From Pseudomonas sp. S09G 359 (GTDB lineage: Bacteria > Pseudomonadota > Gammaproteobacteria > Pseudomonadales > Pseudomonadaceae): a DNA stretch of 64,000 nucleotides. Of the stretch, positions 1-64,000 are shown in pieces. The translations under genes and the position numbers were made by a program. The DNA lies in contig NZ_CP025263.1 of assembly GCF_002843605.1 (NCBI RefSeq), forward strand, positions 874,501-938,500, read 5' to 3'. Positions within the stretch are counted from its first letter, which is position 1. Every line of letters starts with the position of its first letter. A model generated the notes under the pieces. It made no database searches, had not been told where the DNA came from, and saw nothing but the letters and a program-made list of their open reading frames with translations.

Positions 1-419
1 ATGAATCGGGTTGAACCCAGGCGCTCCACCCCGCGCGACTCCAACACGCGCAGCAGTTTGGCTTGCAGGCTCAATGGCATGCTGTCTATCTCATCGAGGT
101 ACAGGGTGCCCAGATGAGCGGCCTCGACGACGCCGGCCCGGGATTGCATTGCTCCGGTGAAGGCGCCGCTGTTGACCCCGAATAACTGGCTTTCTGCGAG
201 ACTTTCCGGGATGGCCGCGCAGTTCACGGCAACAAAGTTACCTCGCCGCCCCGATAGGTTATGTATCCGTTGCGCCAAGGTATCCTTGCCTGTGCCGGTT
301 TCACCCAATAGCAGTATGTCAATACTGAGAGACGCGGTGCTAACGAGCGTACTTTCAATATCTGGGCTTTCAATCAATGAGATATATGTTTCATTTTCCC
401 TGAGAGGGGCGGCCGACAT
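1..419 (-). CDS. HrpR/HrpS-type sigma-54-dependent activator (N-terminal part, cut by window edge)
   Basis: About 139 codons are visible, running off the left edge. The frame has a short N-terminus of about 35 residues with no receiver or sensor domain, then the AAA+ sigma-54 interaction domain: Walker A GETGTGKD (39-46), GAFTGA loop (85-90) that contacts sigma-54, and Walker B LYLDEID (106-112). A AAA+ domain almost at the N-terminus is the HrpR/HrpS layout, enhancer-binding proteins that switch on hrpL and type III secretion in plant-associated Pseudomonas. The flanking wording (NCAAIPESLAES, SMPLSLQAKLLRVLE) matches what I remember of HrpS. ATG at 419 is preceded by GGAG about nine bases upstream, and an in-frame stop lies just before. 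The C-terminal HTH is outside the window, so HrpR cannot be told from HrpS. Confidence 0.8.
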   Translation of the reverse strand, partial: MSAAPLRENETYISLIESPDIESTLVSTASLSIDILLLGETGTGKDTLAQRIHNLSGRRGNFVAVNCAAIPESLAESQLFGVNSGAFTGAMQSRAGVVEAAHLGTLYLDEIDSMPLSLQAKLLRVLESRGVERLGSTRF

Positions 420-654
420 CAAAAGGGTGCTCCATTATTTCTTTGCGCTATTGAGAAAATTATCAGCAGGCGCGCTTTTTTAGAATGGAAAGCATAGTTT
501 TTTTCTTCCTGCATTACAGTAGGAGCTTGCGCAGGCGGTGTAGGATAAGTTAGAAAGTTTCAGGTTTATTTCTTTTGGTGGGGGAGCAGTAGGGGGAATC
601 TTAAAATGAAAGGTATATATAAGTTTTTTGGCAGTGTGTGTAACAGTGGCCCAC
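420..654. other. AT-rich intergenic region upstream of the HrpR/S-like gene
   Basis: No convincing gene is seen. The stretch is visibly more AT-rich than the surrounding DNA and must hold the promoter of the HrpR/S-like gene. I found no clear hrp box (GGAACC-N16-CCAC) and no good -24/-12 sigma-54 site. Confidence 0.5.
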
Positions 655-685
655 AAAAAAGCCGATGCACTGCATCGGCTTTTTA
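655..685 (-). terminator. Rho-independent terminator of ychF
   Basis: A perfect 10-bp stem (AGCCGATGCA with TGCATCGGCT, one-base centre) is followed on the minus strand by six T. It lies just past the ychF stop. The plus side also ends in five T, so it may work in both directions. Confidence 0.85.
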
Positions 686-711
686 TTTGCGATGTAAACC
701 GTATTTAATGC

Positions 712-1812
712 TTAGACATTGAAACGGAAGTGCATCACGTCGCCATCCTTGACGATGTATTCCTTGCCTTCCAGGCGCCATTTACCGGCTTCCTTGGTAC
801 CGGCTTCACCCTTGTACTGGATGAAGTCGTTGTAGGCGATGACTTCGGCGCGGATAAAGCCTTTTTCGAAGTCGGTGTGGATCACACCAGCAGCCTGTGG
901 CGCGGTGGCGCCGACTTTCACGGTCCAGGCGCGAACTTCTTCGACGCCGGCGGTGAAGTAGGTCTGCAGGTGCAGCATTTCGTAGCCGGCGCGGATTACA
1001 CGGTTCAAGCCAGGCTCTTCCAGGCCCAGGGCCTCGAGGAACATGTCTTTCTCTTCGCCGTCATCCAGTTCGGCAATTTCCGCTTCGATCTTGTTGCACA
1101 CTGGCACCACTATCGCGCCTTCTTCCTCGGCGATGGCCTTGACCACGTCGAGCAGCGGGTTGTTCTCGAAGCCGTCTTCGGCAACGTTGGCGATGTACAT
1201 TACCGGCTTGGTGGTCAGCAGGTGGAAGCCCTTGATCACCGCTTTTTCGTCGGCATTCATGCTCTTCATCAGGCTGCGCGCCGGCTTGCCCAGGGTGAAG
1301 TGCGCGATCAACTGCTCCAGCAGGCCTTTCTGGACCACTGCATCCTTGTCACCGCCCTTGGCGTTGCGCGCGACTTTCTGCAGTTGCTTTTCGCAGCTGT
1401 CGAGGTCGGCGAAGATCAATTCCAGGTCGATGATCTCGATGTCGCGTTTCGGGTCGACGCTGTTGGAGACGTGAATCACGTTCTCGTCTTCAAAGCAGCG
1501 GACCACGTGGGCGATGGCATCGGTTTCACGGATGTTGGCCAGGAACTTGTTACCCAGGCCTTCACCTTTCGACGCGCCTGCCACCAGGCCCGCGATATCG
1601 ACGAATTCCATGGTGGTCGGCAGGATGCGCTTGGGATTGACGATGGCCGCCAGTTCCTGCAAACGCGGGTCTGGCATGGCCACGATACCGCTGTTGGGTT
1701 CGATGGTGCAGAAGGGGAAGTTCTCCGCCGCAATACCGGACTTGGTCAGGGCGTTGAACAGGGTGGATTTGCCGACGTTGGGCAGGCCGACGATGCCGCA
1801 ATTGAATCCCAT
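712..1812 (-). CDS. ychF: Ribosome-associated ATPase/GTPase YchF
   Basis: 366 residues, the family's normal length. YchF is an Obg-family P-loop NTPase that binds ribosomes and prefers ATP; it affects translation and oxidative stress tolerance. G1 is GLPNVGKS (residues 9-16), G3 is DIAG (about 71), and the G4 position reads NVAE (about 203) in place of NKxD, which is the known reason for relaxed nucleotide specificity. A C-terminal TGS domain follows. It starts 21 bp after the pth stop on the same strand, so pth-ychF is probably one transcript, ended by the hairpin just downstream. Confidence 0.97.
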
Positions 1813-1833
1813 GGTGTTTCCCCTCGGTAAGAG

Positions 1834-2418
1834 TCAGGCCTTCTGGCTGTGCAGGTTTTTCATCGCGCGGTTCCATTCACCGGCGAAGATATCCGGCAGC
1901 ACGCCGAGGGCAAAATCGATGCTGGCATCGAGTTTTTCCTGTTCGGCGCGTGGCGCACGACCCAGGACGAAATTTGAAACCATACTGGCAACGCCTGGGT
2001 GGCCAATGCCGAGCCGCAGACGGTAAAAATTATTCTGATTGCCCAACTGCGCGATGATGTCGCGCAGGCCATTGTGCCCGCCATGCCCGCCGCCTAGCTT
2101 GAGCTTGGCGACACCGGGTGGCAGGTCCAGTTCGTCATGGGCCACCAGGATTTCTTCGGGTTTGATCCGGAAGAAGCCCGCAAGCGCTGCGACAGCCTGG
2201 CCGCTGCGGTTCATGTAGGTGGTGGGAATCAGCAGACGAACATCCTGACCCTGGTGCGAGAAGCGCCCGGTCAGACCAAAATATTTGCGATCGGCCACCA
2301 GGTTCACACCTTGGGCGTGGGCGATGCGCTCAACAAAAAGGGCCCCCGCGTTATGCCGGGTCTGTTCGTATTCGGCGCCTGGATTTCCCAGGCCAACGAT
2401 CAGTTTTATGGCAGTCAC
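1834..2418 (-). CDS. pth: Peptidyl-tRNA hydrolase
   Basis: Releases tRNA from peptidyl-tRNA dropped off ribosomes. Catalytic and substrate residues are visible: His22 in QTRHNAG, Asn in TTYMNRSG, Asp in VAHDELD, and Asn in GGHNGLRD. The frame stays open upstream of the true start; I chose the GTG at 2418 because it gives [14 protein letters not shown], the normal N-terminus, and 194 residues, the usual Pseudomonas length. A purine-rich AAGGAAGG lies about 11 bases upstream. It follows rplY on the same strand with a 168-bp gap and leads into ychF. Confidence 0.95.
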
Positions 2419-2586
2419 GACAGGGGCCCTTCCTTTGGAGTTGTGGATAACATCGCCGCGACCTGAGTGCGGCGAAAGTGGACGACAGGAGCTCACTTAT
2501 CCAGAGATAAACTTCGCGTTGTCGCCCGCTTTCTCGCTACGTTCCGGTCCGCGATGTTTCCTCAAGCTCCGGCAATACAGAGTGAA

Positions 2587-3186
2587 TTACTCTGCAGCGC
2601 CTTCTTCAGCTTCTGGAGCAACGCGTGGAGCGTGTACGTTTGCAACAGCTTTGTCATCACCGTGAGCCAGTGCAACAAACTCAACGCCTTTAGGGGCTTT
2701 GAGGTCGGACAGGTGAACGATTGCGCCGATTTCCAGAGCCGACAGGTCGACTTCGATGAACTCAGGCAGATCTTTCGGCAGGCAAGTTACTTCGATTTCG
2801 TTCAGGACGTGCGAGATCTCGCCGCCTTTCTTGACCGGAGCTTCTTCACCAACAAAGTGCACAGGCACGATAGCGGTCAGTTTCTGACCAGCTACAACGC
2901 GTACAAAGTCAGCGTGCAGTACGTGGCCCTTGGACGGGTGACGTTGCAGAGCTTTGATGATTACGTTCTGCTTTTTGCCGCCAACGTTCAGTTCGATAAC
3001 GTGGCTGTAGGCAGCATCGTTTTCGAGCAGTTTGGCAACTTCTTTAGCCAGCATGCTGATGGATTCAGGGGCTTTTTCGCCACCGTAAACTACAGCTGGA
3101 ACCAGGCTTGCGAGACGACGCAGGCGGCGGCTCGCACCTTTCCCCAGGTCGGAACGCACTTCAGCATTCAGAGTAAAATCGTTCAT
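2587..3186 (-). CDS. rplY: 50S ribosomal protein L25 (Ctc/TL5 form)
   Basis: 199 residues from the ATG at 3186, which has GGAG eight bases upstream; a start 24 bp earlier is possible but gives an extra non-family peptide. Residues 1 to about 90 are the L25 domain that binds 5S rRNA. The rest is the C-terminal TL5 domain, making the long general-stress (Ctc) form common in Pseudomonas, as opposed to the 94-residue E. coli form. The tail is acidic (EAEEGAAE). It lies between prs and pth, the standard order. Confidence 0.95.
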
Positions 3187-3251
3187 GTTGTATCTCCAAA
3201 ATAACCACATTCGCCCCAGCGTTTGCGACCAGCGCTAAAGGCGATATGGGC

Positions 3252-3290
3252 AAAAAAGCCCCGCCCCAACAGTATGCTGGGGCGGGGCGC
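3252..3290 (-). terminator. Terminator of prs
   Basis: An 11-bp GC-only stem (GCCCCGCCCCA with TGGGGCGGGGC) is followed by six T on the minus strand, between prs and rplY. It implies that rplY has its own promoter in the gap between this hairpin and its start. Confidence 0.85.
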
Positions 3291-3325
3291 TTTTCGTCAG
3301 TGAGATGTTTCGTAAGGTTTGACCC

Positions 3326-4267
3326 TTAACGGAACATCGCGCTGATCGATTCTTCGTTGCTGATACGGCGAACCGCTTCGGCAACTACCGGTGCGATATC
3401 CAGTTGACGGATACGCGAACAGGCTTGAGCTGCTGCGGACAACGGGATGGTGTTAGTCACCACCAGTTCGTCCAGCATGGAGTTCTCGATGTTCTCGATC
3501 GCTCGGCCCGACAGCACAGGGTGTGTGCAGTAGGCGAAGACTTTTGCTGCACCGTGCTCTTTCAAGGCTTTTGCCGCGTGGCACAGGGTGCCGGCGGTGT
3601 CGACCATGTCATCAACCAGAATACAGGTACGCCCTTCGACATCACCGATGATATGCATCACTTCAGAGTGATTGGCTTTCTCACGGCGTTTGTCGATGAT
3701 CCCGAGATCTACGCCCAGGGATTTGGCAACAGCCCGTGCACGCACGACGCCACCAATGTCCGGGGACACGATCATCAGGTTTTCAAAGCGCTGGTCTTCG
3801 ATGTCATCCACCAATACGGGGGAGCCGTAGATGTTATCTACCGGAATATCGAAGAACCCCTGGATTTGGTCAGCGTGCAGGTCAACCGTGAGAACACGGT
3901 CGATGCCTACCACGGTCAGCATGTCAGCAACGACTTTCGCGCTGATAGCCACACGTGCGGAACGCGGACGGCGATCCTGACGGGCATAACCAAAGTAAGG
4001 GATTACAGCTGTGATTCGAGTCGCTGAGGAGCGGCGGAAGGCATCAGCCATCACGACGAGTTCCATCAGGTTATCGTTGGTCGGAGCGCAGGTCGGCTGA
4101 ATAATGAAGACGTCTTTACCGCGGACGTTTTCATTGATCTCGGCTGTAATTTCGCCGTCGGAGAATTTACCGACAGAGATGTCACCGAGAGGGATATGCA
4201 GCTGACGTACGACACGTCGAGCCAGATCGGGGTTGGCGTTCCCCGTAAAGACCATCATCTTGGACAC
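3326..4267 (-). CDS. prs: Ribose-phosphate pyrophosphokinase (PRPP synthetase)
   Basis: Makes PRPP from ribose 5-phosphate and ATP for nucleotide, His, Trp and NAD synthesis. 313 residues, normal for class I enzymes. Landmarks are the ATP-binding FGYARQDRR segment near residue 100, the catalytic His in [12 protein letters not shown], the flexible KRREKANHS loop and the PRPP-binding signature [13 protein letters not shown] near 214-226. It lies downstream of tRNA-Gln and ispE, an old and conserved Pseudomonas order, and ends at a strong terminator. Confidence 0.97.
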
Positions 4268-4313
4268 GCGCAGTACCTAGAGGCTGAGGGTAACCTGGAT
4301 GAGTATTAGAAAA

Positions 4314-4388
4314 TGGCAGGGGCGGCTGGATTCGAACCAACGCATGGCAGGATCAAAACCTGCTGCCTTACCGCTTGGCGACGCCCCT
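4314..4388 (-). tRNA. tRNA-Gln (UUG)
   Basis: 75 nt including an encoded CCA end. The acceptor stem is AGGGGCG paired with CGCCCCT; the anticodon arm is GCAGG-TTTTGAT-CCTGC, giving anticodon TTG; the T arm contains GGTTCGAATCC. It lies between ispE and prs on the same strand, 37 bp after the ispE stop, so it is probably processed from the same transcript. Confidence 0.97.
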
Positions 4389-4425
4389 GTATCTGTTGCA
4401 ACGAGTACCCAGTACTCGGTTCCTT

Positions 4426-5277
4426 TTAGAGCAGACTTTGCAGCTTGCGATGCAACATCGAAACGTTGCTTCCCTTTGCTACAAACCCTGTAAGGGTCTC
4501 TGTAAGAAGGGCCGAGACTTTATCAGCTTCAGCTTTGCTTGGGAAGCCCCCAAACACACAACTTCCAGTTCCGGTTAATTTTGCTTCGGTAAATTTACCT
4601 AACAAATTCAAAGCTTTACGTACCTCTGGATAACGCCTTGCTACAACCGGTAAGCAGTCATTTCGACTGTTTCCCTTGGGAACGGGGCGCACTTTAATGG
4701 GAGAAGAGTTACGTGTCAACAACGGATCTGAAAAAATTTCTGCTGTACTTACAGATACTTGCGGGACAAGCACGACATACCAAGGCTCTTCGGGGTATTC
4801 CGGGGTGAGTTTCTCCCCCACGCCCTCGGCAAAAGCCGCGTGCCCATGCACGAAAACCGGCACGTCGGCGCCCAGCGTAAGGCCCAGCGCGGCCAGGCGA
4901 TCAGGGGCCCAGCCCAGTTGCCACAAGTGATTGAGGCCGAGCAATGTGGTCGCGGCATTTGAGCTGCCACCCCCGATGCCGCCGCCCATGGGCAGGATTT
5001 TGTCGATCCAGATGTCGATGCCGAGCGAGCAGCCGGATTGTGCTTGCAGTTTTTTCGCCGCCTTCACAATCAGATTGCTGTCGTGGGGCACGCCTGCGAA
5101 TTCGGTATGCAGTTGGATCACGCCGTCGTCGCGTACGGCGAATGTCAGTTCGTCGCCGTAGTCGAGAAATTGAAACAGCGTCTGCAGTTCGTGGTAGCCG
5201 TCTGCACGGCGCCCGAGAATATGCAGCATCAGGTTGAGTTTGGCCGGGGAGGGCAGGGTCAGCTTTTGCACGGTCAC
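4426..5277 (-). CDS. ispE: 4-diphosphocytidyl-2-C-methyl-D-erythritol kinase
   Basis: GHMP-family kinase of the MEP isoprenoid pathway; it phosphorylates CDP-ME. 283 residues. The N-terminal [11 protein letters not shown] carries the conserved Lys, the glycine-rich ATP loop [14 protein letters not shown] is near residues 91-104, and LGADVPVF holds the catalytic Asp. Only two bases separate it from lolB upstream, so it sits in an operon with the TPR lipoprotein gene and lolB, followed by tRNA-Gln and prs. A second MEP gene, ispH, is in this window at 45.4 kb. Confidence 0.96.
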
Positions 5278-5279
5278 GG

Positions 5280-5897
5280 TTATTGCCCCAGCTTGCGCGG
5301 TTGCCAGTCCTTGATCACCAGCGTGACGTCAAGGTCGGTGCCGTGCAGCTTGATGCGCTCGGGCAGCCAATAACCGCTTTGTTGCACGTAGCTCAAATAC
5401 TCGACCTGCCAGCCATCCTGTTCCAGTGACGCAAGGCGGCTGTCGCCATTGAGGCTCAGGCGGCTTTTGCTGTCCGGCGCAGGCAGGCCGCGTACCCACC
5501 ACACCAGGTGCGATACCGGCAGTTTCCAGCCAATCTGTTCTTCCAGCAGCGCTTCCGGCGAGGTCGCCTCATAGCGGCCCTGGTTGGCCACTTCGAGGCT
5601 CACTTGCCCCGGTCGGCCGGTGAGGCGCGCTGCGCCTCGGCCCAAAGGCCCGGACAGGCGAATGTCGTAGTAGTCCTGGCGTTGCAGCCAGAACAAGGTG
5701 CCGCTGCCGGAATCTTTTGGCGCGCGTACCCCGACTTTACCTTCGATCTGCCAGCCATCGATGCTGCTGAGCTGGTCCTTGTGTTGTTGCCATTGCGCCG
5801 GGTTGCCCTGGCCTTCAACGGATTCGCGGGTGCCGACGCCCGCGCAACCGGCGAGCAGGGCGATGATGCTGAAAACAATAACGTGGCGCAAGAACAT
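5280..5897 (-). CDS. lolB: Outer-membrane lipoprotein receptor LolB
   Basis: Receives lipoproteins from the periplasmic carrier LolA and inserts them into the outer membrane. 205 residues with a lipoprotein signal peptide ending in LLAGC (lipidated Cys18). The remainder shows the LolA/LolB beta-barrel pattern ([32 protein letters not shown]). Four bases separate it from the upstream TPR gene and two from ispE, so the three are one operon. Confidence 0.93.
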
Positions 5898-5901
5898 AAG
5901 C

Positions 5902-7626
5902 TTAAAGGGTCTCGGATCCGGTCAGGCGCTTGATGGTGCCGCGCAGGATGGGGCTTTCGGGTTGTTCCTTGAGGAATTTTTCCCAGATTTGCCGGGCTTC
6001 GCGCTGCTTGCCATTGGCCCACAGCACTTCGCCCAGGTGGGCGGCGACCTCCTGGTCAGGGAAGCGCTCCAGCGCCTGGCGCAGCAAACGCTCGGCTTCG
6101 TCGAGGTTGCCCAGGCGGTAATTCACCCAGCCGAGGCTGTCGAGTACGGCCGGGTCTTCCGGGTTGAGCTTGTGCGCTTGCTCGATCAGCACTTTGGCTT
6201 CGGCGTAGCGCGTAGTGCGGTCGGACAAGGTGTAACCCAAGGCATTGAGGGCCATGGCGTTGTCCGGGTCACGCTTGATGATCAGGCGCAGGTCTTTTTC
6301 CATCTGCGTCAGGTCATTGCGTTTTTCCGCCTGCATGGCGCGGGTGTACAGCAAGTTCAAATCGTCGGGAAATTGCAGCAAGGCCTGTTGCAACACCTTC
6401 CAGGCGCGCTCGCCCTGATTGTTGGCCGACAACGTCTCGGCCTGGATCAGGTATAGCTGGATCGCGTAGTCCGGTTCGGCATCGCGGGCGGCGGCCAGGC
6501 GTTTTTCCGCCTCGTCGGTGCGGCCGTTGCTCATCAGGATATCGGCCTGGCGCAACTGGGCGGGCAGGTAGTCATTGCCAGGGCCGACCTGGGCGTATTC
6601 GAGCAGGGCGGCTTGTGGGTCGTTACGCTCTTCGGCAATACGGCCGAGGTTCAGGTGCGCCGAATCCACATGGCTTTCGCGCTGGATCAGCTCTTCCAGG
6701 TAGCCTTTGGCCTCGTCCCAGGCCTTGGCTTCCAGGCACACCAATGCCAGGGAATAGCGCAGTTCGTCGTCGTCCGGGTATTGCTGGACCAAACTGGCGA
6801 ACTGCACTTTGGCGTCCTCCATGCGGTCCTGCTCCACCAGCGTACGCGCGTAAGTCAGGCGCAGACGCTTGTCTTCCGGGTATTTCTTGATGCTTTTTTC
6901 CAGCAGCGGAATCGCTTCCTTGCCACGGTTGAGGTTCTGCAGCAGGCGCGCACGCAACAGGATCGGTGCGATTTCGCCGTCTTCCGGCGGGTTCTGCTCC
7001 AGCAGTTTCAGCGCGGCCTCGGCTTCGTCGTCCTGTTGCAGCAGCAAGGCCTTGCCGAAAATCAGCTGGCTGTTTTTTGGATGTTTTTGCAGCAGGCGGT
7101 CAAAACTCTTCATCAGGCCATTGCGGGTGTCCTGATCGGTGTCGGCGGCCGACAGCGCGAGGAAGTCGAAATGGGTGTCGCCCTTGCCCTGCAGGACTTT
7201 CTCCATATAGACCATGGAGTCGTCATAACGCCCAGCCCGCGCCAGTTGAATCGCCGCCGCGCGTTGGGCTTCGAGGTCGTCCGGGGCGTTTCTGGCCCAG
7301 ATCAGCGAAGTGTCCAGCGCCGCCTGATCGGCCCCCAAGTACTCGGCAATGCGAAACGCCCGCTCGGAAATGCCCGGGTCCTGCGTGTTGATGGCCTGGG
7401 TCACATAGTTATCCAGCGCAATATCGAAGCGATTGCGTTGGCCGGCCAGCTCCGCGCTCAGCAGGCTGAACACCGTTTCTTCGCTGAACGAGGAATAAAC
7501 CTTGGGCTTTTCAGGGGCGGGGGTGCTGTCTTCTACCGGCGGGGTACCGTCCGGCGACACGGGTGCCATGGCCTGGCAGCCGCTGAGGAAGACAAAAGCA
7601 AGGAGCAACGCGGAAGATCTATTCAT
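5902..7626 (-). CDS. TPR-repeat lipoprotein (PA4667 type)
   Basis: 574 residues. The signal peptide ends in FLSGC (Cys17), so the protein is probably anchored in the outer membrane facing the periplasm. Most of the rest is tetratricopeptide repeats; a clear one is [19 protein letters not shown] followed by a unit beginning [19 protein letters not shown]. Homologues occupy the same place next to lolB across Pseudomonas. No enzymatic motif is visible and the partner is unknown. It is the first gene of the TPR-lolB-ispE operon and is divergent from hemA. Confidence 0.85.
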
Positions 7627-7808
7627 ATAGGAAGAGGACGACTAACCTGCGGTCGGATCATCATGACACAAGCCTTCGGCCAAACATAACCGAGTCTCAG
7701 TGGGTACCTTTATAGGCACAAGGTATAGGGACAATAGACGACGGTGGTTGTTCTGAATCTTTCGAAGTAGGACAATTGTCGGCTTCCCGACATCATCAGC
7801 GATATTGA

Positions 7809-9098
7809 ATGGCCTTCCTCGCACTCGGTATTAACCACAAGACTGCAACCGTAGACGTGCGCGAGCGCGTGGCGTTTACGCCAGAGCAGTTGGTTGAGGC
7901 CTTGCAGCAGCTCTGCCGGCTCACCGACAGCCGCGAAGCTGCGATCCTTTCGACCTGCAATCGCAGCGAGCTTTATATAGAGCAGGAACATCTTTCAGCG
8001 GATGTGGTACTGCGCTGGCTGGCCGATTACCACCATTTGAGCCTGGAGGACCTGCGCGCCTGTGCTTATGTGCACGAAGACGATGCGGCAGTTCGTCACA
8101 TGATGCGTGTGGCTGCCGGGCTCGACTCGCTGGTGTTGGGCGAACCGCAGATCCTCGGCCAGATGAAATCCGCCTATGCCGTGGCCCGCGAGGCCGGCAC
8201 CGTCGGCCCGCTGCTGGGGCGGCTGTTCCAGGCCACCTTCAATTCCGCCAAGCAGGTACGCACCGACACTGCCATCGGTGAAAACCCGGTGTCCGTGGCG
8301 TTTGCTGCCGTCAGCCTGGCCAAACAGATTTTCAGTGACTTGCAGCGCAGCCAGGCCCTGCTGATCGGCGCTGGCGAAACCATCACCCTGGTTGCCCGCC
8401 ACCTGCATGACCTGGGCGTGAAGCGCATCGTGGTCGCCAACCGCACCCTGGAGCGCGCCAGCATCCTGGCCGAGCAGTTCGGCGCCCATGCGGTGCTGCT
8501 GTCGGATATCCCGGCCGAATTGGTGCGCAGCGATATCGTCATCAGTTCTACCGCCAGCCAGTTGCCGATCCTCGGCAAGGGCGCGGTAGAAAGCGCGCTG
8601 AAGCTGCGCAAGCACAAACCGATTTTCATGGTAGATATCGCCGTTCCCCGGGATATCGAGCCTGAAGTCGGCGAGTTGGACGACGTTTACCTCTACAGCG
8701 TCGACGACCTGCATGAAGTGGTCGCCGAAAACCTCAAGAGCCGCCAGGGTGCTGCCCAGGCCGCCGAAGAGATGGTCAGCACCGGCGCCGAAGATTTCAT
8801 GGTGCGCCTGCGTGAACTGGCGGCGGTGGACGTGCTCAAGGCGTATCGTCAGCAGGGCGAACGCCTGCGCGATGAGGAACTGCTCAAGGCCCAGCGCCTG
8901 CTCGCCAATGGCAGCAGCGCGGAAGAAGTGCTGATGCAACTGGCCCGTGGCCTTACCAACAAATTGCTGCATGCGCCCAGCGTACAATTAAAAAAGCTTA
9001 CCGCCGAAGGCCGCCTCGATGCGCTGGCCATGGCCCAGGAACTCTTTGCCCTCGGTGAGGGCGCGTCAGATAGCTCTTCGGATAAAAAACCGCAATGA
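7809..9098 (+). CDS. hemA: Glutamyl-tRNA reductase
   Basis: First committed enzyme of C5-pathway tetrapyrrole synthesis; it reduces Glu-tRNA to glutamate-1-semialdehyde. 429 residues. The catalytic Cys50 is in [11 protein letters not shown], the NADPH site is [16 protein letters not shown] (near 180), and a helical dimerisation domain forms the C-terminus. The start at 7809 gives the family N-terminus [13 protein letters not shown], although no good Shine-Dalgarno precedes it. The last four bases overlap prfA (ATGA), so the two are probably translationally coupled. Confidence 0.97.
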
Positions 9099-10177
9099 AA
9101 GCGTCACTGCTCAATAAACTGGACGTGCTCCAGGACCGTTTCGAAGAACTGACCGCCTTGCTCGGCGATGGCGAAGTCATCTCTGATCAGACCAAGTTCC
9201 GCACCTATTCCAAGGAATACGCGGAAGTTGAGCCGATTGTGGCCACTTATAGCCAATGGCTGAAAACCCAGGCCGACCTCGAAGGCGCCCAGGCGCTGCT
9301 CAAGGACAGCGACCCGGACATGCGCGAAATGGCCGTGGAAGAAGTGCGCGAAGCCAAGGACAAGCTCGTCCAGCTGGAAGGCGACCTGCAACGCATGCTG
9401 CTGCCCAAGGACCCCAACGACGGGCGCAACGTGTTCCTCGAAATCCGCGCCGGCACCGGTGGCGATGAGGCGGCGATTTTCTCCGGCGACCTGTTCCGCA
9501 TGTATTCGCGTTACGCCGAGCGCCGCGGCTGGCGTGTGGAGATCCTTTCCGAGAACGAGGGTGAGCACGGCGGCTATAAAGAAGTCATCGCGCGGGTCGA
9601 AGGCGATAACGTCTACGGCAAGCTCAAGTTCGAATCCGGCGCGCACCGCGTGCAACGGGTGCCGGCGACCGAATCCCAAGGCCGTATCCACACCTCGGCG
9701 TGCACCGTGGCGGTGTTGCCCGAGCCGGACGAGCAGGAAGCCATCGAGATCAACCCGGCGGATCTGCGGGTCGACACCTACCGCTCGTCGGGCGCCGGTG
9801 GCCAGCACGTCAACAAGACTGATTCGGCGATCCGTATCACCCACTTGCCCTCGGGCATCGTGGTCGAGTGCCAGGAAGAACGTTCGCAGCACAAGAACCG
9901 CGCGCGGGCCATGTCCTGGTTGTCCGCCAAGCTCAATGACCAGCAGACCAGCGCCGCCGCCAACGCGATTGCCAGCGAGCGTAAATTGCTGGTGGGCTCG
10001 GGCGACCGTTCCGAGCGGATCCGTACCTACAACTTTGCCCAGGGCCGGGTCACCGACCACCGGGTCAACCTCACCCTCTATTCCCTCGACGAGATTCTCG
10101 CCGGCGGCGTGGATGCGGTGATCGAGCCGTTGCTTGCCGAATACCAGGCCGATCAACTCGCGGCGATAGGTGAATAA
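9095..10177 (+). CDS. prfA: Peptide chain release factor 1
   Basis: Recognises UAA and UAG stop codons. 360 residues. The codon-recognition PxT motif is present as PATESQG near residue 190, and the peptidyl-tRNA hydrolysis motif GGQ lies in [17 protein letters not shown] near 236. It overlaps hemA by four bases and is followed immediately by prmC, which methylates the GGQ glutamine. Confidence 0.98.
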
Positions 10178-11008
10178 ATGACCATCATCGCCAGCCTGCT
10201 GCGCGCCGCCGACCTGCCCGACTCGCCAACCGCGCGCCTGGATGTGGAGTTGCTGCTGGCCGCTGCCCTGGGCAAGTCGCGCAGCTACCTGCACACCTGG
10301 CCGGAAAAAATCGTCAGCAGCGAAGCCGCATTGACCTTTGCCGCCTACCTGCAACGCCGCCGCGCCGGTGAGCCGGTGGCGTACATCCTCGGCCAGCAAG
10401 GCTTCTGGAAGCTGGACCTGGAGGTCGCGCCGCATACGCTGATCCCACGCCCGGAAACCGAGATGCTGGTGGAAGCGGCACTGGAATTGTTGCCGGCCAC
10501 GCCCGCCAAGGTCCTCGACCTGGGCACTGGCAGCGGCGCCATCGCCCTGGCCTTGGCCAGCGAACGCCCGGCCTGGCAGGTCACCGCCGTCGACCGGGTG
10601 CAGGAAGCCGTAGCCCTGGCCGAGCGCAATCGCCAGCGCCTGCACCTCAACAATGCCACGGTGTTGAGCAGCCATTGGTTCAGCGCGTTGCAAGGGCATA
10701 CGTTCGACCTGATCATCAGCAACCCGCCGTACATCGCCGACAACGATCCGCACCTGGTGGCCGGTGATGTGCGTTTCGAGCCGGCCAGCGCGCTGGTCGC
10801 CGGCCATGATGGTTTGGACGACCTGCGGCTGATCATCAGCCAGGCCCCGGCCCATCTGAGCACCGGCGGTTGGCTGCTGCTCGAACACGGTTACGACCAG
10901 GCCCTGGCCGTACGTGACCTGTTGCTGGGCCAGGGTTTTGAGGGCGTGCACAGCCGCCTCGACCTCGGCGGCCACGAACGCATCACCCTGGGGCGCCGCC
11001 CGTGCTGA
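10178..11008 (+). CDS. prmC: Peptide chain release factor N5-glutamine methyltransferase
   Basis: SAM-dependent enzyme that methylates the Gln of the GGQ motif in release factors. 276 residues with a helical N-terminal domain, SAM motif LDLGTGSGAIALAL (about 110-123) and the substrate-binding NPPY motif in IISNPPYIAD (about 180). It begins on the base after the prfA stop, and its own end overlaps the GTG start of moeB. The neighbour is its substrate. Confidence 0.96.
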   Translation: MTIIASLLRAADLPDSPTARLDVELLLAAALGKSRSYLHTWPEKIVSSEAALTFAAYLQRRRAGEPVAYILGQQGFWKLDLEVAPHTLIPRPETEMLVEAALELLPATPAKVLDLGTGSGAIALALASERPAWQVTAVDRVQEAVALAERNRQRLHLNNATVLSSHWFSALQGHTFDLIISNPPYIADNDPHLVAGDVRFEPASALVAGHDGLDDLRLIISQAPAHLSTGGWLLLEHGYDQALAVRDLLLGQGFEGVHSRLDLGGHERITLGRRPC

Positions 11009-11757
11009 CCGATCAGGAGTTGTTGCGCTATAGCCGACAGATTCTGTTGCAGCATGTCGACATCGAAGGCCAGTTGCGCCTGAAAAACAGCCGTGCGCTG
11101 ATTATCGGCCTCGGTGGCCTGGGCGCGCCGGTGGCGTTGTACCTGGCGGCCGCCGGTGTCGGCGAGTTGCATGTGGCGGACTTCGACAGCGTCGACCTGA
11201 CCAACCTGCAACGCCAGATTATCCATGACACCGACAGCGTCGGGCAGACCAAGGTCGATTCGGCGTTGCGCCGCCTGAGTGCGATCAACCCTGAAATCAG
11301 CCTGATCGCCCACCGCGCCGCGCTGGATGCCGATTCCCTGGCGGCGGCTGTGGCGGCGGTGGACGTAGTGCTCGATTGCAGCGACAACTTCTCCACCCGT
11401 GAAGCGGTCAACGCCGCCTGCGTCGCGGCAGCCAAGCCGTTGGTCAGCGGCGCAGCGATTCGCCTTGAAGGGCAGTTGTCGGTATTCGACCCGCGCCGCG
11501 CCGACAGCCCGTGCTACCACTGTTTATATGGGCACGGCAGCGATGCCGAACTCACCTGCAGCGAAGCCGGCGTACTCGGCCCGTTGGTGGGGCTGGTCGG
11601 CAGCCTGCAAGCGCTGGAAGCCCTGAAGTTGCTGGCCGGCTTTGGCGAACCGCTGGTGGGCCGCTTGCTGTTGATCGATGCGCTGACCACGCGATTTCGC
11701 GAGTTGCGCGTCAAGCGCGACCCGGGCTGCGCGGTCTGTGGGACACAACATGGTTAA
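11002..11757 (+). CDS. moeB: Molybdopterin-synthase adenylyltransferase MoeB (ThiF/E1-like)
   Basis: Adenylates the C-terminal glycine of MoaD for sulfur loading in molybdenum-cofactor synthesis. 251 residues from a GTG start inside the prmC end. The nucleotide-binding motif is [17 protein letters not shown], with the adenylation Asp in [12 protein letters not shown]. Zinc ligands are two CxxC pairs, CYHC near 172 and CAVC near the C-terminus. It could also serve thiamine synthesis, since ThiF has the same fold, but its position next to prmC and murI is that of moeB. Confidence 0.9.
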
Positions 11758-12544
11758 GGACGCGCCGATCGGTGTGTTCGATTCCGGCGTCGGCGGGTTG
11801 TCGGTGCTGGACGAAATCCAGCAACTGTTGCCCCACGAATCCCTGCTGTATGTGGCCGATTGCGGGCACATCCCCTACGGCGAGAAAACGCCCGCGTTCA
11901 TTCTTGAGCGCTCGCGGCGGGTTGCCGCGTTCTTTCGCGAACAGGGCGCCAAGGCGTTTGTGATTGCCTGCAACACCGCGACCGTCGCGGCGGTTGCGGA
12001 CTTGCGCCAGGACTACCCCGACTGGCCGCTGGTAGGCATGGAGCCCGCCGTCAAACCCGCGGCTGCCGCCACGCGCAGCGGTGTGGTGGGCGTGCTCGCC
12101 ACTACCGGCACCCTGCAAAGCGCTAAATTCGCCGCGCTGCTGGACCGCTTCGCCACCGATGTGCGGGTGATTACCCAGCCATGCCCGGGCCTGGTGGAAC
12201 TGATTGAAACCGGTGACCTCAACAGCGCCGCTCTGCACCAGCTGTTGCAGGGCTATATCGAACCGCTGCTCAGCGCCGGCTGCGACACCATCATCCTCGG
12301 TTGCACCCACTATCCCTTCCTCAAGCCACTGCTGGCGCATATGCTGCCCCCCAGCATCATCCTGATCGATACCGGCGCCGCTGTGGCGCGCCAACTCAAG
12401 CGGTTGCTGGGTGAGCGCGATCTGCTGGCCGTCGGTGAGCCTGAACCTGCACAGTTCTGGACCAGTGGCGATGTGTATCACCTCAGAAATATCCTACCGA
12501 CACTATGGAAACATCACGGAGTTGTGCGAAGCTTCGGCTCGTGA
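11750..12544 (+). CDS. murI: Glutamate racemase
   Basis: Makes D-glutamate for peptidoglycan. 264 residues from the ATG at 11750; an upstream in-frame GTG at 11738 would add four residues. The two catalytic cysteines are Cys74 in [12 protein letters not shown] and one near 185 in [13 protein letters not shown]; the substrate Asp11-Ser12 are in GVFDSGVGG. It overlaps the moeB stop by eight bases. Confidence 0.95.
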
Positions 12545-12645
12545 AAAATTCGTGAAATGTCGCTGAACTTCTGACTCTGCGTCAGCTTCTATAGCGAGAT
12601 AGTTTGTACAAAACCAACTAACTTCGTTCGGAAAGGATGTTTCTT

Positions 12646-13164
12646 ATGAAGCGCTTGTTCTGTTTGGCTGCGATTGCGGCCGCTGTGGTGGGACACTCTT
12701 TTTCGGCCCAGGCCGCCGGCCTGGAAATGGGTGTGGGGAGCACCAGCGATTCGACCCTGACCTACCGTCTGGGGCTGAACTCGAATTGGGATAAAAGCTG
12801 GTGGCAGAGCGACACCGGTCGATTGACCGGTTATTGGAGCGGCGCCTACACCTACTGGGACGGCGACAAGCGCGCGAGCGTCAGCAGCCTGTCGTTCTCG
12901 CCGGTGTTTGTGTATGAGTTTGCTGGCGAGTCGGTCAAGCCGTACATCGAGGCCGGTATCGGTGTGGCGGTGTTCTCCCGCACCAAGGTCGAAGACAACA
13001 ACATCGGCCAGGCCTTCCAGTTCGAAGACCGCCTGGGCTTTGGCCTGCGCTTCAACGGTGGGCATGAAGTGGGCATACGCGCCATGCACTATTCCAACGC
13101 CGGCATCAGCAGCAATAACGATGGGGTAGAGAGTTACGCGGTGCACTACACGTTGCCACTGTAA
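12646..13164 (+). CDS. pagL: Lipid A 3-O-deacylase (PagL family)
   Basis: Outer-membrane beta-barrel enzyme that removes the 3-O acyl chain of lipid A. 172 residues; the signal peptide ends near SAQAAG. The catalytic His and Ser of the family are visible in MHYSNAGIS near the C-terminus, followed by a conserved Glu in GVESYAV. The chain ends with the aromatic strand of an outer-membrane barrel. I chose the ATG at 12646 over 12637 because GGAAAGG is well placed only for the second. It follows murI by 101 bp, the same order as in P. aeruginosa. Confidence 0.9.
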   Translation: MKRLFCLAAIAAAVVGHSFSAQAAGLEMGVGSTSDSTLTYRLGLNSNWDKSWWQSDTGRLTGYWSGAYTYWDGDKRASVSSLSFSPVFVYEFAGESVKPYIEAGIGVAVFSRTKVEDNNIGQAFQFEDRLGFGLRFNGGHEVGIRAMHYSNAGISSNNDGVESYAVHYTLPL

Positions 13165-13174
13165 GCAACTTCCC

Positions 13175-13741
13175 TGTGGGAGGGGGCAAGTCGAATCGTC
13201 GCACCGCCCCTCCCACATTTGAATTCCATCAGATTCAGAATCAGCGATACGCCGTAGCCAGACTCACTCATGTGGCGAGCGGGCTTGCCCGCGTTGGGCT
13301 GCGAAGCGGCCCTGAAACCATTCACCGCAGTTCTTACTGAAACACCGGGTCGTGTGGATTGGCGCCGCTTCGCGCCCCAACGCGGGCAAGCCCGCTCGCC
13401 ACAAAAGCCTGATGGTCACATAAATCCCCTGTGGGAGGGGGCTTGCCCCCGATAGCGGTGTGTCAGCCAAGCATTTACTAGCGGACACACTGCAATCGGG
13501 GGCAAGCGCCCTCCCACATTTGAATTTCATCGGATTCAGAATCAGCGATACGCCGTAGCCAGGCTCACTTATGTGGCGAGCGGGCTTGCCCGCGTTGGGG
13601 TGCGAAGCAGCCCTAAAACCATTCACCGCAGTTCTTACTGAAACAACGGGTCGTGTGGATTGGGGCCGCTTCGCGCCCCAACGCGGGCAAGCCCGCTCGC
13701 CACAAAGGCCCGATGGTCACATAGGTACTTCAATCGGCTTT
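13175..13741. repeat. Composite REP/REPIN array A
   Basis: A gene-free 567-bp region made of nested inverted repeats. In order: a hairpin with GTGGGAGGGGGC ends (13175-13217); a paired GTGGCGAGCGGGCTTGCCCGC element (13271-13403); a paired GTGGGAGGGGGCTTGCCCCC element (13430-13518); and a second GTGGCGAGCGGGC pair (13572-13704). Linkers repeat the 17-mer TCAGCGATACGCCGTAG at 13241, 13542 and 13742, the last being the real 3' end of the adjacent ykgJ-like gene. Near copies of the whole arrangement occur in opposite orientation at 33.4-34.2 kb. The open frames here are products of the palindromes. Confidence 0.9.
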
Positions 13742-14047
13742 TCAGCGATACGCCGTAGCAATCCCCTGGCGTTCGTCAATGCACTCCGGTGCGCCCATCT
13801 CGAATTCCCGGCAGATCAGCGGCCGGCGCTCGTAGATCGTGCACATCATGGTGTCGCGATCCAGCGCCGCGCACCAGCCGTCGTCCAGGCGCAGCATTAC
13901 TTCGCCGCCCCAATCGTCGGTGTCGATGTAGCGTTCCGGCACGCCGGTGTCGGTGATCAGCATCACTTCCAGCTGGCAGCAGCAGGCCGCGCACGTCGAG
14001 CAGGTGACGGCGGGTTCGGTGATCTGGGTGTGGGGGATGTTGGTCAT
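13742..14047 (-). CDS. YkgJ-family cysteine-cluster protein
   Basis: 101 residues. The N-terminal cluster CSTCAACCCQLE (residues 16-25) plus later Cys in DGWCAALD, MMCTIY, LICREFE and PECIDE form the CxxCxxCC cysteine pattern of the YkgJ family, thought to bind zinc or an Fe-S cluster; function unknown. It lies 54 bp after the DUF2878 gene on the same strand and may be the last gene of that long operon. Its final codons (IATAYR-stop) lie at the edge of REPIN array A, and a diverged copy of its last 22 codons occurs at 33.8 kb. Confidence 0.85.
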   Translation of the reverse strand: MTNIPHTQITEPAVTCSTCAACCCQLEVMLITDTGVPERYIDTDDWGGEVMLRLDDGWCAALDRDTMMCTIYERRPLICREFEMGAPECIDERQGIATAYR

Positions 14048-14101
14048 AGGCGCGCAGTGTAAGGCAAGCGGGTGATACGCGTGTGAATGCTCTGACGGGC
14101 G

Positions 14102-14593
14102 TCAGTGCCCAAGCTGATCGGCGACCCAATGCAGCAGCGGAAACAACAGGGCCCAGAGCACGGCCAGGCCGATCATGCTTGGCGCTGTGCCGTAGCCGAA
14201 ACTGACCCCCGCCAACTGGCTGCCCGCGTAATACGACAACGGCCCGCCCAGCGCGCCCAGCAGGCTGGCGCGCCACCAGGGGCTTGCACTCCAGGCCAGG
14301 CAATGGCGCAAGGTCGTGGCAAGCAGCGCCCACAACATGATCAGCCAAAGCGGGATCAGCGGCCCCGGCATGCTGAAGTGAAACACACCGAAGGTCCTCA
14401 GTGAGGTGTCGACGACCGTCCCCAGCAACGTCACGGCCAGGATCACCTGGCCCTCCTTGCTCCATGCACTGAGCCACAGCAGATGGACTGCCAGTACCGC
14501 CACCCCCACCAGCAACCAGCGGCTGTTGCCTCCCAGCACGCAGGCAAACCAACCGCACTGGAACAGCGCGGCATTGGCGAGGTTCTTAAGCAC
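14102..14593 (-). CDS. DUF2878 inner-membrane protein
   Basis: 163 residues, almost entirely hydrophobic, with about five membrane-spanning segments separated by short loops rich in Trp, Gly and Pro. This pattern and the PLIPLWLIMLWALLATTL segment match DUF2878, a family usually found with CFA-synthase-like and DUF1365 genes. Biochemical function unknown. It overlaps the CFA-family gene by eight bases and is the last or next-to-last gene of the light-type operon. Confidence 0.8.
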   Translation of the reverse strand: MLKNLANAALFQCGWFACVLGGNSRWLLVGVAVLAVHLLWLSAWSKEGQVILAVTLLGTVVDTSLRTFGVFHFSMPGPLIPLWLIMLWALLATTLRHCLAWSASPWWRASLLGALGGPLSYYAGSQLAGVSFGYGTAPSMIGLAVLWALLFPLLHWVADQLGH

Positions 14594-15857
14594 TGAAGCG
14601 CCCGAGCAGCGGCGGGTTGATCGCCGAGGGCTTGGCCAGCAGCAATTGCGCGGTGCCGATGGTGCGCTCCATAAAGCCGCCCTCGCAGTAGCACAGGTAA
14701 AACTCCCACAGTCGCAGGAAATATTCGTCGTAGCCCAGTTCCGTCAAACGGCCATGGGCGCGGCGAAAATTCTCATGCCACAGGCGCAAGGTCCGCGCGT
14801 AATGCAGGCCGAAATCCTCCATGTGCAGCAGGTTCATGTCGGTGTCGCGGCTGACGATCTGCAGCATGTTCTGCACGCAGGGCAGGGCTCCACCGGGGAA
14901 AATGTAGCGCTGGATGAAGTCGACGCTGTTCTTGGCTTGCTCGAAACGCTGGTCGCGAATGGTGATGGCTTGCAGCAGCATCAGGCCGTCGCGCTTGAGC
15001 AGGTGCGCGCATTGCTTGAAGTAGGTGGGCAGGAAGCGATGGCCCACGGCCTCGATCATCTCGATCGACACCAGCTTGTCGTACTCGCCGGTCAGGTCGC
15101 GGTAATCCTGCAGCAACAGGGTGACCTGCCCCTCTAAACCCAGGGCCTCGATGCGCTTTTCGGTGTAGGCAAACTGCTCTTTGGAGAGGGTCGTGGTGGT
15201 GACCTTGCAGCCGTAGTGCTGCGCCGCGTACAGCGCCATGCTGCCCCAGCCGGTGCCGATTTCCAGCAGGTGGTCGGTAGGCTTGAGAGCGAGTTTCTGG
15301 CAGATGCGTTCGAGCTTGTTCAGCTGCGCCTGTTCCAGGCTGTCGTCGGGCGTCAGAAATTGCGCGGCCGAATACATCATGGTGGGGTCGAGGAATTCTT
15401 CGAACAGGTCATTGCCCAGGTCGTAGTGGGCGGCGATGTTTTTCTGCGAGCCCTTGCGCGTATTGCGGTTGAGCCAATGCAGGCCTTGGGTGAACGGCCG
15501 CGCCAAGCGCGCCAAGCCACCCTCCATCGCATCGAGTACGTCGAGGTTGCTGACCATCACGCGCACCACGGCGGTCAGGTCCGGGCTGCTCCAATAGCCA
15601 TGGATAAACGCCTCGCCTGCGCCGATTGAACCGTTGGCGGCCACCAGGCCCCACACCGCCGGGTCGAGGATCTGGATCTCCCCCAGCAGGTGCGCTTCCC
15701 GTGCGCCGAAGACTTGGCGTTCGCCCTCCTCAATCACCACCAGTTGGCCGTGGCGCAGTTGGCTGAGTTGGCGCAGCACGGCTTTGCGCAACAGCGCCGT
15801 GGTCACGCCGTTGACATTCAGGCGGTTGGCCTTGACCGATAAGCTAGGGGATTTCAT
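14586..15857 (-). CDS. CFA-synthase-family SAM-dependent lipid methyltransferase
   Basis: 423 residues from the ATG at 15857, giving MKSPSLSVKANRL. The SAM site is LLEIGTGWGSMALYAAQ, and the core resembles cyclopropane-fatty-acyl-phospholipid synthase (YDLGNDLFEEFLDPTMMYS, FPGGALPCV, FYLCYCEGGF). Compared with the E. coli enzyme as I remember it, the active-site Cys of GNDLFSC is Glu here and the His of LLHTIG is Gln (LLQAIT); both help hold the bicarbonate base in true synthases. The C-terminal catalytic Cys and the Glu of MIEAVG remain. I infer it may methylate or otherwise modify unsaturated acyl chains without making a cyclopropane. Neighbours are a flavoprotein and a DUF1365 protein. Confidence 0.85.
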   Translation of the reverse strand: MKSPSLSVKANRLNVNGVTTALLRKAVLRQLSQLRHGQLVVIEEGERQVFGAREAHLLGEIQILDPAVWGLVAANGSIGAGEAFIHGYWSSPDLTAVVRVMVSNLDVLDAMEGGLARLARPFTQGLHWLNRNTRKGSQKNIAAHYDLGNDLFEEFLDPTMMYSAAQFLTPDDSLEQAQLNKLERICQKLALKPTDHLLEIGTGWGSMALYAAQHYGCKVTTTTLSKEQFAYTEKRIEALGLEGQVTLLLQDYRDLTGEYDKLVSIEMIEAVGHRFLPTYFKQCAHLLKRDGLMLLQAITIRDQRFEQAKNSVDFIQRYIFPGGALPCVQNMLQIVSRDTDMNLLHMEDFGLHYARTLRLWHENFRRAHGRLTELGYDEYFLRLWEFYLCYCEGGFMERTIGTAQLLLAKPSAINPPLLGRFSA

Positions 15858-16653
15858 GGCGGCGATCCTTGGTATACCCGACTGCAGTACGAGAGGCGCC
15901 ATCGGCGGCTCGGTGGGAAAAAATCGGTGTGCGTTTAAGCAGCAGGCGCAGGGCCTGCCAGTAGATCGCCAGGCAGGTCTTGGCGGTCATCCACGGAAAG
16001 CGCCACAGGTAGCGATGCAGGCTGGCGCGGTTGAGCGCTTCCTTTTGCAGGCTGAGGGTGGCGTCGAAGACTTTATCTTCGCCCTGCCAGTCGGCCATAT
16101 GTACGCCGAGCCGGGCGGCGGGCGGGCTGAAGCTCATGCGGTATTCCAGGTCGCGGGGCAAAAACGGCGACACATGAAACGCCTTGGCCACGGCGAAGTG
16201 CTGGTGCTCATCCGCGCCCAGGGCCTGGGCCGGCAGCACATAGTGGTAGCGCTCGCGCCATGGGGTGTTGGTCACTTCACACAGGATCGCGGCCAGTTGC
16301 CCGTCGGCCTCGAAACAGTAGAAGAAACTCACCGGGTTAAAAGCCAGGCCCCAACTGCGGGCCTGGGTCAGCAGGCAGATAACGCCCTCGGGGGTACGCC
16401 CCAGGGCCTTGCCGACTTCCTGGCGCACGGCGTCGGTGAGGCTCATGCCATGGCGCGTCAATTTACGCAGGTAGTCCTGCTGGCGAAAACCGAAGGGCGC
16501 CAGTCGGCTCGCGCCGGCCAGGGGCGATAGCCCAAGCACTTGGTCTTGCTCGCTGAGGTCCAGGTACAGCAGGCCGATGCGGTAGCGAAAGGCGTGGGCC
16601 TTGGGCGCAAACCGCCGGTGGGCGATCCAGCCGCTGTACAGGGCGCTGTTCAC
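15844..16653 (-). CDS. DUF1365-family protein
   Basis: 269 residues from a GTG whose last bases overlap the TGA of the upstream FAD gene (GTGA), which decides the start. Motifs typical of DUF1365 are present: YSGWIAHRRFAPKAHAFRY at the N-terminus, FNPVSFFYCF in the middle and KAFHVSPFLP later. The function is unknown, but it consistently accompanies an amine-oxidase-like flavoprotein and a CFA-family methyltransferase, so a role in the same lipid modification is likely. The end overlaps the methyltransferase start by 14 bp. Confidence 0.87.
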   Translation of the reverse strand: MNSALYSGWIAHRRFAPKAHAFRYRIGLLYLDLSEQDQVLGLSPLAGASRLAPFGFRQQDYLRKLTRHGMSLTDAVRQEVGKALGRTPEGVICLLTQARSWGLAFNPVSFFYCFEADGQLAAILCEVTNTPWRERYHYVLPAQALGADEHQHFAVAKAFHVSPFLPRDLEYRMSFSPPAARLGVHMADWQGEDKVFDATLSLQKEALNRASLHRYLWRFPWMTAKTCLAIYWQALRLLLKRTPIFSHRAADGASRTAVGYTKDRRHEIP

Positions 16654-17897
16654 AGGGTCTCCCCAAACGCCTGGGCCACGCGCAGCGCGCTGACCACGCC
16701 GTCTTCGTGAAAGCCGTTGGCCCAGTAGGCGCCGCAGTAAAAGCTGTTGCGGGCGCCGCACAACTCTTCCCAGCGATTTTGCGCCGCCACCGCCGCCAGG
16801 CTGTATTGCGGATGGGCGTAGGTGTAGCGCGCGAGCACCTTCAGCGGGTTGATCATCGACGTCTGGTTCAGGCTGACACAAAAGGTGGTAGCGCTGTCGA
16901 TGCCTTGCAGGATGTTCATGTCGTAGGTGACGGCGGCCTGTGTCTGCACATCGCCACTCAGCCGGTAATTCCAGCTGGCCCACGCCAGCTTGCGGTCCGG
17001 CAGCAGGCGGGTGTCGGTGTGCAGCACCACGTCGTTGTCGGCGTAGGGCAGCGCGCCGAGGATCTCCTGTTCGGCCTGGCTCGGGTCGGCGAGCAGCGCC
17101 AATGCCTGGTCGCTGTGGCAGGCGAACACTACTTTGTCGAAGGCTTCGGTGCCGGCAGCGCTGTGGATAACCACGCCCTCGGCGTCGCGCTCAACCCCGT
17201 GCACCGGGCAGTTGAGGCGGATCTGCTGGCGAAAGCTGCGGGTCAGCGGTTCTATATAGCTGCTTGAACCGCCCTTGATTACGCACCATTGCGGCCGGTT
17301 GTTCACCGACAGCAAGCCGTGGTTCTTGAAGAAACGCACAAAGAATTGCAGCGGGAAACCGAGCATGTCCGCCAGCGACATCGACCAGATCGCCGCGCCC
17401 ATCGGCACGATGTAATGGCGGATAAACCGTGGGCCGTAGCCGCCGGCGACGAGGTAGTCGCCCAGGGTCATCTCGGCGCTGATGCGTTGCTCCTGCAGAT
17501 CCAGCGGCGCCTGGCGGTTGAAGCGCAGGATGTCACGCAACATGCCCCAGAAACCCGGCGACAGGATATTGCGGCGTTGGGCAAACAGGCTGTTGAGGTT
17601 ATTGCCGTTGTACTCGAAACCTTCGTTCTGGTCACACACCGAGAAGCTCATTTCGGTGGGTTTGAATTTCACACCGATCTGCCCCAGCAGGCGGATGAAA
17701 TTGGGGTAGGTCCAGTCGTTGAACACGATGAAACCGGTGTCCACCGCGTAGTGTTGCCCCTCGACCGTCACGTTGACCGTATGGGTATGCCCGCCGATAC
17801 GGTCGCCGGCCTCGAACAGGGTGATGTCGTGGCTACGGCTCAGCAGGTAGGCGCTGGTCAGCCCGGCGATGCCGCTGCCGATGATGGCGATCTTCAC
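16650..17897 (-). CDS. FAD-dependent amine-oxidase-like oxidoreductase
   Basis: 415 residues. It has an N-terminal dinucleotide fold MKIAIIGSGIAGLTSAYLL, the FAD motif FEAGDRIGGHTHTV, and AVDTGFIVFNDWTYPNF typical of the NAD(P)-binding/amine-oxidase family related to phytoene desaturases. In this cluster it probably desaturates or oxidises an acyl chain with the CFA-family enzyme; bacterial furan-fatty-acid pathways use such a pair. The substrate is an inference. ATGA overlaps join it to the SDR gene upstream and the DUF1365 gene downstream. Confidence 0.85.
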   Translation of the reverse strand: MKIAIIGSGIAGLTSAYLLSRSHDITLFEAGDRIGGHTHTVNVTVEGQHYAVDTGFIVFNDWTYPNFIRLLGQIGVKFKPTEMSFSVCDQNEGFEYNGNNLNSLFAQRRNILSPGFWGMLRDILRFNRQAPLDLQEQRISAEMTLGDYLVAGGYGPRFIRHYIVPMGAAIWSMSLADMLGFPLQFFVRFFKNHGLLSVNNRPQWCVIKGGSSSYIEPLTRSFRQQIRLNCPVHGVERDAEGVVIHSAAGTEAFDKVVFACHSDQALALLADPSQAEQEILGALPYADNDVVLHTDTRLLPDRKLAWASWNYRLSGDVQTQAAVTYDMNILQGIDSATTFCVSLNQTSMINPLKVLARYTYAHPQYSLAAVAAQNRWEELCGARNSFYCGAYWANGFHEDGVVSALRVAQAFGETL

Positions 17898-18676
17898 AGG
17901 TCGTCCTTCTGCGGTGGCGGGCTGCGCAACATGCGTTTGCCGATGATCAGTTGCGCACGGTTAGGCAGTTTGGACAGCGGCCACAAGGTGGCGATAAACA
18001 GCGCAGGGAAGGCGATTTCCAGTGGGCGTTTGCCCAGCTTGGCGAATATATGCCGCGCGGCCTTGTCAGCCGACCAGCTCAACGGCATCGGGAAGTCATT
18101 GCGCTCGGTCAGCGGCGTGTCGACAAAGCCCGGGCTGATCACCGTGACGTCGATATTTTCCGGCGACAGGCTGATGCGCAGGGCTTCAAATAGGTAACGC
18201 AGGCCGGCCTTGGACGCGCCATAGGCTTCGGCGCGAGGCATCGGCAGGTAGGTCACGGCGCTGGCCACGCCCACCAGGTGCGGGGTGTTGCCGGCGCGCA
18301 GCAGCGGCAGCGCGGCTTCGATGCAATAGCTGCTCGCCAGCAGGTTGGTGCGCACCACGTGCTCGACGATGGAGGCGTCAAACTGCCGGGCGTCGACATA
18401 TTCACAGGTGCCGGCGTTGAGGATCACCGTGTCGACCGCGCCCCAGGCCGCGCCGATCTGTTCGCCGATCTCGCGCACGGTCTGGCTGTTGGTGAGGTCG
18501 CCGGCCACCACCAGCACTTGGCCCGGGTACCGGTGGGCGAGGGCTTCCAGTGGGCCTTTGCTGCGCGAACTGAGGGCCACATGGGCGCCGCTGTTGAGCA
18601 GCTCCACGGCCAGTGAGGCGCCAATGCCACTGCTGGCGCCGGTCAGCCAATATCGGCGGGGCGGTGTAAGGCTCAT
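17894..18676 (-). CDS. Short-chain dehydrogenase/reductase
   Basis: 260 residues from the ATG at 18676, which overlaps the stop of the upstream gene (ATGA). The NAD(P) motif TGASSGIGASLAVEL is near residues 12-26, NAG is in VILNAGTCEYV, and the catalytic Tyr-x-x-x-Lys is in AYGASKAGL. The Ser is in GVASAV. A C-terminal hydrophobic stretch (IAFPALFIATLWPL) suggests membrane association. The substrate is unknown; its place in the operon suggests lipid or isoprenoid oxidation. Confidence 0.87.
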   Translation of the reverse strand: MSLTPPRRYWLTGASSGIGASLAVELLNSGAHVALSSRSKGPLEALAHRYPGQVLVVAGDLTNSQTVREIGEQIGAAWGAVDTVILNAGTCEYVDARQFDASIVEHVVRTNLLASSYCIEAALPLLRAGNTPHLVGVASAVTYLPMPRAEAYGASKAGLRYLFEALRISLSPENIDVTVISPGFVDTPLTERNDFPMPLSWSADKAARHIFAKLGKRPLEIAFPALFIATLWPLSKLPNRAQLIIGKRMLRSPPPQKDDL

Positions 18677-19095
18677 CCCATTCTCCTTTTCAGCCAGCCG
18701 ACCACGCTGCCCAATACGGGCAAGTGTTCGTAGAGCATGGCGCCGGCGTCGAAATAATCGCGATGGCGGTAGACCTTGTCGCGCCACAGCAGGTGCGAGC
18801 AGCCTTCCACTCGGATCACTTGGCCGCGGTTCAGCCGCGGGTGGCAAAAACTCATTTTCCAGCGCAGGTAGCCTTCGCCCTCGGCCACTTGGTCGAAGCC
18901 GTGAAAATCGAAGCGCAGCTGGCTGACGTTGCTGTACAGCTCGGCGAAGTAACGCCGTATTTCCGGTAACCCGTGGACTTCATGCAGCGGGTCGGTGAAG
19001 ACGATGTCCTGACTGTAGAGGCTGTCGAGCCGGTGCAGGTTGTGCTTGTCCAGCGTGGCAAAGGCCTGGGCGAACCGGCGCAGGAAGTCACTCAT
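18673..19095 (-). CDS. NTF2-like (SnoaL-type) protein
   Basis: 140 residues with the NTF2-like cone pattern: FAQAFATLDKHNLHRLDSLYSQDIVFTDP, then HEVHGLPEIRRYFAELY, and the later strands WKMSFCHPRLN and GCSHLLW. Such proteins are small isomerases, hydrolases or binding domains; no catalytic residues can be assigned here. It overlaps photolyase by eight bases and the SDR gene by four, so it is part of the light-type operon. Confidence 0.8.
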   Translation of the reverse strand: MSDFLRRFAQAFATLDKHNLHRLDSLYSQDIVFTDPLHEVHGLPEIRRYFAELYSNVSQLRFDFHGFDQVAEGEGYLRWKMSFCHPRLNRGQVIRVEGCSHLLWRDKVYRHRDYFDAGAMLYEHLPVLGSVVGWLKRRMG

Positions 19096-20530
19096 GTTCG
19101 GCGACCTCCTGGCGTGCAGGCAGGTTGCGAAAGGCCGCCAGGGCGCGCTCGCGCGATTGCTTGAGGTCGACTATCGAGCGCGGGTAATCCGCCACGCCGA
19201 ACAGGCCACCGGCGGCTTCGGGGTTGTGCACTTCTTTTTTATTCAGCGCGGCCAATTCCGGCAGCCAGCGCTTGATGAACACGCCTTCGCCGTCGAATTT
19301 TTCCGACTGGCTCAACGGGCTGAAAATCCGGAAGTACGGCGCCGAGTCGGTGCCGGTGGACGAACTCCACTGCCAGCCGCCGTTGTTGGCCGCCAGGTCG
19401 CCGTCGATCAGGTGACGCATGAAGAAACGCTCGCCTTCACGCCAGTCGATCAACAGGTTTTTGGTCAGGAACATCGCCACCACCATCCGCAGGCGGTTGT
19501 GCATCCAGCCGGTTTCCAGCAGCTGGCGCATGGCCGCGTCGATGATCGGCAGGCCGGTGCGGGCCTGCTGCCAGGCGGCGAGGTCCTTGGGCGCGTTACG
19601 CCAGGCCAGCGCTTCGGTCTCGGGGCGGAATGCGCGGTGCCGCGAAACCCGTGGGTAGCCGACCAGAATGTGTTTGTAGAACTCACGCCAGAGCAATTCG
19701 TTGATCCAGGTGATGGCGCCGATATCGCCACTTTCGAACTCGCCCCTGTTGGTTAGCAGCGCAGCATGCAGGCACTGACGCGGCGAAACCACGCCGGCTG
19801 CCAGGTAGGCCGAGAGCTGGCTGGTGCCGGGTTTGGCCGGGAAGTCGCGCTCGTCCTTGTAATAGCTGATCTGCTGGTCGGCGAAGGCGTCGAGCCGGCG
19901 CCGGGCTTCGTCTTCACCGGCGGGCCAGAGGGCGCGCAAGGTGTCGCTGGGCGGCTCGAAACCCTCAACCTGGTCGGGGATCGGGTCGCTTTTCACATCC
20001 AGCGCGGCCTGGGCTTTTGGCGTCGCGACCAGGCGCGGCAGTGCGCTGTGCAAGCGGCTGTAGCAGACCTTGCGGAACTGGCTGAACACCTGGAAGTAGG
20101 TGCCGGTTTTGGTCAGCACGCTGCCCGGTTGGAAAAACAGCTGGTCCAGGTAGCTGTGGAAGGTCACGTCCTGGGCTTCCAGGGCTTCGGCCACCGCCGC
20201 ATCGCGACGGCTTTCATGCACGCCATATTCTTCGTTGACGTGCACCGAGGCCACCGACAGCTCGCGGCACAATTGGCCGAGTACGGCGGGCGCCTGGTCC
20301 CAGGTCGCGGCATGGCGAATCAGCAAGGGAATATTCAGTTCGCCCAGGGCCCGGCTCAGGTGCTGCAGGTTGCGCAACCAGAAATCCACTTTGCACGGTG
20401 CATCGTCATGGGCCAGCCATTGCTCTGGGGTGATGAGGTACACGGCCGCCACCGGGCCTCGCTGGCAGGCGGCAGCCAGGGCGGTGTTGTCGTGTAGGCG
20501 CAGGTCGGTGCGCAGCCAGATCAAGTGCAT
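19088..20530 (-). CDS. phrB: Deoxyribodipyrimidine photo-lyase (class I CPD photolyase)
   Basis: Light-driven repair of cyclobutane pyrimidine dimers. 480 residues: N-terminal alpha/beta antenna domain (MHLIWLRTDLRLHDNTAL) and C-terminal helical FAD domain with WINELLWREFYKHIL, GLPIIDAAMRQL, MHNRLRMVVAMFL and GGWQWSSSTGTDSAPYFRIF, the class I signature. It begins exactly where the MerR-type regulator ends, so both come from one mRNA, which fits light-induced expression. Confidence 0.95.
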   Translation of the reverse strand: MHLIWLRTDLRLHDNTALAAACQRGPVAAVYLITPEQWLAHDDAPCKVDFWLRNLQHLSRALGELNIPLLIRHAATWDQAPAVLGQLCRELSVASVHVNEEYGVHESRRDAAVAEALEAQDVTFHSYLDQLFFQPGSVLTKTGTYFQVFSQFRKVCYSRLHSALPRLVATPKAQAALDVKSDPIPDQVEGFEPPSDTLRALWPAGEDEARRRLDAFADQQISYYKDERDFPAKPGTSQLSAYLAAGVVSPRQCLHAALLTNRGEFESGDIGAITWINELLWREFYKHILVGYPRVSRHRAFRPETEALAWRNAPKDLAAWQQARTGLPIIDAAMRQLLETGWMHNRLRMVVAMFLTKNLLIDWREGERFFMRHLIDGDLAANNGGWQWSSSTGTDSAPYFRIFSPLSQSEKFDGEGVFIKRWLPELAALNKKEVHNPEAAGGLFGVADYPRSIVDLKQSRERALAAFRNLPARQEVAEHE

Positions 20531-21460
20531 TTAAATAAGTCCACGCTGGATCAGTATCTGATGGGCCGACAATGGGTCTTCGGCCACGAACAATTCCGCG
20601 GTGTCACGGGTGAATACGGCCAGCTCCGCCTGGTGGATGCATACCGTTGGTCCGACGATCAACTTTGGGCAACCCACGCCGGTCAAAAGTTTTACCAGTG
20701 CCGACAAGTGGAGGGCCTTGCTCGAATACAGCAGCACCGCGCGCGGCTTCAGGTGCTCCACCGCCAGGGCCAGTTCGCCGACAGGCAACGGCCAGTCGAA
20801 GACCTCCACCGGGCAATCGGCGCTGCTGGCCAACCAGGCGCTGAGCCACAGGTGCGGCTCCAGGGGCAGGTCGGACTGGTTGACCAGCAGCAGCGGCGCG
20901 CCGTGCAATTGGCGATTGTTGTGATAAATGCGCGCGCCAAATTTGCTGCGCAGCCAGGACAGGAAAAACACCCGTTCCATCTGCGCGCCAAATTGCCCCT
21001 GCCATTTCAGTTCCAGCTCTTGCAGCAGCGGCAGCAGCAGTTGCTCGCAGAGGGTGCGCGGCGGGTACAGCGCCATGGCCTGGTTGAAGGCGTCGTCGAC
21101 CCGGCGTTCGTTCAGCTCGCTGATGGCGTTGACCAGGGTTTGCCGCAGGGCATGCCATTCGTTCTCGACCGCATCGGGCAGCGCCTGGGCCGAGTCGATC
21201 AGGCCTTTGACCTGGCTGACCGGCACGCCGCGATTGAGCCAGGTGAGGATGGTGTGGATGCGTTGCACATGCTCGGCGCTGAACAGCCGATGGCCCTTGG
21301 GCGTGCGCTGGGGCACGATCAGGCCGTAGCGGCGTTCCCAGGCGCGCAGGGTCACGGCGTTGACGCCGGTTTGGCGCGCCACTTCGCGAATCGGCAACCA
21401 GCCATCTTCGAAGGCTTGGGCGAGGTCTTCGCCGGGTTGGTCTTGCAGGGCAGCTTTCAT
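20531..21460 (-). CDS. MerR-family regulator, class II LitR/CarH-like
   Basis: 309 residues. The N-terminal MerR HTH reads LPIREVARQTGVNAVTLRAWERRYGL (about 22-47) and continues PKGHRLFSAEHV. The C-terminal half has the two-part layout of a cobalamin-binding CarH/LitR sensor: a four-helix part near 95-170, then a Rossmann-like part. The usual adenosylcobalamin contacts (WxxxEH and E/DxHxxG) are not recognisable; the nearest match is EPHLWL. This resembles the class II LitR proteins of Pseudomonas, which respond to light without binding B12 themselves. It lies inside the photolyase operon, with matching operator motifs in front. Confidence 0.85.
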   Translation of the reverse strand: MKAALQDQPGEDLAQAFEDGWLPIREVARQTGVNAVTLRAWERRYGLIVPQRTPKGHRLFSAEHVQRIHTILTWLNRGVPVSQVKGLIDSAQALPDAVENEWHALRQTLVNAISELNERRVDDAFNQAMALYPPRTLCEQLLLPLLQELELKWQGQFGAQMERVFFLSWLRSKFGARIYHNNRQLHGAPLLLVNQSDLPLEPHLWLSAWLASSADCPVEVFDWPLPVGELALAVEHLKPRAVLLYSSKALHLSALVKLLTGVGCPKLIVGPTVCIHQAELAVFTRDTAELFVAEDPLSAHQILIQRGLI

Positions 21461-21463
21461 CGG

Positions 21464-22426
21464 TCAGATCGCATTACGTAGGCTGAGGTTTTCCGGGTGC
21501 GGTTGCAGGTAAGCCTGTTGCGCGATGTAGCGGTCCGGGTGTTGGCGAAAGTGGTGTTTGAGCAACGTCAGTGGCACCACCAGCGGCACGATGCCGTGGC
21601 GGTATTGGCCGATGACGGTTTGCATTTCCTGTTTGTCGTCGGCGCTGATGGCCTGCTTGAGGTAGCCGCTGATGTGTTGCAGCACATTGGTGTGGGTGCC
21701 ACGGGTGGCGCACTTGGTCAGGCCGGTCATCAGTTCGGTGAAGTAGCAGGCGGCCAGTTCGTCGAGGTTGGTGCCCTTGCCCATGCTGCCCAGCCGATGG
21801 CCGAGGCTTTTGTAGTGCACGGGGCTGTGCGCCATCAGCAGGTATTTGTAGCGCGCGTGAAAGGCCAGCAAGCGATGGCGGGTCAGGCCTTCGCCCAGCA
21901 GTTGTTGCCAGCTGGCATACACGAAGACGCGGGTCAGGAAGTTTTCCCGCAACACCGGGTCATTCAGCCGACCGTCTTCTTCCACCGGCAGGTTGGGGTG
22001 GCGCGCGCAAAACGCCTGGGCGTAGATGCCGCGCCCGCCGCCATCCACCGGCGTGCCGTTGGCGCGGTACACCTTGACCCGCTCCAGGCCGCACGACGGC
22101 GACTTCTGCATAAAAATATAACCGCACAAGTCGGTGTGTTCTGCAGCCATCTGTTGACCGTAGTCGTCCAGCGGTTGGGTCACATTCAGCTCGCGGTTCA
22201 CCGTGCCCAAGGCTTGCGGGTGGGCGGGGTCGCCCACCAGGCGGATGGGTTCGCGGGGGATGCCCAGGCCGATGGCAACCTCGGGGCACAGCGGCACAAA
22301 GTCGAAATAGTCCGCGAGGGTCTGGCTGCACAGCAGCGATTGTTTATGCCCACCGTTGAAGCGAACGTTCTCGCCGAGCAGGCAGGCGCTGATGGCGATC
22401 TTGGGCTTGGTGCCGGTGCTGGACAT
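21464..22426 (-). CDS. DUF523 + DUF1722 protein (YbgA-type fusion)
   Basis: 320 residues from the ATG at 22426, with AGAGG seven bases upstream; a TTG two codons earlier has poorer spacing. Residues 1 to about 160 are DUF523 (ISACLLGENVRFNGGHK, VPLCPEVAIGLGIPR, SPSCGLERVKVY, with Cys pairs). The rest is DUF1722/YbgA (LLAFHARYKYLLMAHSP). Homologues are regularly next to photolyase genes. DUF523 is related to 2-thiouracil desulfurases, and a link to repair of thiolated or damaged bases has been suggested. First gene of the nine-gene operon. Confidence 0.87.
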   Translation of the reverse strand: MSSTGTKPKIAISACLLGENVRFNGGHKQSLLCSQTLADYFDFVPLCPEVAIGLGIPREPIRLVGDPAHPQALGTVNRELNVTQPLDDYGQQMAAEHTDLCGYIFMQKSPSCGLERVKVYRANGTPVDGGGRGIYAQAFCARHPNLPVEEDGRLNDPVLRENFLTRVFVYASWQQLLGEGLTRHRLLAFHARYKYLLMAHSPVHYKSLGHRLGSMGKGTNLDELAACYFTELMTGLTKCATRGTHTNVLQHISGYLKQAISADDKQEMQTVIGQYRHGIVPLVVPLTLLKHHFRQHPDRYIAQQAYLQPHPENLSLRNAI

Positions 22427-22448
22427 GAGCAAACCTCTGCGAGAATCC

Positions 22449-22472
22449 TGTACAAGATGGAAAGCTTGTACA
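22449..22472. promoter_or_regulatory. Putative LitR operator 1 (TGTACA-N12-TGTACA)
   Basis: A perfect TGTACA pair with 12-bp spacing, downstream of the -10 element and 23 bp before the first gene's ATG. It matches the T(G/A)TACA-N12-TGTA(C/T)A motif I recall for class II LitR. Confidence 0.7.
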
Positions 22473-22482
22473 ACTAAATCTC

Positions 22483-22510
22483 ATCATAGGTTTGATGCTG
22501 TACAAGTCAA
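22483..22510 (-). promoter_or_regulatory. Sigma-70-type promoter of the light-type operon
   Basis: On the minus strand, TTGACT (22505-22510) is followed by a 16-bp spacer and TATGAT (22483-22488). The -35 lies wholly inside the spacer of operator 2, so a bound repressor would block it. Confidence 0.7.
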
Positions 22511-22522
22511 ATATTTTGTACA
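22499..22522. promoter_or_regulatory. Putative LitR operator 2 (TGTACA-N12-TGTACA)
   Basis: A second perfect TGTACA-N12-TGTACA, exactly 50 bp from operator 1, overlapping the -35 of the operon promoter. It also lies just past the end of the divergently placed Trp-rich gene's coding sequence. Confidence 0.72.
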
Positions 22523-22538
22523 AGTATTTGCGAGGGGG

Positions 22539-23767
<1,229 letters not shown>

Positions 23768-23786
23768 CTACGCCGACACCAATAGC

Positions 23787-23810
23787 TGTACAATATTGTT
23801 TTTTGGTATA
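23787..23810. promoter_or_regulatory. Putative LitR operator 3 (TGTACA-N12-GGTATA)
   Basis: One perfect TGTACA and, 12 bp further, GGTATA, one base off the allowed TGTATA. It lies 50 bp upstream of the flavoprotein ATG and 139 bp upstream of the divergent TIGR01777 gene. Confidence 0.55.
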
Positions 23811-23948
23811 AGTTTTGGCGTACCTGTTCTTACGGCGTGACCTATGGTTAAAGCTGAGGCTTGAACAAATGACACGCCCGATTACAAATCATCCCTCTAT
23901 ACAAAATAGACCAGTGATGGGCGGCGAACGTTACATGAGGAAGATCCC

Positions 23949-24848
23949 ATGCATATTTTGCTGACCGGCGGTACCGGATTGATCGGTCGCCAACTCTGCC
24001 GACACTGGCTCGCCCAGGGCCACCGACTGACTGTATGGAGCCGCCACCCTGAAGAAGTCGCGTCCTTGTGCGGCGCCGAGGTGCTGGGCGTGGCGCGCCT
24101 GGAAGAGGTGATCGGTAGCGTCGACGCGGTGGTCAATCTGGCCGGCGCTCCCATCGCCGACCGCCCCTGGACCCACAAGCGCAAGGCCTTGTTGTGGAGC
24201 AGCCGCATCAGCCTTACCGAAACCCTGCTGGCATGGCTGGAACGCAGGGAGCAAAAGCCGGCGGTGTTGATTTCCGGTTCCGCAGTGGGCTGGTACGGCG
24301 ACGGCGGTGAGCGCGAATTGACCGAAGCCAGCGGCCCGGTGCAGGACGATTTCCCCAGCCAACTGTGTATCGCCTGGGAAGAAACCGCCCAGCGCGCCGA
24401 AGCCTTGGGCATTCGCGTGGTGCTGGTGCGTACCGGCCTGGTGCTGGCCGCCGAGGGCGGCTTTTTGTCGCGGCTGTTGCTGCCGTTCAAACTCGCGCTG
24501 GGCGGGCCTATCGGCAATGGTCGGCAGTGGATGCCGTGGGTACACATAAAGGATCAAATCGGCCTGATTGATTTTCTTCTGCACAAGGAGGACGCCAGCG
24601 GTCCTTATAATGCTTGCGCGCCGCACCCGGTGCGTAACCGCGAGTTCGCCAAGACACTCGGCCAGGTACTGCACCGCCCGGCCTTTATGCCGATGCCGGC
24701 CTTTGCGTTGAAGGTGGGCCTGGGCGAGTTGTCCGGCCTGTTGCTGGGCGGGCAGAAGGCGCTGCCCGAGCGCTTGCTGGCCGCCGGTTTCACTTTCCAG
24801 TTCACTGAGTTGCGCGCGGCCTTGGACGACTTATCCAGCCGCCTCTAG
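23949..24848 (+). CDS. TIGR01777-family NAD-dependent epimerase/dehydratase-like protein
   Basis: 299 residues. The N-terminal Rossmann motif [16 protein letters not shown], then [17 protein letters not shown] and the [12 protein letters not shown] stretch, are the signature of the YfcH/TIGR01777 extended SDR family. A DUF1731 segment ending in [15 protein letters not shown] forms the C-terminus. Reaction unknown. It is 14 bp upstream of hemH and probably cotranscribed with it, which is common in Pseudomonas. Confidence 0.9.
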
Positions 24849-24862
24849 AAATAGGATGTTGC

Positions 24863-25888
24863 ATGACGGATCACGCGTTGTTACTGGTCAACCTGGGTTC
24901 ACCGGCGTCCACCTCGGTGGCCGATGTGCGCAGCTACCTCAATCAGTTTTTGATGGACCCTTATGTGATCGACCTGCCGTGGCCGGTGCGGCGCTTGCTG
25001 GTGTCGCTGATCTTGATCAAGCGCCCCGAGCAGTCGGCCCACGCCTATGCCTCCATCTGGTGGGACGAAGGCTCGCCGCTGGTGGTGCTCAGCCGTCGCC
25101 TGCAACAGCAGATGACCACGCAGTGGACCCAAGGCCCGGTCGAATTGGCGATGCGTTATGGCGAGCCGTCCCTGGAAACGACCCTCACCCGCCTGGCGGC
25201 CCAAGGCATCCAGAAAGTCACGTTGGCGCCGCTGTACCCGCAATTTGCCGACAGCACCGTGACCACGGTGATCGAAGAAGCCCGGCGGGTGGTACGCGAC
25301 AAAAAGCTCAACGTGCAGTTCTCGATCCTGCAACCGTTCTACGACCAACCGGAGTATCTCGACGCACTGGTCGCGAGCGCGCGGCCTTACGTGGACCAGG
25401 ATTACGACCACCTGCTGCTGAGCTTTCACGGCTTGCCTGAGCGGCATCTGACCAAACTTGATCCTACCGGCCAGCATTGCTTCAAGGACGCCGACTGCTG
25501 CAAGAACGCGTCTGCCGAGGTGCTCAAGACCTGCTATCGCGCGCAGTGTTTCAGCGTCGCCCGCGACTTCGCCGAGCGCATGGGGTTGCCGGACGATAAA
25601 TGGTCGGTGGCCTTCCAATCGCGTCTGGGCCGCGCCAAGTGGATCGAACCCTACACTGAGGCGCGCCTGGAAGCCCTGGCCCAACAAGGCGTTAAAAAGC
25701 TGCTGGTGATGTGCCCGGCGTTTGTCGCCGATTGCATCGAGACACTGGAAGAAATTGGCGACCGCGGCCTGGAGCAGTTCCGCGAGGCGGGGGGCGAGGA
25801 ACTGGTATTGGTGCCGTGCCTGAATGATGACCCGCAGTGGGCGGTGGCGTTGAACACACTTTGTGAAAGAGCGCCGTTGTCACTGTAA
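24863..25888 (+). CDS. hemH: Ferrochelatase
   Basis: Inserts Fe2+ into protoporphyrin IX, the last step of haem synthesis. 341 residues. [10 protein letters not shown] opens the chain, the metal-binding His is in [11 protein letters not shown] (about 188), and the C-terminal active-site Glu is in [12 protein letters not shown]. The Cys-rich segment [21 protein letters not shown] lies between. It follows the TIGR01777 gene closely. Accumulated protoporphyrin is a photosensitiser, so the position next to light-response genes makes biological sense. Confidence 0.97.
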
Positions 25889-25909
25889 TCAACCCGAGTG
25901 GGTACCCAA

Positions 25910-25999
25910 TGTGGGAGCGGGCTTGCTCGCGAATGCGTAGTGTCAGTCACCGAATGTGTTGACTGATCCGCCGCTTTCGCGAGCAAGCCCGCTCCCACA
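25910..25999. repeat. REPIN (GTGGGAGCGGGCTTGCTCGCG type)
   Basis: Two inverted REP copies, TGTGGGAGCGGGCTTGCTCG and its complement, about 90 bp end to end, in the gap between the convergent hemH and TonB-receptor genes. Confidence 0.9.
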
Positions 26000-26059
26000 T
26001 TATTTTGTGGTGTTTGCTCGTGATGTGCTTCGCCGAGGAACATTTTTGCGTGGCTTTTT

Positions 26060-28156
26060 TTACAGGTTAAGGGTCAGGCTGACGGTGAAATTGCGCGGAT
26101 CGCCGGGGTTGACCCAGTAATTGCTGTAGGAGCGCTCGTAGTATTTTTCATCGAACAGGTTGTTCAGGTTCAGCCCCACGGTGACATTCTGCGTGGCCTT
26201 GTAATGGGCCAGCAGATCGACCGTGTGGTAAGCCGGCAGCTCGAAACGCGTGCCGGCTTCACCCGAGCGATCCCCCACATACGTGAACGCCGCGCCCAAA
26301 TCTGAACCACGCAACATCCCATCCTGGAATTCATACACCCCCAACAGACTGCCGCTGCGCTTGGCCACGCCGAGGATGCGGCTGCCGGCGGGGATGGCCT
26401 TGTCGCCCTTGGTCACTTCTGCGTCGATATAGGCCAGGGCGCCGATCACCCGCACTGCGTCCGTCACTTGCCCGCTCAATTGCAGGTCGAACCCCTGGCT
26501 GCGGGCCTTGCCCATGGCGCGGTTGGTGTTGGTGGCGGGGTCCAGGGCCAGCACGTTTTCCTTTTCGATATGGAACGCGGCGAGAGTGGCGCTGAGGCGG
26601 TCGTCGAACAGCTCGCTCTTGATGCCCACTTCATAGCCCACGCCTTCTTCGGGCTTGAAGGATTTGCCGTCGGCATCCAGCCCGCTGTTGGGCTTGAACG
26701 AGGTGGAGGCATTGGCGAACACGCCGACTTCAGGCGTGAGCTGGTAGAGCAGGCCGGCGCGCTGGGTAAGGGCGTCGTGGGTTTGCCGGCTCTTGGCGTG
26801 GTTGCGCGAGAAGTCATCGGTGCTCTGTTCGAAATGCTCGAAGCGCGCGCCGACCATGCCCCGCAGGCGGTCGGTGAAGATGATCTGGTCCTGCAGGTTC
26901 AGCGCCTGGCTTTTGGTCTGCTCGAAGAAGTCCGTGCCAGAGCGTGTGCCATTGGGCTTGGGCTGGCCGTAGACCGGGTTGTAGAGGTCGATGGCGTAGG
27001 GGCTGCCGGCAATCGCGGTCACGCGCTCCTGCTTGCGGTAGTCCTCGTACTCGCTGCCGATCAGCAATTCATGCTGCCAACTGCCGATGTCGAACAAACC
27101 CCGCAGTTCAAGCTGGGTAATGCTGTCATGCCAACCCATGGAGCGCTCGCGGTAACGGCGGTTGAGGGTGTGGCCGTCGGCGTTCAGCGCGCGGTTTTCC
27201 GAGGCGTCGCCCCACAGGCTGCCTTGCTTGTAGTGGCTGGCCAGGCGCAGTTTCCAGGCGTCATTGAGGTGGTGTTCGAGGGTGGCCTGGAGGCGGTTGT
27301 TGTGGTTGTCGATGTCACCGTCGTTGGGCTCGCCGAGGAAGGTGGAACGCGACATGCCGGGGGCGTCGACGATGCCCCGGTCGAAGGTGGAACTGTGGCG
27401 CACGAATTCGCTTTCCACCAGCAGGCTGGTATCCGGGTTCAATTGCCAGCTGAAGGAGGGCGCGACGAACACGCGCTTGCTCTGCACGTGATCGCGGAAG
27501 CTGTGGTTGTCTTCCACCGCCAGGTTGACCCGCGACAGCACCTGGCCTTCGGCGTCCAGCGGGGTGTTGACGTCGAGCGCGGTGCGATAGCGGTCCCAGC
27601 TGCCGGCACTGGTTTGCAGGGTGGTGAAGGCGTCCGGCTGGGGTTTTTTAGTCACGATATTCACCGTGCCGCCGGGGTCGCCGCGCCCGTACAGGCTGGC
27701 GGCAGGGCCCTTGAGCACTTCGATGCGTTCGATATTGGCCGCGTCCGGTGTGCTCGGGTAGCCGCGATTGGCGCTGAACCCGTCCTGGTAGAACTCCGAG
27801 GTGGTGAAGCCGCGCACGCTGTATTCGTAAAGGGTCAGGCCGCCAAAGTTGTTTTGCTTGGACACGCCGCCGGCAAACTCCAGGGCGCGTTCCACGTTTG
27901 TGCTGCCCAGGTCCTTGAGCACCGTGGCGGGGATAACGCTGATGGACTGTGGGATATCGCGCAAGGCCGTGTCAGTTTTTGTCGCGCTGGCGGAGCGGGT
28001 AGCGCGGTAGCCCTTGACCGGGCCGGTGGCGGATTCATAGGCGTCGGTGGTGACGCTGATGGTGTCGAGCTCCAGGGTGTTGTCTTCGGCAAAGGCGGGG
28101 TCCAGCAGCAACCCCAGGGCCAGGCCAGCCAAGGGGGCAATTCTTCGAGACGGCAT
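26060..28156 (-). CDS. TonB-dependent siderophore receptor
   Basis: 698 residues from the ATG at 28156. Signal peptide MPSRRIAPLAGLALGLLLDPAFA, a TonB-box-like TISVTT after the mature start, plug domain (DIPQSISVIPATVL, RIEVLKGPAASLYGRGDPGG), and a 22-strand barrel ending in SLTLNL, a C-terminal outer-membrane signature. The plug wording is that of ferric-siderophore receptors of the FhuA/FpvA group. No N-terminal signalling (STN) domain is present, so it does not control an ECF sigma factor. No transport or regulator genes adjoin it; the ligand cannot be told. Confidence 0.92.
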   Translation of the reverse strand: MPSRRIAPLAGLALGLLLDPAFAEDNTLELDTISVTTDAYESATGPVKGYRATRSASATKTDTALRDIPQSISVIPATVLKDLGSTNVERALEFAGGVSKQNNFGGLTLYEYSVRGFTTSEFYQDGFSANRGYPSTPDAANIERIEVLKGPAASLYGRGDPGGTVNIVTKKPQPDAFTTLQTSAGSWDRYRTALDVNTPLDAEGQVLSRVNLAVEDNHSFRDHVQSKRVFVAPSFSWQLNPDTSLLVESEFVRHSSTFDRGIVDAPGMSRSTFLGEPNDGDIDNHNNRLQATLEHHLNDAWKLRLASHYKQGSLWGDASENRALNADGHTLNRRYRERSMGWHDSITQLELRGLFDIGSWQHELLIGSEYEDYRKQERVTAIAGSPYAIDLYNPVYGQPKPNGTRSGTDFFEQTKSQALNLQDQIIFTDRLRGMVGARFEHFEQSTDDFSRNHAKSRQTHDALTQRAGLLYQLTPEVGVFANASTSFKPNSGLDADGKSFKPEEGVGYEVGIKSELFDDRLSATLAAFHIEKENVLALDPATNTNRAMGKARSQGFDLQLSGQVTDAVRVIGALAYIDAEVTKGDKAIPAGSRILGVAKRSGSLLGVYEFQDGMLRGSDLGAAFTYVGDRSGEAGTRFELPAYHTVDLLAHYKATQNVTVGLNLNNLFDEKYYERSYSNYWVNPGDPRNFTVSLTLNL

Positions 28157-28234
28157 GATAGAGCGTTCCAATAGCGATATTGAAACAATATAACATGACT
28201 AATGAGAATGCCTTCGCTTTGAAATATTAGCTTA

Positions 28235-28258
28235 CAGGTACCCGCGTACGGGTACCTG
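28235..28258. repeat. Perfect 10-bp hairpin between algW and the TonB receptor gene
   Basis: CAGGTACCCG pairs with CGGGTACCTG around a four-base loop. It follows algW on the minus strand but lacks a T-run, so its role as a terminator is uncertain. Confidence 0.5.
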
Positions 28259-28269
28259 GGGCGCGCTGC

Positions 28270-29424
28270 TTACTCTTCTTCTTTAACCGGTGCCGGCGGT
28301 GGGCGCAGGCCGATTTCCGCCAGCAGCTTGATCTCTTTGCCGTTGCGCATCACCTGGATCGCCACCTTGTCGGTCGGTTTGATCCGCGCCACCTGGTTCA
28401 TCGACTTGCGCCCATCGCCAGCCGGTTCGCCATTGATGCTGAGGATCACATCCCCCAATTGCAGGCCGGCTTTTTGCGCCGGGCCGTCGCGGAAGATCCC
28501 GGCGACCACGATGCCAGGGCGCCCGGTCAGGCCAAACGACTCGGCCAGTTCCTTGGTCAGCGGCTGTACTTCAATCCCCAGCCAGCCGCGAATCACCTGG
28601 CCATGCTCGATGATCGACTTCATCACCTCCATCGCCAGCTTCACCGGGATCGCAAAGCCGATGCCCTGGGAGCCGCCGGACTTGGAGAAAATCGCGGTGT
28701 TGATCCCGGTCAGGTTGCCATTGGCATCCACCAGCGCGCCGCCGGAGTTGCCCGGGTTGATCGCCGCGTCGGTCTGGATGAAGTCTTCGTAGCTGTTGAG
28801 CCCCAACTGGTTACGCCCGGTGGCGCTGATGATACCCATGGTCACCGTCTGCCCCACGCCGAACGGGTTGCCGATGGCCAGCGCCACGTCACCTACGCGC
28901 AGGCCGTCGGAGCGGCCGAGGGTGATCGAGGGCAGGCTTTTCAAGTCGATCTTCAACACGGCCAGGTCCGTTTCCGGGTCGCTGCCCACCACCCGGGCCA
29001 GGGTTTCACGGCCGTCACGCAGGGCCACCACAATCTGGTCGGCGCCGGTGGTCACGTGGTTGTTGGTGAGGATGTAGCCTTCAGGGCTCATGATCACCCC
29101 GGAACCCAGGCTGGATTCCATGCGTCGCTGTTTGGGCCCGTTGTCGCCGAAATAGCGGCGGAACTGCGGGTCTTCAAACAACGGATGCGCCGGTTTGTTG
29201 ATGACCTTGGTGGTGTACAGGTTGACCACGGCCGGGGCGGCGATGACCACCGCGTCGGCGTAAGTCACCGGGCCTTGCACCACCGCGCTGGTTTGCGGGG
29301 CCTGTTGCAGGTTCACATCAAAGCTGGGTAAGCCCACCCACTCGGGGAAACGCTGAATGATCAGCATCGCGATCAGCACGCCAGCCAACAATGGCCATCC
29401 AAAAAAACGCAGTGCCTTGAGCAT
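28270..29424 (-). CDS. algW: Periplasmic site-1 serine protease AlgW (DegS-type)
   Basis: 384 residues from the ATG at 29424 (a TTG one codon earlier is less likely). One N-terminal membrane anchor (about 8-25), a trypsin-like domain with His in LTNNHV, Asp in ETDLAVL and Ser in NPGNSGGAL, then a single PDZ domain starting near GIEVQPLTKELAESFGL. One PDZ and a membrane anchor mark the DegS/AlgW type, as opposed to the two-PDZ MucD. AlgW cleaves the anti-sigma factor MucA to release AlgU under envelope stress. It is divergent from the Nif3-like gene. Confidence 0.93.
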   Translation of the reverse strand: MLKALRFFGWPLLAGVLIAMLIIQRFPEWVGLPSFDVNLQQAPQTSAVVQGPVTYADAVVIAAPAVVNLYTTKVINKPAHPLFEDPQFRRYFGDNGPKQRRMESSLGSGVIMSPEGYILTNNHVTTGADQIVVALRDGRETLARVVGSDPETDLAVLKIDLKSLPSITLGRSDGLRVGDVALAIGNPFGVGQTVTMGIISATGRNQLGLNSYEDFIQTDAAINPGNSGGALVDANGNLTGINTAIFSKSGGSQGIGFAIPVKLAMEVMKSIIEHGQVIRGWLGIEVQPLTKELAESFGLTGRPGIVVAGIFRDGPAQKAGLQLGDVILSINGEPAGDGRKSMNQVARIKPTDKVAIQVMRNGKEIKLLAEIGLRPPPAPVKEEE

Positions 29425-29526
29425 CAAGTAAGTCCTGACAGGTTGCAGGGGGCGGGAGAGCGCCCATAATGTCGCGCATTATACGAGGCTGCGAGCGCCT
29501 CGGAACGGGATATTTAGGAGTCTTTT

Positions 29527-30285
29527 ATGGCCGTTGCTTTGAGCACCCTCGTCGAGGAAGCGGACCGCTACCTCGGCAGCGCAAAAATTGCCGATTATTG
29601 CCCCAATGGCCTGCAGGTCGAGGGCCGCCCGCAGGTGATGCGCATCGTCAGCGGCGTGACCGCCAGCCAGGCATTGCTGGATGCCGCCGTCGAAGCCCAG
29701 GCTGATTTGGTGCTGGTGCACCACGGTTATTTCTGGAAAGGCGAAAACCCCTGCATCACCGGCATGAAGCAGCGCCGCCTGAAAACCCTGCTCAAACACG
29801 ACATCAGCCTGCTGGCCTACCACCTGCCGCTGGACCTGCATGCGGAGGTGGGCAACAACGTGCAGCTGGCGCGCCAGTTGGACATCACCGTCGAGGGCCC
29901 TTTGGACCCGAGCAACCCGAAGATTGTCGGCCTGGTCGGCTCCCTGGCCGAGCCCCTGTCCCCCCGCGACTTCGCTCGCCGTGTACAGGAGGTGATGGGC
30001 CGCGAGCCGCTGCTGATCGAGGGCAGCGACATGATCCGCCGCGTTGGCTGGTGCACCGGCGGTGGCCAAGGCTACATCGACGACGCGATTGCCGCCGGTG
30101 TCGACCTGTACCTCAGCGGTGAAGCCTCCGAGCAGACCTTCCACAGCGCGCGGGAAAACGACATCAGCTTCATCGCCGCCGGCCATCACGCCACTGAGCG
30201 CTACGGCGTGCAGGCGTTGGGTGATTACCTGGCGCGGCGGTTTGCCTTGGAGCACTTGTTCATCGACTGCCCCAACCCGATCTGA
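29527..30285 (+). CDS. Nif3-like dinuclear metal-centre hexameric protein
   Basis: 252 residues with AGGAG upstream of the ATG. Metal-ligand segments of the NIF3/YbgI family are visible: LVLVHHGYFWKG, LLAYHLPLDLH and IAAGHHATERYGV. YbgI-type proteins form hexameric toroids with two metals per subunit; their substrate is not established, although GTP cyclohydrolase-like relatives (FolE-type) have been proposed. It is divergent from algW, and this pairing is conserved in Pseudomonas. Confidence 0.92.
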   Translation: MAVALSTLVEEADRYLGSAKIADYCPNGLQVEGRPQVMRIVSGVTASQALLDAAVEAQADLVLVHHGYFWKGENPCITGMKQRRLKTLLKHDISLLAYHLPLDLHAEVGNNVQLARQLDITVEGPLDPSNPKIVGLVGSLAEPLSPRDFARRVQEVMGREPLLIEGSDMIRRVGWCTGGGQGYIDDAIAAGVDLYLSGEASEQTFHSARENDISFIAAGHHATERYGVQALGDYLARRFALEHLFIDCPNPI

Positions 30286-30303
30286 TTAACAATCGGGTTC
30301 AAA

Positions 30304-30391
30304 TGTGGGAGGGGCTTGCCCCCGATAGCAGGCTGTCAGTGGATACATGTGTGGCTGACACACCGCCATCGGGGGCAAGCCCCCTCCCACA
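30304..30391. repeat. REPIN (GTGGGAGGGGCTTGCCCCCGA type)
   Basis: Two inverted REP units, TGTGGGAGGGGCTTGCCCCC and its complement, separated by about 45 bp, between the Nif3-like gene and cysD. Confidence 0.9.
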
Positions 30392-30530
30392 AAGAGCCAA
30401 ACTCGGGAGCATATTCATATACCGTTTCGATCTAGCCAGCTCCCTGAATAGAAGAAGGTGCTGTGCTAGCATGCCCCGCTCGAACACGGCCCGCTTGGCC
30501 GTCCATAAGATCGTTTTTCCGTGAGTAACC

Positions 30531-31448
30531 ATGGTCGACAAACTGACGCATCTGAAACAGCTGGAGGCGGAAAGCATCCACATCATCCGCGAGGTCGCTG
30601 CCGAGTTTGATAACCCGGTGATGCTCTACTCGATCGGTAAAGACTCCGCCGTGATGCTGCATCTGGCACGCAAGGCCTTTTTCCCGGGCAAGCTGCCGTT
30701 TCCAGTGATGCACGTCGATACCCGCTGGAAATTCCAGGAGATGTACAAGTTCCGCGACAAGATGGTCGAAGAGCTCGGCCTGGACCTGATCACCCACGTC
30801 AACCCCGACGGTGTGGCGCAGGGCATCAACCCGTTCACCCACGGCAGCGCCAAGCACACCGACATCATGAAGACCGAAGGCCTCAAGCAGGCCTTGGACA
30901 AGCATGGTTTCGACGCCGCGTTCGGCGGCGCCCGTCGCGATGAAGAGAAATCCCGTGCCAAAGAGCGCGTGTACTCGTTCCGCGACAGCAAGCACCGCTG
31001 GGACCCGAAAAACCAGCGCCCTGAGCTGTGGAACGTCTACAACGGCAACGTCAACAAGGGTGAGTCGATCCGTGTGTTCCCGCTGTCCAACTGGACCGAG
31101 CTGGACATCTGGCAGTACATCTACCTGGAAGGCATCCCGATCGTTCCACTGTACTTCGCCGCCGAGCGCGACGTGATCGAGAAGAACGGCACGTTGATCA
31201 TGATCGACGACGACCGCATCCTCGAGCACTTGTCCGACGAAGACAAAGCCCGAATCGTCAAAAAGAAAGTACGTTTCCGTACCCTTGGCTGCTACCCGTT
31301 GACGGGCGCGGTGGAGTCCGAAGCCGAGACGCTGACGGACATCATTCAGGAAATGCTCCTGACGCGAACTTCCGAGCGCCAGGGCCGAGTCATCGATCAC
31401 GATGGCGCCGGCTCGATGGAAGATAAAAAACGTCAAGGCTATTTCTAA
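30531..31448 (+). CDS. cysD: Sulfate adenylyltransferase subunit 2
   Basis: Catalytic subunit of ATP sulfurylase, making adenosine 5'-phosphosulfate. 305 residues. The PP-loop of the ATP pyrophosphatase fold is [12 protein letters not shown] (about 32-43). [16 protein letters not shown] and the C-terminal [14 protein letters not shown] are typical of CysD. Nine bases separate it from cysNC, so the two subunits are cotranscribed. Confidence 0.98.
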
Positions 31449-31457
31449 GGGGCTGTC

Positions 31458-33356
31458 ATGTCGCATGTATCTGATTTGATCAGCGAGGACATCCTCGCCT
31501 ACCTGGGCCAGCATGAGCGCAAAGAGATGTTGCGCTTCCTGACCTGCGGCAACGTCGATGACGGCAAGAGCACCCTGATCGGGCGCCTGCTGCACGACTC
31601 CAAGATGATCTACGAAGATCACCTGGAAGCCATCACCCGCGATTCGAAGAAGTCCGGCACCACCGGTGACGACATCGACCTGGCGTTGCTGGTCGACGGC
31701 CTGCAGGCCGAGCGTGAGCAGGGCATCACCATTGATGTCGCGTACCGCTACTTCTCCACCGCCAAGCGCAAATTCATCATCGCCGACACCCCCGGCCATG
31801 AGCAGTACACCCGCAACATGGCTACCGGTGCCTCCACCTGTGACCTGGCGATCATCCTGATCGACGCCCGCTACGGCGTGCAGACCCAGACCCGTCGCCA
31901 CAGCTTTATCGCCTCGTTGCTGGGCATCAAGCACATCGTGATTGCCGTCAACAAGATGGACATCAATGGCTTCGACCAGAATGTATTCGAGCAGATCAAG
32001 GCCGATTACCTGAAGTTCGCCGACGGTATAGCCTTCAAGCCGAGCACCATGGCCTTTGTGCCGATGTCGGCGCTCAAGGGAGACAACGTGGTGAACAAGA
32101 GCGAGCGTTCGCCTTGGTACACCGGGCAGTCGCTGATGGAGATCCTCGAAACCGTCGAGATCGCCAACGACCGCAACTACACCGACCTGCGTTTCCCGGT
32201 GCAGTACGTCAACCGTCCGAACCTGAACTTCCGTGGTTTCGCCGGCACCTTGGCCAGTGGCATCGTGCACAAGGGCGACGAAGTCGTGGTGCTGCCGTCG
32301 GGCAAGAGCAGCCGGGTCAAATCCATCGTCACCTTCGACGGTGAACTGGAGCACGCCGGCCCAGGCCAGGCCGTGACCCTGACCATGGAAGACGAGATCG
32401 ACATCTCCCGTGGCGACCTGCTGGTGCATGCCGACAACGTGCCGCAAGTGACCGACGCCTTCGACGCCATGCTGGTGTGGATGGCCGAGGAGCCGATGCT
32501 GCCGGGCAAGAAATACGACATCAAGCGCGCCACCAGCTACGTGCCGGGTTCCATCACCAGCATCGTGCACCGCGTGGACGTGAACACCCTGGCCGAAGGC
32601 CCGGCGAGTTCGCTGCAGTTGAACGAGATTGGCCGCGTCAAGGTCAGCCTCGACGCCGCCATCGCGCTGGACGGTTACGACAGCAACCGCACCACCGGCG
32701 CGTTTATCGTGATCGACCGTTTGACCAACGGCACTGTGGCTGCGGGCATGATCATCGCGCCGCCAGTGACCCACGGCAGCGCGGCGCAGCACGGCAAGTT
32801 GGCCCACGTGGCCACCGAAGAGCGTGCCCAGCGTTTCGGCCAGCAACCGGCTACCGTGTTGTTCAGCGGCCTGTCGGGCGCCGGCAAAAGCACCTTGGCC
32901 TATGCGGTTGAGCGCAAGCTCTTCGACATGGGCCGCGCGGTGTTCGTACTGGATGGCCAGAACCTGCGTCACGACCTGAACAAGGGGCTGCCTCAGGACC
33001 GTGCCGGGCGTACCGAAAACTGGCGTCGTGCCGCCCACGTGGCGCGCCAGTTCAACGAAGCCGGCCTGCTGACCCTGGCCGCGTTCGTTGCGCCGGACGC
33101 CGAAGGCCGCGAACAGGCCAAGGCGCTGATCGGCAGCGAGCGTTTGCTGACCGTGTACGTGCAGGCATCGCCACTGGTATGCGCCGAGCGTGACCCGCAA
33201 GGCCTGTACGCCGCTGGCGGGGATAACATCCCGGGCGAATCCTTCCCGTACGACGTGCCGTTGAATGCCGACCTGGTGATCGACACCCAGGCCCTGTCGC
33301 TGGAAGACAGCGTCAAGCAAGTGCTGGAACTGTTGCGTCAACGCGGCGCGATCTAA
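31458..33356 (+). CDS. cysNC: Bifunctional sulfate adenylyltransferase subunit 1 / APS kinase
   Basis: 632 residues, a natural fusion. The N-terminal part (to about 455) is the CysN GTPase, with G1 [10 protein letters not shown]3 [12 protein letters not shown] and G4 NKMD, which powers CysD. The C-terminal part is APS kinase, with P-loop GLSGAGKST (about 472-480) and [13 protein letters not shown]. Together with CysD it converts sulfate to PAPS. The fusion is usual in Pseudomonas. A strong terminator follows within 10 bp. Confidence 0.97.
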
Positions 33357-33365
33357 ACCTCGCGG

Positions 33366-33412
33366 CCACAAAAAAGCCCGCCACCGAGCACTCGGTGGCG
33401 GGCTTTTTTGTG
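33366..33412 (+). terminator. Terminator of cysD-cysNC
   Basis: A 13-bp stem (GCCCGCCACCGAG with CTCGGTGGCGGGC) and two-base loop, followed by six T, directly after the cysNC stop. Flanking A-run and T-run extend the pairing. Confidence 0.93.
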
Positions 33413-33446
33413 GGAGCTTGAAAAACACTCGGTCAACCATCGGGCT

Positions 33447-34158
33447 TTTGTGGCGAGCGGGCTTGCCCGCGTTGGGGCGCGAAGCGGCCCCAATCCACAC
33501 GCCCCGTTGTTTCAGTAAGAACTGCGGTAATGGTTTTAGGGCTGCTTCGCAGCCCAACGCGGGCAAGCCCGCTCGCCACATAAGTGAGTCTGGCTACGGC
33601 GTATTGCTGATTCTGAATCCGATGAAATTCAAATGTGGGAGGGGCGGTGCGACGATTCGACTTGCCCCCGATGGCAGTGTGTCAGTCAGTACATCTGTTA
33701 CTGATGCGCCGCTATCGGGGCAAGTCGAATCGTCGCACCGCCCCTCCCACAGGGGATCTTCCGGGAATTCGAGATCGGTGCACCGGAATGCATTGACGAG
33801 CGCCAGGGGATTGCCACGGCGTATCGCTGAAAAGCCGATTGAAGTGCTTATGTGACCATCGGGCTTTTGTGGCGAGCGGGCTTGCCCGCGTTGGGGCGCG
33901 AAGCGGCCCCAATCCACACGACCTGTTGTTTCAGTAAGAACTGCGGTGAATGGTTTTAGGGCTGCTTCGCAGCCCAACGCGGGCAAGCCCGCTCGCCACA
34001 TAAGTGAGTCTGGCTACGGCGTATTGCTGATTCTGAATCCGATGAAGTTCAAATGTGGGAGGGGCGGTGCGACGATTCGACTTGCCCCCGATTGCAGTGT
34101 GTCAGCTAGTAGGTACTCGGCTCACACACCGCTATCGGGGCAAGCCCCCCCTCCCACA
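33447..34158. repeat. Composite REP/REPIN array B (inverted relative of array A)
   Basis: A gene-free stretch of about 700 bp built from two nearly identical halves 420 bp apart. Each half has a paired GTGGCGAGCGGGCTTGCCCG element (33449-33580 and 33868-34000), a linker with CTACGGCGTATTGCTGA (33594 and 34014), and a GTGGGAGGGGCGGTGCGACG palindrome (33634-33751 and 34054-34158). Compared with array A the order and most bases agree, in opposite orientation. The frames that are open here are produced by the palindromes. Between the halves lies a piece of the ykgJ 3' end. Confidence 0.88.
33761..33830 (+). pseudogene. Fragment of the 3' end of a ykgJ-like gene
   Basis: From 33762 the DNA reads REFEIGAPECIDERQGIATAY, then R and a stop, against REFEMGAPECIDERQGIATAY plus R at the end of the intact gene at 13742. 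Only one residue differs (Met to Ile); the other base changes are silent. Homology starts abruptly at CCGGGAATTCGAG; no start codon or Cys cluster is present, so it is a copied tail. Confidence 0.88.
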
Positions 34159-34165
34159 TTTTTGA

Positions 34166-35065
34166 TCATTGTTTGCCTGGGAAATCAGTGTGAAGTTTGT
34201 CCAGCAGGGCATCCTTCTCTTGCCACAAGCGATTGATCCAGCCTTGGAACGCCAACCGGTACTCCCCGTCCTGCTCATAATTCTTGCCAATGAACTCGGC
34301 TGGAATCTGCACCTCTTCAAACTGCACCACCACATCCTGCACGTTCCCGCACAGCAAATCCCAGTAACCCGGGCGGCCGGCAGGGTAGTGGATGGTCACG
34401 TTCACCAGTGACTTCAGTTGTTCACCCATGGCATCCAGCACAAACGCAATCCCGCCCGCCTTGGGTTTGAGCAGGTAGCGAAACGGCGACTGCTGTTGTG
34501 CATGCTTGCCCGGAGTAAACCGTGTGCCTTCGGCAAAGTTGAAAATCCCCACCGGGTTGTCGCGAAACTTCGCACAGGTCTTGCGGGTGGTTTCCAGGTC
34601 TTTGCCTTTCTTCTCCGGGTGTTTTTCCAGGTAGGCCTTGGTGTAGCGCTTCATGAACGGGAAGCCCAATGCCCACCAGGCCAGGCCAATCACCGGCACC
34701 CAGATCAGCTCTTGCTTGAGGAAGAACTTCAGCGGGCGAATGCGCCGGTTGAGCACATATTGCAGCACCATGATGTCGACCCAGCTCTGGTGGTTGCTGG
34801 TCACCAGGTACGAGTGCTCGTAGTCCAGGCCTTCCAGGCCGGTGAGGTGCCAGCGCGTTCGCCGCACCAGGTTCATCCAGCCTTTGTTGTTGGTCACCCA
34901 GGCTTCGTGCGTGTGGTTCATCAGCCATTCGCTGAAGCGTTTGGCAAACGGCAGCGCCTTGAACAGCGCGACGATAAACAGGAACGAGCACAACAGGATC
35001 GTGTTCAGCGCCAACAACAAGGACGCGATCACCCCGCGCACGGCGGCAGGTAGAAAATCCAGCAT
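34166..35065 (-). CDS. PlsC-type acyltransferase (YihG-like)
   Basis: 299 residues. Two hydrophobic segments lie near the N-terminus (VIASLLLALNTILLCSFLFIVALF). The acyltransferase box NHxxxxD is NHQSWVD (about 93-99), and the second motif is FAEGTRFTPG. Length and sequence match the YihG group of 1-acyl-glycerol-3-phosphate acyltransferases, which tune fatty-acid composition of phospholipids. It follows pta with no gap, so both are probably cotranscribed. Confidence 0.88.
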   Translation of the reverse strand: MLDFLPAAVRGVIASLLLALNTILLCSFLFIVALFKALPFAKRFSEWLMNHTHEAWVTNNKGWMNLVRRTRWHLTGLEGLDYEHSYLVTSNHQSWVDIMVLQYVLNRRIRPLKFFLKQELIWVPVIGLAWWALGFPFMKRYTKAYLEKHPEKKGKDLETTRKTCAKFRDNPVGIFNFAEGTRFTPGKHAQQQSPFRYLLKPKAGGIAFVLDAMGEQLKSLVNVTIHYPAGRPGYWDLLCGNVQDVVVQFEEVQIPAEFIGKNYEQDGEYRLAFQGWINRLWQEKDALLDKLHTDFPGKQ

Positions 35066-37165
35066 TTAGATATCCATAGGTCGGTTGGCGGCTTGGATCG
35101 CAGTGAGTGCGATGGTGTACACGATGTCGTCGACCTGGGCGCCGCGTGGCAGGTCATTGACCGGTTTGCGCAGGCCTTGGAGCATCGGCCCCAGGCTCAC
35201 GCAATCGGCGCTGCGTTGCACGGCCTTATGGGTGGTGTTGCCGGTGTTGAGGTCCGGGAACACAAACACCGTGGCCTTGCCCGCCACCAGGCTGTCGGGG
35301 GCCAATTGGCGCGCGACGGTTTCGTTGGCGGCGGCGTCGTATTGCAACGGGCCGTCGATCAGCAGCGAGCTTTGCTGTTCATGGGCGAGCAGGGTGGCTT
35401 CGCGGACTTTCTCGACTTCTTCACCACTGGCCGAATCGCCGCTGGAATAGCTGATCATCGCCACGCGCGGGGTAATCCCGAACGCCGCGGCCGAGTCGGC
35501 GCTTTGCAGGGCGATTTCCGCCAGTTCGGCGGCGCTTGGATGCGGGTTCATCACGCAGTCGCCGTACACCAGCACCTGCTCGGGGAACAGCATGAAGAAC
35601 ACCGACGACACCAGGGTGCAGCCCGGTGCGGTCTTGATCAGCTGCAGGGCAGGGCGGATGGTGTTGGCGGTGGAGTGGATCACCCCGGAAACCAGGCCAT
35701 CCACTTCGTCCAGCGCCAGCATCATGGTGGCGATCACCACGGTGTCTTCCAGTTGCTGCTCGGCCATCGGCGCATTGAGGCTTTTGCTCTTGCGCAGCGC
35801 CACCATCGGCTCGACATAACGTTGGCGAATCAGGTCCGGGTCGAGAATCTCCAGGCCCTCGGGCAATTCGATGCCCTGGGCGCGGGCGACAGCCTCCACG
35901 TCCGCCGGCTTGGCCAGCAACACGCAGCGGGCGATGCCCCGGGCCTGGCAGATGGCGGCCGCCTGCACGGTCAGCGGCTCGCTGCCTTCGGGCAGCACGA
36001 TACGTTTGTTGGCGGCCTGGGCGCGCTGGATCAGCTGGTAGCGGAACACCGCCGGCGACAGGCGCATTTCCCGTGGTGTGCCGCAGCGTTGGTGCAGCCA
36101 GCGCGCATCGAGGTGGCTGGCGACGAAGTCGGTGATGATCTCTGCGCGCTCGCGGTCATCGATGGGGATTTCTTTGTTGAGGCTGTTGAGCTGGTTCGCC
36201 GTGTCGTAGGAACCGGTGCTCACCGACAGCACCGGCAGCCCGGCCTGGAACGCACCACGGCACAAATCCATGATGCGCGGGTCGGGCAGGGTGTCGCTGG
36301 TCAGCAGCAGGCCGGCCAGGGGCACGCCGTTGATCGCGGCCAGGCTGACGGCGAGGATGATGTCGTCGCGGTCGCCGGGGGTGACCACCAGCACGCCGGG
36401 CTTGAGCAGCTCGACGGTGTTGCGCATGGTGCGTGCGCAGATGATGATCTTGGTCATGCGCCGGGTTTCGTAGTCGCCGGCATTGAGGATCTGTGCGCCC
36501 ATCAGGTCGGCCACGTCGCGGGTGCGCGGCGCGTTGAGTTCCGGCTGATAGGGAATGCAGCCGAGCAGGCGGAAATCGCCGCTGCGCAACAGCGGTGAGT
36601 GCTCTTTGAGGCGCGCCGAGAAGGCTTCCATGCTTTCGTCGGTGCGCACCTTGTTGAGGATTACGCCGAGTACTTTCGGGTCTTTCGGGCCGCCGAACAG
36701 TTGGGCCTGCAATTCCACGCGGCCGGAGAGTTCGGTGAGCACTTCGTTTTCCGGGGCCGAAACCAGGATCACTTCCGCGTCCAGGCTCTTGGCCAGGTGC
36801 AGGTTGACCCGCGCTGCATAGCTGGCGCTGCGGGTCGGCACCATGCCTTCGACGATCAGCACGTCCTTGCCCACGGCGGCTTGCTGGTAGAGGGTGATGA
36901 TTTCTTCGAGCAGCTCATCCAACTGGCCGTCGCCGAGCATGCGCTCGACGTGGGCCAGGCCCAGCGGCTGTGGCGGCTTCAGGCCGTGGGTGCGGGCCAC
37001 CAGCTCGGTGGAGCGTTCGGGGCCGGTATCGCCGGGGTGCGGCTGGGCAATCGGTTTGAAGAAGCCGACTTTCAGCCCGGCCCGTTCAAGCGTACGCACC
37101 AGCCCAAGGCTGATGGAGGTCAGACCCACACCAAAATCGGTGGGCGCGATAAAAAAAGTCTGCAT
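35066..37165 (-). CDS. pta: Phosphate acetyltransferase (long form)
   Basis: Interconverts acetyl-CoA and acetyl phosphate. 699 residues: N-terminal P-loop-like/BioD domain (MQTFFIAPTDFGVGLTS), central DRTGG domain (about 220-330) and C-terminal PTA_PTB catalytic domain (VYGDCVMNPHPSAAELAEIA, ISYSSGDSASGEEV). I took the ATG at 37165 because MQTFFIAPT is the family N-terminus; an ATG seven codons earlier is possible. No ackA adjoins in the window; the downstream neighbour is the acyltransferase. Confidence 0.95.
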   Translation of the reverse strand: MQTFFIAPTDFGVGLTSISLGLVRTLERAGLKVGFFKPIAQPHPGDTGPERSTELVARTHGLKPPQPLGLAHVERMLGDGQLDELLEEIITLYQQAAVGKDVLIVEGMVPTRSASYAARVNLHLAKSLDAEVILVSAPENEVLTELSGRVELQAQLFGGPKDPKVLGVILNKVRTDESMEAFSARLKEHSPLLRSGDFRLLGCIPYQPELNAPRTRDVADLMGAQILNAGDYETRRMTKIIICARTMRNTVELLKPGVLVVTPGDRDDIILAVSLAAINGVPLAGLLLTSDTLPDPRIMDLCRGAFQAGLPVLSVSTGSYDTANQLNSLNKEIPIDDRERAEIITDFVASHLDARWLHQRCGTPREMRLSPAVFRYQLIQRAQAANKRIVLPEGSEPLTVQAAAICQARGIARCVLLAKPADVEAVARAQGIELPEGLEILDPDLIRQRYVEPMVALRKSKSLNAPMAEQQLEDTVVIATMMLALDEVDGLVSGVIHSTANTIRPALQLIKTAPGCTLVSSVFFMLFPEQVLVYGDCVMNPHPSAAELAEIALQSADSAAAFGITPRVAMISYSSGDSASGEEVEKVREATLLAHEQQSSLLIDGPLQYDAAANETVARQLAPDSLVAGKATVFVFPDLNTGNTTHKAVQRSADCVSLGPMLQGLRKPVNDLPRGAQVDDIVYTIALTAIQAANRPMDI

Positions 37166-37227
37166 GCGAATTCTCTGGAGGTGCATGGCTTCGGTGGCCG
37201 TCTATAGCTGATGGCCTACCGGGGGAA

Positions 37228-37536
37228 TCAGCTGACAAGGTTATCTCTATCCGGTGCTTGAGCGCACCAGCCACACGCAAAGCGCTGGCCTATTTTTTCA
37301 AGACGTTGCGTGGGATCCGTCACCCAGGCCCTGGATTGCCACGGCGGCTGATGGCGCAGGTGCTGAGTGTGGCCGCAGGACAGCTCGACGACCCAGTGCT
37401 GGTGCTCATCTTGATGAAAACCGGTGATGGTCGAATCGTTTGTTCGACCCCGTCCGTCCGGGTTCTGTTCGCTTTCGGGCAAATCCTTGTTTAGACTTGT
37501 CCGTTCTTCATTCTTATGCAAAAGGTCTCGCCCCAT
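37228..37536 (-). CDS. DUF3565-family protein
   Basis: About 102 residues if the ATG at 37536 is used; the frame is open further upstream, and no clear Shine-Dalgarno marks the start. The conserved part is the C-terminal two-thirds: ITGFHQDEHQHWVVELSCGH, then QHLRHQPPWQSRAWV and FACGWC, with Cys and His placed like a metal site. Function unknown. The proposed start lies on the same CATG as the slyD start on the other strand, so either the real start is further in or the two genes' control regions overlap. Confidence 0.7.
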   Translation of the reverse strand: MGRDLLHKNEERTSLNKDLPESEQNPDGRGRTNDSTITGFHQDEHQHWVVELSCGHTQHLRHQPPWQSRAWVTDPTQRLEKIGQRFACGWCAQAPDRDNLVS

Positions 37537-38020
37537 GACGATCGCCGCTAACAAGGCTGTCTCCATCGACTATACCCTGACCAACGACGCTGGTGAGGTC
37601 ATCGACAGCTCCGCCGGCGGCGCGCCGCTGGTCTACCTGCAAGGCGCAGGTAACATCATCCCTGGCCTGGAAAAGGCTCTGGAAGGCAAGAACGTCGGTG
37701 ATGAACTGACCGTTGCCGTAGAACCTGAAGATGCCTACGGCGAATACTCTGCCGAACTGGTCAGCACCCTGAGCCGCAGCATGTTCGAAGGCGTCGATGA
37801 GCTGGAAGTGGGCATGCAGTTCCACGCTTCCGCGCCGGACGGCCAAATGCAAATCGTCACCATTCGTGACCTGGATGGCGACGACGTTACCGTCGACGGC
37901 AACCACCCCCTGGCTGGCCAGCGCCTGAACTTCCAAGTGAAGATCGTTGCCATCCGCGACGCTTCCCAGGAAGAAGTGGCTCACGGCCACGTCCACGGTG
38001 AAGGCGGTCACCACCATTGA
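37535..38020 (+). CDS. slyD: FKBP-type peptidyl-prolyl isomerase SlyD
   Basis: 161 residues from the ATG at 37535; the open frame upstream is not family-like. N-terminal FKBP part (VSIDYTLTNDAGEVIDSS, PGLEKALEGKNVGDEL), the inserted chaperone flap, then DVTVDGNHPLAGQRLNFQV. The His-rich tail HGHVHGEGGHHH binds nickel and other metals. It assists folding and nickel delivery. A terminator lies 30 bp after its stop. Confidence 0.93.
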   Translation: MTIAANKAVSIDYTLTNDAGEVIDSSAGGAPLVYLQGAGNIIPGLEKALEGKNVGDELTVAVEPEDAYGEYSAELVSTLSRSMFEGVDELEVGMQFHASAPDGQMQIVTIRDLDGDDVTVDGNHPLAGQRLNFQVKIVAIRDASQEEVAHGHVHGEGGHHH

Positions 38021-38048
38021 TTGTGGTTTGATCAATAGGTAGCAAAAA

Positions 38049-38076
38049 CGCCCCGACTGGTTCGGGGCGTTTTTTT
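38049..38076 (+). terminator. Terminator of slyD
   Basis: Nine-bp stem ACGCCCCGA with TCGGGGCGT, short loop, followed by seven T. Confidence 0.85.
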
Positions 38077-38103
38077 GTGTTCAGAAAATGCACGCGGTCC
38101 AAA

Positions 38104-38193
38104 TGTGGGAGCGGGCTTGCTCGCGAATGCAGTGGGTCAGTCAGCACATGCATTAACTGATACACCGCATTCGCGAGCAAGCCCGCTCCCACA
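38104..38193. repeat. REPIN (GTGGGAGCGGGCTTGCTCGCG type)
   Basis: Inverted pair of TGTGGGAGCGGGCTTGCTCG, 90 bp overall, between the convergent slyD and rpsT terminators. Confidence 0.9.
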
Positions 38194-38223
38194 AGGAGAG
38201 TTGTGGTGATTCTGTGGGCAAAC

Positions 38224-38260
38224 AAAAATGCCCCGGACCTTTCGGTACGGGGCATTTCTT
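38224..38260 (-). terminator. Terminator of rpsT
   Basis: On the minus strand, ATGCCCCG pairs with CGGGGCAT around a loop of about ten bases and is followed by five T. It lies about 40 bp beyond the rpsT stop. Confidence 0.8.
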
Positions 38261-38300
38261 AACTGTTGCGTAACCAGGGTTACGCGGCAGTTGTTACCAC

Positions 38301-38579
38301 TTAGGCTGCTGCAGCGACGTTCAGAGCCTTGATGTGGCCATTCAGGCGGCTCTTATGGCGAGCGGCCTTGTTCTTGTGGATGATGCCTTTATCGGCCATA
38401 CGGTCGATAACTGGCACAGCCAGAACGTAAGCTGCTTGAGCTTTTTCAGCGTCTTTGGTGTCGATGGCTTTAACTACATTCTTGATGTAGGTGCGAACCA
38501 TGGAACGCAGGCTGGCGTTGTGGCTGCGACGCTTCTCAGCCTGTTTTGCACGTTTTTTGGCGGAAGGTGTGTTGGCCAC
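38301..38579 (-). CDS. rpsT: 30S ribosomal protein S20
   Basis: 92 residues, strongly basic N-terminus [21 protein letters not shown], followed by the three-helix S20 pattern ([42 protein letters not shown]). It binds 16S rRNA early in 30S assembly. Monocistronic here, divergent from murJ as in other Pseudomonas. Confidence 0.97.
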
Positions 38580-38832
38580 CGTCGAGCTCCTCGAAAGACT
38601 TTTTAGGAAATAGCAAACAAAATAGGCCGCGAATCATGCCGATGACTTGATGGGTTGTCAAGGGCGGCTGATGCGAACTGCTGAGTGGTCGATCTGAAGA
38701 GGCGGGTGATTTATTTCCGGCGCTTGACCTGTAAACTCGCGAGCTTTGGCTCTGTGCTGTTGCAGGCGCGCAGTATCGCATAAGTAGGCGCACAGTTCGC
38801 CTGCTCTTTATCTATAGGCGCAAACTCTTTCA

Positions 38833-40371
38833 ATGAATCTGCTCAAATCGTTGGCTGCCGTCAGCTCTATCACGATGATCTCCCGGGTTTTGGGGTTTGT
38901 GCGTGACACCCTGCTGGCGCGCATTTTTGGCGCCAGCATGGCCACGGATGCCTTCTTTATTGCCTTTAAACTGCCCAACCTGCTGCGGCGCATCTTCGCC
39001 GAGGGCGCGTTTTCCCAAGCGTTCGTGCCGATCCTGGCCGAATACAAGACCCAGCAGGGCGAAGAGGCGACCCGCACCTTTATTGCCTACGTCTCAGGCC
39101 TATTGACCCTGGTGCTGATGCTGGTGACTGTCATCGGCATGCTCGCCGCGCCCTGGGTTATCTGGGCCACGGCCCCCGGTTTTGCCAATACCCCGGAAAA
39201 ATTCGCGCTGACCACCGACCTGCTGCGCGTGACCTTCCCTTATATATTGCTGATTTCCCTGTCATCCCTGGCCGGTGCAATCCTCAACACCTGGAACCGT
39301 TTCTCGGTGCCGGCCTTCGTGCCGACCTTGCTCAACGTCAGCATGATTATCTTCGCGTTGTTCCTCACGCCGTACTTCGACCCGCCGGTGATGGCCCTGG
39401 GCTGGGCCGTGCTGGCCGGTGGCCTGGCGCAATTGCTCTACCAACTGCCGCACCTGAAGAAAATCGGCATGCTCGTGCTGCCGCGCCTGAACCTCAAGGA
39501 CACCGGCGTGTGGCGCGTCATGCGCAATATGCTGCCGGCGATCCTTGGTGTGTCGGTGAGCCAGATTTCCCTGATCATCAACACCGCGTTTGCTTCGCTG
39601 CTGGTGTCGGGCTCGGTGTCGTGGATGTATTACGCCGATCGCCTGATGGAGCTGCCGTCCGGCGTGCTGGGTGTGGCGCTGGGCACGATTCTGCTGCCGA
39701 CCCTGGCGCGCACTTACGCGAGCAAGGATCGCCAGGAGTACTCGCGCATTCTCGATTGGGGCCTGCGCCTGTGTTTCGTGCTGGTACTGCCGTGCTCCCT
39801 GGCCCTGGGAATCCTCGCCGAGCCATTGACCGTCTCGCTGTTCCAGTACGGCCAATTCGACGCGCATGACGCACTGATGACCCAGCATGCGCTGGTTGCC
39901 TATTCCGTCGGCCTGCTCGGCATTATTGTGATCAAGGTCCTGGCGCCGGGCTTCTATGCCCAACAAAATATTCGCACGCCGGTCAAGATCGCGATCTTCA
40001 CGTTGATCGTCACGCAACTGCTCAACCTGGTGTTTATCGGCCCGCTGGCCCATGCGGGCCTGGCCCTGGCCATCAGCGCCGGTGCGTGCATCAACGCCGG
40101 CCTGCTGTTCTACCAACTGCGCAAACAACAGATGTTTCAGCCGCAGCCGGGCTGGGGCCTGTTTGCCCTCAAGTTGCTGGTGGCGGTGGCGGTGATGTCG
40201 GCGGTGCTGCTGGGCCTGATGCACTTTATGCCCGCCTGGAGCGAAGGCCATATGCTGGAACGCTTCATGCGTCTTGGCGTGCTGGTGGTCGCCGGTGTGG
40301 TGGTGTACTTCGGAATGTTGCTGCTGCAGGGCTTCCGCCTGCGGGATTTCAATCGCAAGTCGCTGAGTTAG
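38833..40371 (+). CDS. murJ: Lipid II flippase MurJ
   Basis: 512 residues with about 14 membrane segments; it moves lipid-linked peptidoglycan precursor across the inner membrane. The N-terminus [25 protein letters not shown], then [37 protein letters not shown], carries the conserved charged residues of the central cavity. The order rpsT (divergent), murJ, ribF, ileS, lspA is conserved in Pseudomonas. Confidence 0.96.
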
Positions 40372-40490
40372 AGAGTTTGCCGCGATAAAACCGGTGTTTT
40401 ATCGATTCGATCCATTTGGGCTGCGCTGTTGCCTGTCGTCTGGGGCCGGGTGTGGTTATAATCGACCACTTTATGAGCAAGAAGCGCGTT

Positions 40491-41429
40491 ATGCAGCTGG
40501 TTCGAGGTCTCCACAACCTGCGCCCCCAGCATCGGGGCTGCGTCGCCACTATTGGCAACTTTGACGGTGTTCACCGTGGCCACCAGGCTATCCTGGCTCG
40601 GCTGCGCGAGCGTGCGGTCGAGTTGGGCGTGCCCAGCTGCGTGGTGATTTTTGAGCCACAGCCGCGGGAATATTTCACCCCGGAAACGGCGCCGGCGCGC
40701 CTGGCCCGCCTGCGGGACAAGCTGCAACTGCTGGCCGAAGAAGGTGTGGACCGCGTCCTCTGCCTGGCCTTCAACCAGCGTCTGCAAAGCCTCAGCGCCG
40801 CCGAGTTCGTTGACCGTATCCTGGTCGATGGCCTGGGCGTACAGCACCTGGAGGTCGGCGACGACTTCCGCTTTGGTTGCGACCGCGTCGGCGATTTCGA
40901 TTTCCTGCAACATGCCGGTGTCGCCCAGGGGTTTACCGTCGAAGCCGCGCAAACCGTCGAACTGGACGGCCTGCGTGTGAGCAGTACCCAGGTGCGTAAC
41001 GCCCTGGCCGCTGCCGACTTCGCCCTGGCCGAGCGCTTGCTCGGTCGCCCGTTCCGCATTGCCGGGCGGGTACTGCACGGCCAGAAGCTGGCGCGCCAAT
41101 TGGGCACGCCAACCGCCAACGTGCAGCTCAAACGCCGGCGTGTGCCGCTGACCGGGGTTTACCTGGTGAGCGTCGACATCGACGGCCAGCCGTGGCCAGG
41201 AGTCGCCAACATAGGCGTCAGGCCCACGGTTGCAGGTGATGGCAAGGCCCACCTGGAAGTTCACCTTTTGGATTTTGCCGGTGATTTATACGACCGGCGT
41301 TTGACGGTGGTTTTCCACCAGAAGCTGCGTGAAGAGCAGCGTTTCGCCTCGCTTGAGGCGTTGAAAACGGCGATCAATGCGGATGTCGCCGCCGCCCGTG
41401 CACTAGCCGCACCTAGCGCCCATCGCTAA
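40491..41429 (+). CDS. ribF: Bifunctional riboflavin kinase / FMN adenylyltransferase
   Basis: 312 residues from the ATG at 40491 (MQLVRGLHNLRP); the frame is open upstream but a TATAAT at 40457-40462 lies there. The N-terminal adenylyltransferase has TIGNFDGVHRGHQAIL and the RVSSTQVRNAL segment; the C-terminal riboflavin kinase has GRPFRIAGRVLHGQKLARQLGTPTANV. It makes FMN and FAD, and is 14 bp upstream of ileS. Confidence 0.95.
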   Translation: MQLVRGLHNLRPQHRGCVATIGNFDGVHRGHQAILARLRERAVELGVPSCVVIFEPQPREYFTPETAPARLARLRDKLQLLAEEGVDRVLCLAFNQRLQSLSAAEFVDRILVDGLGVQHLEVGDDFRFGCDRVGDFDFLQHAGVAQGFTVEAAQTVELDGLRVSSTQVRNALAAADFALAERLLGRPFRIAGRVLHGQKLARQLGTPTANVQLKRRRVPLTGVYLVSVDIDGQPWPGVANIGVRPTVAGDGKAHLEVHLLDFAGDLYDRRLTVVFHQKLREEQRFASLEALKTAINADVAAARALAAPSAHR

Positions 41430-41443
41430 CCGAAGAGCCTTAA

Positions 41444-44275
41444 ATGACCGACTATAAAGCCACGCTAAACCTTCCGGACACCGCCTTCCCAATGAAGGCC
41501 GGCCTGCCACAGCGCGAACCGCAGATCCTGCAGCGCTGGGACAGTATTGGCCTGTACGGAAAGTTGCGCGAAATTGGCAAGGATCGTCCGAAATTCGTCC
41601 TGCACGACGGCCCTCCTTATGCCAACGGCACGATTCACATCGGTCATGCGCTGAACAAGATTCTCAAGGACATGATCATCCGCTCGAAGACCCTGTCGGG
41701 CTTCGACGCGCCGTATGTTCCAGGCTGGGACTGCCATGGCCTGCCGATCGAACACAAAGTCGAAGTGACCTACGGCAAGAACCTGGGCGCGGATAAAACC
41801 CGCGAACTGTGCCGTGCCTACGCCACCGAGCAGATCGAAGGGCAGAAGTCCGAGTTCATCCGCCTGGGTGTGCTGGGCGACTGGGACAACCCGTACAAGA
41901 CCATGAACTTCAAGAACGAGGCCGGTGAAATCCGCGCCTTGGCCGAAATCGTCAAGGGCGGCTTCGTGTTCAAGGGCCTCAAGCCCGTGAACTGGTGCTT
42001 CGACTGCGGCTCGGCCCTGGCTGAAGCGGAAGTCGAGTACGAAGACAAGAAGTCCTCGACCATCGACGTGGCCTTCCCGATCGCCGACGACGCCAAGCTG
42101 GCCGAGGCCTTTGGCCTGGCAAGCCTGAGCAAGCCAGCGGCCATCGTGATCTGGACCACCACCCCGTGGACCATCCCGGCCAACCAGGCGCTGAACGTGC
42201 ACCCGGAATTCACCTACGCCCTGGTGGATGTCGGTGATCGCCTGCTGGTGCTGGCCGAGGAAATGGTCGAGGCCTGCCTGGCCCGCTACGAGCTGCAAGG
42301 TTCGGTGATCGCTACCACCACCGGCACTGCGCTGGAACTGATCAACTTCCGTCACCCGTTCTATGACCGCCTGTCGCCGGTGTACCTGGCTGATTACGTC
42401 GAACTGGGCTCGGGCACCGGTGTGGTTCACTCTGCGCCCGCCTATGGCGTGGACGACTTCGTGACCTGCAAAGCCTACGGCATGGTCAACGACGACATCC
42501 TCAACCCGGTGCAGAGCAATGGCGTTTACGCGCCGTCGCTGGAGTTCTTCGGCGGCCAGTTCATCTTCAAGGCCAACGAGCCGATCATCGAAAAACTGCG
42601 CGAAGTCGGTTCGCTGCTGCACACCGAAACCATCAAGCACAGCTACATGCACTGCTGGCGTCACAAGACCCCGCTGATCTACCGCGCCACCGCGCAGTGG
42701 TTTATCGGCATGGACAAGCAGCCGACCAGCGGCGAAACCCTGCGTAACCGCGCGATCAAGGCCATTGAAGACACCAAGTTCGTCCCGGCCTGGGGCCAGG
42801 CGCGCCTGCACTCGATGATCGCCAACCGTCCGGACTGGTGCATCTCCCGCCAGCGCAACTGGGGCGTGCCGATCCCGTTTTTCCTGAACAAGGAAAGCGG
42901 CGAGCTGCACCCGCGTACCGTCGAGCTGATGGAAGTGGTAGCCCAGCGCGTTGAACAGGAAGGCATCGAGGCCTGGTTCAAGCTGGACGCCGCCGAGCTG
43001 CTGGGCGACGAGGCGCCGCTGTACGACAAGATCAGCGACACCCTCGACGTCTGGTTCGACTCGGGCACCACCCACTGGCACGTGCTGCGCGGTTCGCACC
43101 CGATGGGTCACGAGACCGGCCCGCGCGCCGACCTGTACCTGGAAGGCTCGGACCAACACCGTGGCTGGTTCCACTCGTCGTTGCTGACCGGTTGCGCCAT
43201 CGACGACCACGCCCCTTACCGCGAATTGCTGACCCACGGCTTCACCGTCGACGAGACGGGCCGCAAGATGTCCAAGTCGCTGAAGAACGTGATCGAGCCG
43301 AAAAAAATCAACGACACCTTGGGCGCCGACATCATGCGTCTTTGGGTGGCGTCTACCGATTACTCGGGCGAAATCGCTGTGTCGGACCAGATCCTGGCCC
43401 GTAGCGCCGATGCCTACCGCCGTATCCGTAATACCGCACGCTTCCTGTTGTCGAACCTGACCGGTTTCAACCCGGCCACCGACCTGCTGCCGGCCGAGGA
43501 CATGCTCGCCCTCGACCGTTGGGCTGTGGACCGTACCCTGTTGCTGCAGCGCGAGTTGCAGGAACACTACGGCGAATACCGCTTCTGGAACGTGTACTCC
43601 AAGATCCACAACTTCTGCGTGCAGGAGCTGGGTGGTTTCTACCTCGACATCATCAAGGACCGCCAGTACACCACCGGCGCCAACAGCAAGGCGCGCCGTT
43701 CGGCGCAGACCGCGCTGTTCCACATCAGCGAAGCACTGGTGCGCTGGATCGCGCCGATGCTGGCCTTTACCGCTGACGAGCTGTGGGAATACCTGCCGGG
43801 CGAGCGTAATGAGTCCGTGATGCTCAACACCTGGTACGAAGGCCTGACCGAACTGCCGGCCGACTTCGAACTGGGCCGCGAGTACTGGGACGGCGTGATG
43901 GCCGTGAAGGTTGCGGTGAACAAGGAGCTGGAGGTCCAGCGTGCGGCGAAGGCCGTCGGTGGCAACCTGCAGGCTGAAGTCACCCTGTATGCCGAGGAGG
44001 GCCTGACCGCCGACCTGGCCAAGCTGAGCAACGAGCTGCGCTTCGTGTTGATCACCTCCACCGCTAGCCTGGCGCCATTCGCCCAGGCCCCGGCTGACGC
44101 CTTGGCGACCGAAGTACCGGGCCTCAAGCTCAAAGTGGTCAAGTCGGCCTTCCCTAAGTGCGCCCGTTGCTGGCACTGCCGTGAAGACGTTGGCGTGAAC
44201 CCTGAGCATCCGGAAATCTGCGGTCGTTGCGTCGACAACATCAGCGGTGCTGGCGAGGTTCGCCACTATGCCTAA
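41444..44275 (+). CDS. ileS: Isoleucyl-tRNA synthetase
   Basis: 943 residues, class I. HIGH signature as IHIGHALNK near residue 64, KMSKS as [10 protein letters not shown] near 607, and a long CP1 editing insertion between them ([12 protein letters not shown]). The C-terminal zinc site has two Cys pairs (CARCWHC and CGRC, near 905-930), as in bacterial type 1 enzymes. It overlaps lspA by eight bases, the usual ribF-ileS-lspA operon. Confidence 0.98.
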
Positions 44276-44777
44276 CACCGGCCGTTTCGGACGTCTGGGC
44301 TGGCTCGTGTTGAGTTTGCTGGTCCTGGTCATTGACCAGGTCAGCAAGGCTCACTTCGAAGGCACCCTGGAAATGTTCCAGCAGATCGTGGTGATCCCTG
44401 ATTACTTCAGCTGGACGCTGGCCTACAACACCGGCGCCGCCTTCAGCTTCCTCGCTGACAGCGGCGGCTGGCAGCGCTGGCTGTTTGCCCTGATCGCCGT
44501 AGTGGTCAGTGCCGTGCTGGTGGTGTGGCTCAAGCGCCTCGGCCGCGATGACACCTGGCTGGCCATCGCCCTGGCCCTGGTGCTGGGTGGCGCGCTGGGT
44601 AACCTGTACGACCGCATTGCACTGGGCCATGTGATCGACTTCATTCTGGTGCATTGGCAGAACCGCTGGTATTTCCCGGCGTTCAACTTTGCCGACAGCG
44701 CTATCACCGTCGGTGCAATCATGCTGGCGTTGGATATGTTCAAAAGTAAGAAAACCGGAGAGACCGTCAATGACTGA
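44268..44777 (+). CDS. lspA: Prolipoprotein signal peptidase (signal peptidase II)
   Basis: 169 residues, four membrane segments. It cleaves the signal peptide from prolipoproteins such as LolB and BamD in this window. The two catalytic aspartates are in [14 protein letters not shown] and [11 protein letters not shown]. Its ATG lies inside the end of ileS, and its own stop overlaps the fkpB start by eight bases, so translation is coupled on both sides. Confidence 0.96.
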
Positions 44778-45222
44778 TCAGGTATTGGCTGAGCAACGCA
44801 TCGGCCAGAACACGGAAGTCACTTTGCATTTTGCATTGCGCCTGGAGAATGGCGACACGGTCGACAGCACGTTCGACAAGGCCCCGGCGACCTTCAAGGT
44901 CGGCGACGGCAACTTGCTGCCGGGTTTCGAAGCTGCCCTGTTCGGGTTCAAGGCCGGCGACAAGCGCACCCTGCAGATCCTGCCGGAAAACGCCTTTGGC
45001 CAGCCCAACCCGCAAAACGTACAGATAATCCCGCGTTCGCAGTTCCAGGACATGGATCTGTCGGAAGGCCTGCTGGTGATCTTCAACGACGCGGCGAATA
45101 CCGAGCTGCCCGGTGTGGTTAAAACCTTTGATGACGCGCAAGTGACCATCGATTTCAACCATCCGTTGGCCGGTAAAACCTTGACGTTCGACGTTGAAAT
45201 CATCGACGTTAAAGCACTCTGA
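44770..45222 (+). CDS. fkpB: FKBP-type peptidyl-prolyl isomerase FkpB (SlpA)
   Basis: 150 residues from the ATG at 44770. FKBP fold with VTLHFALRLENGDTVDSTF, LLPGFEAALFGFKAGDKR, then VTIDFNHPLAGKTLTFDVEI, like SlyD but without the His-rich tail. It sits between lspA and ispH, its conserved place. Confidence 0.92.
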   Translation: MTDQVLAEQRIGQNTEVTLHFALRLENGDTVDSTFDKAPATFKVGDGNLLPGFEAALFGFKAGDKRTLQILPENAFGQPNPQNVQIIPRSQFQDMDLSEGLLVIFNDAANTELPGVVKTFDDAQVTIDFNHPLAGKTLTFDVEIIDVKAL

Positions 45223-45241
45223 TCAACGACTCGATTAAAAC

Positions 45242-45285
45242 TGTGGGAGCGGGCTTGTGTGGGAGGGGGCCTGCTCCTTCCCACC
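45242..45285. repeat. Degenerate REP sequence
   Basis: Two truncated REP starts in direct order (GTGGGAGCGGGCTTG and GTGGGAGGGGGCCTGC) followed by a partial complement, in the gap between fkpB and ispH. It looks like one REP interrupted by a second. Confidence 0.65.
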
Positions 45286-45354
45286 TTTGATCTTCATTGT
45301 CAGTTGAGTCGCGTCGATCCTGACCCATAGCAGCTGCAACACACGAGGCACAGC

Positions 45355-46302
45355 ATGCAAATCAAACTCGCCAACCCCCGTGGCTTCTGTGCCGGCGTGG
45401 ACCGGGCGATCGAAATCGTCAACCGCGCCCTGGAAGTCTTCGGGCCGCCGATTTATGTGCGCCATGAAGTCGTCCACAACAAGTTCGTGGTCGAAGACCT
45501 GCGCGCGCGTGGTGCCATCTTCGTCGAAGAACTGGACCAGGTGCCGGACGATGTTATCGTCATCTTCAGCGCCCACGGTGTTTCCCAGGCGGTGCGTACC
45601 GAAGCGGCAGGCCGTGGCCTGAAAGTGTTCGATGCCACCTGCCCACTGGTCACCAAGGTGCATATCGAGGTCGCGCGCTACAGCCGTGATGGCCGTGAAT
45701 GCATTCTTATCGGCCATGCCGGCCACCCTGAAGTCGAAGGCACCATGGGGCAGTACGACGCCAGCAATGGCGGGGCCATTTACCTGGTGGAAGACGAAAA
45801 AGACGTTGCCAACCTGCAGGTGCACAACCCTGAGCGCCTGGCCTTCGTGACCCAGACCACTTTGTCCATGGATGACACCAGCCGCGTCATCGACGCGCTG
45901 CGCAGCCGCTTCCCGGCCATCGGTGGGCCGCGCAAGGATGACATCTGCTACGCCACCCAAAACCGCCAGGATGCAGTCAAGCAACTGGCCGATGAGTGCG
46001 ATGTCGTGCTGGTGGTCGGTAGCCCAAACAGCTCCAACTCCAATCGCCTGCGCGAGTTGGCTGAGCGCATGGCGACACCGGCGTACTTGATCGACGGTGC
46101 CGAAGACATGCAGCGCAGCTGGTTCGATGGCGTCGAGCGTATCGGTATCACTGCCGGTGCTTCGGCCCCGGAAGTGCTGGTGCGCGGCGTTATCCAGCAG
46201 TTGCACGCCTGGGGCGCTACCGGCGCCGACGAACTGGCCGGGCGTGAAGAGAACATCACCTTCTCGATGCCCAAGGAGCTGCGGGTTCGCTCGCTGCTCT
46301 GA
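45355..46302 (+). CDS. ispH: 4-hydroxy-3-methylbut-2-enyl diphosphate reductase
   Basis: Last enzyme of the MEP pathway, giving IPP and DMAPP. 315 residues. The three Cys that hold the 4Fe-4S cluster are in GFCAGVDRA (residue 12), ATCPLV (about 96) and [11 protein letters not shown] (about 198). The conserved His are in IFSAHGVS and [10 protein letters not shown]. The last 47 bp overlap the 3' end of the convergent pseudopilin gene. Confidence 0.97.
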
Positions 46303-46837
46303 CTGCCAGGGTGCCGGAGTAGCTCCGGCACAATGCCTGCTCGGCCCGGTCGCCGCGCAGGCTGATTCGCCCGCTCGGCGCCAGCACTATCTGATACACA
46401 CTCTGCTCGCGGTCCGTGGCACACACATGCACGGTGCCCGCCCTGAACCCCCCGCCTGAAAATACCGGTTCGCCAGACCCGCTGAAGCGTACCTGGCTCT
46501 TCACTGGCCCGTTGCCCACGATCGCAACCCGCCCGCTGTCCTGGCGTTCCAGCAGCACGGGGTTGTCGTCGTCCAGGTATCCGCGCCCGCTCACATCCAG
46601 TATCACCCGCCATCCTTGGCTCCAGTCCTCGTGCAGCGCATGAATGACCACTGCTCGGTTGCGTGCGATGGCTTCCGTGCGGGCGTAGCGCAATCCCCCC
46701 GCCAGTGATTGTGCTGCGCCTTGGCGTTGCTGGGATTCCAGCAGGCTCTTGAAACTGGGCACTGCCAGGTGCGCCAGGGCGCCGCTCAGGAGCAGCCCGA
46801 GCAGCAGTTCTAGCAGGGTAAAGCCGCGTTGTTGCAT
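46256..46837 (-). CDS. GspH/FimT-type minor pseudopilin
   Basis: 193 residues. Prepilin leader MQQRG then [21 protein letters not shown], with the cleavage Gly and Glu+5. The GspH fold follows ([25 protein letters not shown], and a C-terminal Cys pair, VCATD and LCRSY). FimT and FimU of type IV pili both look like this and I cannot separate them. Unlike in P. aeruginosa, it is divergent from the other minor pilins, and its 3' end runs 47 bp into ispH on the other strand. Confidence 0.85.
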
Positions 46838-46959
46838 GGGTTGTCCCTCCGTGGACGCGGGTAATGTTTGGGTGCAGCCATAGGTATAGCGCCCAAGTCG
46901 CAGCGCTGGATGATGGCCTTTATGTCCAAAGTATTTCCCTTTGTTCCGGGAGCAGCGCG

Positions 46960-47018
46960 GGCCAAAAACCGGCGCTAGTCTTGGGTCGCACAGCAGGGTT
47001 TACCTGCTTTTTTTGGCC
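46960..47018 (+). promoter_or_regulatory. Nested hairpins with a T-run upstream of pilV
   Basis: An inner hairpin AGCAGG-GTTTA-CCTGCT (46992-47008) runs into seven T, like an intrinsic terminator. It is enclosed by GGCCAAAAA (46960-46968) complementary to TTTTTGGCC (47010-47018), which would sequester the same T-run. It could be an attenuator of the pilV-pilE operon, or chance. Confidence 0.4.
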
Positions 47019-47028
47019 TTCGACACGG

Positions 47029-47526
47029 ATGACGACGGTAATGCTTGCCTGTTCGAACACCTGTTTTCCCTACGCTTTGCATCGGTATCAAACTGGCATG
47101 ACGCTGGTCGAGGTGCTGGTGGCGGTGCTGATTCTCTCCGTCGGCCTGTTGGGGGCGGCGGTGATCCAGCTCAATGCGCTCAAGTACACCGACAGCTCAA
47201 GGATGACCAGCCAGGCCAGTTTTATTGCCTACGACATGCTGGACCGGATTCGCGCCAACTCCGGCGCCGACTACGCATGGGGCCGTGCCGAGCGGGGGCC
47301 TGTCAGCGGCGCCAGCACCAGCGTCCGTGACCTGGACCTGCATGACTTCGAGGCCAATATCCGCGGTTTTGCCGGGGAGAGCGGTGAGGGTTCGGTGGCG
47401 ATCAGTGAAAACCAAGTGACCGTCAGCATCAGTTGGGATGACCGGCGAGGCACGAATACCCCGGGGGCGCGGGAAACCTTCACCCTTACCAGCCGCATTG
47501 GCGGCGAAGTGGAGGAGGTGCAATGA
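47029..47526 (+). CDS. pilV: Type IV pilus minor pilin PilV-like
   Basis: About 165 residues from the ATG at 47029; the ATG at 47041 is an alternative, and neither has a good Shine-Dalgarno. The hydrophobic start QTG-MTLVEVLVAVLILSVGLLGAA is a class III signal with cleavage after Gly, but the leader before it would be unusually long (19-23 residues). A pilin fold follows (SSRMTSQASFIAYDMLDRIRANSG). The last bases overlap pilW. It belongs to a pilV-pilW-pilX-pilE operon that lacks pilY1. Confidence 0.82.
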   Translation: MTTVMLACSNTCFPYALHRYQTGMTLVEVLVAVLILSVGLLGAAVIQLNALKYTDSSRMTSQASFIAYDMLDRIRANSGADYAWGRAERGPVSGASTSVRDLDLHDFEANIRGFAGESGEGSVAISENQVTVSISWDDRRGTNTPGARETFTLTSRIGGEVEEVQ

Positions 47527-48230
47527 GCGCTCGCCTGCGGGGTTTCAGCCTGGTGGAGTTGCTGCTGGTGCTGGCCCTTGGGCTGGTGCTGGTGCTTGGG
47601 ATCAGCCAGGTGGCGATCAGCGCACGGGCGACCCACGCCAGCCAGCAGGCGGCGATGCTGCTTCAGGATGATGCGCGGTTTGTCCTCAGCAAGTTGATTC
47701 AGGACATCCGCCAGGTCGGCATGTTTGGCTGTTTGGCCACGGCCTTTATCGACAATGCCCCGCCGGCCTTTGACCGGCCTGTCGCCTGGGATGGCGCGGG
47801 GGGCTCAAGGTCGCTGACGCTAATCACCGCCGACCCGGGGGGCGATAGTGGCAAACCTGATTGGACCGTGCTGTCCGATTGCACCGGGACGGCTCAGGCT
47901 TACGCCGCAAACCCACCGGCGCCTGCGCCCGGGCAGATCCGCTTTGCGCTGCGTCAAATCACCTACACCTTCGACGCAGGCCAGTTGAAGGTCAGTACGC
48001 TCGCAGCGCCGGCGAAAACGGTGCTGGTGGATAACGTGCAGCGTTTCGATATCAGTTTTGGCGTGGCCGACAAGCCTGCATCGACCCAGGTGGCACGCTA
48101 CGACGCCAGCCCGGCCGATGCGTCGCTGATACGCAGTGTGCGCATCCTGTTGACCCTGCACGACCCGGCAGGCCGCGTAAAGGATCAAACCTACAGCGTT
48201 GTGGCAGCGCTACGTAATCGGTTGGGGTAG
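47523..48230 (+). CDS. pilW: Type IV pilus minor pilin PilW-like
   Basis: 235 residues. Leader MSARLRG, then FSLVELLLVLALGLVLVLGIS with Glu at mature position 5. The PilW pattern follows: ARFVLSKLIQDIRQVGMFGC and a mostly beta C-terminal domain with SVRILLTLHDPAGRVKDQTYS. It overlaps pilV (ATGA). Minor pilins of this set prime pilus assembly. Confidence 0.85.
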   Translation: MSARLRGFSLVELLLVLALGLVLVLGISQVAISARATHASQQAAMLLQDDARFVLSKLIQDIRQVGMFGCLATAFIDNAPPAFDRPVAWDGAGGSRSLTLITADPGGDSGKPDWTVLSDCTGTAQAYAANPPAPAPGQIRFALRQITYTFDAGQLKVSTLAAPAKTVLVDNVQRFDISFGVADKPASTQVARYDASPADASLIRSVRILLTLHDPAGRVKDQTYSVVAALRNRLG

Positions 48231-48237
48231 GGCGAGC

Positions 48238-48768
48238 ATGGTGCTTAGTGAGGAAGTGTATCTGCGGCAGGCGGGCATGGCTCTGCTGATCAGCCTGGTG
48301 TTCCTGCTGTTGTTGTCGTTGATCGGCTTATCGTCGATGCAAGGGGCTGTGACCCAGCAAAAGATCGCCGGCAGCCTTTGGCATCGCAACCAGACGTTTC
48401 AACGTGCCGAAAGTGGCCTGAGGCTCGGTGAGTCAGCGGTACAGCGAAACTTTGCGGGGTTGCCGTTGTGCCAGTCGATCGTTACCTGTGCGCCGCCGGA
48501 AGAATCGCTTTCGGTGGTAGGCCCCGGCTTGAACCCGGTTTCGTCTGTCACCTGGGTCGCCCTCGACGGTGGGCTCTACGGTGTGCAATTCCTGGGGGTG
48601 GGTGTCGGCCTGGCGCATTTGCCTCCGCAAACTCCGGCGGCTTTGTATCGGGTGACGGGAGTTGGCCTGGGCGGCCAATCGCGCGCGGTGCTCGAGAGCG
48701 TGTATGCGCGAGTAGAGAAGGAAGGCGGCTCGCAGTTTCGGCGAGTGACGTGGCGGCAACTTCAATAA
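48238..48768 (+). CDS. pilX: Type IV pilus assembly protein PilX-like
   Basis: 176 residues from the ATG at 48238, seven bases after the pilW stop. The N-terminal QAGMALLISLVFLLLLSLIGLSSMQGA is the PilX N-terminal pattern, which has Ala or Leu in the place of the Glu seen in major pilins. QQKIAGSLWHRNQTFQRAESGLRLGE continues the helix. In P. aeruginosa PilX is followed by pilY1, the tip adhesin; here pilE comes next. Confidence 0.83.
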   Translation: MVLSEEVYLRQAGMALLISLVFLLLLSLIGLSSMQGAVTQQKIAGSLWHRNQTFQRAESGLRLGESAVQRNFAGLPLCQSIVTCAPPEESLSVVGPGLNPVSSVTWVALDGGLYGVQFLGVGVGLAHLPPQTPAALYRVTGVGLGGQSRAVLESVYARVEKEGGSQFRRVTWRQLQ

Positions 48769-48779
48769 GGAGCAACAGG

Positions 48780-49181
48780 ATGGGCATGGATAGCCAGGGC
48801 TTTACCCTGATCGAGTTACTGATCGCCGTGGCGATCATCGCGTTTCTGGCCGGGATCGCTTACCCCGGTTATACCGGCCATATAAAAAAGGCCTATCGCG
48901 CCGAAATTGTCGGGCTGTTGACCGAGCAGGCGCAGCATCTCGAGCGCTTTTATACGAGGAACGGCACTTTTATTGATGCAGGCGGCGTCAGTCCGGGCAA
49001 CGATCGCTATAGAATCAGTGCTGCATTGAACCCTCAGGATTTCCTCTTGGCGGCCACACCCGTCACCGGCTCGGTGATGGACGGCGACCCTTGCGGCGAC
49101 TTCAGCCTGACCAGCACCGGTGCGCGGGCCAACCCGGGCGCTGAACCGCACATGTCGCGTGTTGCGTGCTGGGGGCAATGA
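48780..49181 (+). CDS. pilE: Type IV minor pilin PilE-like
   Basis: 133 residues. AAGGAG seven bases upstream fixes the ATG at 48780. The leader MGMDSQG is cleaved before FTLIELLIAVAIIAFLAGIAYPGY, a clear type IV pilin start. ERFYTRNGTF and the C-terminal Cys pair (DPCGDF, VACWGQ) match PilE/ComP-like minor pilins. It ends the minor-pilin operon. Confidence 0.87.
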   Translation: MGMDSQGFTLIELLIAVAIIAFLAGIAYPGYTGHIKKAYRAEIVGLLTEQAQHLERFYTRNGTFIDAGGVSPGNDRYRISAALNPQDFLLAATPVTGSVMDGDPCGDFSLTSTGARANPGAEPHMSRVACWGQ

Positions 49182-49243
49182 TGCAGATGCTGGAAGATTG
49201 GGCGCCAGGCGCGCTTGTTCCTATTAATTGGCTGGATCAGATG

Positions 49244-50353
49244 ATGGCTAAGCAACAGCAAGTGGTGATTGTCGGTGGCGGAGTCATCGGCTTGTTGACG
49301 GCGTACAACCTGGCGACCCAGGGTCAGGCGGTGGTGCTGCTGGAGCGTGCCGGGGTGGGCCAGGAGTCCTCCTGGGCCGGCGGTGGGATTGTTTCCCCGC
49401 TGTATCCGTGGCGCTACAGCCCGGCAGTGACTGCGCTGGCCCACTGGTCCCAGGATTTTTATCCACAACTGGCTGCGCGCTTGTTTGCGGCAACCGGCGT
49501 CGATCCAGAGGTTCACACCACGGGGTTGTACTGGCTCGACCTGGATGACGAGGCCGAGGCGCTGGCCTGGGCCGTACGTGAAGGACGCCCCCTGAGCAAA
49601 GTCGATGTATCCGCTGCCCACGATGCGGTGCCGGTGCTGGGGGGCGGGTATTCCCAGGCGATCTACATGGCCAACGTCGCCAATGTGCGTAATCCGCGCC
49701 TGGTCAAATCCCTTAAAGCGGCCCTGTTGGCGCTGCCCGGTGTGAAGATTCACGAGCAGTGTGAGGTCGTCGGGTTTGTTCGCGATGGCGCCAGCGTGGT
49801 GGGTGTGGATACGGCGGATGGCCCGATTTTCGGTGATCAGGTCGTGCTGGCCGCGGGAGCGTGGAGTGGTGAGTTGCTCGGCACCTTGGGGCTTACGTTG
49901 CCGGTGGAGCCGGTCAAGGGGCAGATGATTCTGTACAAGTGCGCGTCGGACTTCCTGTCGAGCATGGTGCTGGCCAAGGGGCGTTATGCGATCCCTCGGC
50001 GCGACGGGCACATCCTGATCGGCAGCACCCTGGAGCATGCCGGCTTCGACAAGACGCCCACTGAAAACGCGCTGGAAAGCCTCAAGGCTTCGGCGGTAGA
50101 GCTGATTCCCGCGTTGGCAGATGCAGAAGTGGTGGGGCACTGGGCTGGCTTGCGTCCCGGCTCACCGGAAGGTATTCCCTATATCGGCCAGGTGCCCGGT
50201 TTCAACGGGCTGTGGCTTAACTGCGGGCATTACCGCAACGGCCTGGTGCTGGCTCCGGCATCCTGCCAGTTGTTTGTCGACTTGTTGCTGGAGCACACGC
50301 CGATCATCGACCCGGCGCCCTATGCCCCCGCCGGTCGACTCAACGCTGAATAG
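49244..50353 (+). CDS. thiO: Glycine oxidase ThiO
   Basis: 369 residues from the ATG at 49244 (an ATG directly before is equivalent). FAD motif VVIVGGGVIGLLTAYNLA, then ESSWAGGGIVSPLYPWRY, typical of ThiO/D-amino-acid oxidases, and HWAGLRPGSPEGIPYIG near the C-terminus. It oxidises glycine to the imine used for the thiazole of thiamine. The upstream in-frame segment overlapping pilE is not family-like. The 3' end overlaps the convergent PP0621-type gene by 14 bp. Confidence 0.92.
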   Translation: MAKQQQVVIVGGGVIGLLTAYNLATQGQAVVLLERAGVGQESSWAGGGIVSPLYPWRYSPAVTALAHWSQDFYPQLAARLFAATGVDPEVHTTGLYWLDLDDEAEALAWAVREGRPLSKVDVSAAHDAVPVLGGGYSQAIYMANVANVRNPRLVKSLKAALLALPGVKIHEQCEVVGFVRDGASVVGVDTADGPIFGDQVVLAAGAWSGELLGTLGLTLPVEPVKGQMILYKCASDFLSSMVLAKGRYAIPRRDGHILIGSTLEHAGFDKTPTENALESLKASAVELIPALADAEVVGHWAGLRPGSPEGIPYIGQVPGFNGLWLNCGHYRNGLVLAPASCQLFVDLLLEHTPIIDPAPYAPAGRLNAE

Positions 50354-50573
50354 ACTTCGGACCCTGTTCCAGATGCGCCTGGGTGCAATACCATTCCTGG
50401 CGTGAGCTGAGTGCGCGATCCTGCGGCAGGTGTACGCCGCAGTGGGCGCAGCGCACCATCAGGGCTGCGCCGGGCTCGCTGGAACGCTGCTGTTTGGCGG
50501 CCGGGCTTTTGAATTTGCGCCAGAACCATACCGCGGCAGCAATGACGGCAATCCAGAACAGTAGACGAACCAT
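50340..50573 (-). CDS. PP0621-family small membrane protein
   Basis: 77 residues: one N-terminal membrane segment (LLFWIAVIAAAVWFWRKF) and a short Cys-containing tail, MVRCAHCGVHLPQDRAL then WYCTQAHLEQG. The C-x-x-C and the later Cys/His look like a small metal-binding module on the cytoplasmic side. Widely conserved in Pseudomonas, function unknown. Confidence 0.82.
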   Translation of the reverse strand: MVRLLFWIAVIAAAVWFWRKFKSPAAKQQRSSEPGAALMVRCAHCGVHLPQDRALSSRQEWYCTQAHLEQGPKSIQR

Positions 50574-50652
50574 GGTAGGTAGTTTCTCGACAAGGAATGC
50601 GCCAGTTTAGCCAAGGACGTGGCAGGCGCACAGAGCAATAATTGCGGCGCAT

Positions 50653-50683
50653 AAAAAAGGGAGCCCCGAGGGGCTCCCTTTTT
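50653..50683 (-). terminator. Terminator of bamD
   Basis: Ten-bp stem AGGGAGCCCC with GGGGCTCCCT around a three-base loop, flanked by A- and T-runs, so it can act on both strands. It lies just beyond the bamD stop. Confidence 0.88.
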
Positions 50684-50699
50684 ACGTTGCGTCGACTGC

Positions 50700-51725
50700 T
50701 CAGTCGAACACGCCGAAGGTCATGTAGCTGAACCACGAGCGGTCCTGGTTGTTGCCCAGGGCCTGCGGTTCTTCCTCTTCGATCACGTCGCCGTTCTCGT
50801 CGTGGGGCTTGAGTTCCGACGGAATCGCTTCCTTGGCGTCCTGGTACTGCTTGATCACGTCCTGGTTGGCGCGGGTTTCGCCCGGCGGCAGCGGTGGACG
50901 CGACTCGATCAGGCCCAAGGTGTACTTGCTCAGCCACGAACGGTTATCCGCCTCGGCAACCTGCGGCACGAACTGACCGTCCTTCAGGCTCGGGTGGTCC
51001 GGGTAGTTGAGTTTCAGGGTTTCCAGGCTGGTGCTGGCCAGTTCGTCCAGGTGCAGGCGCTGGTAAGCCTCGGTCATCACTGCCAGGCCGTCACCCACGG
51101 ATGGGGTTTCCTGGAAGTTTTCCACCACATAACGGCCACGGTTGGCGGCAGCTACGTAGGCCTGACGGGTCAGGTAGTAGTGGGCCACGTGGATCTCATA
51201 GGAGGCCAGCAGGTTGCGCAGGTAGATCATGCGCTGCTTGGCGTCCGGCGCGTAGCGGCTGTTGGGGTAGCGGCTGGTCAGCTGGGCGAACTCGTTATAG
51301 GAGTCGCGGGCAGCGCCCGGGTCACGCTTGGTCATGTCCAGCGGCAGGAAGCGCGCCAGCAGGCCAACATCCTGGTCAAACGAGGTCAGGCCCTTCATGT
51401 AGTAGGCGTAGTCGACGTTCGGGTGCTGCGGGTGCAGGCGGATAAAACGCTCGGCGGCGGACTTGGCAGCTTCCGGCTCGGCGTTCTTGTAGTTGGCGTA
51501 GATCAGCTCGAGCTGGGCCTGATCGGCGTAGCGCCCGAACGGATAGCGCGACTCCAGTGCCTTCAGCTTCGCTGTGGCGCTGGTGTAGCTATTATTGTCC
51601 AAGTCTTTCTGAGCCAGTTGGTACAACTCGACTTCGCTCAGGTTTTCGTCGACGACTTCCTTTGTTGACGAGCAAGCAGCAGTCATGGCGAGGATGGCGA
51701 TCAGCAGCAGGTGTTTCACTTGCAT
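50700..51725 (-). CDS. bamD: Outer-membrane assembly lipoprotein BamD
   Basis: 341 residues from the ATG at 51725. Lipoprotein signal [18 protein letters not shown] (lipidated Cys18). Five TPR-like repeats follow ([50 protein letters not shown]). With BamA it inserts barrel proteins in the outer membrane. The C-terminal extension is longer than in E. coli (245 residues), as in other Pseudomonas. Divergent from rluD. Confidence 0.95.
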
Positions 51726-51874
51726 GGCGGCTTGCGTCCCTATGACGGCCGCTGTCTTGGGCGGGGCCGTCCTGTTATGATGAGCGCCCCGTTGAAAGCC
51801 TCGGGGCAAAAGACGCCGTATTTAACCACAAGCGCGCAGCCGAAACCAAAGGCTGTGCCACGCCTAGTCTGAGC

Positions 51875-52837
51875 ATGTCCGATAAAATTGAACTTCGCGC
51901 AGAGGTGCCGTCCGAATTGGGCGGCCAACGCCTCGATCAAGTCGCCGCACAATTATTCGCTGAGCACTCGCGCTCGCGCCTTTCCGCCTGGATCAAAGAC
52001 GGCCGCCTGACTGTGGATGGAGCGGTTATCCGCCCGCGAGACATAGTGCATGGCGGTGCGATTCTTGAGCTGACTGCCGAGCAGGAAGCCCAGGGAGAAT
52101 GGGTCGCCCAGGACATTGAGCTGGATATCGTCTACGAGGACGATGACATCCTGGTCATCAACAAACCCGCAGGCCTGGTGGTTCACCCGGCGGCCGGGCA
52201 CGCTGATGGCACTTTGCTCAATGCCCTGTTGCACCACGTGCCGGACATCATCAATGTCCCGCGCTGCGGCATCGTGCACCGCCTGGACAAGGACACCACC
52301 GGCCTTATGGTGGTGGCCAAGACCATTCAGGCGCAGACGCAGCTGGTCACACAATTGCAGAGCCGCAGCGTCAGCCGGATCTACGAGTGCATCGTGATCG
52401 GTGTCGTGGTGGCGGGTGGCAAGATCAACGCGCCGATCGGTCGTCACGGCCAGCAGCGCCAGCGTATGGCGGTCATGGAGGGCGGCAAGCAGGCCGTCAG
52501 CCACTACCGTGTGCTGGAGCGCTTCCGCTCCCACACCCATGTGCGGGTCAAGCTGGAAACCGGGCGTACCCACCAGATTCGTGTGCACATGGCCCACATC
52601 AACTTCCCGTTGGTGGGCGATCCTGCCTACGGTGGTCGCTTCCGCATTCCACCTGCGGCCAGCCAGACCATGGTTGAATCGCTCAAATCCTTCCCGCGCC
52701 AGGCACTGCATGCACGCTTCCTGGAACTGGACCATCCGACGAGCGGTAAGCGGATGAGCTGGGAATCGCCGTTGCCGGACGATCTGGTCTGGTTGTTGTC
52801 GCTGCTCAAGCAGGATCGCGAGGCGTTTATCGGATGA
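51875..52837 (+). CDS. rluD: 23S rRNA pseudouridine(1911/1915/1917) synthase
   Basis: 320 residues. N-terminal S4 domain (LGGQRLDQVAAQLF, RSRLSAWIKDGRLTVDGAVI), then the RluA-type catalytic domain with the active-site Asp in HRLDKDTTGLMVVAK (about 138). RTHQIRVHMAHINFPLVGDP is typical. It modifies helix 69 of 23S rRNA. It overlaps pgeF by four bases, and bamD, rluD, pgeF, clpB is a conserved order. Confidence 0.96.
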   Translation: MSDKIELRAEVPSELGGQRLDQVAAQLFAEHSRSRLSAWIKDGRLTVDGAVIRPRDIVHGGAILELTAEQEAQGEWVAQDIELDIVYEDDDILVINKPAGLVVHPAAGHADGTLLNALLHHVPDIINVPRCGIVHRLDKDTTGLMVVAKTIQAQTQLVTQLQSRSVSRIYECIVIGVVVAGGKINAPIGRHGQQRQRMAVMEGGKQAVSHYRVLERFRSHTHVRVKLETGRTHQIRVHMAHINFPLVGDPAYGGRFRIPPAASQTMVESLKSFPRQALHARFLELDHPTSGKRMSWESPLPDDLVWLLSLLKQDREAFIG

Positions 52838-53559
52838 GTGACTGGCTGATTCCTGACTGGCCCGCGCCGGCCGGGGTGAAAGCCTGTGTCACCAGCCGTG
52901 CGGGCGGCGTCAGTCTGGCGCCGTTCGATAGCCTCAACCTGGGCGATCATGTCGAGGACGACCTCGAGGCCGTCCTGGAAAACCGCCGGCGTCTTACGCA
53001 CGCGTTCAATATTCAGCCTGCCTGGTTGCGCCAAGTCCACGGGATAACCGTGGTCGAGGCTGACCCGTCACGCACTGCCGAAGCCGATGGCAGCTGGACC
53101 AGCACCCCCGGCATTGCCTGCACTTCAATGACCGCTGACTGCCTGCCCGCGTTGTTCTGCAACCGCGCCGGCACCCGCGTTGCTGCAGCCCATGCGGGTT
53201 GGCGTGGCTTGGCGGCAGGTGTGCTCGAAGCAACTGTCGACAGCCTCGATGCCAAGCCTGATGACGTATTGGTCTGGCTCGGTCCGGCCATTGGCTCGCA
53301 CGCCTTTGAAGTCGGCCCGGAAGTGCGCGAAGCCTTTATGCAGCAGTTGCCGGCCAGCGCCGACGCCTTTGCGCCAAGCCGCAACCCCGGCAAGTTCATG
53401 GCTGACATCTACGGGTTGGCCCGCCTGCGCCTTGCTGCCCGGGGCGTCACCGCTGTGTATGGTGGCGGTTTGTGCACCGTGACCGACCCACGCTTCTTTT
53501 CCTACCGGCGCAGCCCGCGCACCGGACGTTTTGCCTCCCTTATCTGGCTCGAGCGCTAG
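52834..53559 (+). CDS. pgeF: Purine nucleoside phosphorylase-like copper/zinc protein (laccase-domain, PgeF)
   Basis: 241 residues. The metal and active-site residues of the YfiH/PgeF family are visible: His in RQVHGITVV, Cys in MTADCLPALFC and His in AAAHAGWRGLAAG. In E. coli PgeF corrects peptidoglycan precursors carrying the wrong first residue; relatives have adenosine deaminase and phosphorylase activity. Translationally coupled to rluD. Confidence 0.92.
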   Translation: MSDWLIPDWPAPAGVKACVTSRAGGVSLAPFDSLNLGDHVEDDLEAVLENRRRLTHAFNIQPAWLRQVHGITVVEADPSRTAEADGSWTSTPGIACTSMTADCLPALFCNRAGTRVAAAHAGWRGLAAGVLEATVDSLDAKPDDVLVWLGPAIGSHAFEVGPEVREAFMQQLPASADAFAPSRNPGKFMADIYGLARLRLAARGVTAVYGGGLCTVTDPRFFSYRRSPRTGRFASLIWLER

Positions 53560-53605
53560 ACTCCCTTGATCTGGGTCAACGCTGGCCCATATCAGCCATC
53601 GCTTG

Positions 53606-53633
53606 CTTGAATCTTCCAGAATCCACCCCATCT
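53606..53633 (+). promoter_or_regulatory. Sigma-32 heat-shock promoter of clpB
   Basis: CTTGAAT (53606-53612), 13-bp spacer, CCCCATCT (53626-53633). This is one base from the consensus CTTGAAA and a match to CCCCATNT. It lies 74 bp upstream of the clpB start. Confidence 0.85.
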
Positions 53634-53706
53634 ATAAGGGTATCTGGCAGGTTTCTTCATTCAGGAATGTTTTATAGCTCCGGCCTGCTCAAAAGGAAGG
53701 TGACTA

Positions 53707-56271
53707 ATGCGTATTGATCGTTTAACCAGCAAATTGCAGTTGGCTCTATCGGACTCTCAATCCCTGGCGGTGGGCCTCGACCACCCGGCCATTGAGCCTG
53801 CACACTTGATGCAGGCGCTCCTGGAACAGCAAGGTGGTTCTATCAAGCCCTTGCTGATGCAGGTGGGCTTTGACGTCAACAGCCTGCGCAAGGAGTTGAG
53901 CAAAGAGCTCGACCAACTGCCAAAAATCCAAAACCCGACCGGCGACGTGAATATGTCGCAGGATTTGGCGCGGCTGCTCAACCAGGCTGACCGCCTGGCC
54001 CAGCAGAAGGGCGACCAGTTCATCTCCAGTGAGCTGGTGCTGCTTGCCGCCATGGATGAAAACAGCAAGCTCGGGAAATTGTTGCTCGGTCAGGGCGTGA
54101 GCAAGAAAGCCCTGGAAAACGCCATCAACAACCTGCGTGGCGGCGACGCGGTGAATGACCCCAATCATGAGGAGTCGCGCCAGGCCCTGGACAAATACAC
54201 CGTTGACCTGACCAAGCGCGCCGAAGAAGGCAAGCTCGACCCGGTGATCGGTCGTGACGATGAAATTCGGCGCACCATCCAGGTGCTGCAACGTCGTACC
54301 AAGAACAACCCGGTGCTGATCGGCGAGCCTGGCGTGGGTAAAACCGCGATTGCCGAAGGGCTGGCCCAGCGCATCATTAATGGTGAGGTGCCGGACGGCC
54401 TTAAAGGCAAGCGTCTGTTGTCTCTGGACATGGGCTCGCTGATCGCCGGTGCCAAGTTCCGCGGTGAGTTCGAAGAACGCCTGAAGTCCCTGCTTAACGA
54501 GCTGTCGAAGCAGGAAGGGCAGATCATTCTGTTTATCGACGAACTGCACACCATGGTCGGCGCCGGTAAAGGCGAAGGCTCCATGGACGCCGGCAATATG
54601 CTCAAGCCAGCGTTGGCGCGGGGTGAATTGCACTGTGTGGGCGCCACCACGCTTAACGAGTATCGCCAGTACATCGAGAAAGACGCGGCCCTTGAGCGGC
54701 GCTTCCAGAAAGTACTGGTGGAAGAGCCGAGTGAAGAAGACACCATCGCGATCCTGCGTGGCCTGAAAGAGCGCTATGAGGTCCACCATAAGGTGGCGAT
54801 CACTGACGGCGCGATCATTGCGGCGGCTAAATTGAGCCATCGCTATATCACCGACCGGCAGTTGCCGGACAAGGCCATCGACCTGATCGACGAAGCGGCC
54901 AGCCGCATCCGCATGGAGATCGACTCCAAGCCCGAAGTGCTCGACCGTCTGGATCGGCGCCTGATTCAACTGAAAGTCGAATCCCAGGCGCTCAAGAAGG
55001 AAGAGGACGACGCGGCGAAGAAACGCCTGGAAAAACTCCAGGAAGAAATCGTACGCCTGGAACGTGAGTATTCTGACCTCGAAGAAATCTGGACCTCGGA
55101 AAAAGCCGAAGTGCAGGGTTCCGCTCAGATCCAGCAAAAGATCGAGCAGTCCCGTCAGGAGCTGGAAGCCGCGCGCCGTAAAGGCGACCTGAACCGCATG
55201 GCCGAGTTGCAGTACGGGGTGATCCCCGACCTGGAGCGCAGCCTGCAGATGGTCGACCAGCACGGCAAGGCCGAAAACCAACTGTTGCGCAGCAAGGTGA
55301 CCGAGGAAGAAATTGCCGAGGTCGTCTCCAAGTGGACCGGAATCCCCGTGTCGAAGATGCTTGAGGGCGAGCGCGACAAGCTGCTGAAAATGGAACACCT
55401 GTTGCACCAGCGCGTGATTGGCCAGGAAGAGGCCGTGGTGGCGGTGTCCAACGCCGTGCGGCGTTCGCGGGCGGGTTTGTCCGACCCGAACCGTCCGAGC
55501 GGCTCGTTCATGTTCCTCGGCCCGACCGGTGTGGGTAAGACCGAGCTGTGCAAGGCCTTGGCCGAGTTCCTGTTTGATACCGAAGAGGCCATGGTGCGGA
55601 TCGATATGTCCGAGTTCATGGAAAAACACTCGGTGGCCCGCTTGATCGGCGCACCACCAGGCTATGTGGGTTACGAAGAGGGCGGCTACCTGACCGAAGC
55701 CGTGCGGCGTAAGCCTTACTCGGTGATCCTGCTGGATGAAGTCGAGAAGGCGCACCCGGATGTATTCAACATCCTGCTGCAAGTGTTGGAAGATGGCCGC
55801 CTGACGGACAGCCACGGGCGTACCGTGGACTTCCGCAACACGGTCATCGTAATGACTTCCAACCTGGGCTCGGCACAGATCCAGGAGCTGGTGGGGGATC
55901 GTGAGGCACAGCGTGCCGCGGTAATGGATGCGTTGACCTCGCACTTCCGCCCGGAATTTATCAACCGGGTCGATGAAGTGGTGATCTTCGAGCCTTTGGC
56001 GCGGGATCAGATCGCGGGTATTACCGAGATCCAGTTGGGCCGCTTGCGTGCCCGTCTGGCCGAGCGCGAGCTCTCGCTGGAGCTGAGCCGCGAGGCGTTG
56101 GATAAACTGATCGCGGTGGGTTACGACCCGGTGTATGGCGCACGGCCTTTGAAACGTGCAATCCAGCGCTGGATCGAGAACCCGCTGGCGCAGTTGATCC
56201 TGTCGGGCAGCTTTATGCCAGGCACCAGCGTCACGGCGACCGTGGAAAACGACGAAATCGTCTTCCACTGA
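53707..56271 (+). CDS. clpB: ATP-dependent disaggregase ClpB
   Basis: Hsp100 chaperone that, with DnaK, extracts proteins from aggregates. 854 residues: N-terminal Clp repeats, AAA1 with Walker [10 protein letters not shown] (about 206-214), a long coiled-coil middle domain (about 405-530, [19 protein letters not shown]), AAA2 with Walker [10 protein letters not shown] (about 604-612), and a ClpB C-terminal domain. No LGF-type ClpP-binding loop is apparent. AAGGAAGG precedes the ATG. A sigma-32 promoter and a terminator frame the gene. Confidence 0.98.
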
Positions 56272-56296
56272 GCCCAGCCGGTAGGGCAATAACAGA

Positions 56297-56324
56297 AGGC
56301 CTCGCATTGCGAGGCCTTTTTTTT
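56297..56324 (+). terminator. Terminator of clpB
   Basis: Nine-bp stem AGGCCTCGC with GCGAGGCCT, three-base loop, then eight T. Confidence 0.92.
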
Positions 56325-56456
56325 CGATAGGGCGTTGAACTGTAAGGCAAAGGCTTGTAAAGTGCGCCCCGCAGCAACGTCAGCCCACGGGTTTCTTCTC
56401 CCCAAGAAGAAATCAGAAAGAAGCGCAAATCATTGTCTTAAAAGCAATTTAAAGGG

Positions 56457-56484
56457 TTGACAGGGGTTTTTAAGATTGTAGAAT
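56457..56484 (+). promoter_or_regulatory. Promoter of the tRNA operon
   Basis: TTGACA (56457-56462), 16-bp spacer, TAGAAT (56479-56484), followed by the GC-rich stretch AGCGCGCC typical of stringently controlled stable-RNA promoters. The first tRNA starts 87 bp further. Confidence 0.82.
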
Positions 56485-56571
56485 AGCGCGCCTCAGAGGC
56501 ACTAACGTAGCGATACGGAAGCGTCGAAGAGAAGGTAGTACGCAGTAACGTAACACTTTGAAATGTGTAGT

Positions 56572-56647
56572 TCCGTGATAGCTCAGTCGGTAGAGCAAAT
56601 GACTGTTAATCATTGGGTCCCAGGTTCGAGTCCTGGTCACGGAGCCA
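56572..56647 (+). tRNA. tRNA-Asn (GUU)
   Basis: 76 nt with encoded CCA. Acceptor stem TCCGTGA with TCACGGA; anticodon arm ATGACTGTTAATCAT gives GTT; T arm CCAGGTTCGAGTCCTGG. First gene of the tRNA operon. Confidence 0.97.
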
Positions 56648-56656
56648 ATTTCAAAC

Positions 56657-56733
56657 CGGGGTATAGCGCAGTCCGGTAGCGCGCCTGCTTTGGGAGCAGG
56701 ATGTCAGGAGTTCGAATCCCCTTACCCCGACCA
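56657..56733 (+). tRNA. tRNA-Pro (UGG), copy 1
   Basis: 77 nt with CCA. Acceptor CGGGGTA with TACCCCG; anticodon arm CCTGCTTTGGGAGCAGG gives TGG. It starts nine bases after tRNA-Asn. Confidence 0.97.
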
Positions 56734-56738
56734 TATTT

Positions 56739-56814
56739 GGGTCGTTAGCTCAGTTGGTAGAGCAGTTGGCTTTTAACCAATTGGTCGTAGGTTCGAATCC
56801 CACACGACCCACCA
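56739..56814 (+). tRNA. tRNA-Lys (UUU)
   Basis: 76 nt with CCA. Acceptor GGGTCGT with ACGACCC; anticodon arm TTGGCTTTTAACCAA gives TTT. It starts five bases after tRNA-Pro copy 1. Confidence 0.97.
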
Positions 56815-56878
56815 TTTTTGAGACCAGTTAACGCTGGAATCGAATCTTAAGATCAGAGGCCAAAAGCGCTGATCGAAG

Positions 56879-56906
56879 AAGGCGACTGAGAGGTCGCCTT
56901 TTTTTT
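56879..56906 (+). terminator. Terminator after tRNA-Lys
   Basis: Eight-bp stem AAGGCGAC with GTCGCCTT, six-base loop, T-run to 56906. It ends two bases before the second tRNA-Pro. Confidence 0.88.
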
Positions 56907-56908
56907 AC

Positions 56909-56985
56909 CGGGGTATAGCGCAGTCCGGTAGCGCGCCTGCTTTGGGAGCAGGATGTCAGGAGTTCGAATCCCCTTACCCCGACCA
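56909..56985 (+). tRNA. tRNA-Pro (UGG), copy 2
   Basis: 77 nt, identical to copy 1, including the CCA and four bases after it. It lies two bases beyond a terminator T-run, so its expression needs read-through or a promoter hidden in the terminator region. A hairpin with T-run follows it. Confidence 0.96.
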
Positions 56986-56992
56986 TATTAAA

Positions 56993-57026
56993 AATCCTCG
57001 TATCGAAAGACACGGGGATTTTTTTT
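56993..57026 (+). terminator. Terminator after tRNA-Pro copy 2
   Basis: AATCCTCGT pairs with ACGGGGATT (one G-T pair) around a ten-base loop and is followed by eight T. Confidence 0.82.
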
Positions 57027-57060
57027 GTGCACGAAAATCTTGAATCTACCGCAAAACAAA

Positions 57061-57149
57061 TGTGGGAGCGGGCTTGCTCGCGAAGGCGGAGGTGCAGTGC
57101 CAGATCTAATGACTGGCACACCGCTTTCGCGAGCAAGCCCGCTCCCACA
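57061..57149. repeat. REPIN (GTGGGAGCGGGCTTGCTCGCG type)
   Basis: Inverted REP pair of about 89 bp between the tRNA cluster and ndh, same family as those at 25.9 and 38.1 kb. Confidence 0.9.
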
Positions 57150-57177
57150 TTTTCAGGCCCAATTTGGGGCCTTGTTG

Positions 57178-58476
57178 TTAATGCAATTTAAGACGTGGCT
57201 CGGTGCCCCGCCCAATCTTGCTCCCCAGCATCAGCATCGCCGTGCGGAAGAAGCCATACAGCGCCATTTGGTGCATGCGGTACAGCGACACATAGAACAT
57301 CCGCGCCAACCAACCCTCAAGCATCACGCTGCCGGTGAGGTTGCCCATCAAGTTGCCCACCGCCGAGAAGCGCGACAGCGAAATCAGCGAGCCGTAGTCG
57401 GTGTACTTGTAAGACGGCAGGTCCTTGCCTTCGATGCGCAGTTTCAGCGACTTGGCCAGCAACGAGGCCTGCTGGTGAGCCGCTTGGGCGCGCGGCGGTA
57501 CATTGCGGTCGGTGCCCGGTTGCGGGCAGGCGGCGCAGTCACCAAAGGCAAAGATGTTTTCGTCGCGGGTGGTTTGCAGCGTCGGCAACACCTGCAATTG
57601 GTTGATGCGGTTGGTTTCCAGGCCATCGATGTCCTTGAGGAAACCCGGTGCACGAATACCGGCGGCCCACACCTTGAGGCTGGCGGGAATAACCTGGCCG
57701 CTGCTGGTGATCAGCGCGTCGGCCGTCACTTCGCTGACGGCCGAGTTGGTAAGTACTGTCACGCCGAGCTTCTCCAGGGTTTTATGCACAGGCCCGCCGA
57801 TGCGCTCTGGCAGGGCCGGCAATACCCGTGGGCCCGCTTCGATCAAGGTGATGTGCATGTTTTCCGGCTTGATGCGGTCCAGGCCATACGCCGCCAGCTC
57901 ATGGGCGGCATTGTGCAGCTCGGCGGCCAGCTCGACACCGGTGGCGCCGGCGCCGACGATGGCTACGCTGATCTGTTCAATGGTGTCGGTCTGCCCCGCA
58001 TGGGCGCGCAGGTAGTGGTTGAGCAATTGCTGGTGAAACCGCTCGGCCTGCTTGCGGGTATCAAGGAACAGGCAATGTTGCGCTGCGCCCTCGGTGCCGA
58101 AGTCGTTGGTGGTACTGCCGACGGCGATCACCAGGCTGTCGTAGCCCAGCACGCGCGCGGGCACCAGCTCGCGGCCCTCTTCGTCGAGGGTGGCGGCCAG
58201 CTGGATTTTCTTCTGCTCACGGTCGAGCCCGCTCATTCGCCCCAATTGGAACTCGAAGTGGTTCCATTTAGCCTGGGCGACGTAATTGAGTTCGTCTTCC
58301 GAAGAGTTCAGTGAGCCTGCCGCCACTTCGTGCAGCAGTGGCTTCCAGATATGGGTCAGGTTGGCGTCCACCAGTGTGATGCTGGCGGTGCCGCGCTTGC
58401 CCAGGGTCTTACCCAGGCGGGTAGCCAACTCCAGGCCGCCGGCGCCGCCGCCGACGATAATAATACGATGGGTCAT
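57178..58476 (-). CDS. ndh: Type II NADH dehydrogenase
   Basis: 432 residues from the ATG at 58476, with GAGATA upstream. Two dinucleotide folds: FAD at RIIIVGGGAGGLELATRLG (about 4-22) and NADH at VAIVGAGATGVELAAEL (about 170-186). The quinone-site motif appears as PRAQAAHQQASLLAKSL. The C-terminal amphipathic part (YVSLYRMHQMALYGFFRTAML) anchors it to the inner membrane. It passes electrons from NADH to quinone without pumping protons. Confidence 0.94.
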   Translation of the reverse strand: MTHRIIIVGGGAGGLELATRLGKTLGKRGTASITLVDANLTHIWKPLLHEVAAGSLNSSEDELNYVAQAKWNHFEFQLGRMSGLDREQKKIQLAATLDEEGRELVPARVLGYDSLVIAVGSTTNDFGTEGAAQHCLFLDTRKQAERFHQQLLNHYLRAHAGQTDTIEQISVAIVGAGATGVELAAELHNAAHELAAYGLDRIKPENMHITLIEAGPRVLPALPERIGGPVHKTLEKLGVTVLTNSAVSEVTADALITSSGQVIPASLKVWAAGIRAPGFLKDIDGLETNRINQLQVLPTLQTTRDENIFAFGDCAACPQPGTDRNVPPRAQAAHQQASLLAKSLKLRIEGKDLPSYKYTDYGSLISLSRFSAVGNLMGNLTGSVMLEGWLARMFYVSLYRMHQMALYGFFRTAMLMLGSKIGRGTEPRLKLH

Positions 58477-58536
58477 GGGGATATCTCGCAAGGCTAAAAG
58501 AAATCGGAGCAGTTACCCCCGCGAGCGCCAGGCAGC

Positions 58537-58710
58537 TCATAGCGTCAGGTAACTCAAAAGGCGGCTCAGCAAACCGAGCCCGATCACCACCACCAGCACC
58601 ACACCAAGGAGCAGCCACGGCCGGAACGGCTTGCGCTCAACTCGATTCTGGGAGAGTTGCAGGTACTCTTCGACATGCTGTTGGTCATCGGGGTTCAGGC
58701 GGCTGGTCAT
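58537..58710 (-). CDS. DUF3094-family small membrane protein
   Basis: 57 residues from the ATG at 58710. MTSRLNPDDQQHVEEYLQLS is a soluble head; WLLLGVVLVVVIGLGLLSRLLSYL is one C-terminal membrane segment. It matches the Pseudomonas DUF3094 family. Function unknown. Confidence 0.82.
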   Translation of the reverse strand: MTSRLNPDDQQHVEEYLQLSQNRVERKPFRPWLLLGVVLVVVIGLGLLSRLLSYLTL

Positions 58711-58766
58711 ATAAGGCCTCGTCAGGTAGACGTTGCAAAAGGGCGCCACGTTACAGTCCGGGGGGA

Positions 58767-59396
58767 TCAGAGGCTGATGCCCACGTCGAACACTATGCTG
58801 CGGCCCAGGTTGTTGCGCAAGAAATCCGGCGCATCCGGGTGCGCGAACAACACCCGCGCAAACGTCGGCCCCACCAGCGACAGCGAGCGCCAGCCCTGGC
58901 GCAGGTATTCGGTGGGGGGCGGGAAATGGCTGTTGAGGTCCAGCACTTCGCGCTTGAGGCTGGTAAAGGCGACGATATCCAGCTCGCCCAGGTCCATCCC
59001 GCGCTCTTTGTAGTTGTGCGCTTTCTTGCGCAGGGTCGGTGCCAGGCGCAACAGGAACTCATGGGCGGGAATACGCCGTGGCTTGGCTTCGCGCCGCACC
59101 AGTTGGCTGAGGGAGAACGCGCTGCGCCGGCGCAGCAGTTCGTCGCGCCATTCGTCGTTGAGGCGCCGCCCTTCATCCAGCACGAAAAAAACCTCGAAAC
59201 TGGCGTCGCGAAACAGCACGTCTGGCGGCTCTTGCCCGGCGGCGTGAAACTCTTCGGCACGGTAGGGCACGTTCAAGCCTTGCAGCAGGCGCTGGCAGAC
59301 CCAACGCTCACGCTCCCATTTGCGGGCATTGGACAGGAACGCGTTGGCTTGTTCGGCCGCGACGGTGAGCAGGCGCAGGTAATCTGAGTCATCCAT
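58767..59396 (-). CDS. DUF1780-family protein
   Basis: 209 residues, no signal peptide or membrane segment. Charged, with a regular alpha/beta pattern (FLSNARKWERERWVCQRLL, PPDVLFRDASFEVFFVLD) and the GELDIVAFTSLKRE stretch. The fold has been reported to resemble endonucleases, but I see no certain catalytic motif; PDVLFRDASFEVFFVLDEG has spaced acidic residues that would fit. Conserved in Pseudomonas next to the DUF3094 gene. Confidence 0.8.
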   Translation of the reverse strand: MDDSDYLRLLTVAAEQANAFLSNARKWERERWVCQRLLQGLNVPYRAEEFHAAGQEPPDVLFRDASFEVFFVLDEGRRLNDEWRDELLRRRSAFSLSQLVRREAKPRRIPAHEFLLRLAPTLRKKAHNYKERGMDLGELDIVAFTSLKREVLDLNSHFPPPTEYLRQGWRSLSLVGPTFARVLFAHPDAPDFLRNNLGRSIVFDVGISL

Positions 59397-59526
59397 GCTT
59401 GCAGCTTAGCGTCCAAATGATGACCGCAGGAAGTCCCGCTGCAAAACCTCGGTGTAGACTGGCCACTCGACTCCAGCTCCAGTATCAGAGGTGTGGCGTG
59501 ATATTTTTTGCAGTGGGACGACGTAC

Positions 59527-60216
59527 GTGATCAGTGCCGCCGTGCTGGCGCCAGCCACGCTCAGCGTCGGCTGGTTGCTGTATGCGCCGGTGCTGGTGTG
59601 GGCGGTGCTGCGTTCGCCGTGGGTCGAGTTGTTTGCCGACCGGCGGCGCCAGCATGTGCTGTTTGGCACCGTGTTCGCGCTGTTCATGTTGTGGTTGGTG
59701 CGGCGGGATTTCGATACAGGCGTCTCCTACCACTTTATCGGCATGACCGCCGTGACCCTGCTGCTGGATTGGCCGCTGGCAATCGTTGGCGGGTTCGCCG
59801 CCCAGTTGGGGTTGATGGCGTTGGGGCGCCAGGATTTGGCGGCCCTGGGCATCAACGGCTTGTTGCTGGTGGTGCTGCCGGTGCTGGTTACCGAAGGCTG
59901 CGCGATGCTGGTAGAGCGGGCGCAACCGCGCAATCCGTTTGTGTACATCTTCTGTTCCGGCTTTTTTGCCGCCGCGCTGTCGGCCTTGCTCTGCCTGTTG
60001 CTGGGGTTGGGCTTGCTGTGGTTTGACGGTCGTTTTGCCATGCCCGAATGGCTGGAGGATTTCGTCGGTTACCTGTGGCTGATCATCTTCCCCGAGGCCT
60101 TTATCAACGGCATGGTTATCAGCGCCCTGGTGGTGTTTTGCCCGGAATGGCTTGAGACGTTCAACCGCACCCGCTATCTCTCGGCACCCTGGAAGGATGA
60201 CGATTCGCAGCGTTGA
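59527..60216 (+). CDS. CbiM-like energy-coupling factor membrane protein
   Basis: 229 residues from the GTG at 59527, which gives the usual start ISAAVLAPATLSVGWLLYAP; the frame continues upstream without family-like sequence. Six or so membrane segments, SYHFIGMTAVTLLLDWPLAIVGGF in the middle and EAFINGMVISALVVFCPEW near the end, resemble the permease/substrate-binding component of ECF transporters. No ATPase partner lies beside it, so the substrate, perhaps a metal or cobalamin precursor, is unknown. Confidence 0.75.
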   Translation: MISAAVLAPATLSVGWLLYAPVLVWAVLRSPWVELFADRRRQHVLFGTVFALFMLWLVRRDFDTGVSYHFIGMTAVTLLLDWPLAIVGGFAAQLGLMALGRQDLAALGINGLLLVVLPVLVTEGCAMLVERAQPRNPFVYIFCSGFFAAALSALLCLLLGLGLLWFDGRFAMPEWLEDFVGYLWLIIFPEAFINGMVISALVVFCPEWLETFNRTRYLSAPWKDDDSQR

Positions 60217-60281
60217 TCCAGGTCAAATCCTGCGCGACTCGGCAGGCTCATGCTCTGCAGAATTTTTCAGGAGCACGGATC

Positions 60282-60497
60282 ATGAGTGTGTATGAATGGG
60301 CACGGCAGGAGTTGCGCAGAAGCCAGGACGCGGCACAGGAAATCGGCTTTGACCCCGGATTGACCCTGCGCGCGATGCTCAGCGCCGTGGTGCAGCAGAG
60401 CAAGGGCGTGCGCAGTTTCGAAGACCTGGCCGACGAGCTGCAATACCTTGCAGAAAACCTCGACGACCAGCAGGAATACGCCTTTATGCGGCCTTAA
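60282..60497 (+). CDS. Conserved hypothetical protein
   Basis: 71 residues from the ATG at 60282, with AGGAGC upstream. [20 protein letters not shown] and [20 protein letters not shown] are acidic, helical and soluble. I do not recognise a named domain. Its end overlaps the yacG stop by four bases on the other strand. Real-gene features are the ribosome-binding site, position and codon use. Confidence 0.7.
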
Positions 60498-60694
60498 TGG
60501 CGCGGCGGCAGGTCTTCGGAAAACAGCTCGTCTTCAGCATCCGGTGCCACGGGGATCTTGTGTTCCTCAGCGGCCCAGGCACCCAGGTCGATGAGTTTGC
60601 AGCGGTCCGAGCAGAACGGCCGGTTGAGGTTGGTCGCTTTCCATTCCACGGGTGCACCGCAGGTTGGGCAGTCGACGGTCAAGGGTTGGCTCAT
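60494..60694 (-). CDS. yacG: DNA gyrase inhibitor YacG
   Basis: 66 residues. Four-Cys zinc finger: [10 protein letters not shown] near residue 9 and [18 protein letters not shown] near 28. YacG binds GyrB and blocks DNA binding by gyrase. It is the last gene of pilC-pilD-coaE-yacG, overlapping coaE by four bases, as in other Pseudomonas. Confidence 0.94.
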
Positions 60695-61314
60695 GATCGG
60701 CCTCCACGCAAAGTAAGGTAAAAGTGGTGCAGTCGCTCGACCTCGCTGTGCAGCCAGGCGAGGTCCTGGTCATTGACCAGCACGTCATCGGCATGGTTCA
60801 GGCGGTCTTCGCGGCTGGACTGGGCCTTGAGGATCGCCTGCACCTGTTGCTCACTGATGCCGTCGCGCTGCAGGGTACGCTGAATCTGCAGCGATTGCGG
60901 CACGTCGATCACCAGGATGCGCTGGGTCATGCTGTACTGCCCGGATTCGATCAGCAGCGGTGACACCAGGATCGCGTAAGGCGACCGGGCGCGCGCCAGA
61001 TGGCTGCGGATTTCCTCGCCAATCAGTGGGTGCAGCAAGGCCTCCAGCCAGCGCCGTTCTTCGGGTAATTCAAAGATAAGCTTGCGCAGGGCGGCACGGT
61101 CCAGCTGGCCATCAGGCTGCAGGACGCCCGCGCCAAAATGCTCGGCGATGCGTGCCAGCGCCGGCCGGCCAGGCTCGACCACCCAGCGCGCGGCGTGGTC
61201 GGCGTCCACCAGGTCGATGCCCAGGTCGATAAAGTGCTGGGCCGCCGCGCTCTTGCCGCTGCCGATGCCACCGGTGAGGCCGAGAATCCAGGGTGTTGCA
61301 ACAGAAGTGGTCAT
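60691..61314 (-). CDS. coaE: Dephospho-CoA kinase
   Basis: Last step of CoA synthesis. 207 residues from the ATG at 61314, which overlaps the pilD stop. P-loop [15 protein letters not shown] (about 11-25), [13 protein letters not shown] with the conserved Asp, and the lid region [22 protein letters not shown]. The frame is open far upstream, antisense-like relative to pilD, but not family-like. Confidence 0.95.
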
Positions 61315-62177
61315 CTGAAACCGACAGACTGCAAATAGAAGTCGGTTATTTGACCACCCCAGAGCAATGCAATCCAGCCGGCAATTGCCAGATACGGACC
61401 AAACGGCATCGGCGTCGAGGCCTGGGCCTTGCGCAGGCGCAGCAGGATCAGCCCGACAAACACCCCCACCAGGGACGACATCAACAGCGTCATCGGCAGG
61501 ATCTGCCAGCCACCCCAGGCACCCAACAGTGCCAGCAACTTGAAGTCGCCGTGGCCCATGCCGTCCTTGCCGGTGACCAGCTTGAACAGCCAGAACACTG
61601 TCCACAGGCTCATATAGCCGATCACTGCGCCCCACAGGGCGTCGGGCAGTGTGGTGAACAGTGTGAAACCGTTGACGATCAGCCCCAGCCACAGCAACGG
61701 CAGCACCAATACATCCGGCAGTAGCTGGTGCTCCATATCGATCAGGCTCATCGCCAGCAACCCCCAGCTTAGTACCATCACCGCTGCCGCTTGCCAACCA
61801 AAGCCGAAATGCCAGGCCACCAGGGCCGTGATCAGTGCGCAGGCCAACTCGGTAAGCGGATAGCGGGCGCTGATCGTGCCCTGGCAATGCGCGCAGCGGC
61901 CCCTGAGGAACAGATAGCTGAGCAGCGGGATATTTTCCCAGGGGCGGATCGGATGATCGCAGTGCGGGCAGCAGGAATTCGGCTGCATCAGGTTGTAGGT
62001 CGGCCCGGCCGGCTCGACAGGCAGCCCGAGCACCTCATGCGCCTGGGCGCGCCACTCCCGTTCGAGCATTTTTGGCAGGCGCCATACCAGCACGTTGAGA
62101 AAGCTACCGACGATCAGCCCCAGCACCAAAGCCATCGCGGTAAAGGCCCATGGGTGTTCACTCAGCAGCAGGCTCAA
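61311..62177 (-). CDS. pilD: Prepilin peptidase / N-methyltransferase PilD
   Basis: Cleaves and N-methylates type IV prepilins and type II pseudopilins. 288 residues. Zinc-binding pairs CPHC (70-73) and CAHC (95-98) lie in the N-terminal methylase part. The two catalytic aspartates are Asp147 in [12 protein letters not shown] and Asp211 in [13 protein letters not shown]. Eight or so membrane segments. It overlaps both pilC and coaE by four bases. Confidence 0.97.
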
Positions 62178-63382
62178 AATGCATTTCCCAATTGGAATAC
62201 CGGCAAATACATGGCGATGACCAGCGCCCCGACAATGCCCCCCAGCACCACCATGATCAGCGGTTCCATCAGGCTGGTCAGGTTGTCCACCAGGTCGTCC
62301 ACTTCGGTTTCGTAGTGGCAGGCGACTTTTTCCAGCATGTGGTCCAGCGTGCCCGACTCCTCGCCGATGGCTGTCATCTGGATCGCCATACCGGGAAACA
62401 GGCGGCTGTTGGCCATGGATTGATTCAATTGCATGCCGGTAGATACGTCATGTCGCATATGCTCGATTGCCTGTTTGAACGGCCCTGAACCTGCGGCTCC
62501 GGCCACGGAACCCAAGGCTTGCACCAGCGGCACACCGGCCGCAAAGGTAGTGGAAAGCGTGCGCGCATAGCGGGCCACGGCTGATTTGTGCAGCAGTTTG
62601 CCTGCCAGGGGCGTTTTCAACAAACCGGCGTCCAGCCGATGACGAAACCCCGGTGAAGCTCGGTAGGCATGGCGCAGCGCAATGGCGCATGCGCCCAGGC
62701 CCAGCACCAGCATCCACCAGGCGCGCTGCATGAATTCGGAAAGGGCGATGACCTGCAAGGTGAAACCGGGCAGCGTGCCGTCGATCCCGGCGAACAGGTT
62801 CTGGAACTGTGGCACCACGTGCACCAGCAGCACGCCGGTGACCAGGCTGGCAATGACCAGTACCGCGATAGGGTAAGTCATGGCCTTTTTGATTCTGGTT
62901 TTGAGCCGCTCGCTTTTTTCCCGGTGGATTGCCACGCGCTCCAGCAAGGTCTCAAGCGCCCCGGCTTGTTCGCCGGCCGCCACCAGGTTGCAATACAAGT
63001 CGTCGAAGTAGCGCGGTTGTCGACGCAATGCCTCGTTCAGGCTAATGCCGGCGGCGATCTCCTGTTTCAGCCCTTGCACCAGCTCGCGCATGGCGCGGTT
63101 GTCGAAGCCTTCGCTGATGATGTCGAAGGCCTGCAACAGTGCAATCCCGGCGTTCAGCAGCGTGGCCAGTTGACGGGTGAACAGGGTGATGTCCGCGCTT
63201 TTTATCGGCGCGGTGAAGTTCGCCAGCATCGCGGTTTTTTTGTACACCCGCCCTGGGTTGATGCCTTGCTGGCGCAACTGCGCCTTGATCAGGGCGGGGT
63301 TGTGAGCGCTGGTTTGCCCGGACACCTTGCGTCCTTTGCGGTTGGTGCCTTCCCAGGCGTAAATCGTCGAAGCGTTGTTCAT
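62174..63382 (-). CDS. pilC: Type IV pilus inner-membrane platform protein PilC
   Basis: 402 residues from the ATG at 63382. Two GspF domains (FTRQLATLLNAGIALLQAFDI and YARTLSTTFAAGVPLVQALGS) with three membrane helices near 170, 220 and 380. It anchors the pilus assembly ATPases. In most Pseudomonas pilB lies between pilA and pilC; here only about 200 bp separate pilC from the divergent pilA. Confidence 0.96.
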   Translation of the reverse strand: MNNASTIYAWEGTNRKGRKVSGQTSAHNPALIKAQLRQQGINPGRVYKKTAMLANFTAPIKSADITLFTRQLATLLNAGIALLQAFDIISEGFDNRAMRELVQGLKQEIAAGISLNEALRRQPRYFDDLYCNLVAAGEQAGALETLLERVAIHREKSERLKTRIKKAMTYPIAVLVIASLVTGVLLVHVVPQFQNLFAGIDGTLPGFTLQVIALSEFMQRAWWMLVLGLGACAIALRHAYRASPGFRHRLDAGLLKTPLAGKLLHKSAVARYARTLSTTFAAGVPLVQALGSVAGAAGSGPFKQAIEHMRHDVSTGMQLNQSMANSRLFPGMAIQMTAIGEESGTLDHMLEKVACHYETEVDDLVDNLTSLMEPLIMVVLGGIVGALVIAMYLPVFQLGNAF

Positions 63383-63584
63383 GTCGCGGTTCCGCACGCA
63401 GGTCGTTGAAGATTTATAGCTTAGTCAGGTGACGGCTTCGGGCCGGCTGGCGACCCAGGATAAAATGTCAGAATGTGCGTCTTGCAGGCGCTTGACCGCG
63501 CCCGGATGAGTACACTGGCGCCGCTGTACACCACGGGGCGCAGGAAGCGCCTTGTCATGAGTTTTATTCTGGAGAGTGAATGTG

Positions 63585-63998
63585 ATGCGTCAGAAAGGTT
63601 TTACCTTGATCGAGTTATTGATCGTCGTGGCAATCATCGGCATCTTGGCCACCATCGGCTTGCCCATGTACACGACGCACCAGGCCAAGGCCAAGTTCAC
63701 CGCCGGACTGGCTGAAATCACCGCGTTGAAGGCCGGCTACGAAGACACCATCAACCAGGGTGCCGCCCCCACCCTGGCCTTGATTGGCGGCACCAGCCCC
63801 ACCGCCAACTGCAAGATCGACGTGGCAGGCGATGTGGCCACGGGCGCGGGCACCATCAGTTGCGAAATACTCGACGCGCCCGCGCCGGTACTGGGCAAGA
63901 CCATCAGTCTGACGCGCAGCGCCACCGCTGGCTGGAAGTGCACGACAACCGTTGAAGCAAAATATGCTGCCAAGGGCTGCGGCGCGGACGGGGCATAA
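63585..63998 (+). CDS. pilA: Type IV major pilin PilA
   Basis: 137 residues from the ATG at 63585, with GGAG well placed; GTG codons three and one codons earlier are alternatives. Leader MRQKG, then mature FTLIELLIVVAIIGILATIGLPMY with Phe1 and Glu5. The globular part has four Cys (NCKID, SCEIL, WKCTT, KGCGA), the last pair forming the usual C-terminal disulfide loop. Divergent from pilCD, which process and assemble it. Confidence 0.93.
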   Translation: MRQKGFTLIELLIVVAIIGILATIGLPMYTTHQAKAKFTAGLAEITALKAGYEDTINQGAAPTLALIGGTSPTANCKIDVAGDVATGAGTISCEILDAPAPVLGKTISLTRSATAGWKCTTTVEAKYAAKGCGADGA

Positions 63999-64000
63999 CT

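Follow-up and report, generated by a model that had tools for sequence, protein, structure and literature searches.

A Pseudomonas counterpart of the described blue-light nine-gene operon, with predicted tRNA, DNA and membrane-lipid functions

The window (the whole 64,000-nt stretch of Pseudomonas sp. S09G 359 DNA that was analysed) carries nine minus-strand genes in the order RudS-LitR-PhrB-NTF2-SDR-UfaD-UfaO-UfaM-DUF2878. All nine had been listed in a preliminary description of this DNA and were indeed present in the ORF list; the domain assignments made there agreed with our profile domain calls, and its gaps of 0 to 3 bp and overlaps of 4 to 14 bp were reproduced from the set coordinates, with gene starts placed at codons overlapping or nearly abutting the preceding stop. 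The first gene (21464..22426, minus strand, as are all that follow) encodes a TudS (DUF523) domain fused to DUF1722, by its domains and residues a predicted tRNA 4-thiouridine desulfidase (RudS), and is followed after a gap of 3 bp by the gene for a MerR regulator of class II LitR (PplR1/PmlR1) type (20531..21460; MerR and B12-binding_2 domains only) and, after a gap of 0, by that for the deoxyribodipyrimidine photolyase PhrB (19088..20530; NF007955 above its cut-off). PhrB overlaps by 8 bp the gene for an NTF2/SnoaL-like protein, a probable enzyme (18673..19095; PF12680), which in turn overlaps by 4 bp that for a short-chain dehydrogenase/reductase (SDR; 17894..18676; PF00106). Overlaps of 4, 4, 14, and 8 bp then lead from SDR to a predicted UfaD-type FAD-dependent desaturase (16650..17897; PF01593 and linkage to UfaO), to a UfaO-type DUF1365 protein, predicted to be a furan-ring-forming oxygenase (15844..16653; PF07103; GTG start within the UfaD overlap), to a predicted UfaM-type SAM-dependent methyltransferase of the CFA superfamily (14586..15857; PF02353; Gln at the bicarbonate-ligand His), and to DUF2878, a hydrophobic protein with six predicted helices (14102..14593; PF11086). 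DUF2878 ends at 14102, and the 54 bp separating it from the following minus-strand ORF (13742-14047) contained no called terminator-like site; a transcript of more than nine genes is therefore possible. No Rfam family reached its gathering score in 12500-24200.

A sigma-70-type promoter, TTGACT-N16-TATGAT, was identified on the minus strand at 22483..22510, with hexamers and spacing identical to those of P6650, together with two exact TGTACA-N12-TGTACA LitR/PplR boxes on the same strand. Site 1 (22499..22522) overlaps the -35 hexamer and is placed like site 1 of P6650 (PMC9758184), and site 2 (22449..22472) lies between the ATG and the transcription start, the position of which is taken over from P6650. 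Two promoter-like sites, both on the minus strand, were found in 13600-24100: the better one (10/12), at 22510-22483, precedes the first gene, and the second (9/12) falls within UfaM; because shuffled sequence yielded 1.8 such sites on average, the hexamers alone are no proof. Exact matches to TRTACA-N12-TGTAYA numbered four in the 6.77-Mb genome, two of them, 50 bp apart, at this locus, and it is these paired boxes, unlike the hexamers, that we take as proof of the predicted promoter region. Across 40 genomes of the genus, 92 exact boxes were counted versus 3 with a reversed-pattern control. When genus loci were read around an exact box, 18 of 29 contained a gene of the set (17 of these with RudS, LitR, Phr, LOV, or the renalase-like neighbour, and one, L274, with DUF2878 only) and 11 lacked any query gene, which speaks against a box confined to the operon. 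Several boxes among those 11 have near-identical GC-rich spacers in different genomes and are probably coding sequence.

Gene order matches that of the pmlR1 operon of P. mendocina NBRC 14162 (PME6650-pmlR1-phrB-PME6635-SDR-FAD-PME6620-ufaM-PME6610; PMC9758184) and of the pplR1 region of P. putida KT2440, with four published hypothetical genes paired by position only. The same promoter hexamers and the same placement of two exact boxes are found in the pmlR1/pplR1 operon, transcripts of which rose 27.8-fold (phrB) and 25.0-fold (ufaM) in P. mendocina after 6 h of light (PMC9758184). Those genomes also encode elsewhere a LitR paralog, a short-LOV gene, and folM-folE-folX type genes, as does this one; a difference is that no PF04244 (cryB-type) gene was found in the genome studied here. 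P. putida reportedly has three LitR and two LOV proteins (PMC9758184, PMC11417400), versus a single LitR paralog and a single LOV candidate here, and the wiring may therefore differ. The locus represents, in Pseudomonas, a blue-light nine-gene set that had been described before, and is in that sense already known; the earlier proposal of a light-response operon in which a class II LitR-like protein couples DNA repair to a change in membrane lipids was sound and had been published for P. mendocina (PMC9758184). RudS provides a further match: residues C15, C47, C112, E49, R58, S109, and S111 match those of RudS_KT with the numbering shifted by 2 throughout, so that the TudS-DUF1722 fusion and all seven cluster and catalytic residues (three Cys, Glu, Arg, Ser, and Ser), as named in PMC11417400, are shared with PP_0741 of P. 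putida and others, with nothing beyond ordinary divergence. A literature search on PhrR together with photolyase and MerR gave no paper.

In the domain search, the LitR protein of the operon matched a MerR helix-turn-helix and the B12-binding_2 bundle only, the domain composition of class II LitR. Neither a second B12-binding domain nor the motif [DE]xHxxG, a DxHxxG-type pattern that we take to be the B12-binding motif of class I LitR/CarH, was detected in the protein, and class I membership is not indicated. A LitR paralog (38% identical) is encoded at C1:5710598, one ORF from the gene for a 159-amino-acid short-LOV protein with the core DCRFLQ, and FolM, FolE, and FolX type genes follow; this was the one LitR paralog and the one short-LOV candidate found in the genome. 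Because a second LitR gene lies near a short-LOV gene, LOV is likely the sensor and LitR its repressor, and the class II LitR of the operon is, from its domains, probably not the light sensor. A role for LitR as an adenosylcobalamin-binding photoreceptor of the class I LitR/CarH kind is most improbable: the protein retains a B12-binding_2 match and scores weakly for the CarH family (76.5 bits, with a cut-off of 400), but lacks the second domain and the motif, and in P. mendocina it is a separate short-LOV photoreceptor that takes LitR off the DNA (PMC9758184). B12 photosensing is disfavoured on these domain grounds. A very improbable alternative, with which the preliminary description had drawn a parallel, places the operon in the ECF11 RpoE-ChrR regulon, transcribed by an ECF sigma factor released from ChrR. 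The core of that regulon includes homologs of UfaD, UfaO, SDR, UfaM, and PhrB, and in P. syringae the promoter used by an ECF sigma factor lies within the gene that precedes phrB (PMC5507510). However, no ChrR above the family cut-off was found in the genome (best TIGR02451 match, 16 bits versus 124.5), GATC-N15-19-CGTA had no match in the 400 bases preceding any of the nine, and TGATC-N16-18-CGTA had none in the window, with an expression that was modelled on the P. syringae motif in Table 3 of PMC5507510 and could miss a degenerate motif. RpoE-ChrR control is accordingly disfavoured for this genome, and the parallel found no support. As far as PMC5507510 names it, the gene content of P. syringae DC3000 PSPTO_1123-PSPTO_1114 matches that seen here, but no motif like that of its ECF promoter, inside the gene before phrB, was found at our locus.

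From their sequences, the FAD protein, the DUF1365 protein, and the CFA-like protein are identified as predicted UfaD, UfaO, and UfaM. UfaO carries the DUF1365 domain and is linked to UfaD, which lay near UfaO in all 100 sampled loci. In UfaM, Gln occupies the position of His266 and Ala that of Cys139, with Glu239 and Tyr317 unchanged (E. coli numbering); of 97 UfaM-group sequences, 96 have Gln where the bicarbonate ligand would be His. We infer that this His266-to-Gln residue may decide the product of UfaM, methylation without ring closure. His266, Glu239, and Tyr317 of the E. coli enzyme are from PMC11387697. The earlier call of a CFA-family methyltransferase was right as to family, but these active-site residues suggest that it is no ordinary cyclopropane synthase. 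That it nevertheless makes ordinary cyclopropane fatty acids, so that the operon stiffens membranes and yields no furans, is quite improbable: its closest solved relatives are cyclopropane synthases and a Halomonas strain overexpressing ufaM also had cyclic fatty acids (PMC12089945), but the Gln and Ala substitutions, the accompanying UfaD and UfaO genes, and a separate CMAS protein, encoded at C1:6711262 and having motifs that contain Cys, Glu-His, and His, stand against it. An ordinary cyclopropane synthase is disfavoured by the active-site residues and by that CMAS protein. By analogy with characterized homologs, the operon very probably directs the synthesis of furan fatty acids that scavenge singlet oxygen. 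In E. coli, a Halomonas UfaM encoded in a ufaD-ufaO-ufaM cluster yielded 11-methyloctadec-12-enoate (PMC12089945), and RSP1090 and RPA2570 are reported to convert an 11-methyl-10,12-diene to the furan with O2 (PMC7380195). The same three enzyme families are represented by R. sphaeroides ufaM, ufaD, and ufaO (RSP2144, RSP1091, and RSP1090), where ufaM lies apart under RpoE-ChrR control, whereas here all three genes share one operon; this comparison rests on a table in PMC5507510, the 80 sampled loci being without a record titled Rhodobacter or Cereibacter sphaeroides. In P. syringae, the best matches of RSP_2144, RSP_1091, and RSP_1090 (39, 39, and 35% identity) lie in one locus with phrB (PMC5507510). 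In the parts of the literature consulted, no report of furan fatty acids from a Pseudomonas was met.

Our own observations comprise the order of the genes, the promoter with its boxes, the domains and catalytic residues, and the LOV/LitR genes at other sites in the genome; we assign a probability of about 0.87 to the reading that this is one blue-light-switched operon, combining a LOV-LitR switch with RudS, photolyase, furan-lipid enzymes, and three linked proteins. In the dark, class II LitR proteins would occupy the two boxes covering the promoter and block transcription. Under blue light, a flavin adduct would form in the short-LOV protein encoded elsewhere in the genome, and the adduct-bearing protein would bind LitR and remove it from the DNA. 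RudS would then strip the near-UV-absorbing sulfur from tRNA 4-thiouridine, so that tRNA would no longer be photo-cross-linked; photolyase would repair pyrimidine dimers; and UfaM, UfaD, and UfaO would convert cis-vaccenate chains of phospholipids to a methylated furan fatty acid acting as a singlet-oxygen scavenger. The NTF2-like, SDR, and DUF2878 proteins are provisionally assigned to the furan-lipid module by linkage. Light induction, the LOV-LitR-DNA switch, and the chemistry of RudS, UfaM, UfaD, and UfaO come from the work of others on homologs and would extend to this species by analogy. The steps that seemed to lack chemistry thus mostly make up a known three-layer sunlight kit (tRNA, DNA, and membrane) under a LOV-LitR switch: the statement that they have no assigned chemistry falls for DUF523/DUF1722 (RudS; PMC11417400) and DUF1365 (UfaO; PMC7380195) and stands for NTF2-like, SDR, and DUF2878, the three proteins to which the open part is narrowed. 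Our additions are modest, namely, the UfaD-UfaO linkage, the NTF2-SDR pairing, the His-to-Gln exchange in UfaM, and the DUF3833 light box.

Leads on the remaining proteins came from the NTF2-SDR pair, which travels with furan-lipid genes, from co-occurrence of DUF2878 with DUF1365, and from the DUF3833 box. Residues D35, G42, W79, G98, D113, and D116 of the NTF2-like protein were identical in 62/62 sequences and N111, S139, Y152, and K156 of SDR in 77/77, and the two genes lay no more than 1.2 kb apart on one strand in all 59 loci having both. DUF1365 was also present in 60 of the 62 sampled genomes with DUF2878, for which the AlphaFold model was of low confidence (mean pLDDT, 59.6). It is conceivable, if unlikely, that SDR and its NTF2-like neighbour act as a pair of enzymes servicing spent furan fatty acids, by which the ring-opened enedione that singlet oxygen leaves behind would be reduced and re-closed or otherwise detoxified, with DUF3833 and DUF2878 as lipid-handling envelope partners. 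If so, the furan lipid, being both made and recycled, would serve as a renewable rather than a one-shot singlet-oxygen quencher; among titles and abstract openings of open-licence PMC papers, none dealt with bacterial recycling of oxidised furan fatty acids. Against a DUF3833 light box, none (at most 1 mismatch, at most 200 nt upstream of the domain start) preceded DUF3833 in 20 of 30 genus loci. Six genus DUF3833 loci were examined in another comparison, with an exact box in three, none in two, and no domain match in L301, a broken copy; three same-family loci outside the genus had no box (0/3). A box was present in the other 10 of the 30 genus loci, this genome included. DUF3833 is an orphan of the singlet-oxygen core regulon.

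The system at window positions 22426 to 14102 is already known; as far as we have seen, only details are new here, namely, the residue pattern that marks the UfaM group, the NTF2-SDR unit, the near confinement of DUF2878 to DUF1365 genomes and a light box upstream of DUF3833. The preliminary description had given a tightly packed run of nine minus-strand genes, and this was borne out, neighboring genes being 0 or 3 bp apart or overlapping by 4 to 14 bp. From the first gene to the last, the products matched the Pfam families 2-thiouracil desulfurase plus DUF1722 (RudS), MerR plus B12-binding_2 (LitR), photolyase (PhrB), SnoaL-like (the NTF2-like protein), short-chain dehydrogenase (SDR), flavin amine oxidase type (UfaD), DUF1365 (UfaO), the cyclopropane synthase family CMAS (UfaM) and DUF2878. 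The genome is a single contig (C1) of 6.77 Mb, and the best relatives bearing an organism name of both the DUF1365 and the DUF2878 protein were from Pseudomonas.

The first ATG is preceded by TTGACT-N16-TATGAT and by two exact TGTACA-N12-TGTACA boxes, of which one covers the −35 hexamer and the other falls between the ATG and the inferred start of transcription. As reported for P. mendocina, promoter P6650 has the same hexamers, the same N16 spacing and two such boxes, likewise placed, and is protected from DNase I by the LitR-type protein PmlR2; the genes there form a likely nine-gene unit, and light for 6 h raised phrB 27.8-fold and ufaM 25.0-fold (PMC9758184). According to the same report, lit PmSB-LOV binds PmlR2 and its DNA binding is thereby stopped (PMC9758184). 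The LitR of the operon has no second B12-binding domain by Pfam and no DxHxxG-type motif. One additional LitR paralog was found in the genome (C1:5710598, 38% identity), and one 201-aa ORF away from it is a 159-aa PAS/LOV protein with the core DCRFLQ (C1:5709407), the sole match in so short a reading frame in a PAS search of the genome. These genes are followed by a FolM-type SDR and then by FolE and FolX type genes (the latter two named by eye from translations), and the locus matches the published pmlR2 neighborhood, including the single ORF between regulator and LOV gene. In Vibrio cholerae, the DUF2878 gene VC1123 is reportedly annotated as belonging to the regulon of PhrR, a MerR-family factor (PMC12971978), which would point to a parallel form of the gene set under MerR control.

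Exact sites of the wider consensus numbered four in the genome, two of them at the operon. Across 40 genomes of the genus, including this one, 92 exact boxes were present in 36 genomes, compared with 3 for the reversed-pattern control. Among 29 genus loci each taken around one exact box, a gene of the set was nearby in 18 and absent in 11; 17 of the 18 had a RudS, LitR, Phr, LOV or renalase-like neighbor, and one (L274) had DUF2878 only. At 17 chosen operon-type loci, we scanned the 300 nt preceding RudS, or preceding the NTF2-like gene where RudS was not found. A box with no more than one mismatch was present in 13/13 loci of the window's genus or family and in none of the four more distant loci, of which L122 had one with two mismatches and L102, L111 and L115 had none, the stretch scanned in L102 and L111 being that upstream of the NTF2-like gene and not of the first gene.

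Within 299 genomes of the phylum, including this one, DUF1365 was found in 130, DUF2878 in 62, DUF3833 in 95 and DUF1722 in 85. DUF1365 was also present in 60 of the 62 DUF2878 genomes (expected, 27), 91 of the 95 DUF3833 genomes (expected, 41) and 47 of the 85 DUF1722 genomes (expected, 37), as counted by eye from listings; because the genomes are related, P values for these co-occurrences should not be read literally. For 100 of the 130 genomes with DUF1365, we then sampled the 15 to 19 kb around this gene. The sample comprised every other genome of the window's class (73) and 27 genomes of other classes; the window's own genome, two fragments and the remaining 27 genomes from other classes were left out. 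Within 7 kb of UfaO, UfaD was present at 100 loci, a UfaM-type gene at 96 (including L171, which lacks the signature), SDR at 76, NTF2-like at 61, Phr at 40, DUF2878 at 40, DUF3833 at 37, RudS at 26 and LitR at 21, broad families such as SDR and MerR being cut at self-set score thresholds. Both NTF2-like and SDR genes were present at 59 loci, in all of them at most 1.2 kb apart and on the same strand (59/59). The pair lies downstream and inverted in L084, L159 and L161 and downstream with SDR first in several others, and this varied placing indicates that it moves as a unit. Loci from genomes picked for DUF1722 without DUF1365, G127 of the same genus and G139 and G244 of the same family, hold RudS-LitR-Phr and boxes; Ufa genes are absent from these stretches. 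In L117 and L127, an operon-like run of NTF2-SDR-UfaD-UfaO-UfaM-DUF2878 is led by a LOV gene and has an exact box upstream of the NTF2-like gene. The operon thus appears to join, under one switch, a RudS-LitR-Phr module and a furan-lipid module that includes NTF2-SDR. Stretches L302, L303 and L304, which come from relatives and have RudS-LitR-Phr and light boxes while lacking Ufa genes, show the operon as modular.

UfaM, UfaD and UfaO are described as RSP2144, RSP1091 and RSP1090 (DUF1365), respectively (PMC7380195); their best matches in P. syringae are reported at one locus with phrB, at 39, 39 and 35% identity (PMC5507510), and the UfaM product is reported from a Halomonas ufaM in a ufaD-ufaO-ufaM cluster (PMC12089945). 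The bicarbonate ligands of E. coli CFA synthase are given as Glu239, His266 and Tyr317 (PMC11387697). In an alignment of UfaM from the window and 96 loci, the equivalents of Glu239 and Tyr317 were kept in 97/97, whereas Gln replaced His266, and Ala the His adjoining the Glu, in 96/97; the exception, L171, had His at both positions. The site that we take to be Cys139 of the E. coli enzyme was Ser in 73, Ala in 22, Gly in 1 and Cys in 1. The second CMAS protein of the genome has the motifs YSCGYF, MFEHVG and NHGIT (by eye) and thus keeps the residues. Judged by these residues, UfaM here is probably not a plain CFA synthase, and the Gln at the His266 position may decide its product.

The SDR tetrad was identical in 77/77 sequences, and three Asp and one Trp of the NTF2-like protein were kept in 62/62, so that both proteins look catalytic. 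In R. sphaeroides, single deletions of RSP1087, which is an SDR (PMC5507510), RSP1088 or RSP1089 are reported to leave fatty acids unchanged (PMC7380195), which speaks against an essential synthesis step and is compatible with redundancy or with a function once synthesis is complete.

One of the two exact sites outside the operon (L021:4452-4475, C1:1626451-1626474) lies upstream of a DUF3833 gene (C1:1625878; lipoprotein-like by eye). From its size, its lipoprotein character and the order ufaD-ufaO-gap-DUF3833-SDR in another locus (L182), this gene is likely the ortholog of RSP_1088. PSPTO_2515, an annotated lipoprotein, is listed as the RSP_1088 ortholog; apart from the sigma factor and ChrR, the core comprises six genes, and PSPTO_2515 is given as the sole one of them without ECF binding at its locus (PMC5507510). 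DUF3833 was matched in 32 of 59 genus genomes, and in the 30 loci taken, our own included, the 200 nt preceding the domain start held an exact box in 6 and a box with at most one mismatch in 10, 8 of which lay 58 to 60 nt upstream. A rough control, in which the final 200 nt of these loci were scanned, gave no box even at two mismatches.

PP_0741 of P. putida and other TudS-DUF1722 fusions are reported to remove 4-thiouridine from tRNA, and the same source names the RudS cluster and catalytic residues and already remarks on LitR control of the PhrB-LitR-RudS operon (PMC11417400). C15, C47, C112, E49, R58, S109 and S111 of the window's RudS align with the published residues, the numbering being shifted by 2 throughout. 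Across 29 sequences (the window and 28 loci), C15, C47, E49 and R58 were kept in 28, with one gap, and S109 and C112 in all 29; position 111 was Ser in 22 and Thr in 7.

Upstream of the operon, a one-mismatch box (TGTACA-N12-GGTATA, 23787-23810) resembles the P. mendocina folM site; it has a renalase-like FAD gene on one side and a divergent epimerase-like gene on the other, as judged by eye. Another exact LitR box (L022:7273-7296, C1:3210272-3210295) lies about 108 bp upstream of the gene for a methyl-accepting chemotaxis protein; the surrounding DNA has lower GC3 and includes a transposase-like ORF (by eye), and the box may reflect chance or a light-controlled chemoreceptor. At 13742-14102, a small cysteine-rich ORF (YkgJ-like by eye) starts 54 bp past DUF2878, with no terminator called between them, and may therefore be cotranscribed with the operon. 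Short ORFs on both strands at 13264-14062 have common stretches such as WRAGLPALG and RGQARSP, which suggests intergenic palindromic repeats downstream of the operon.
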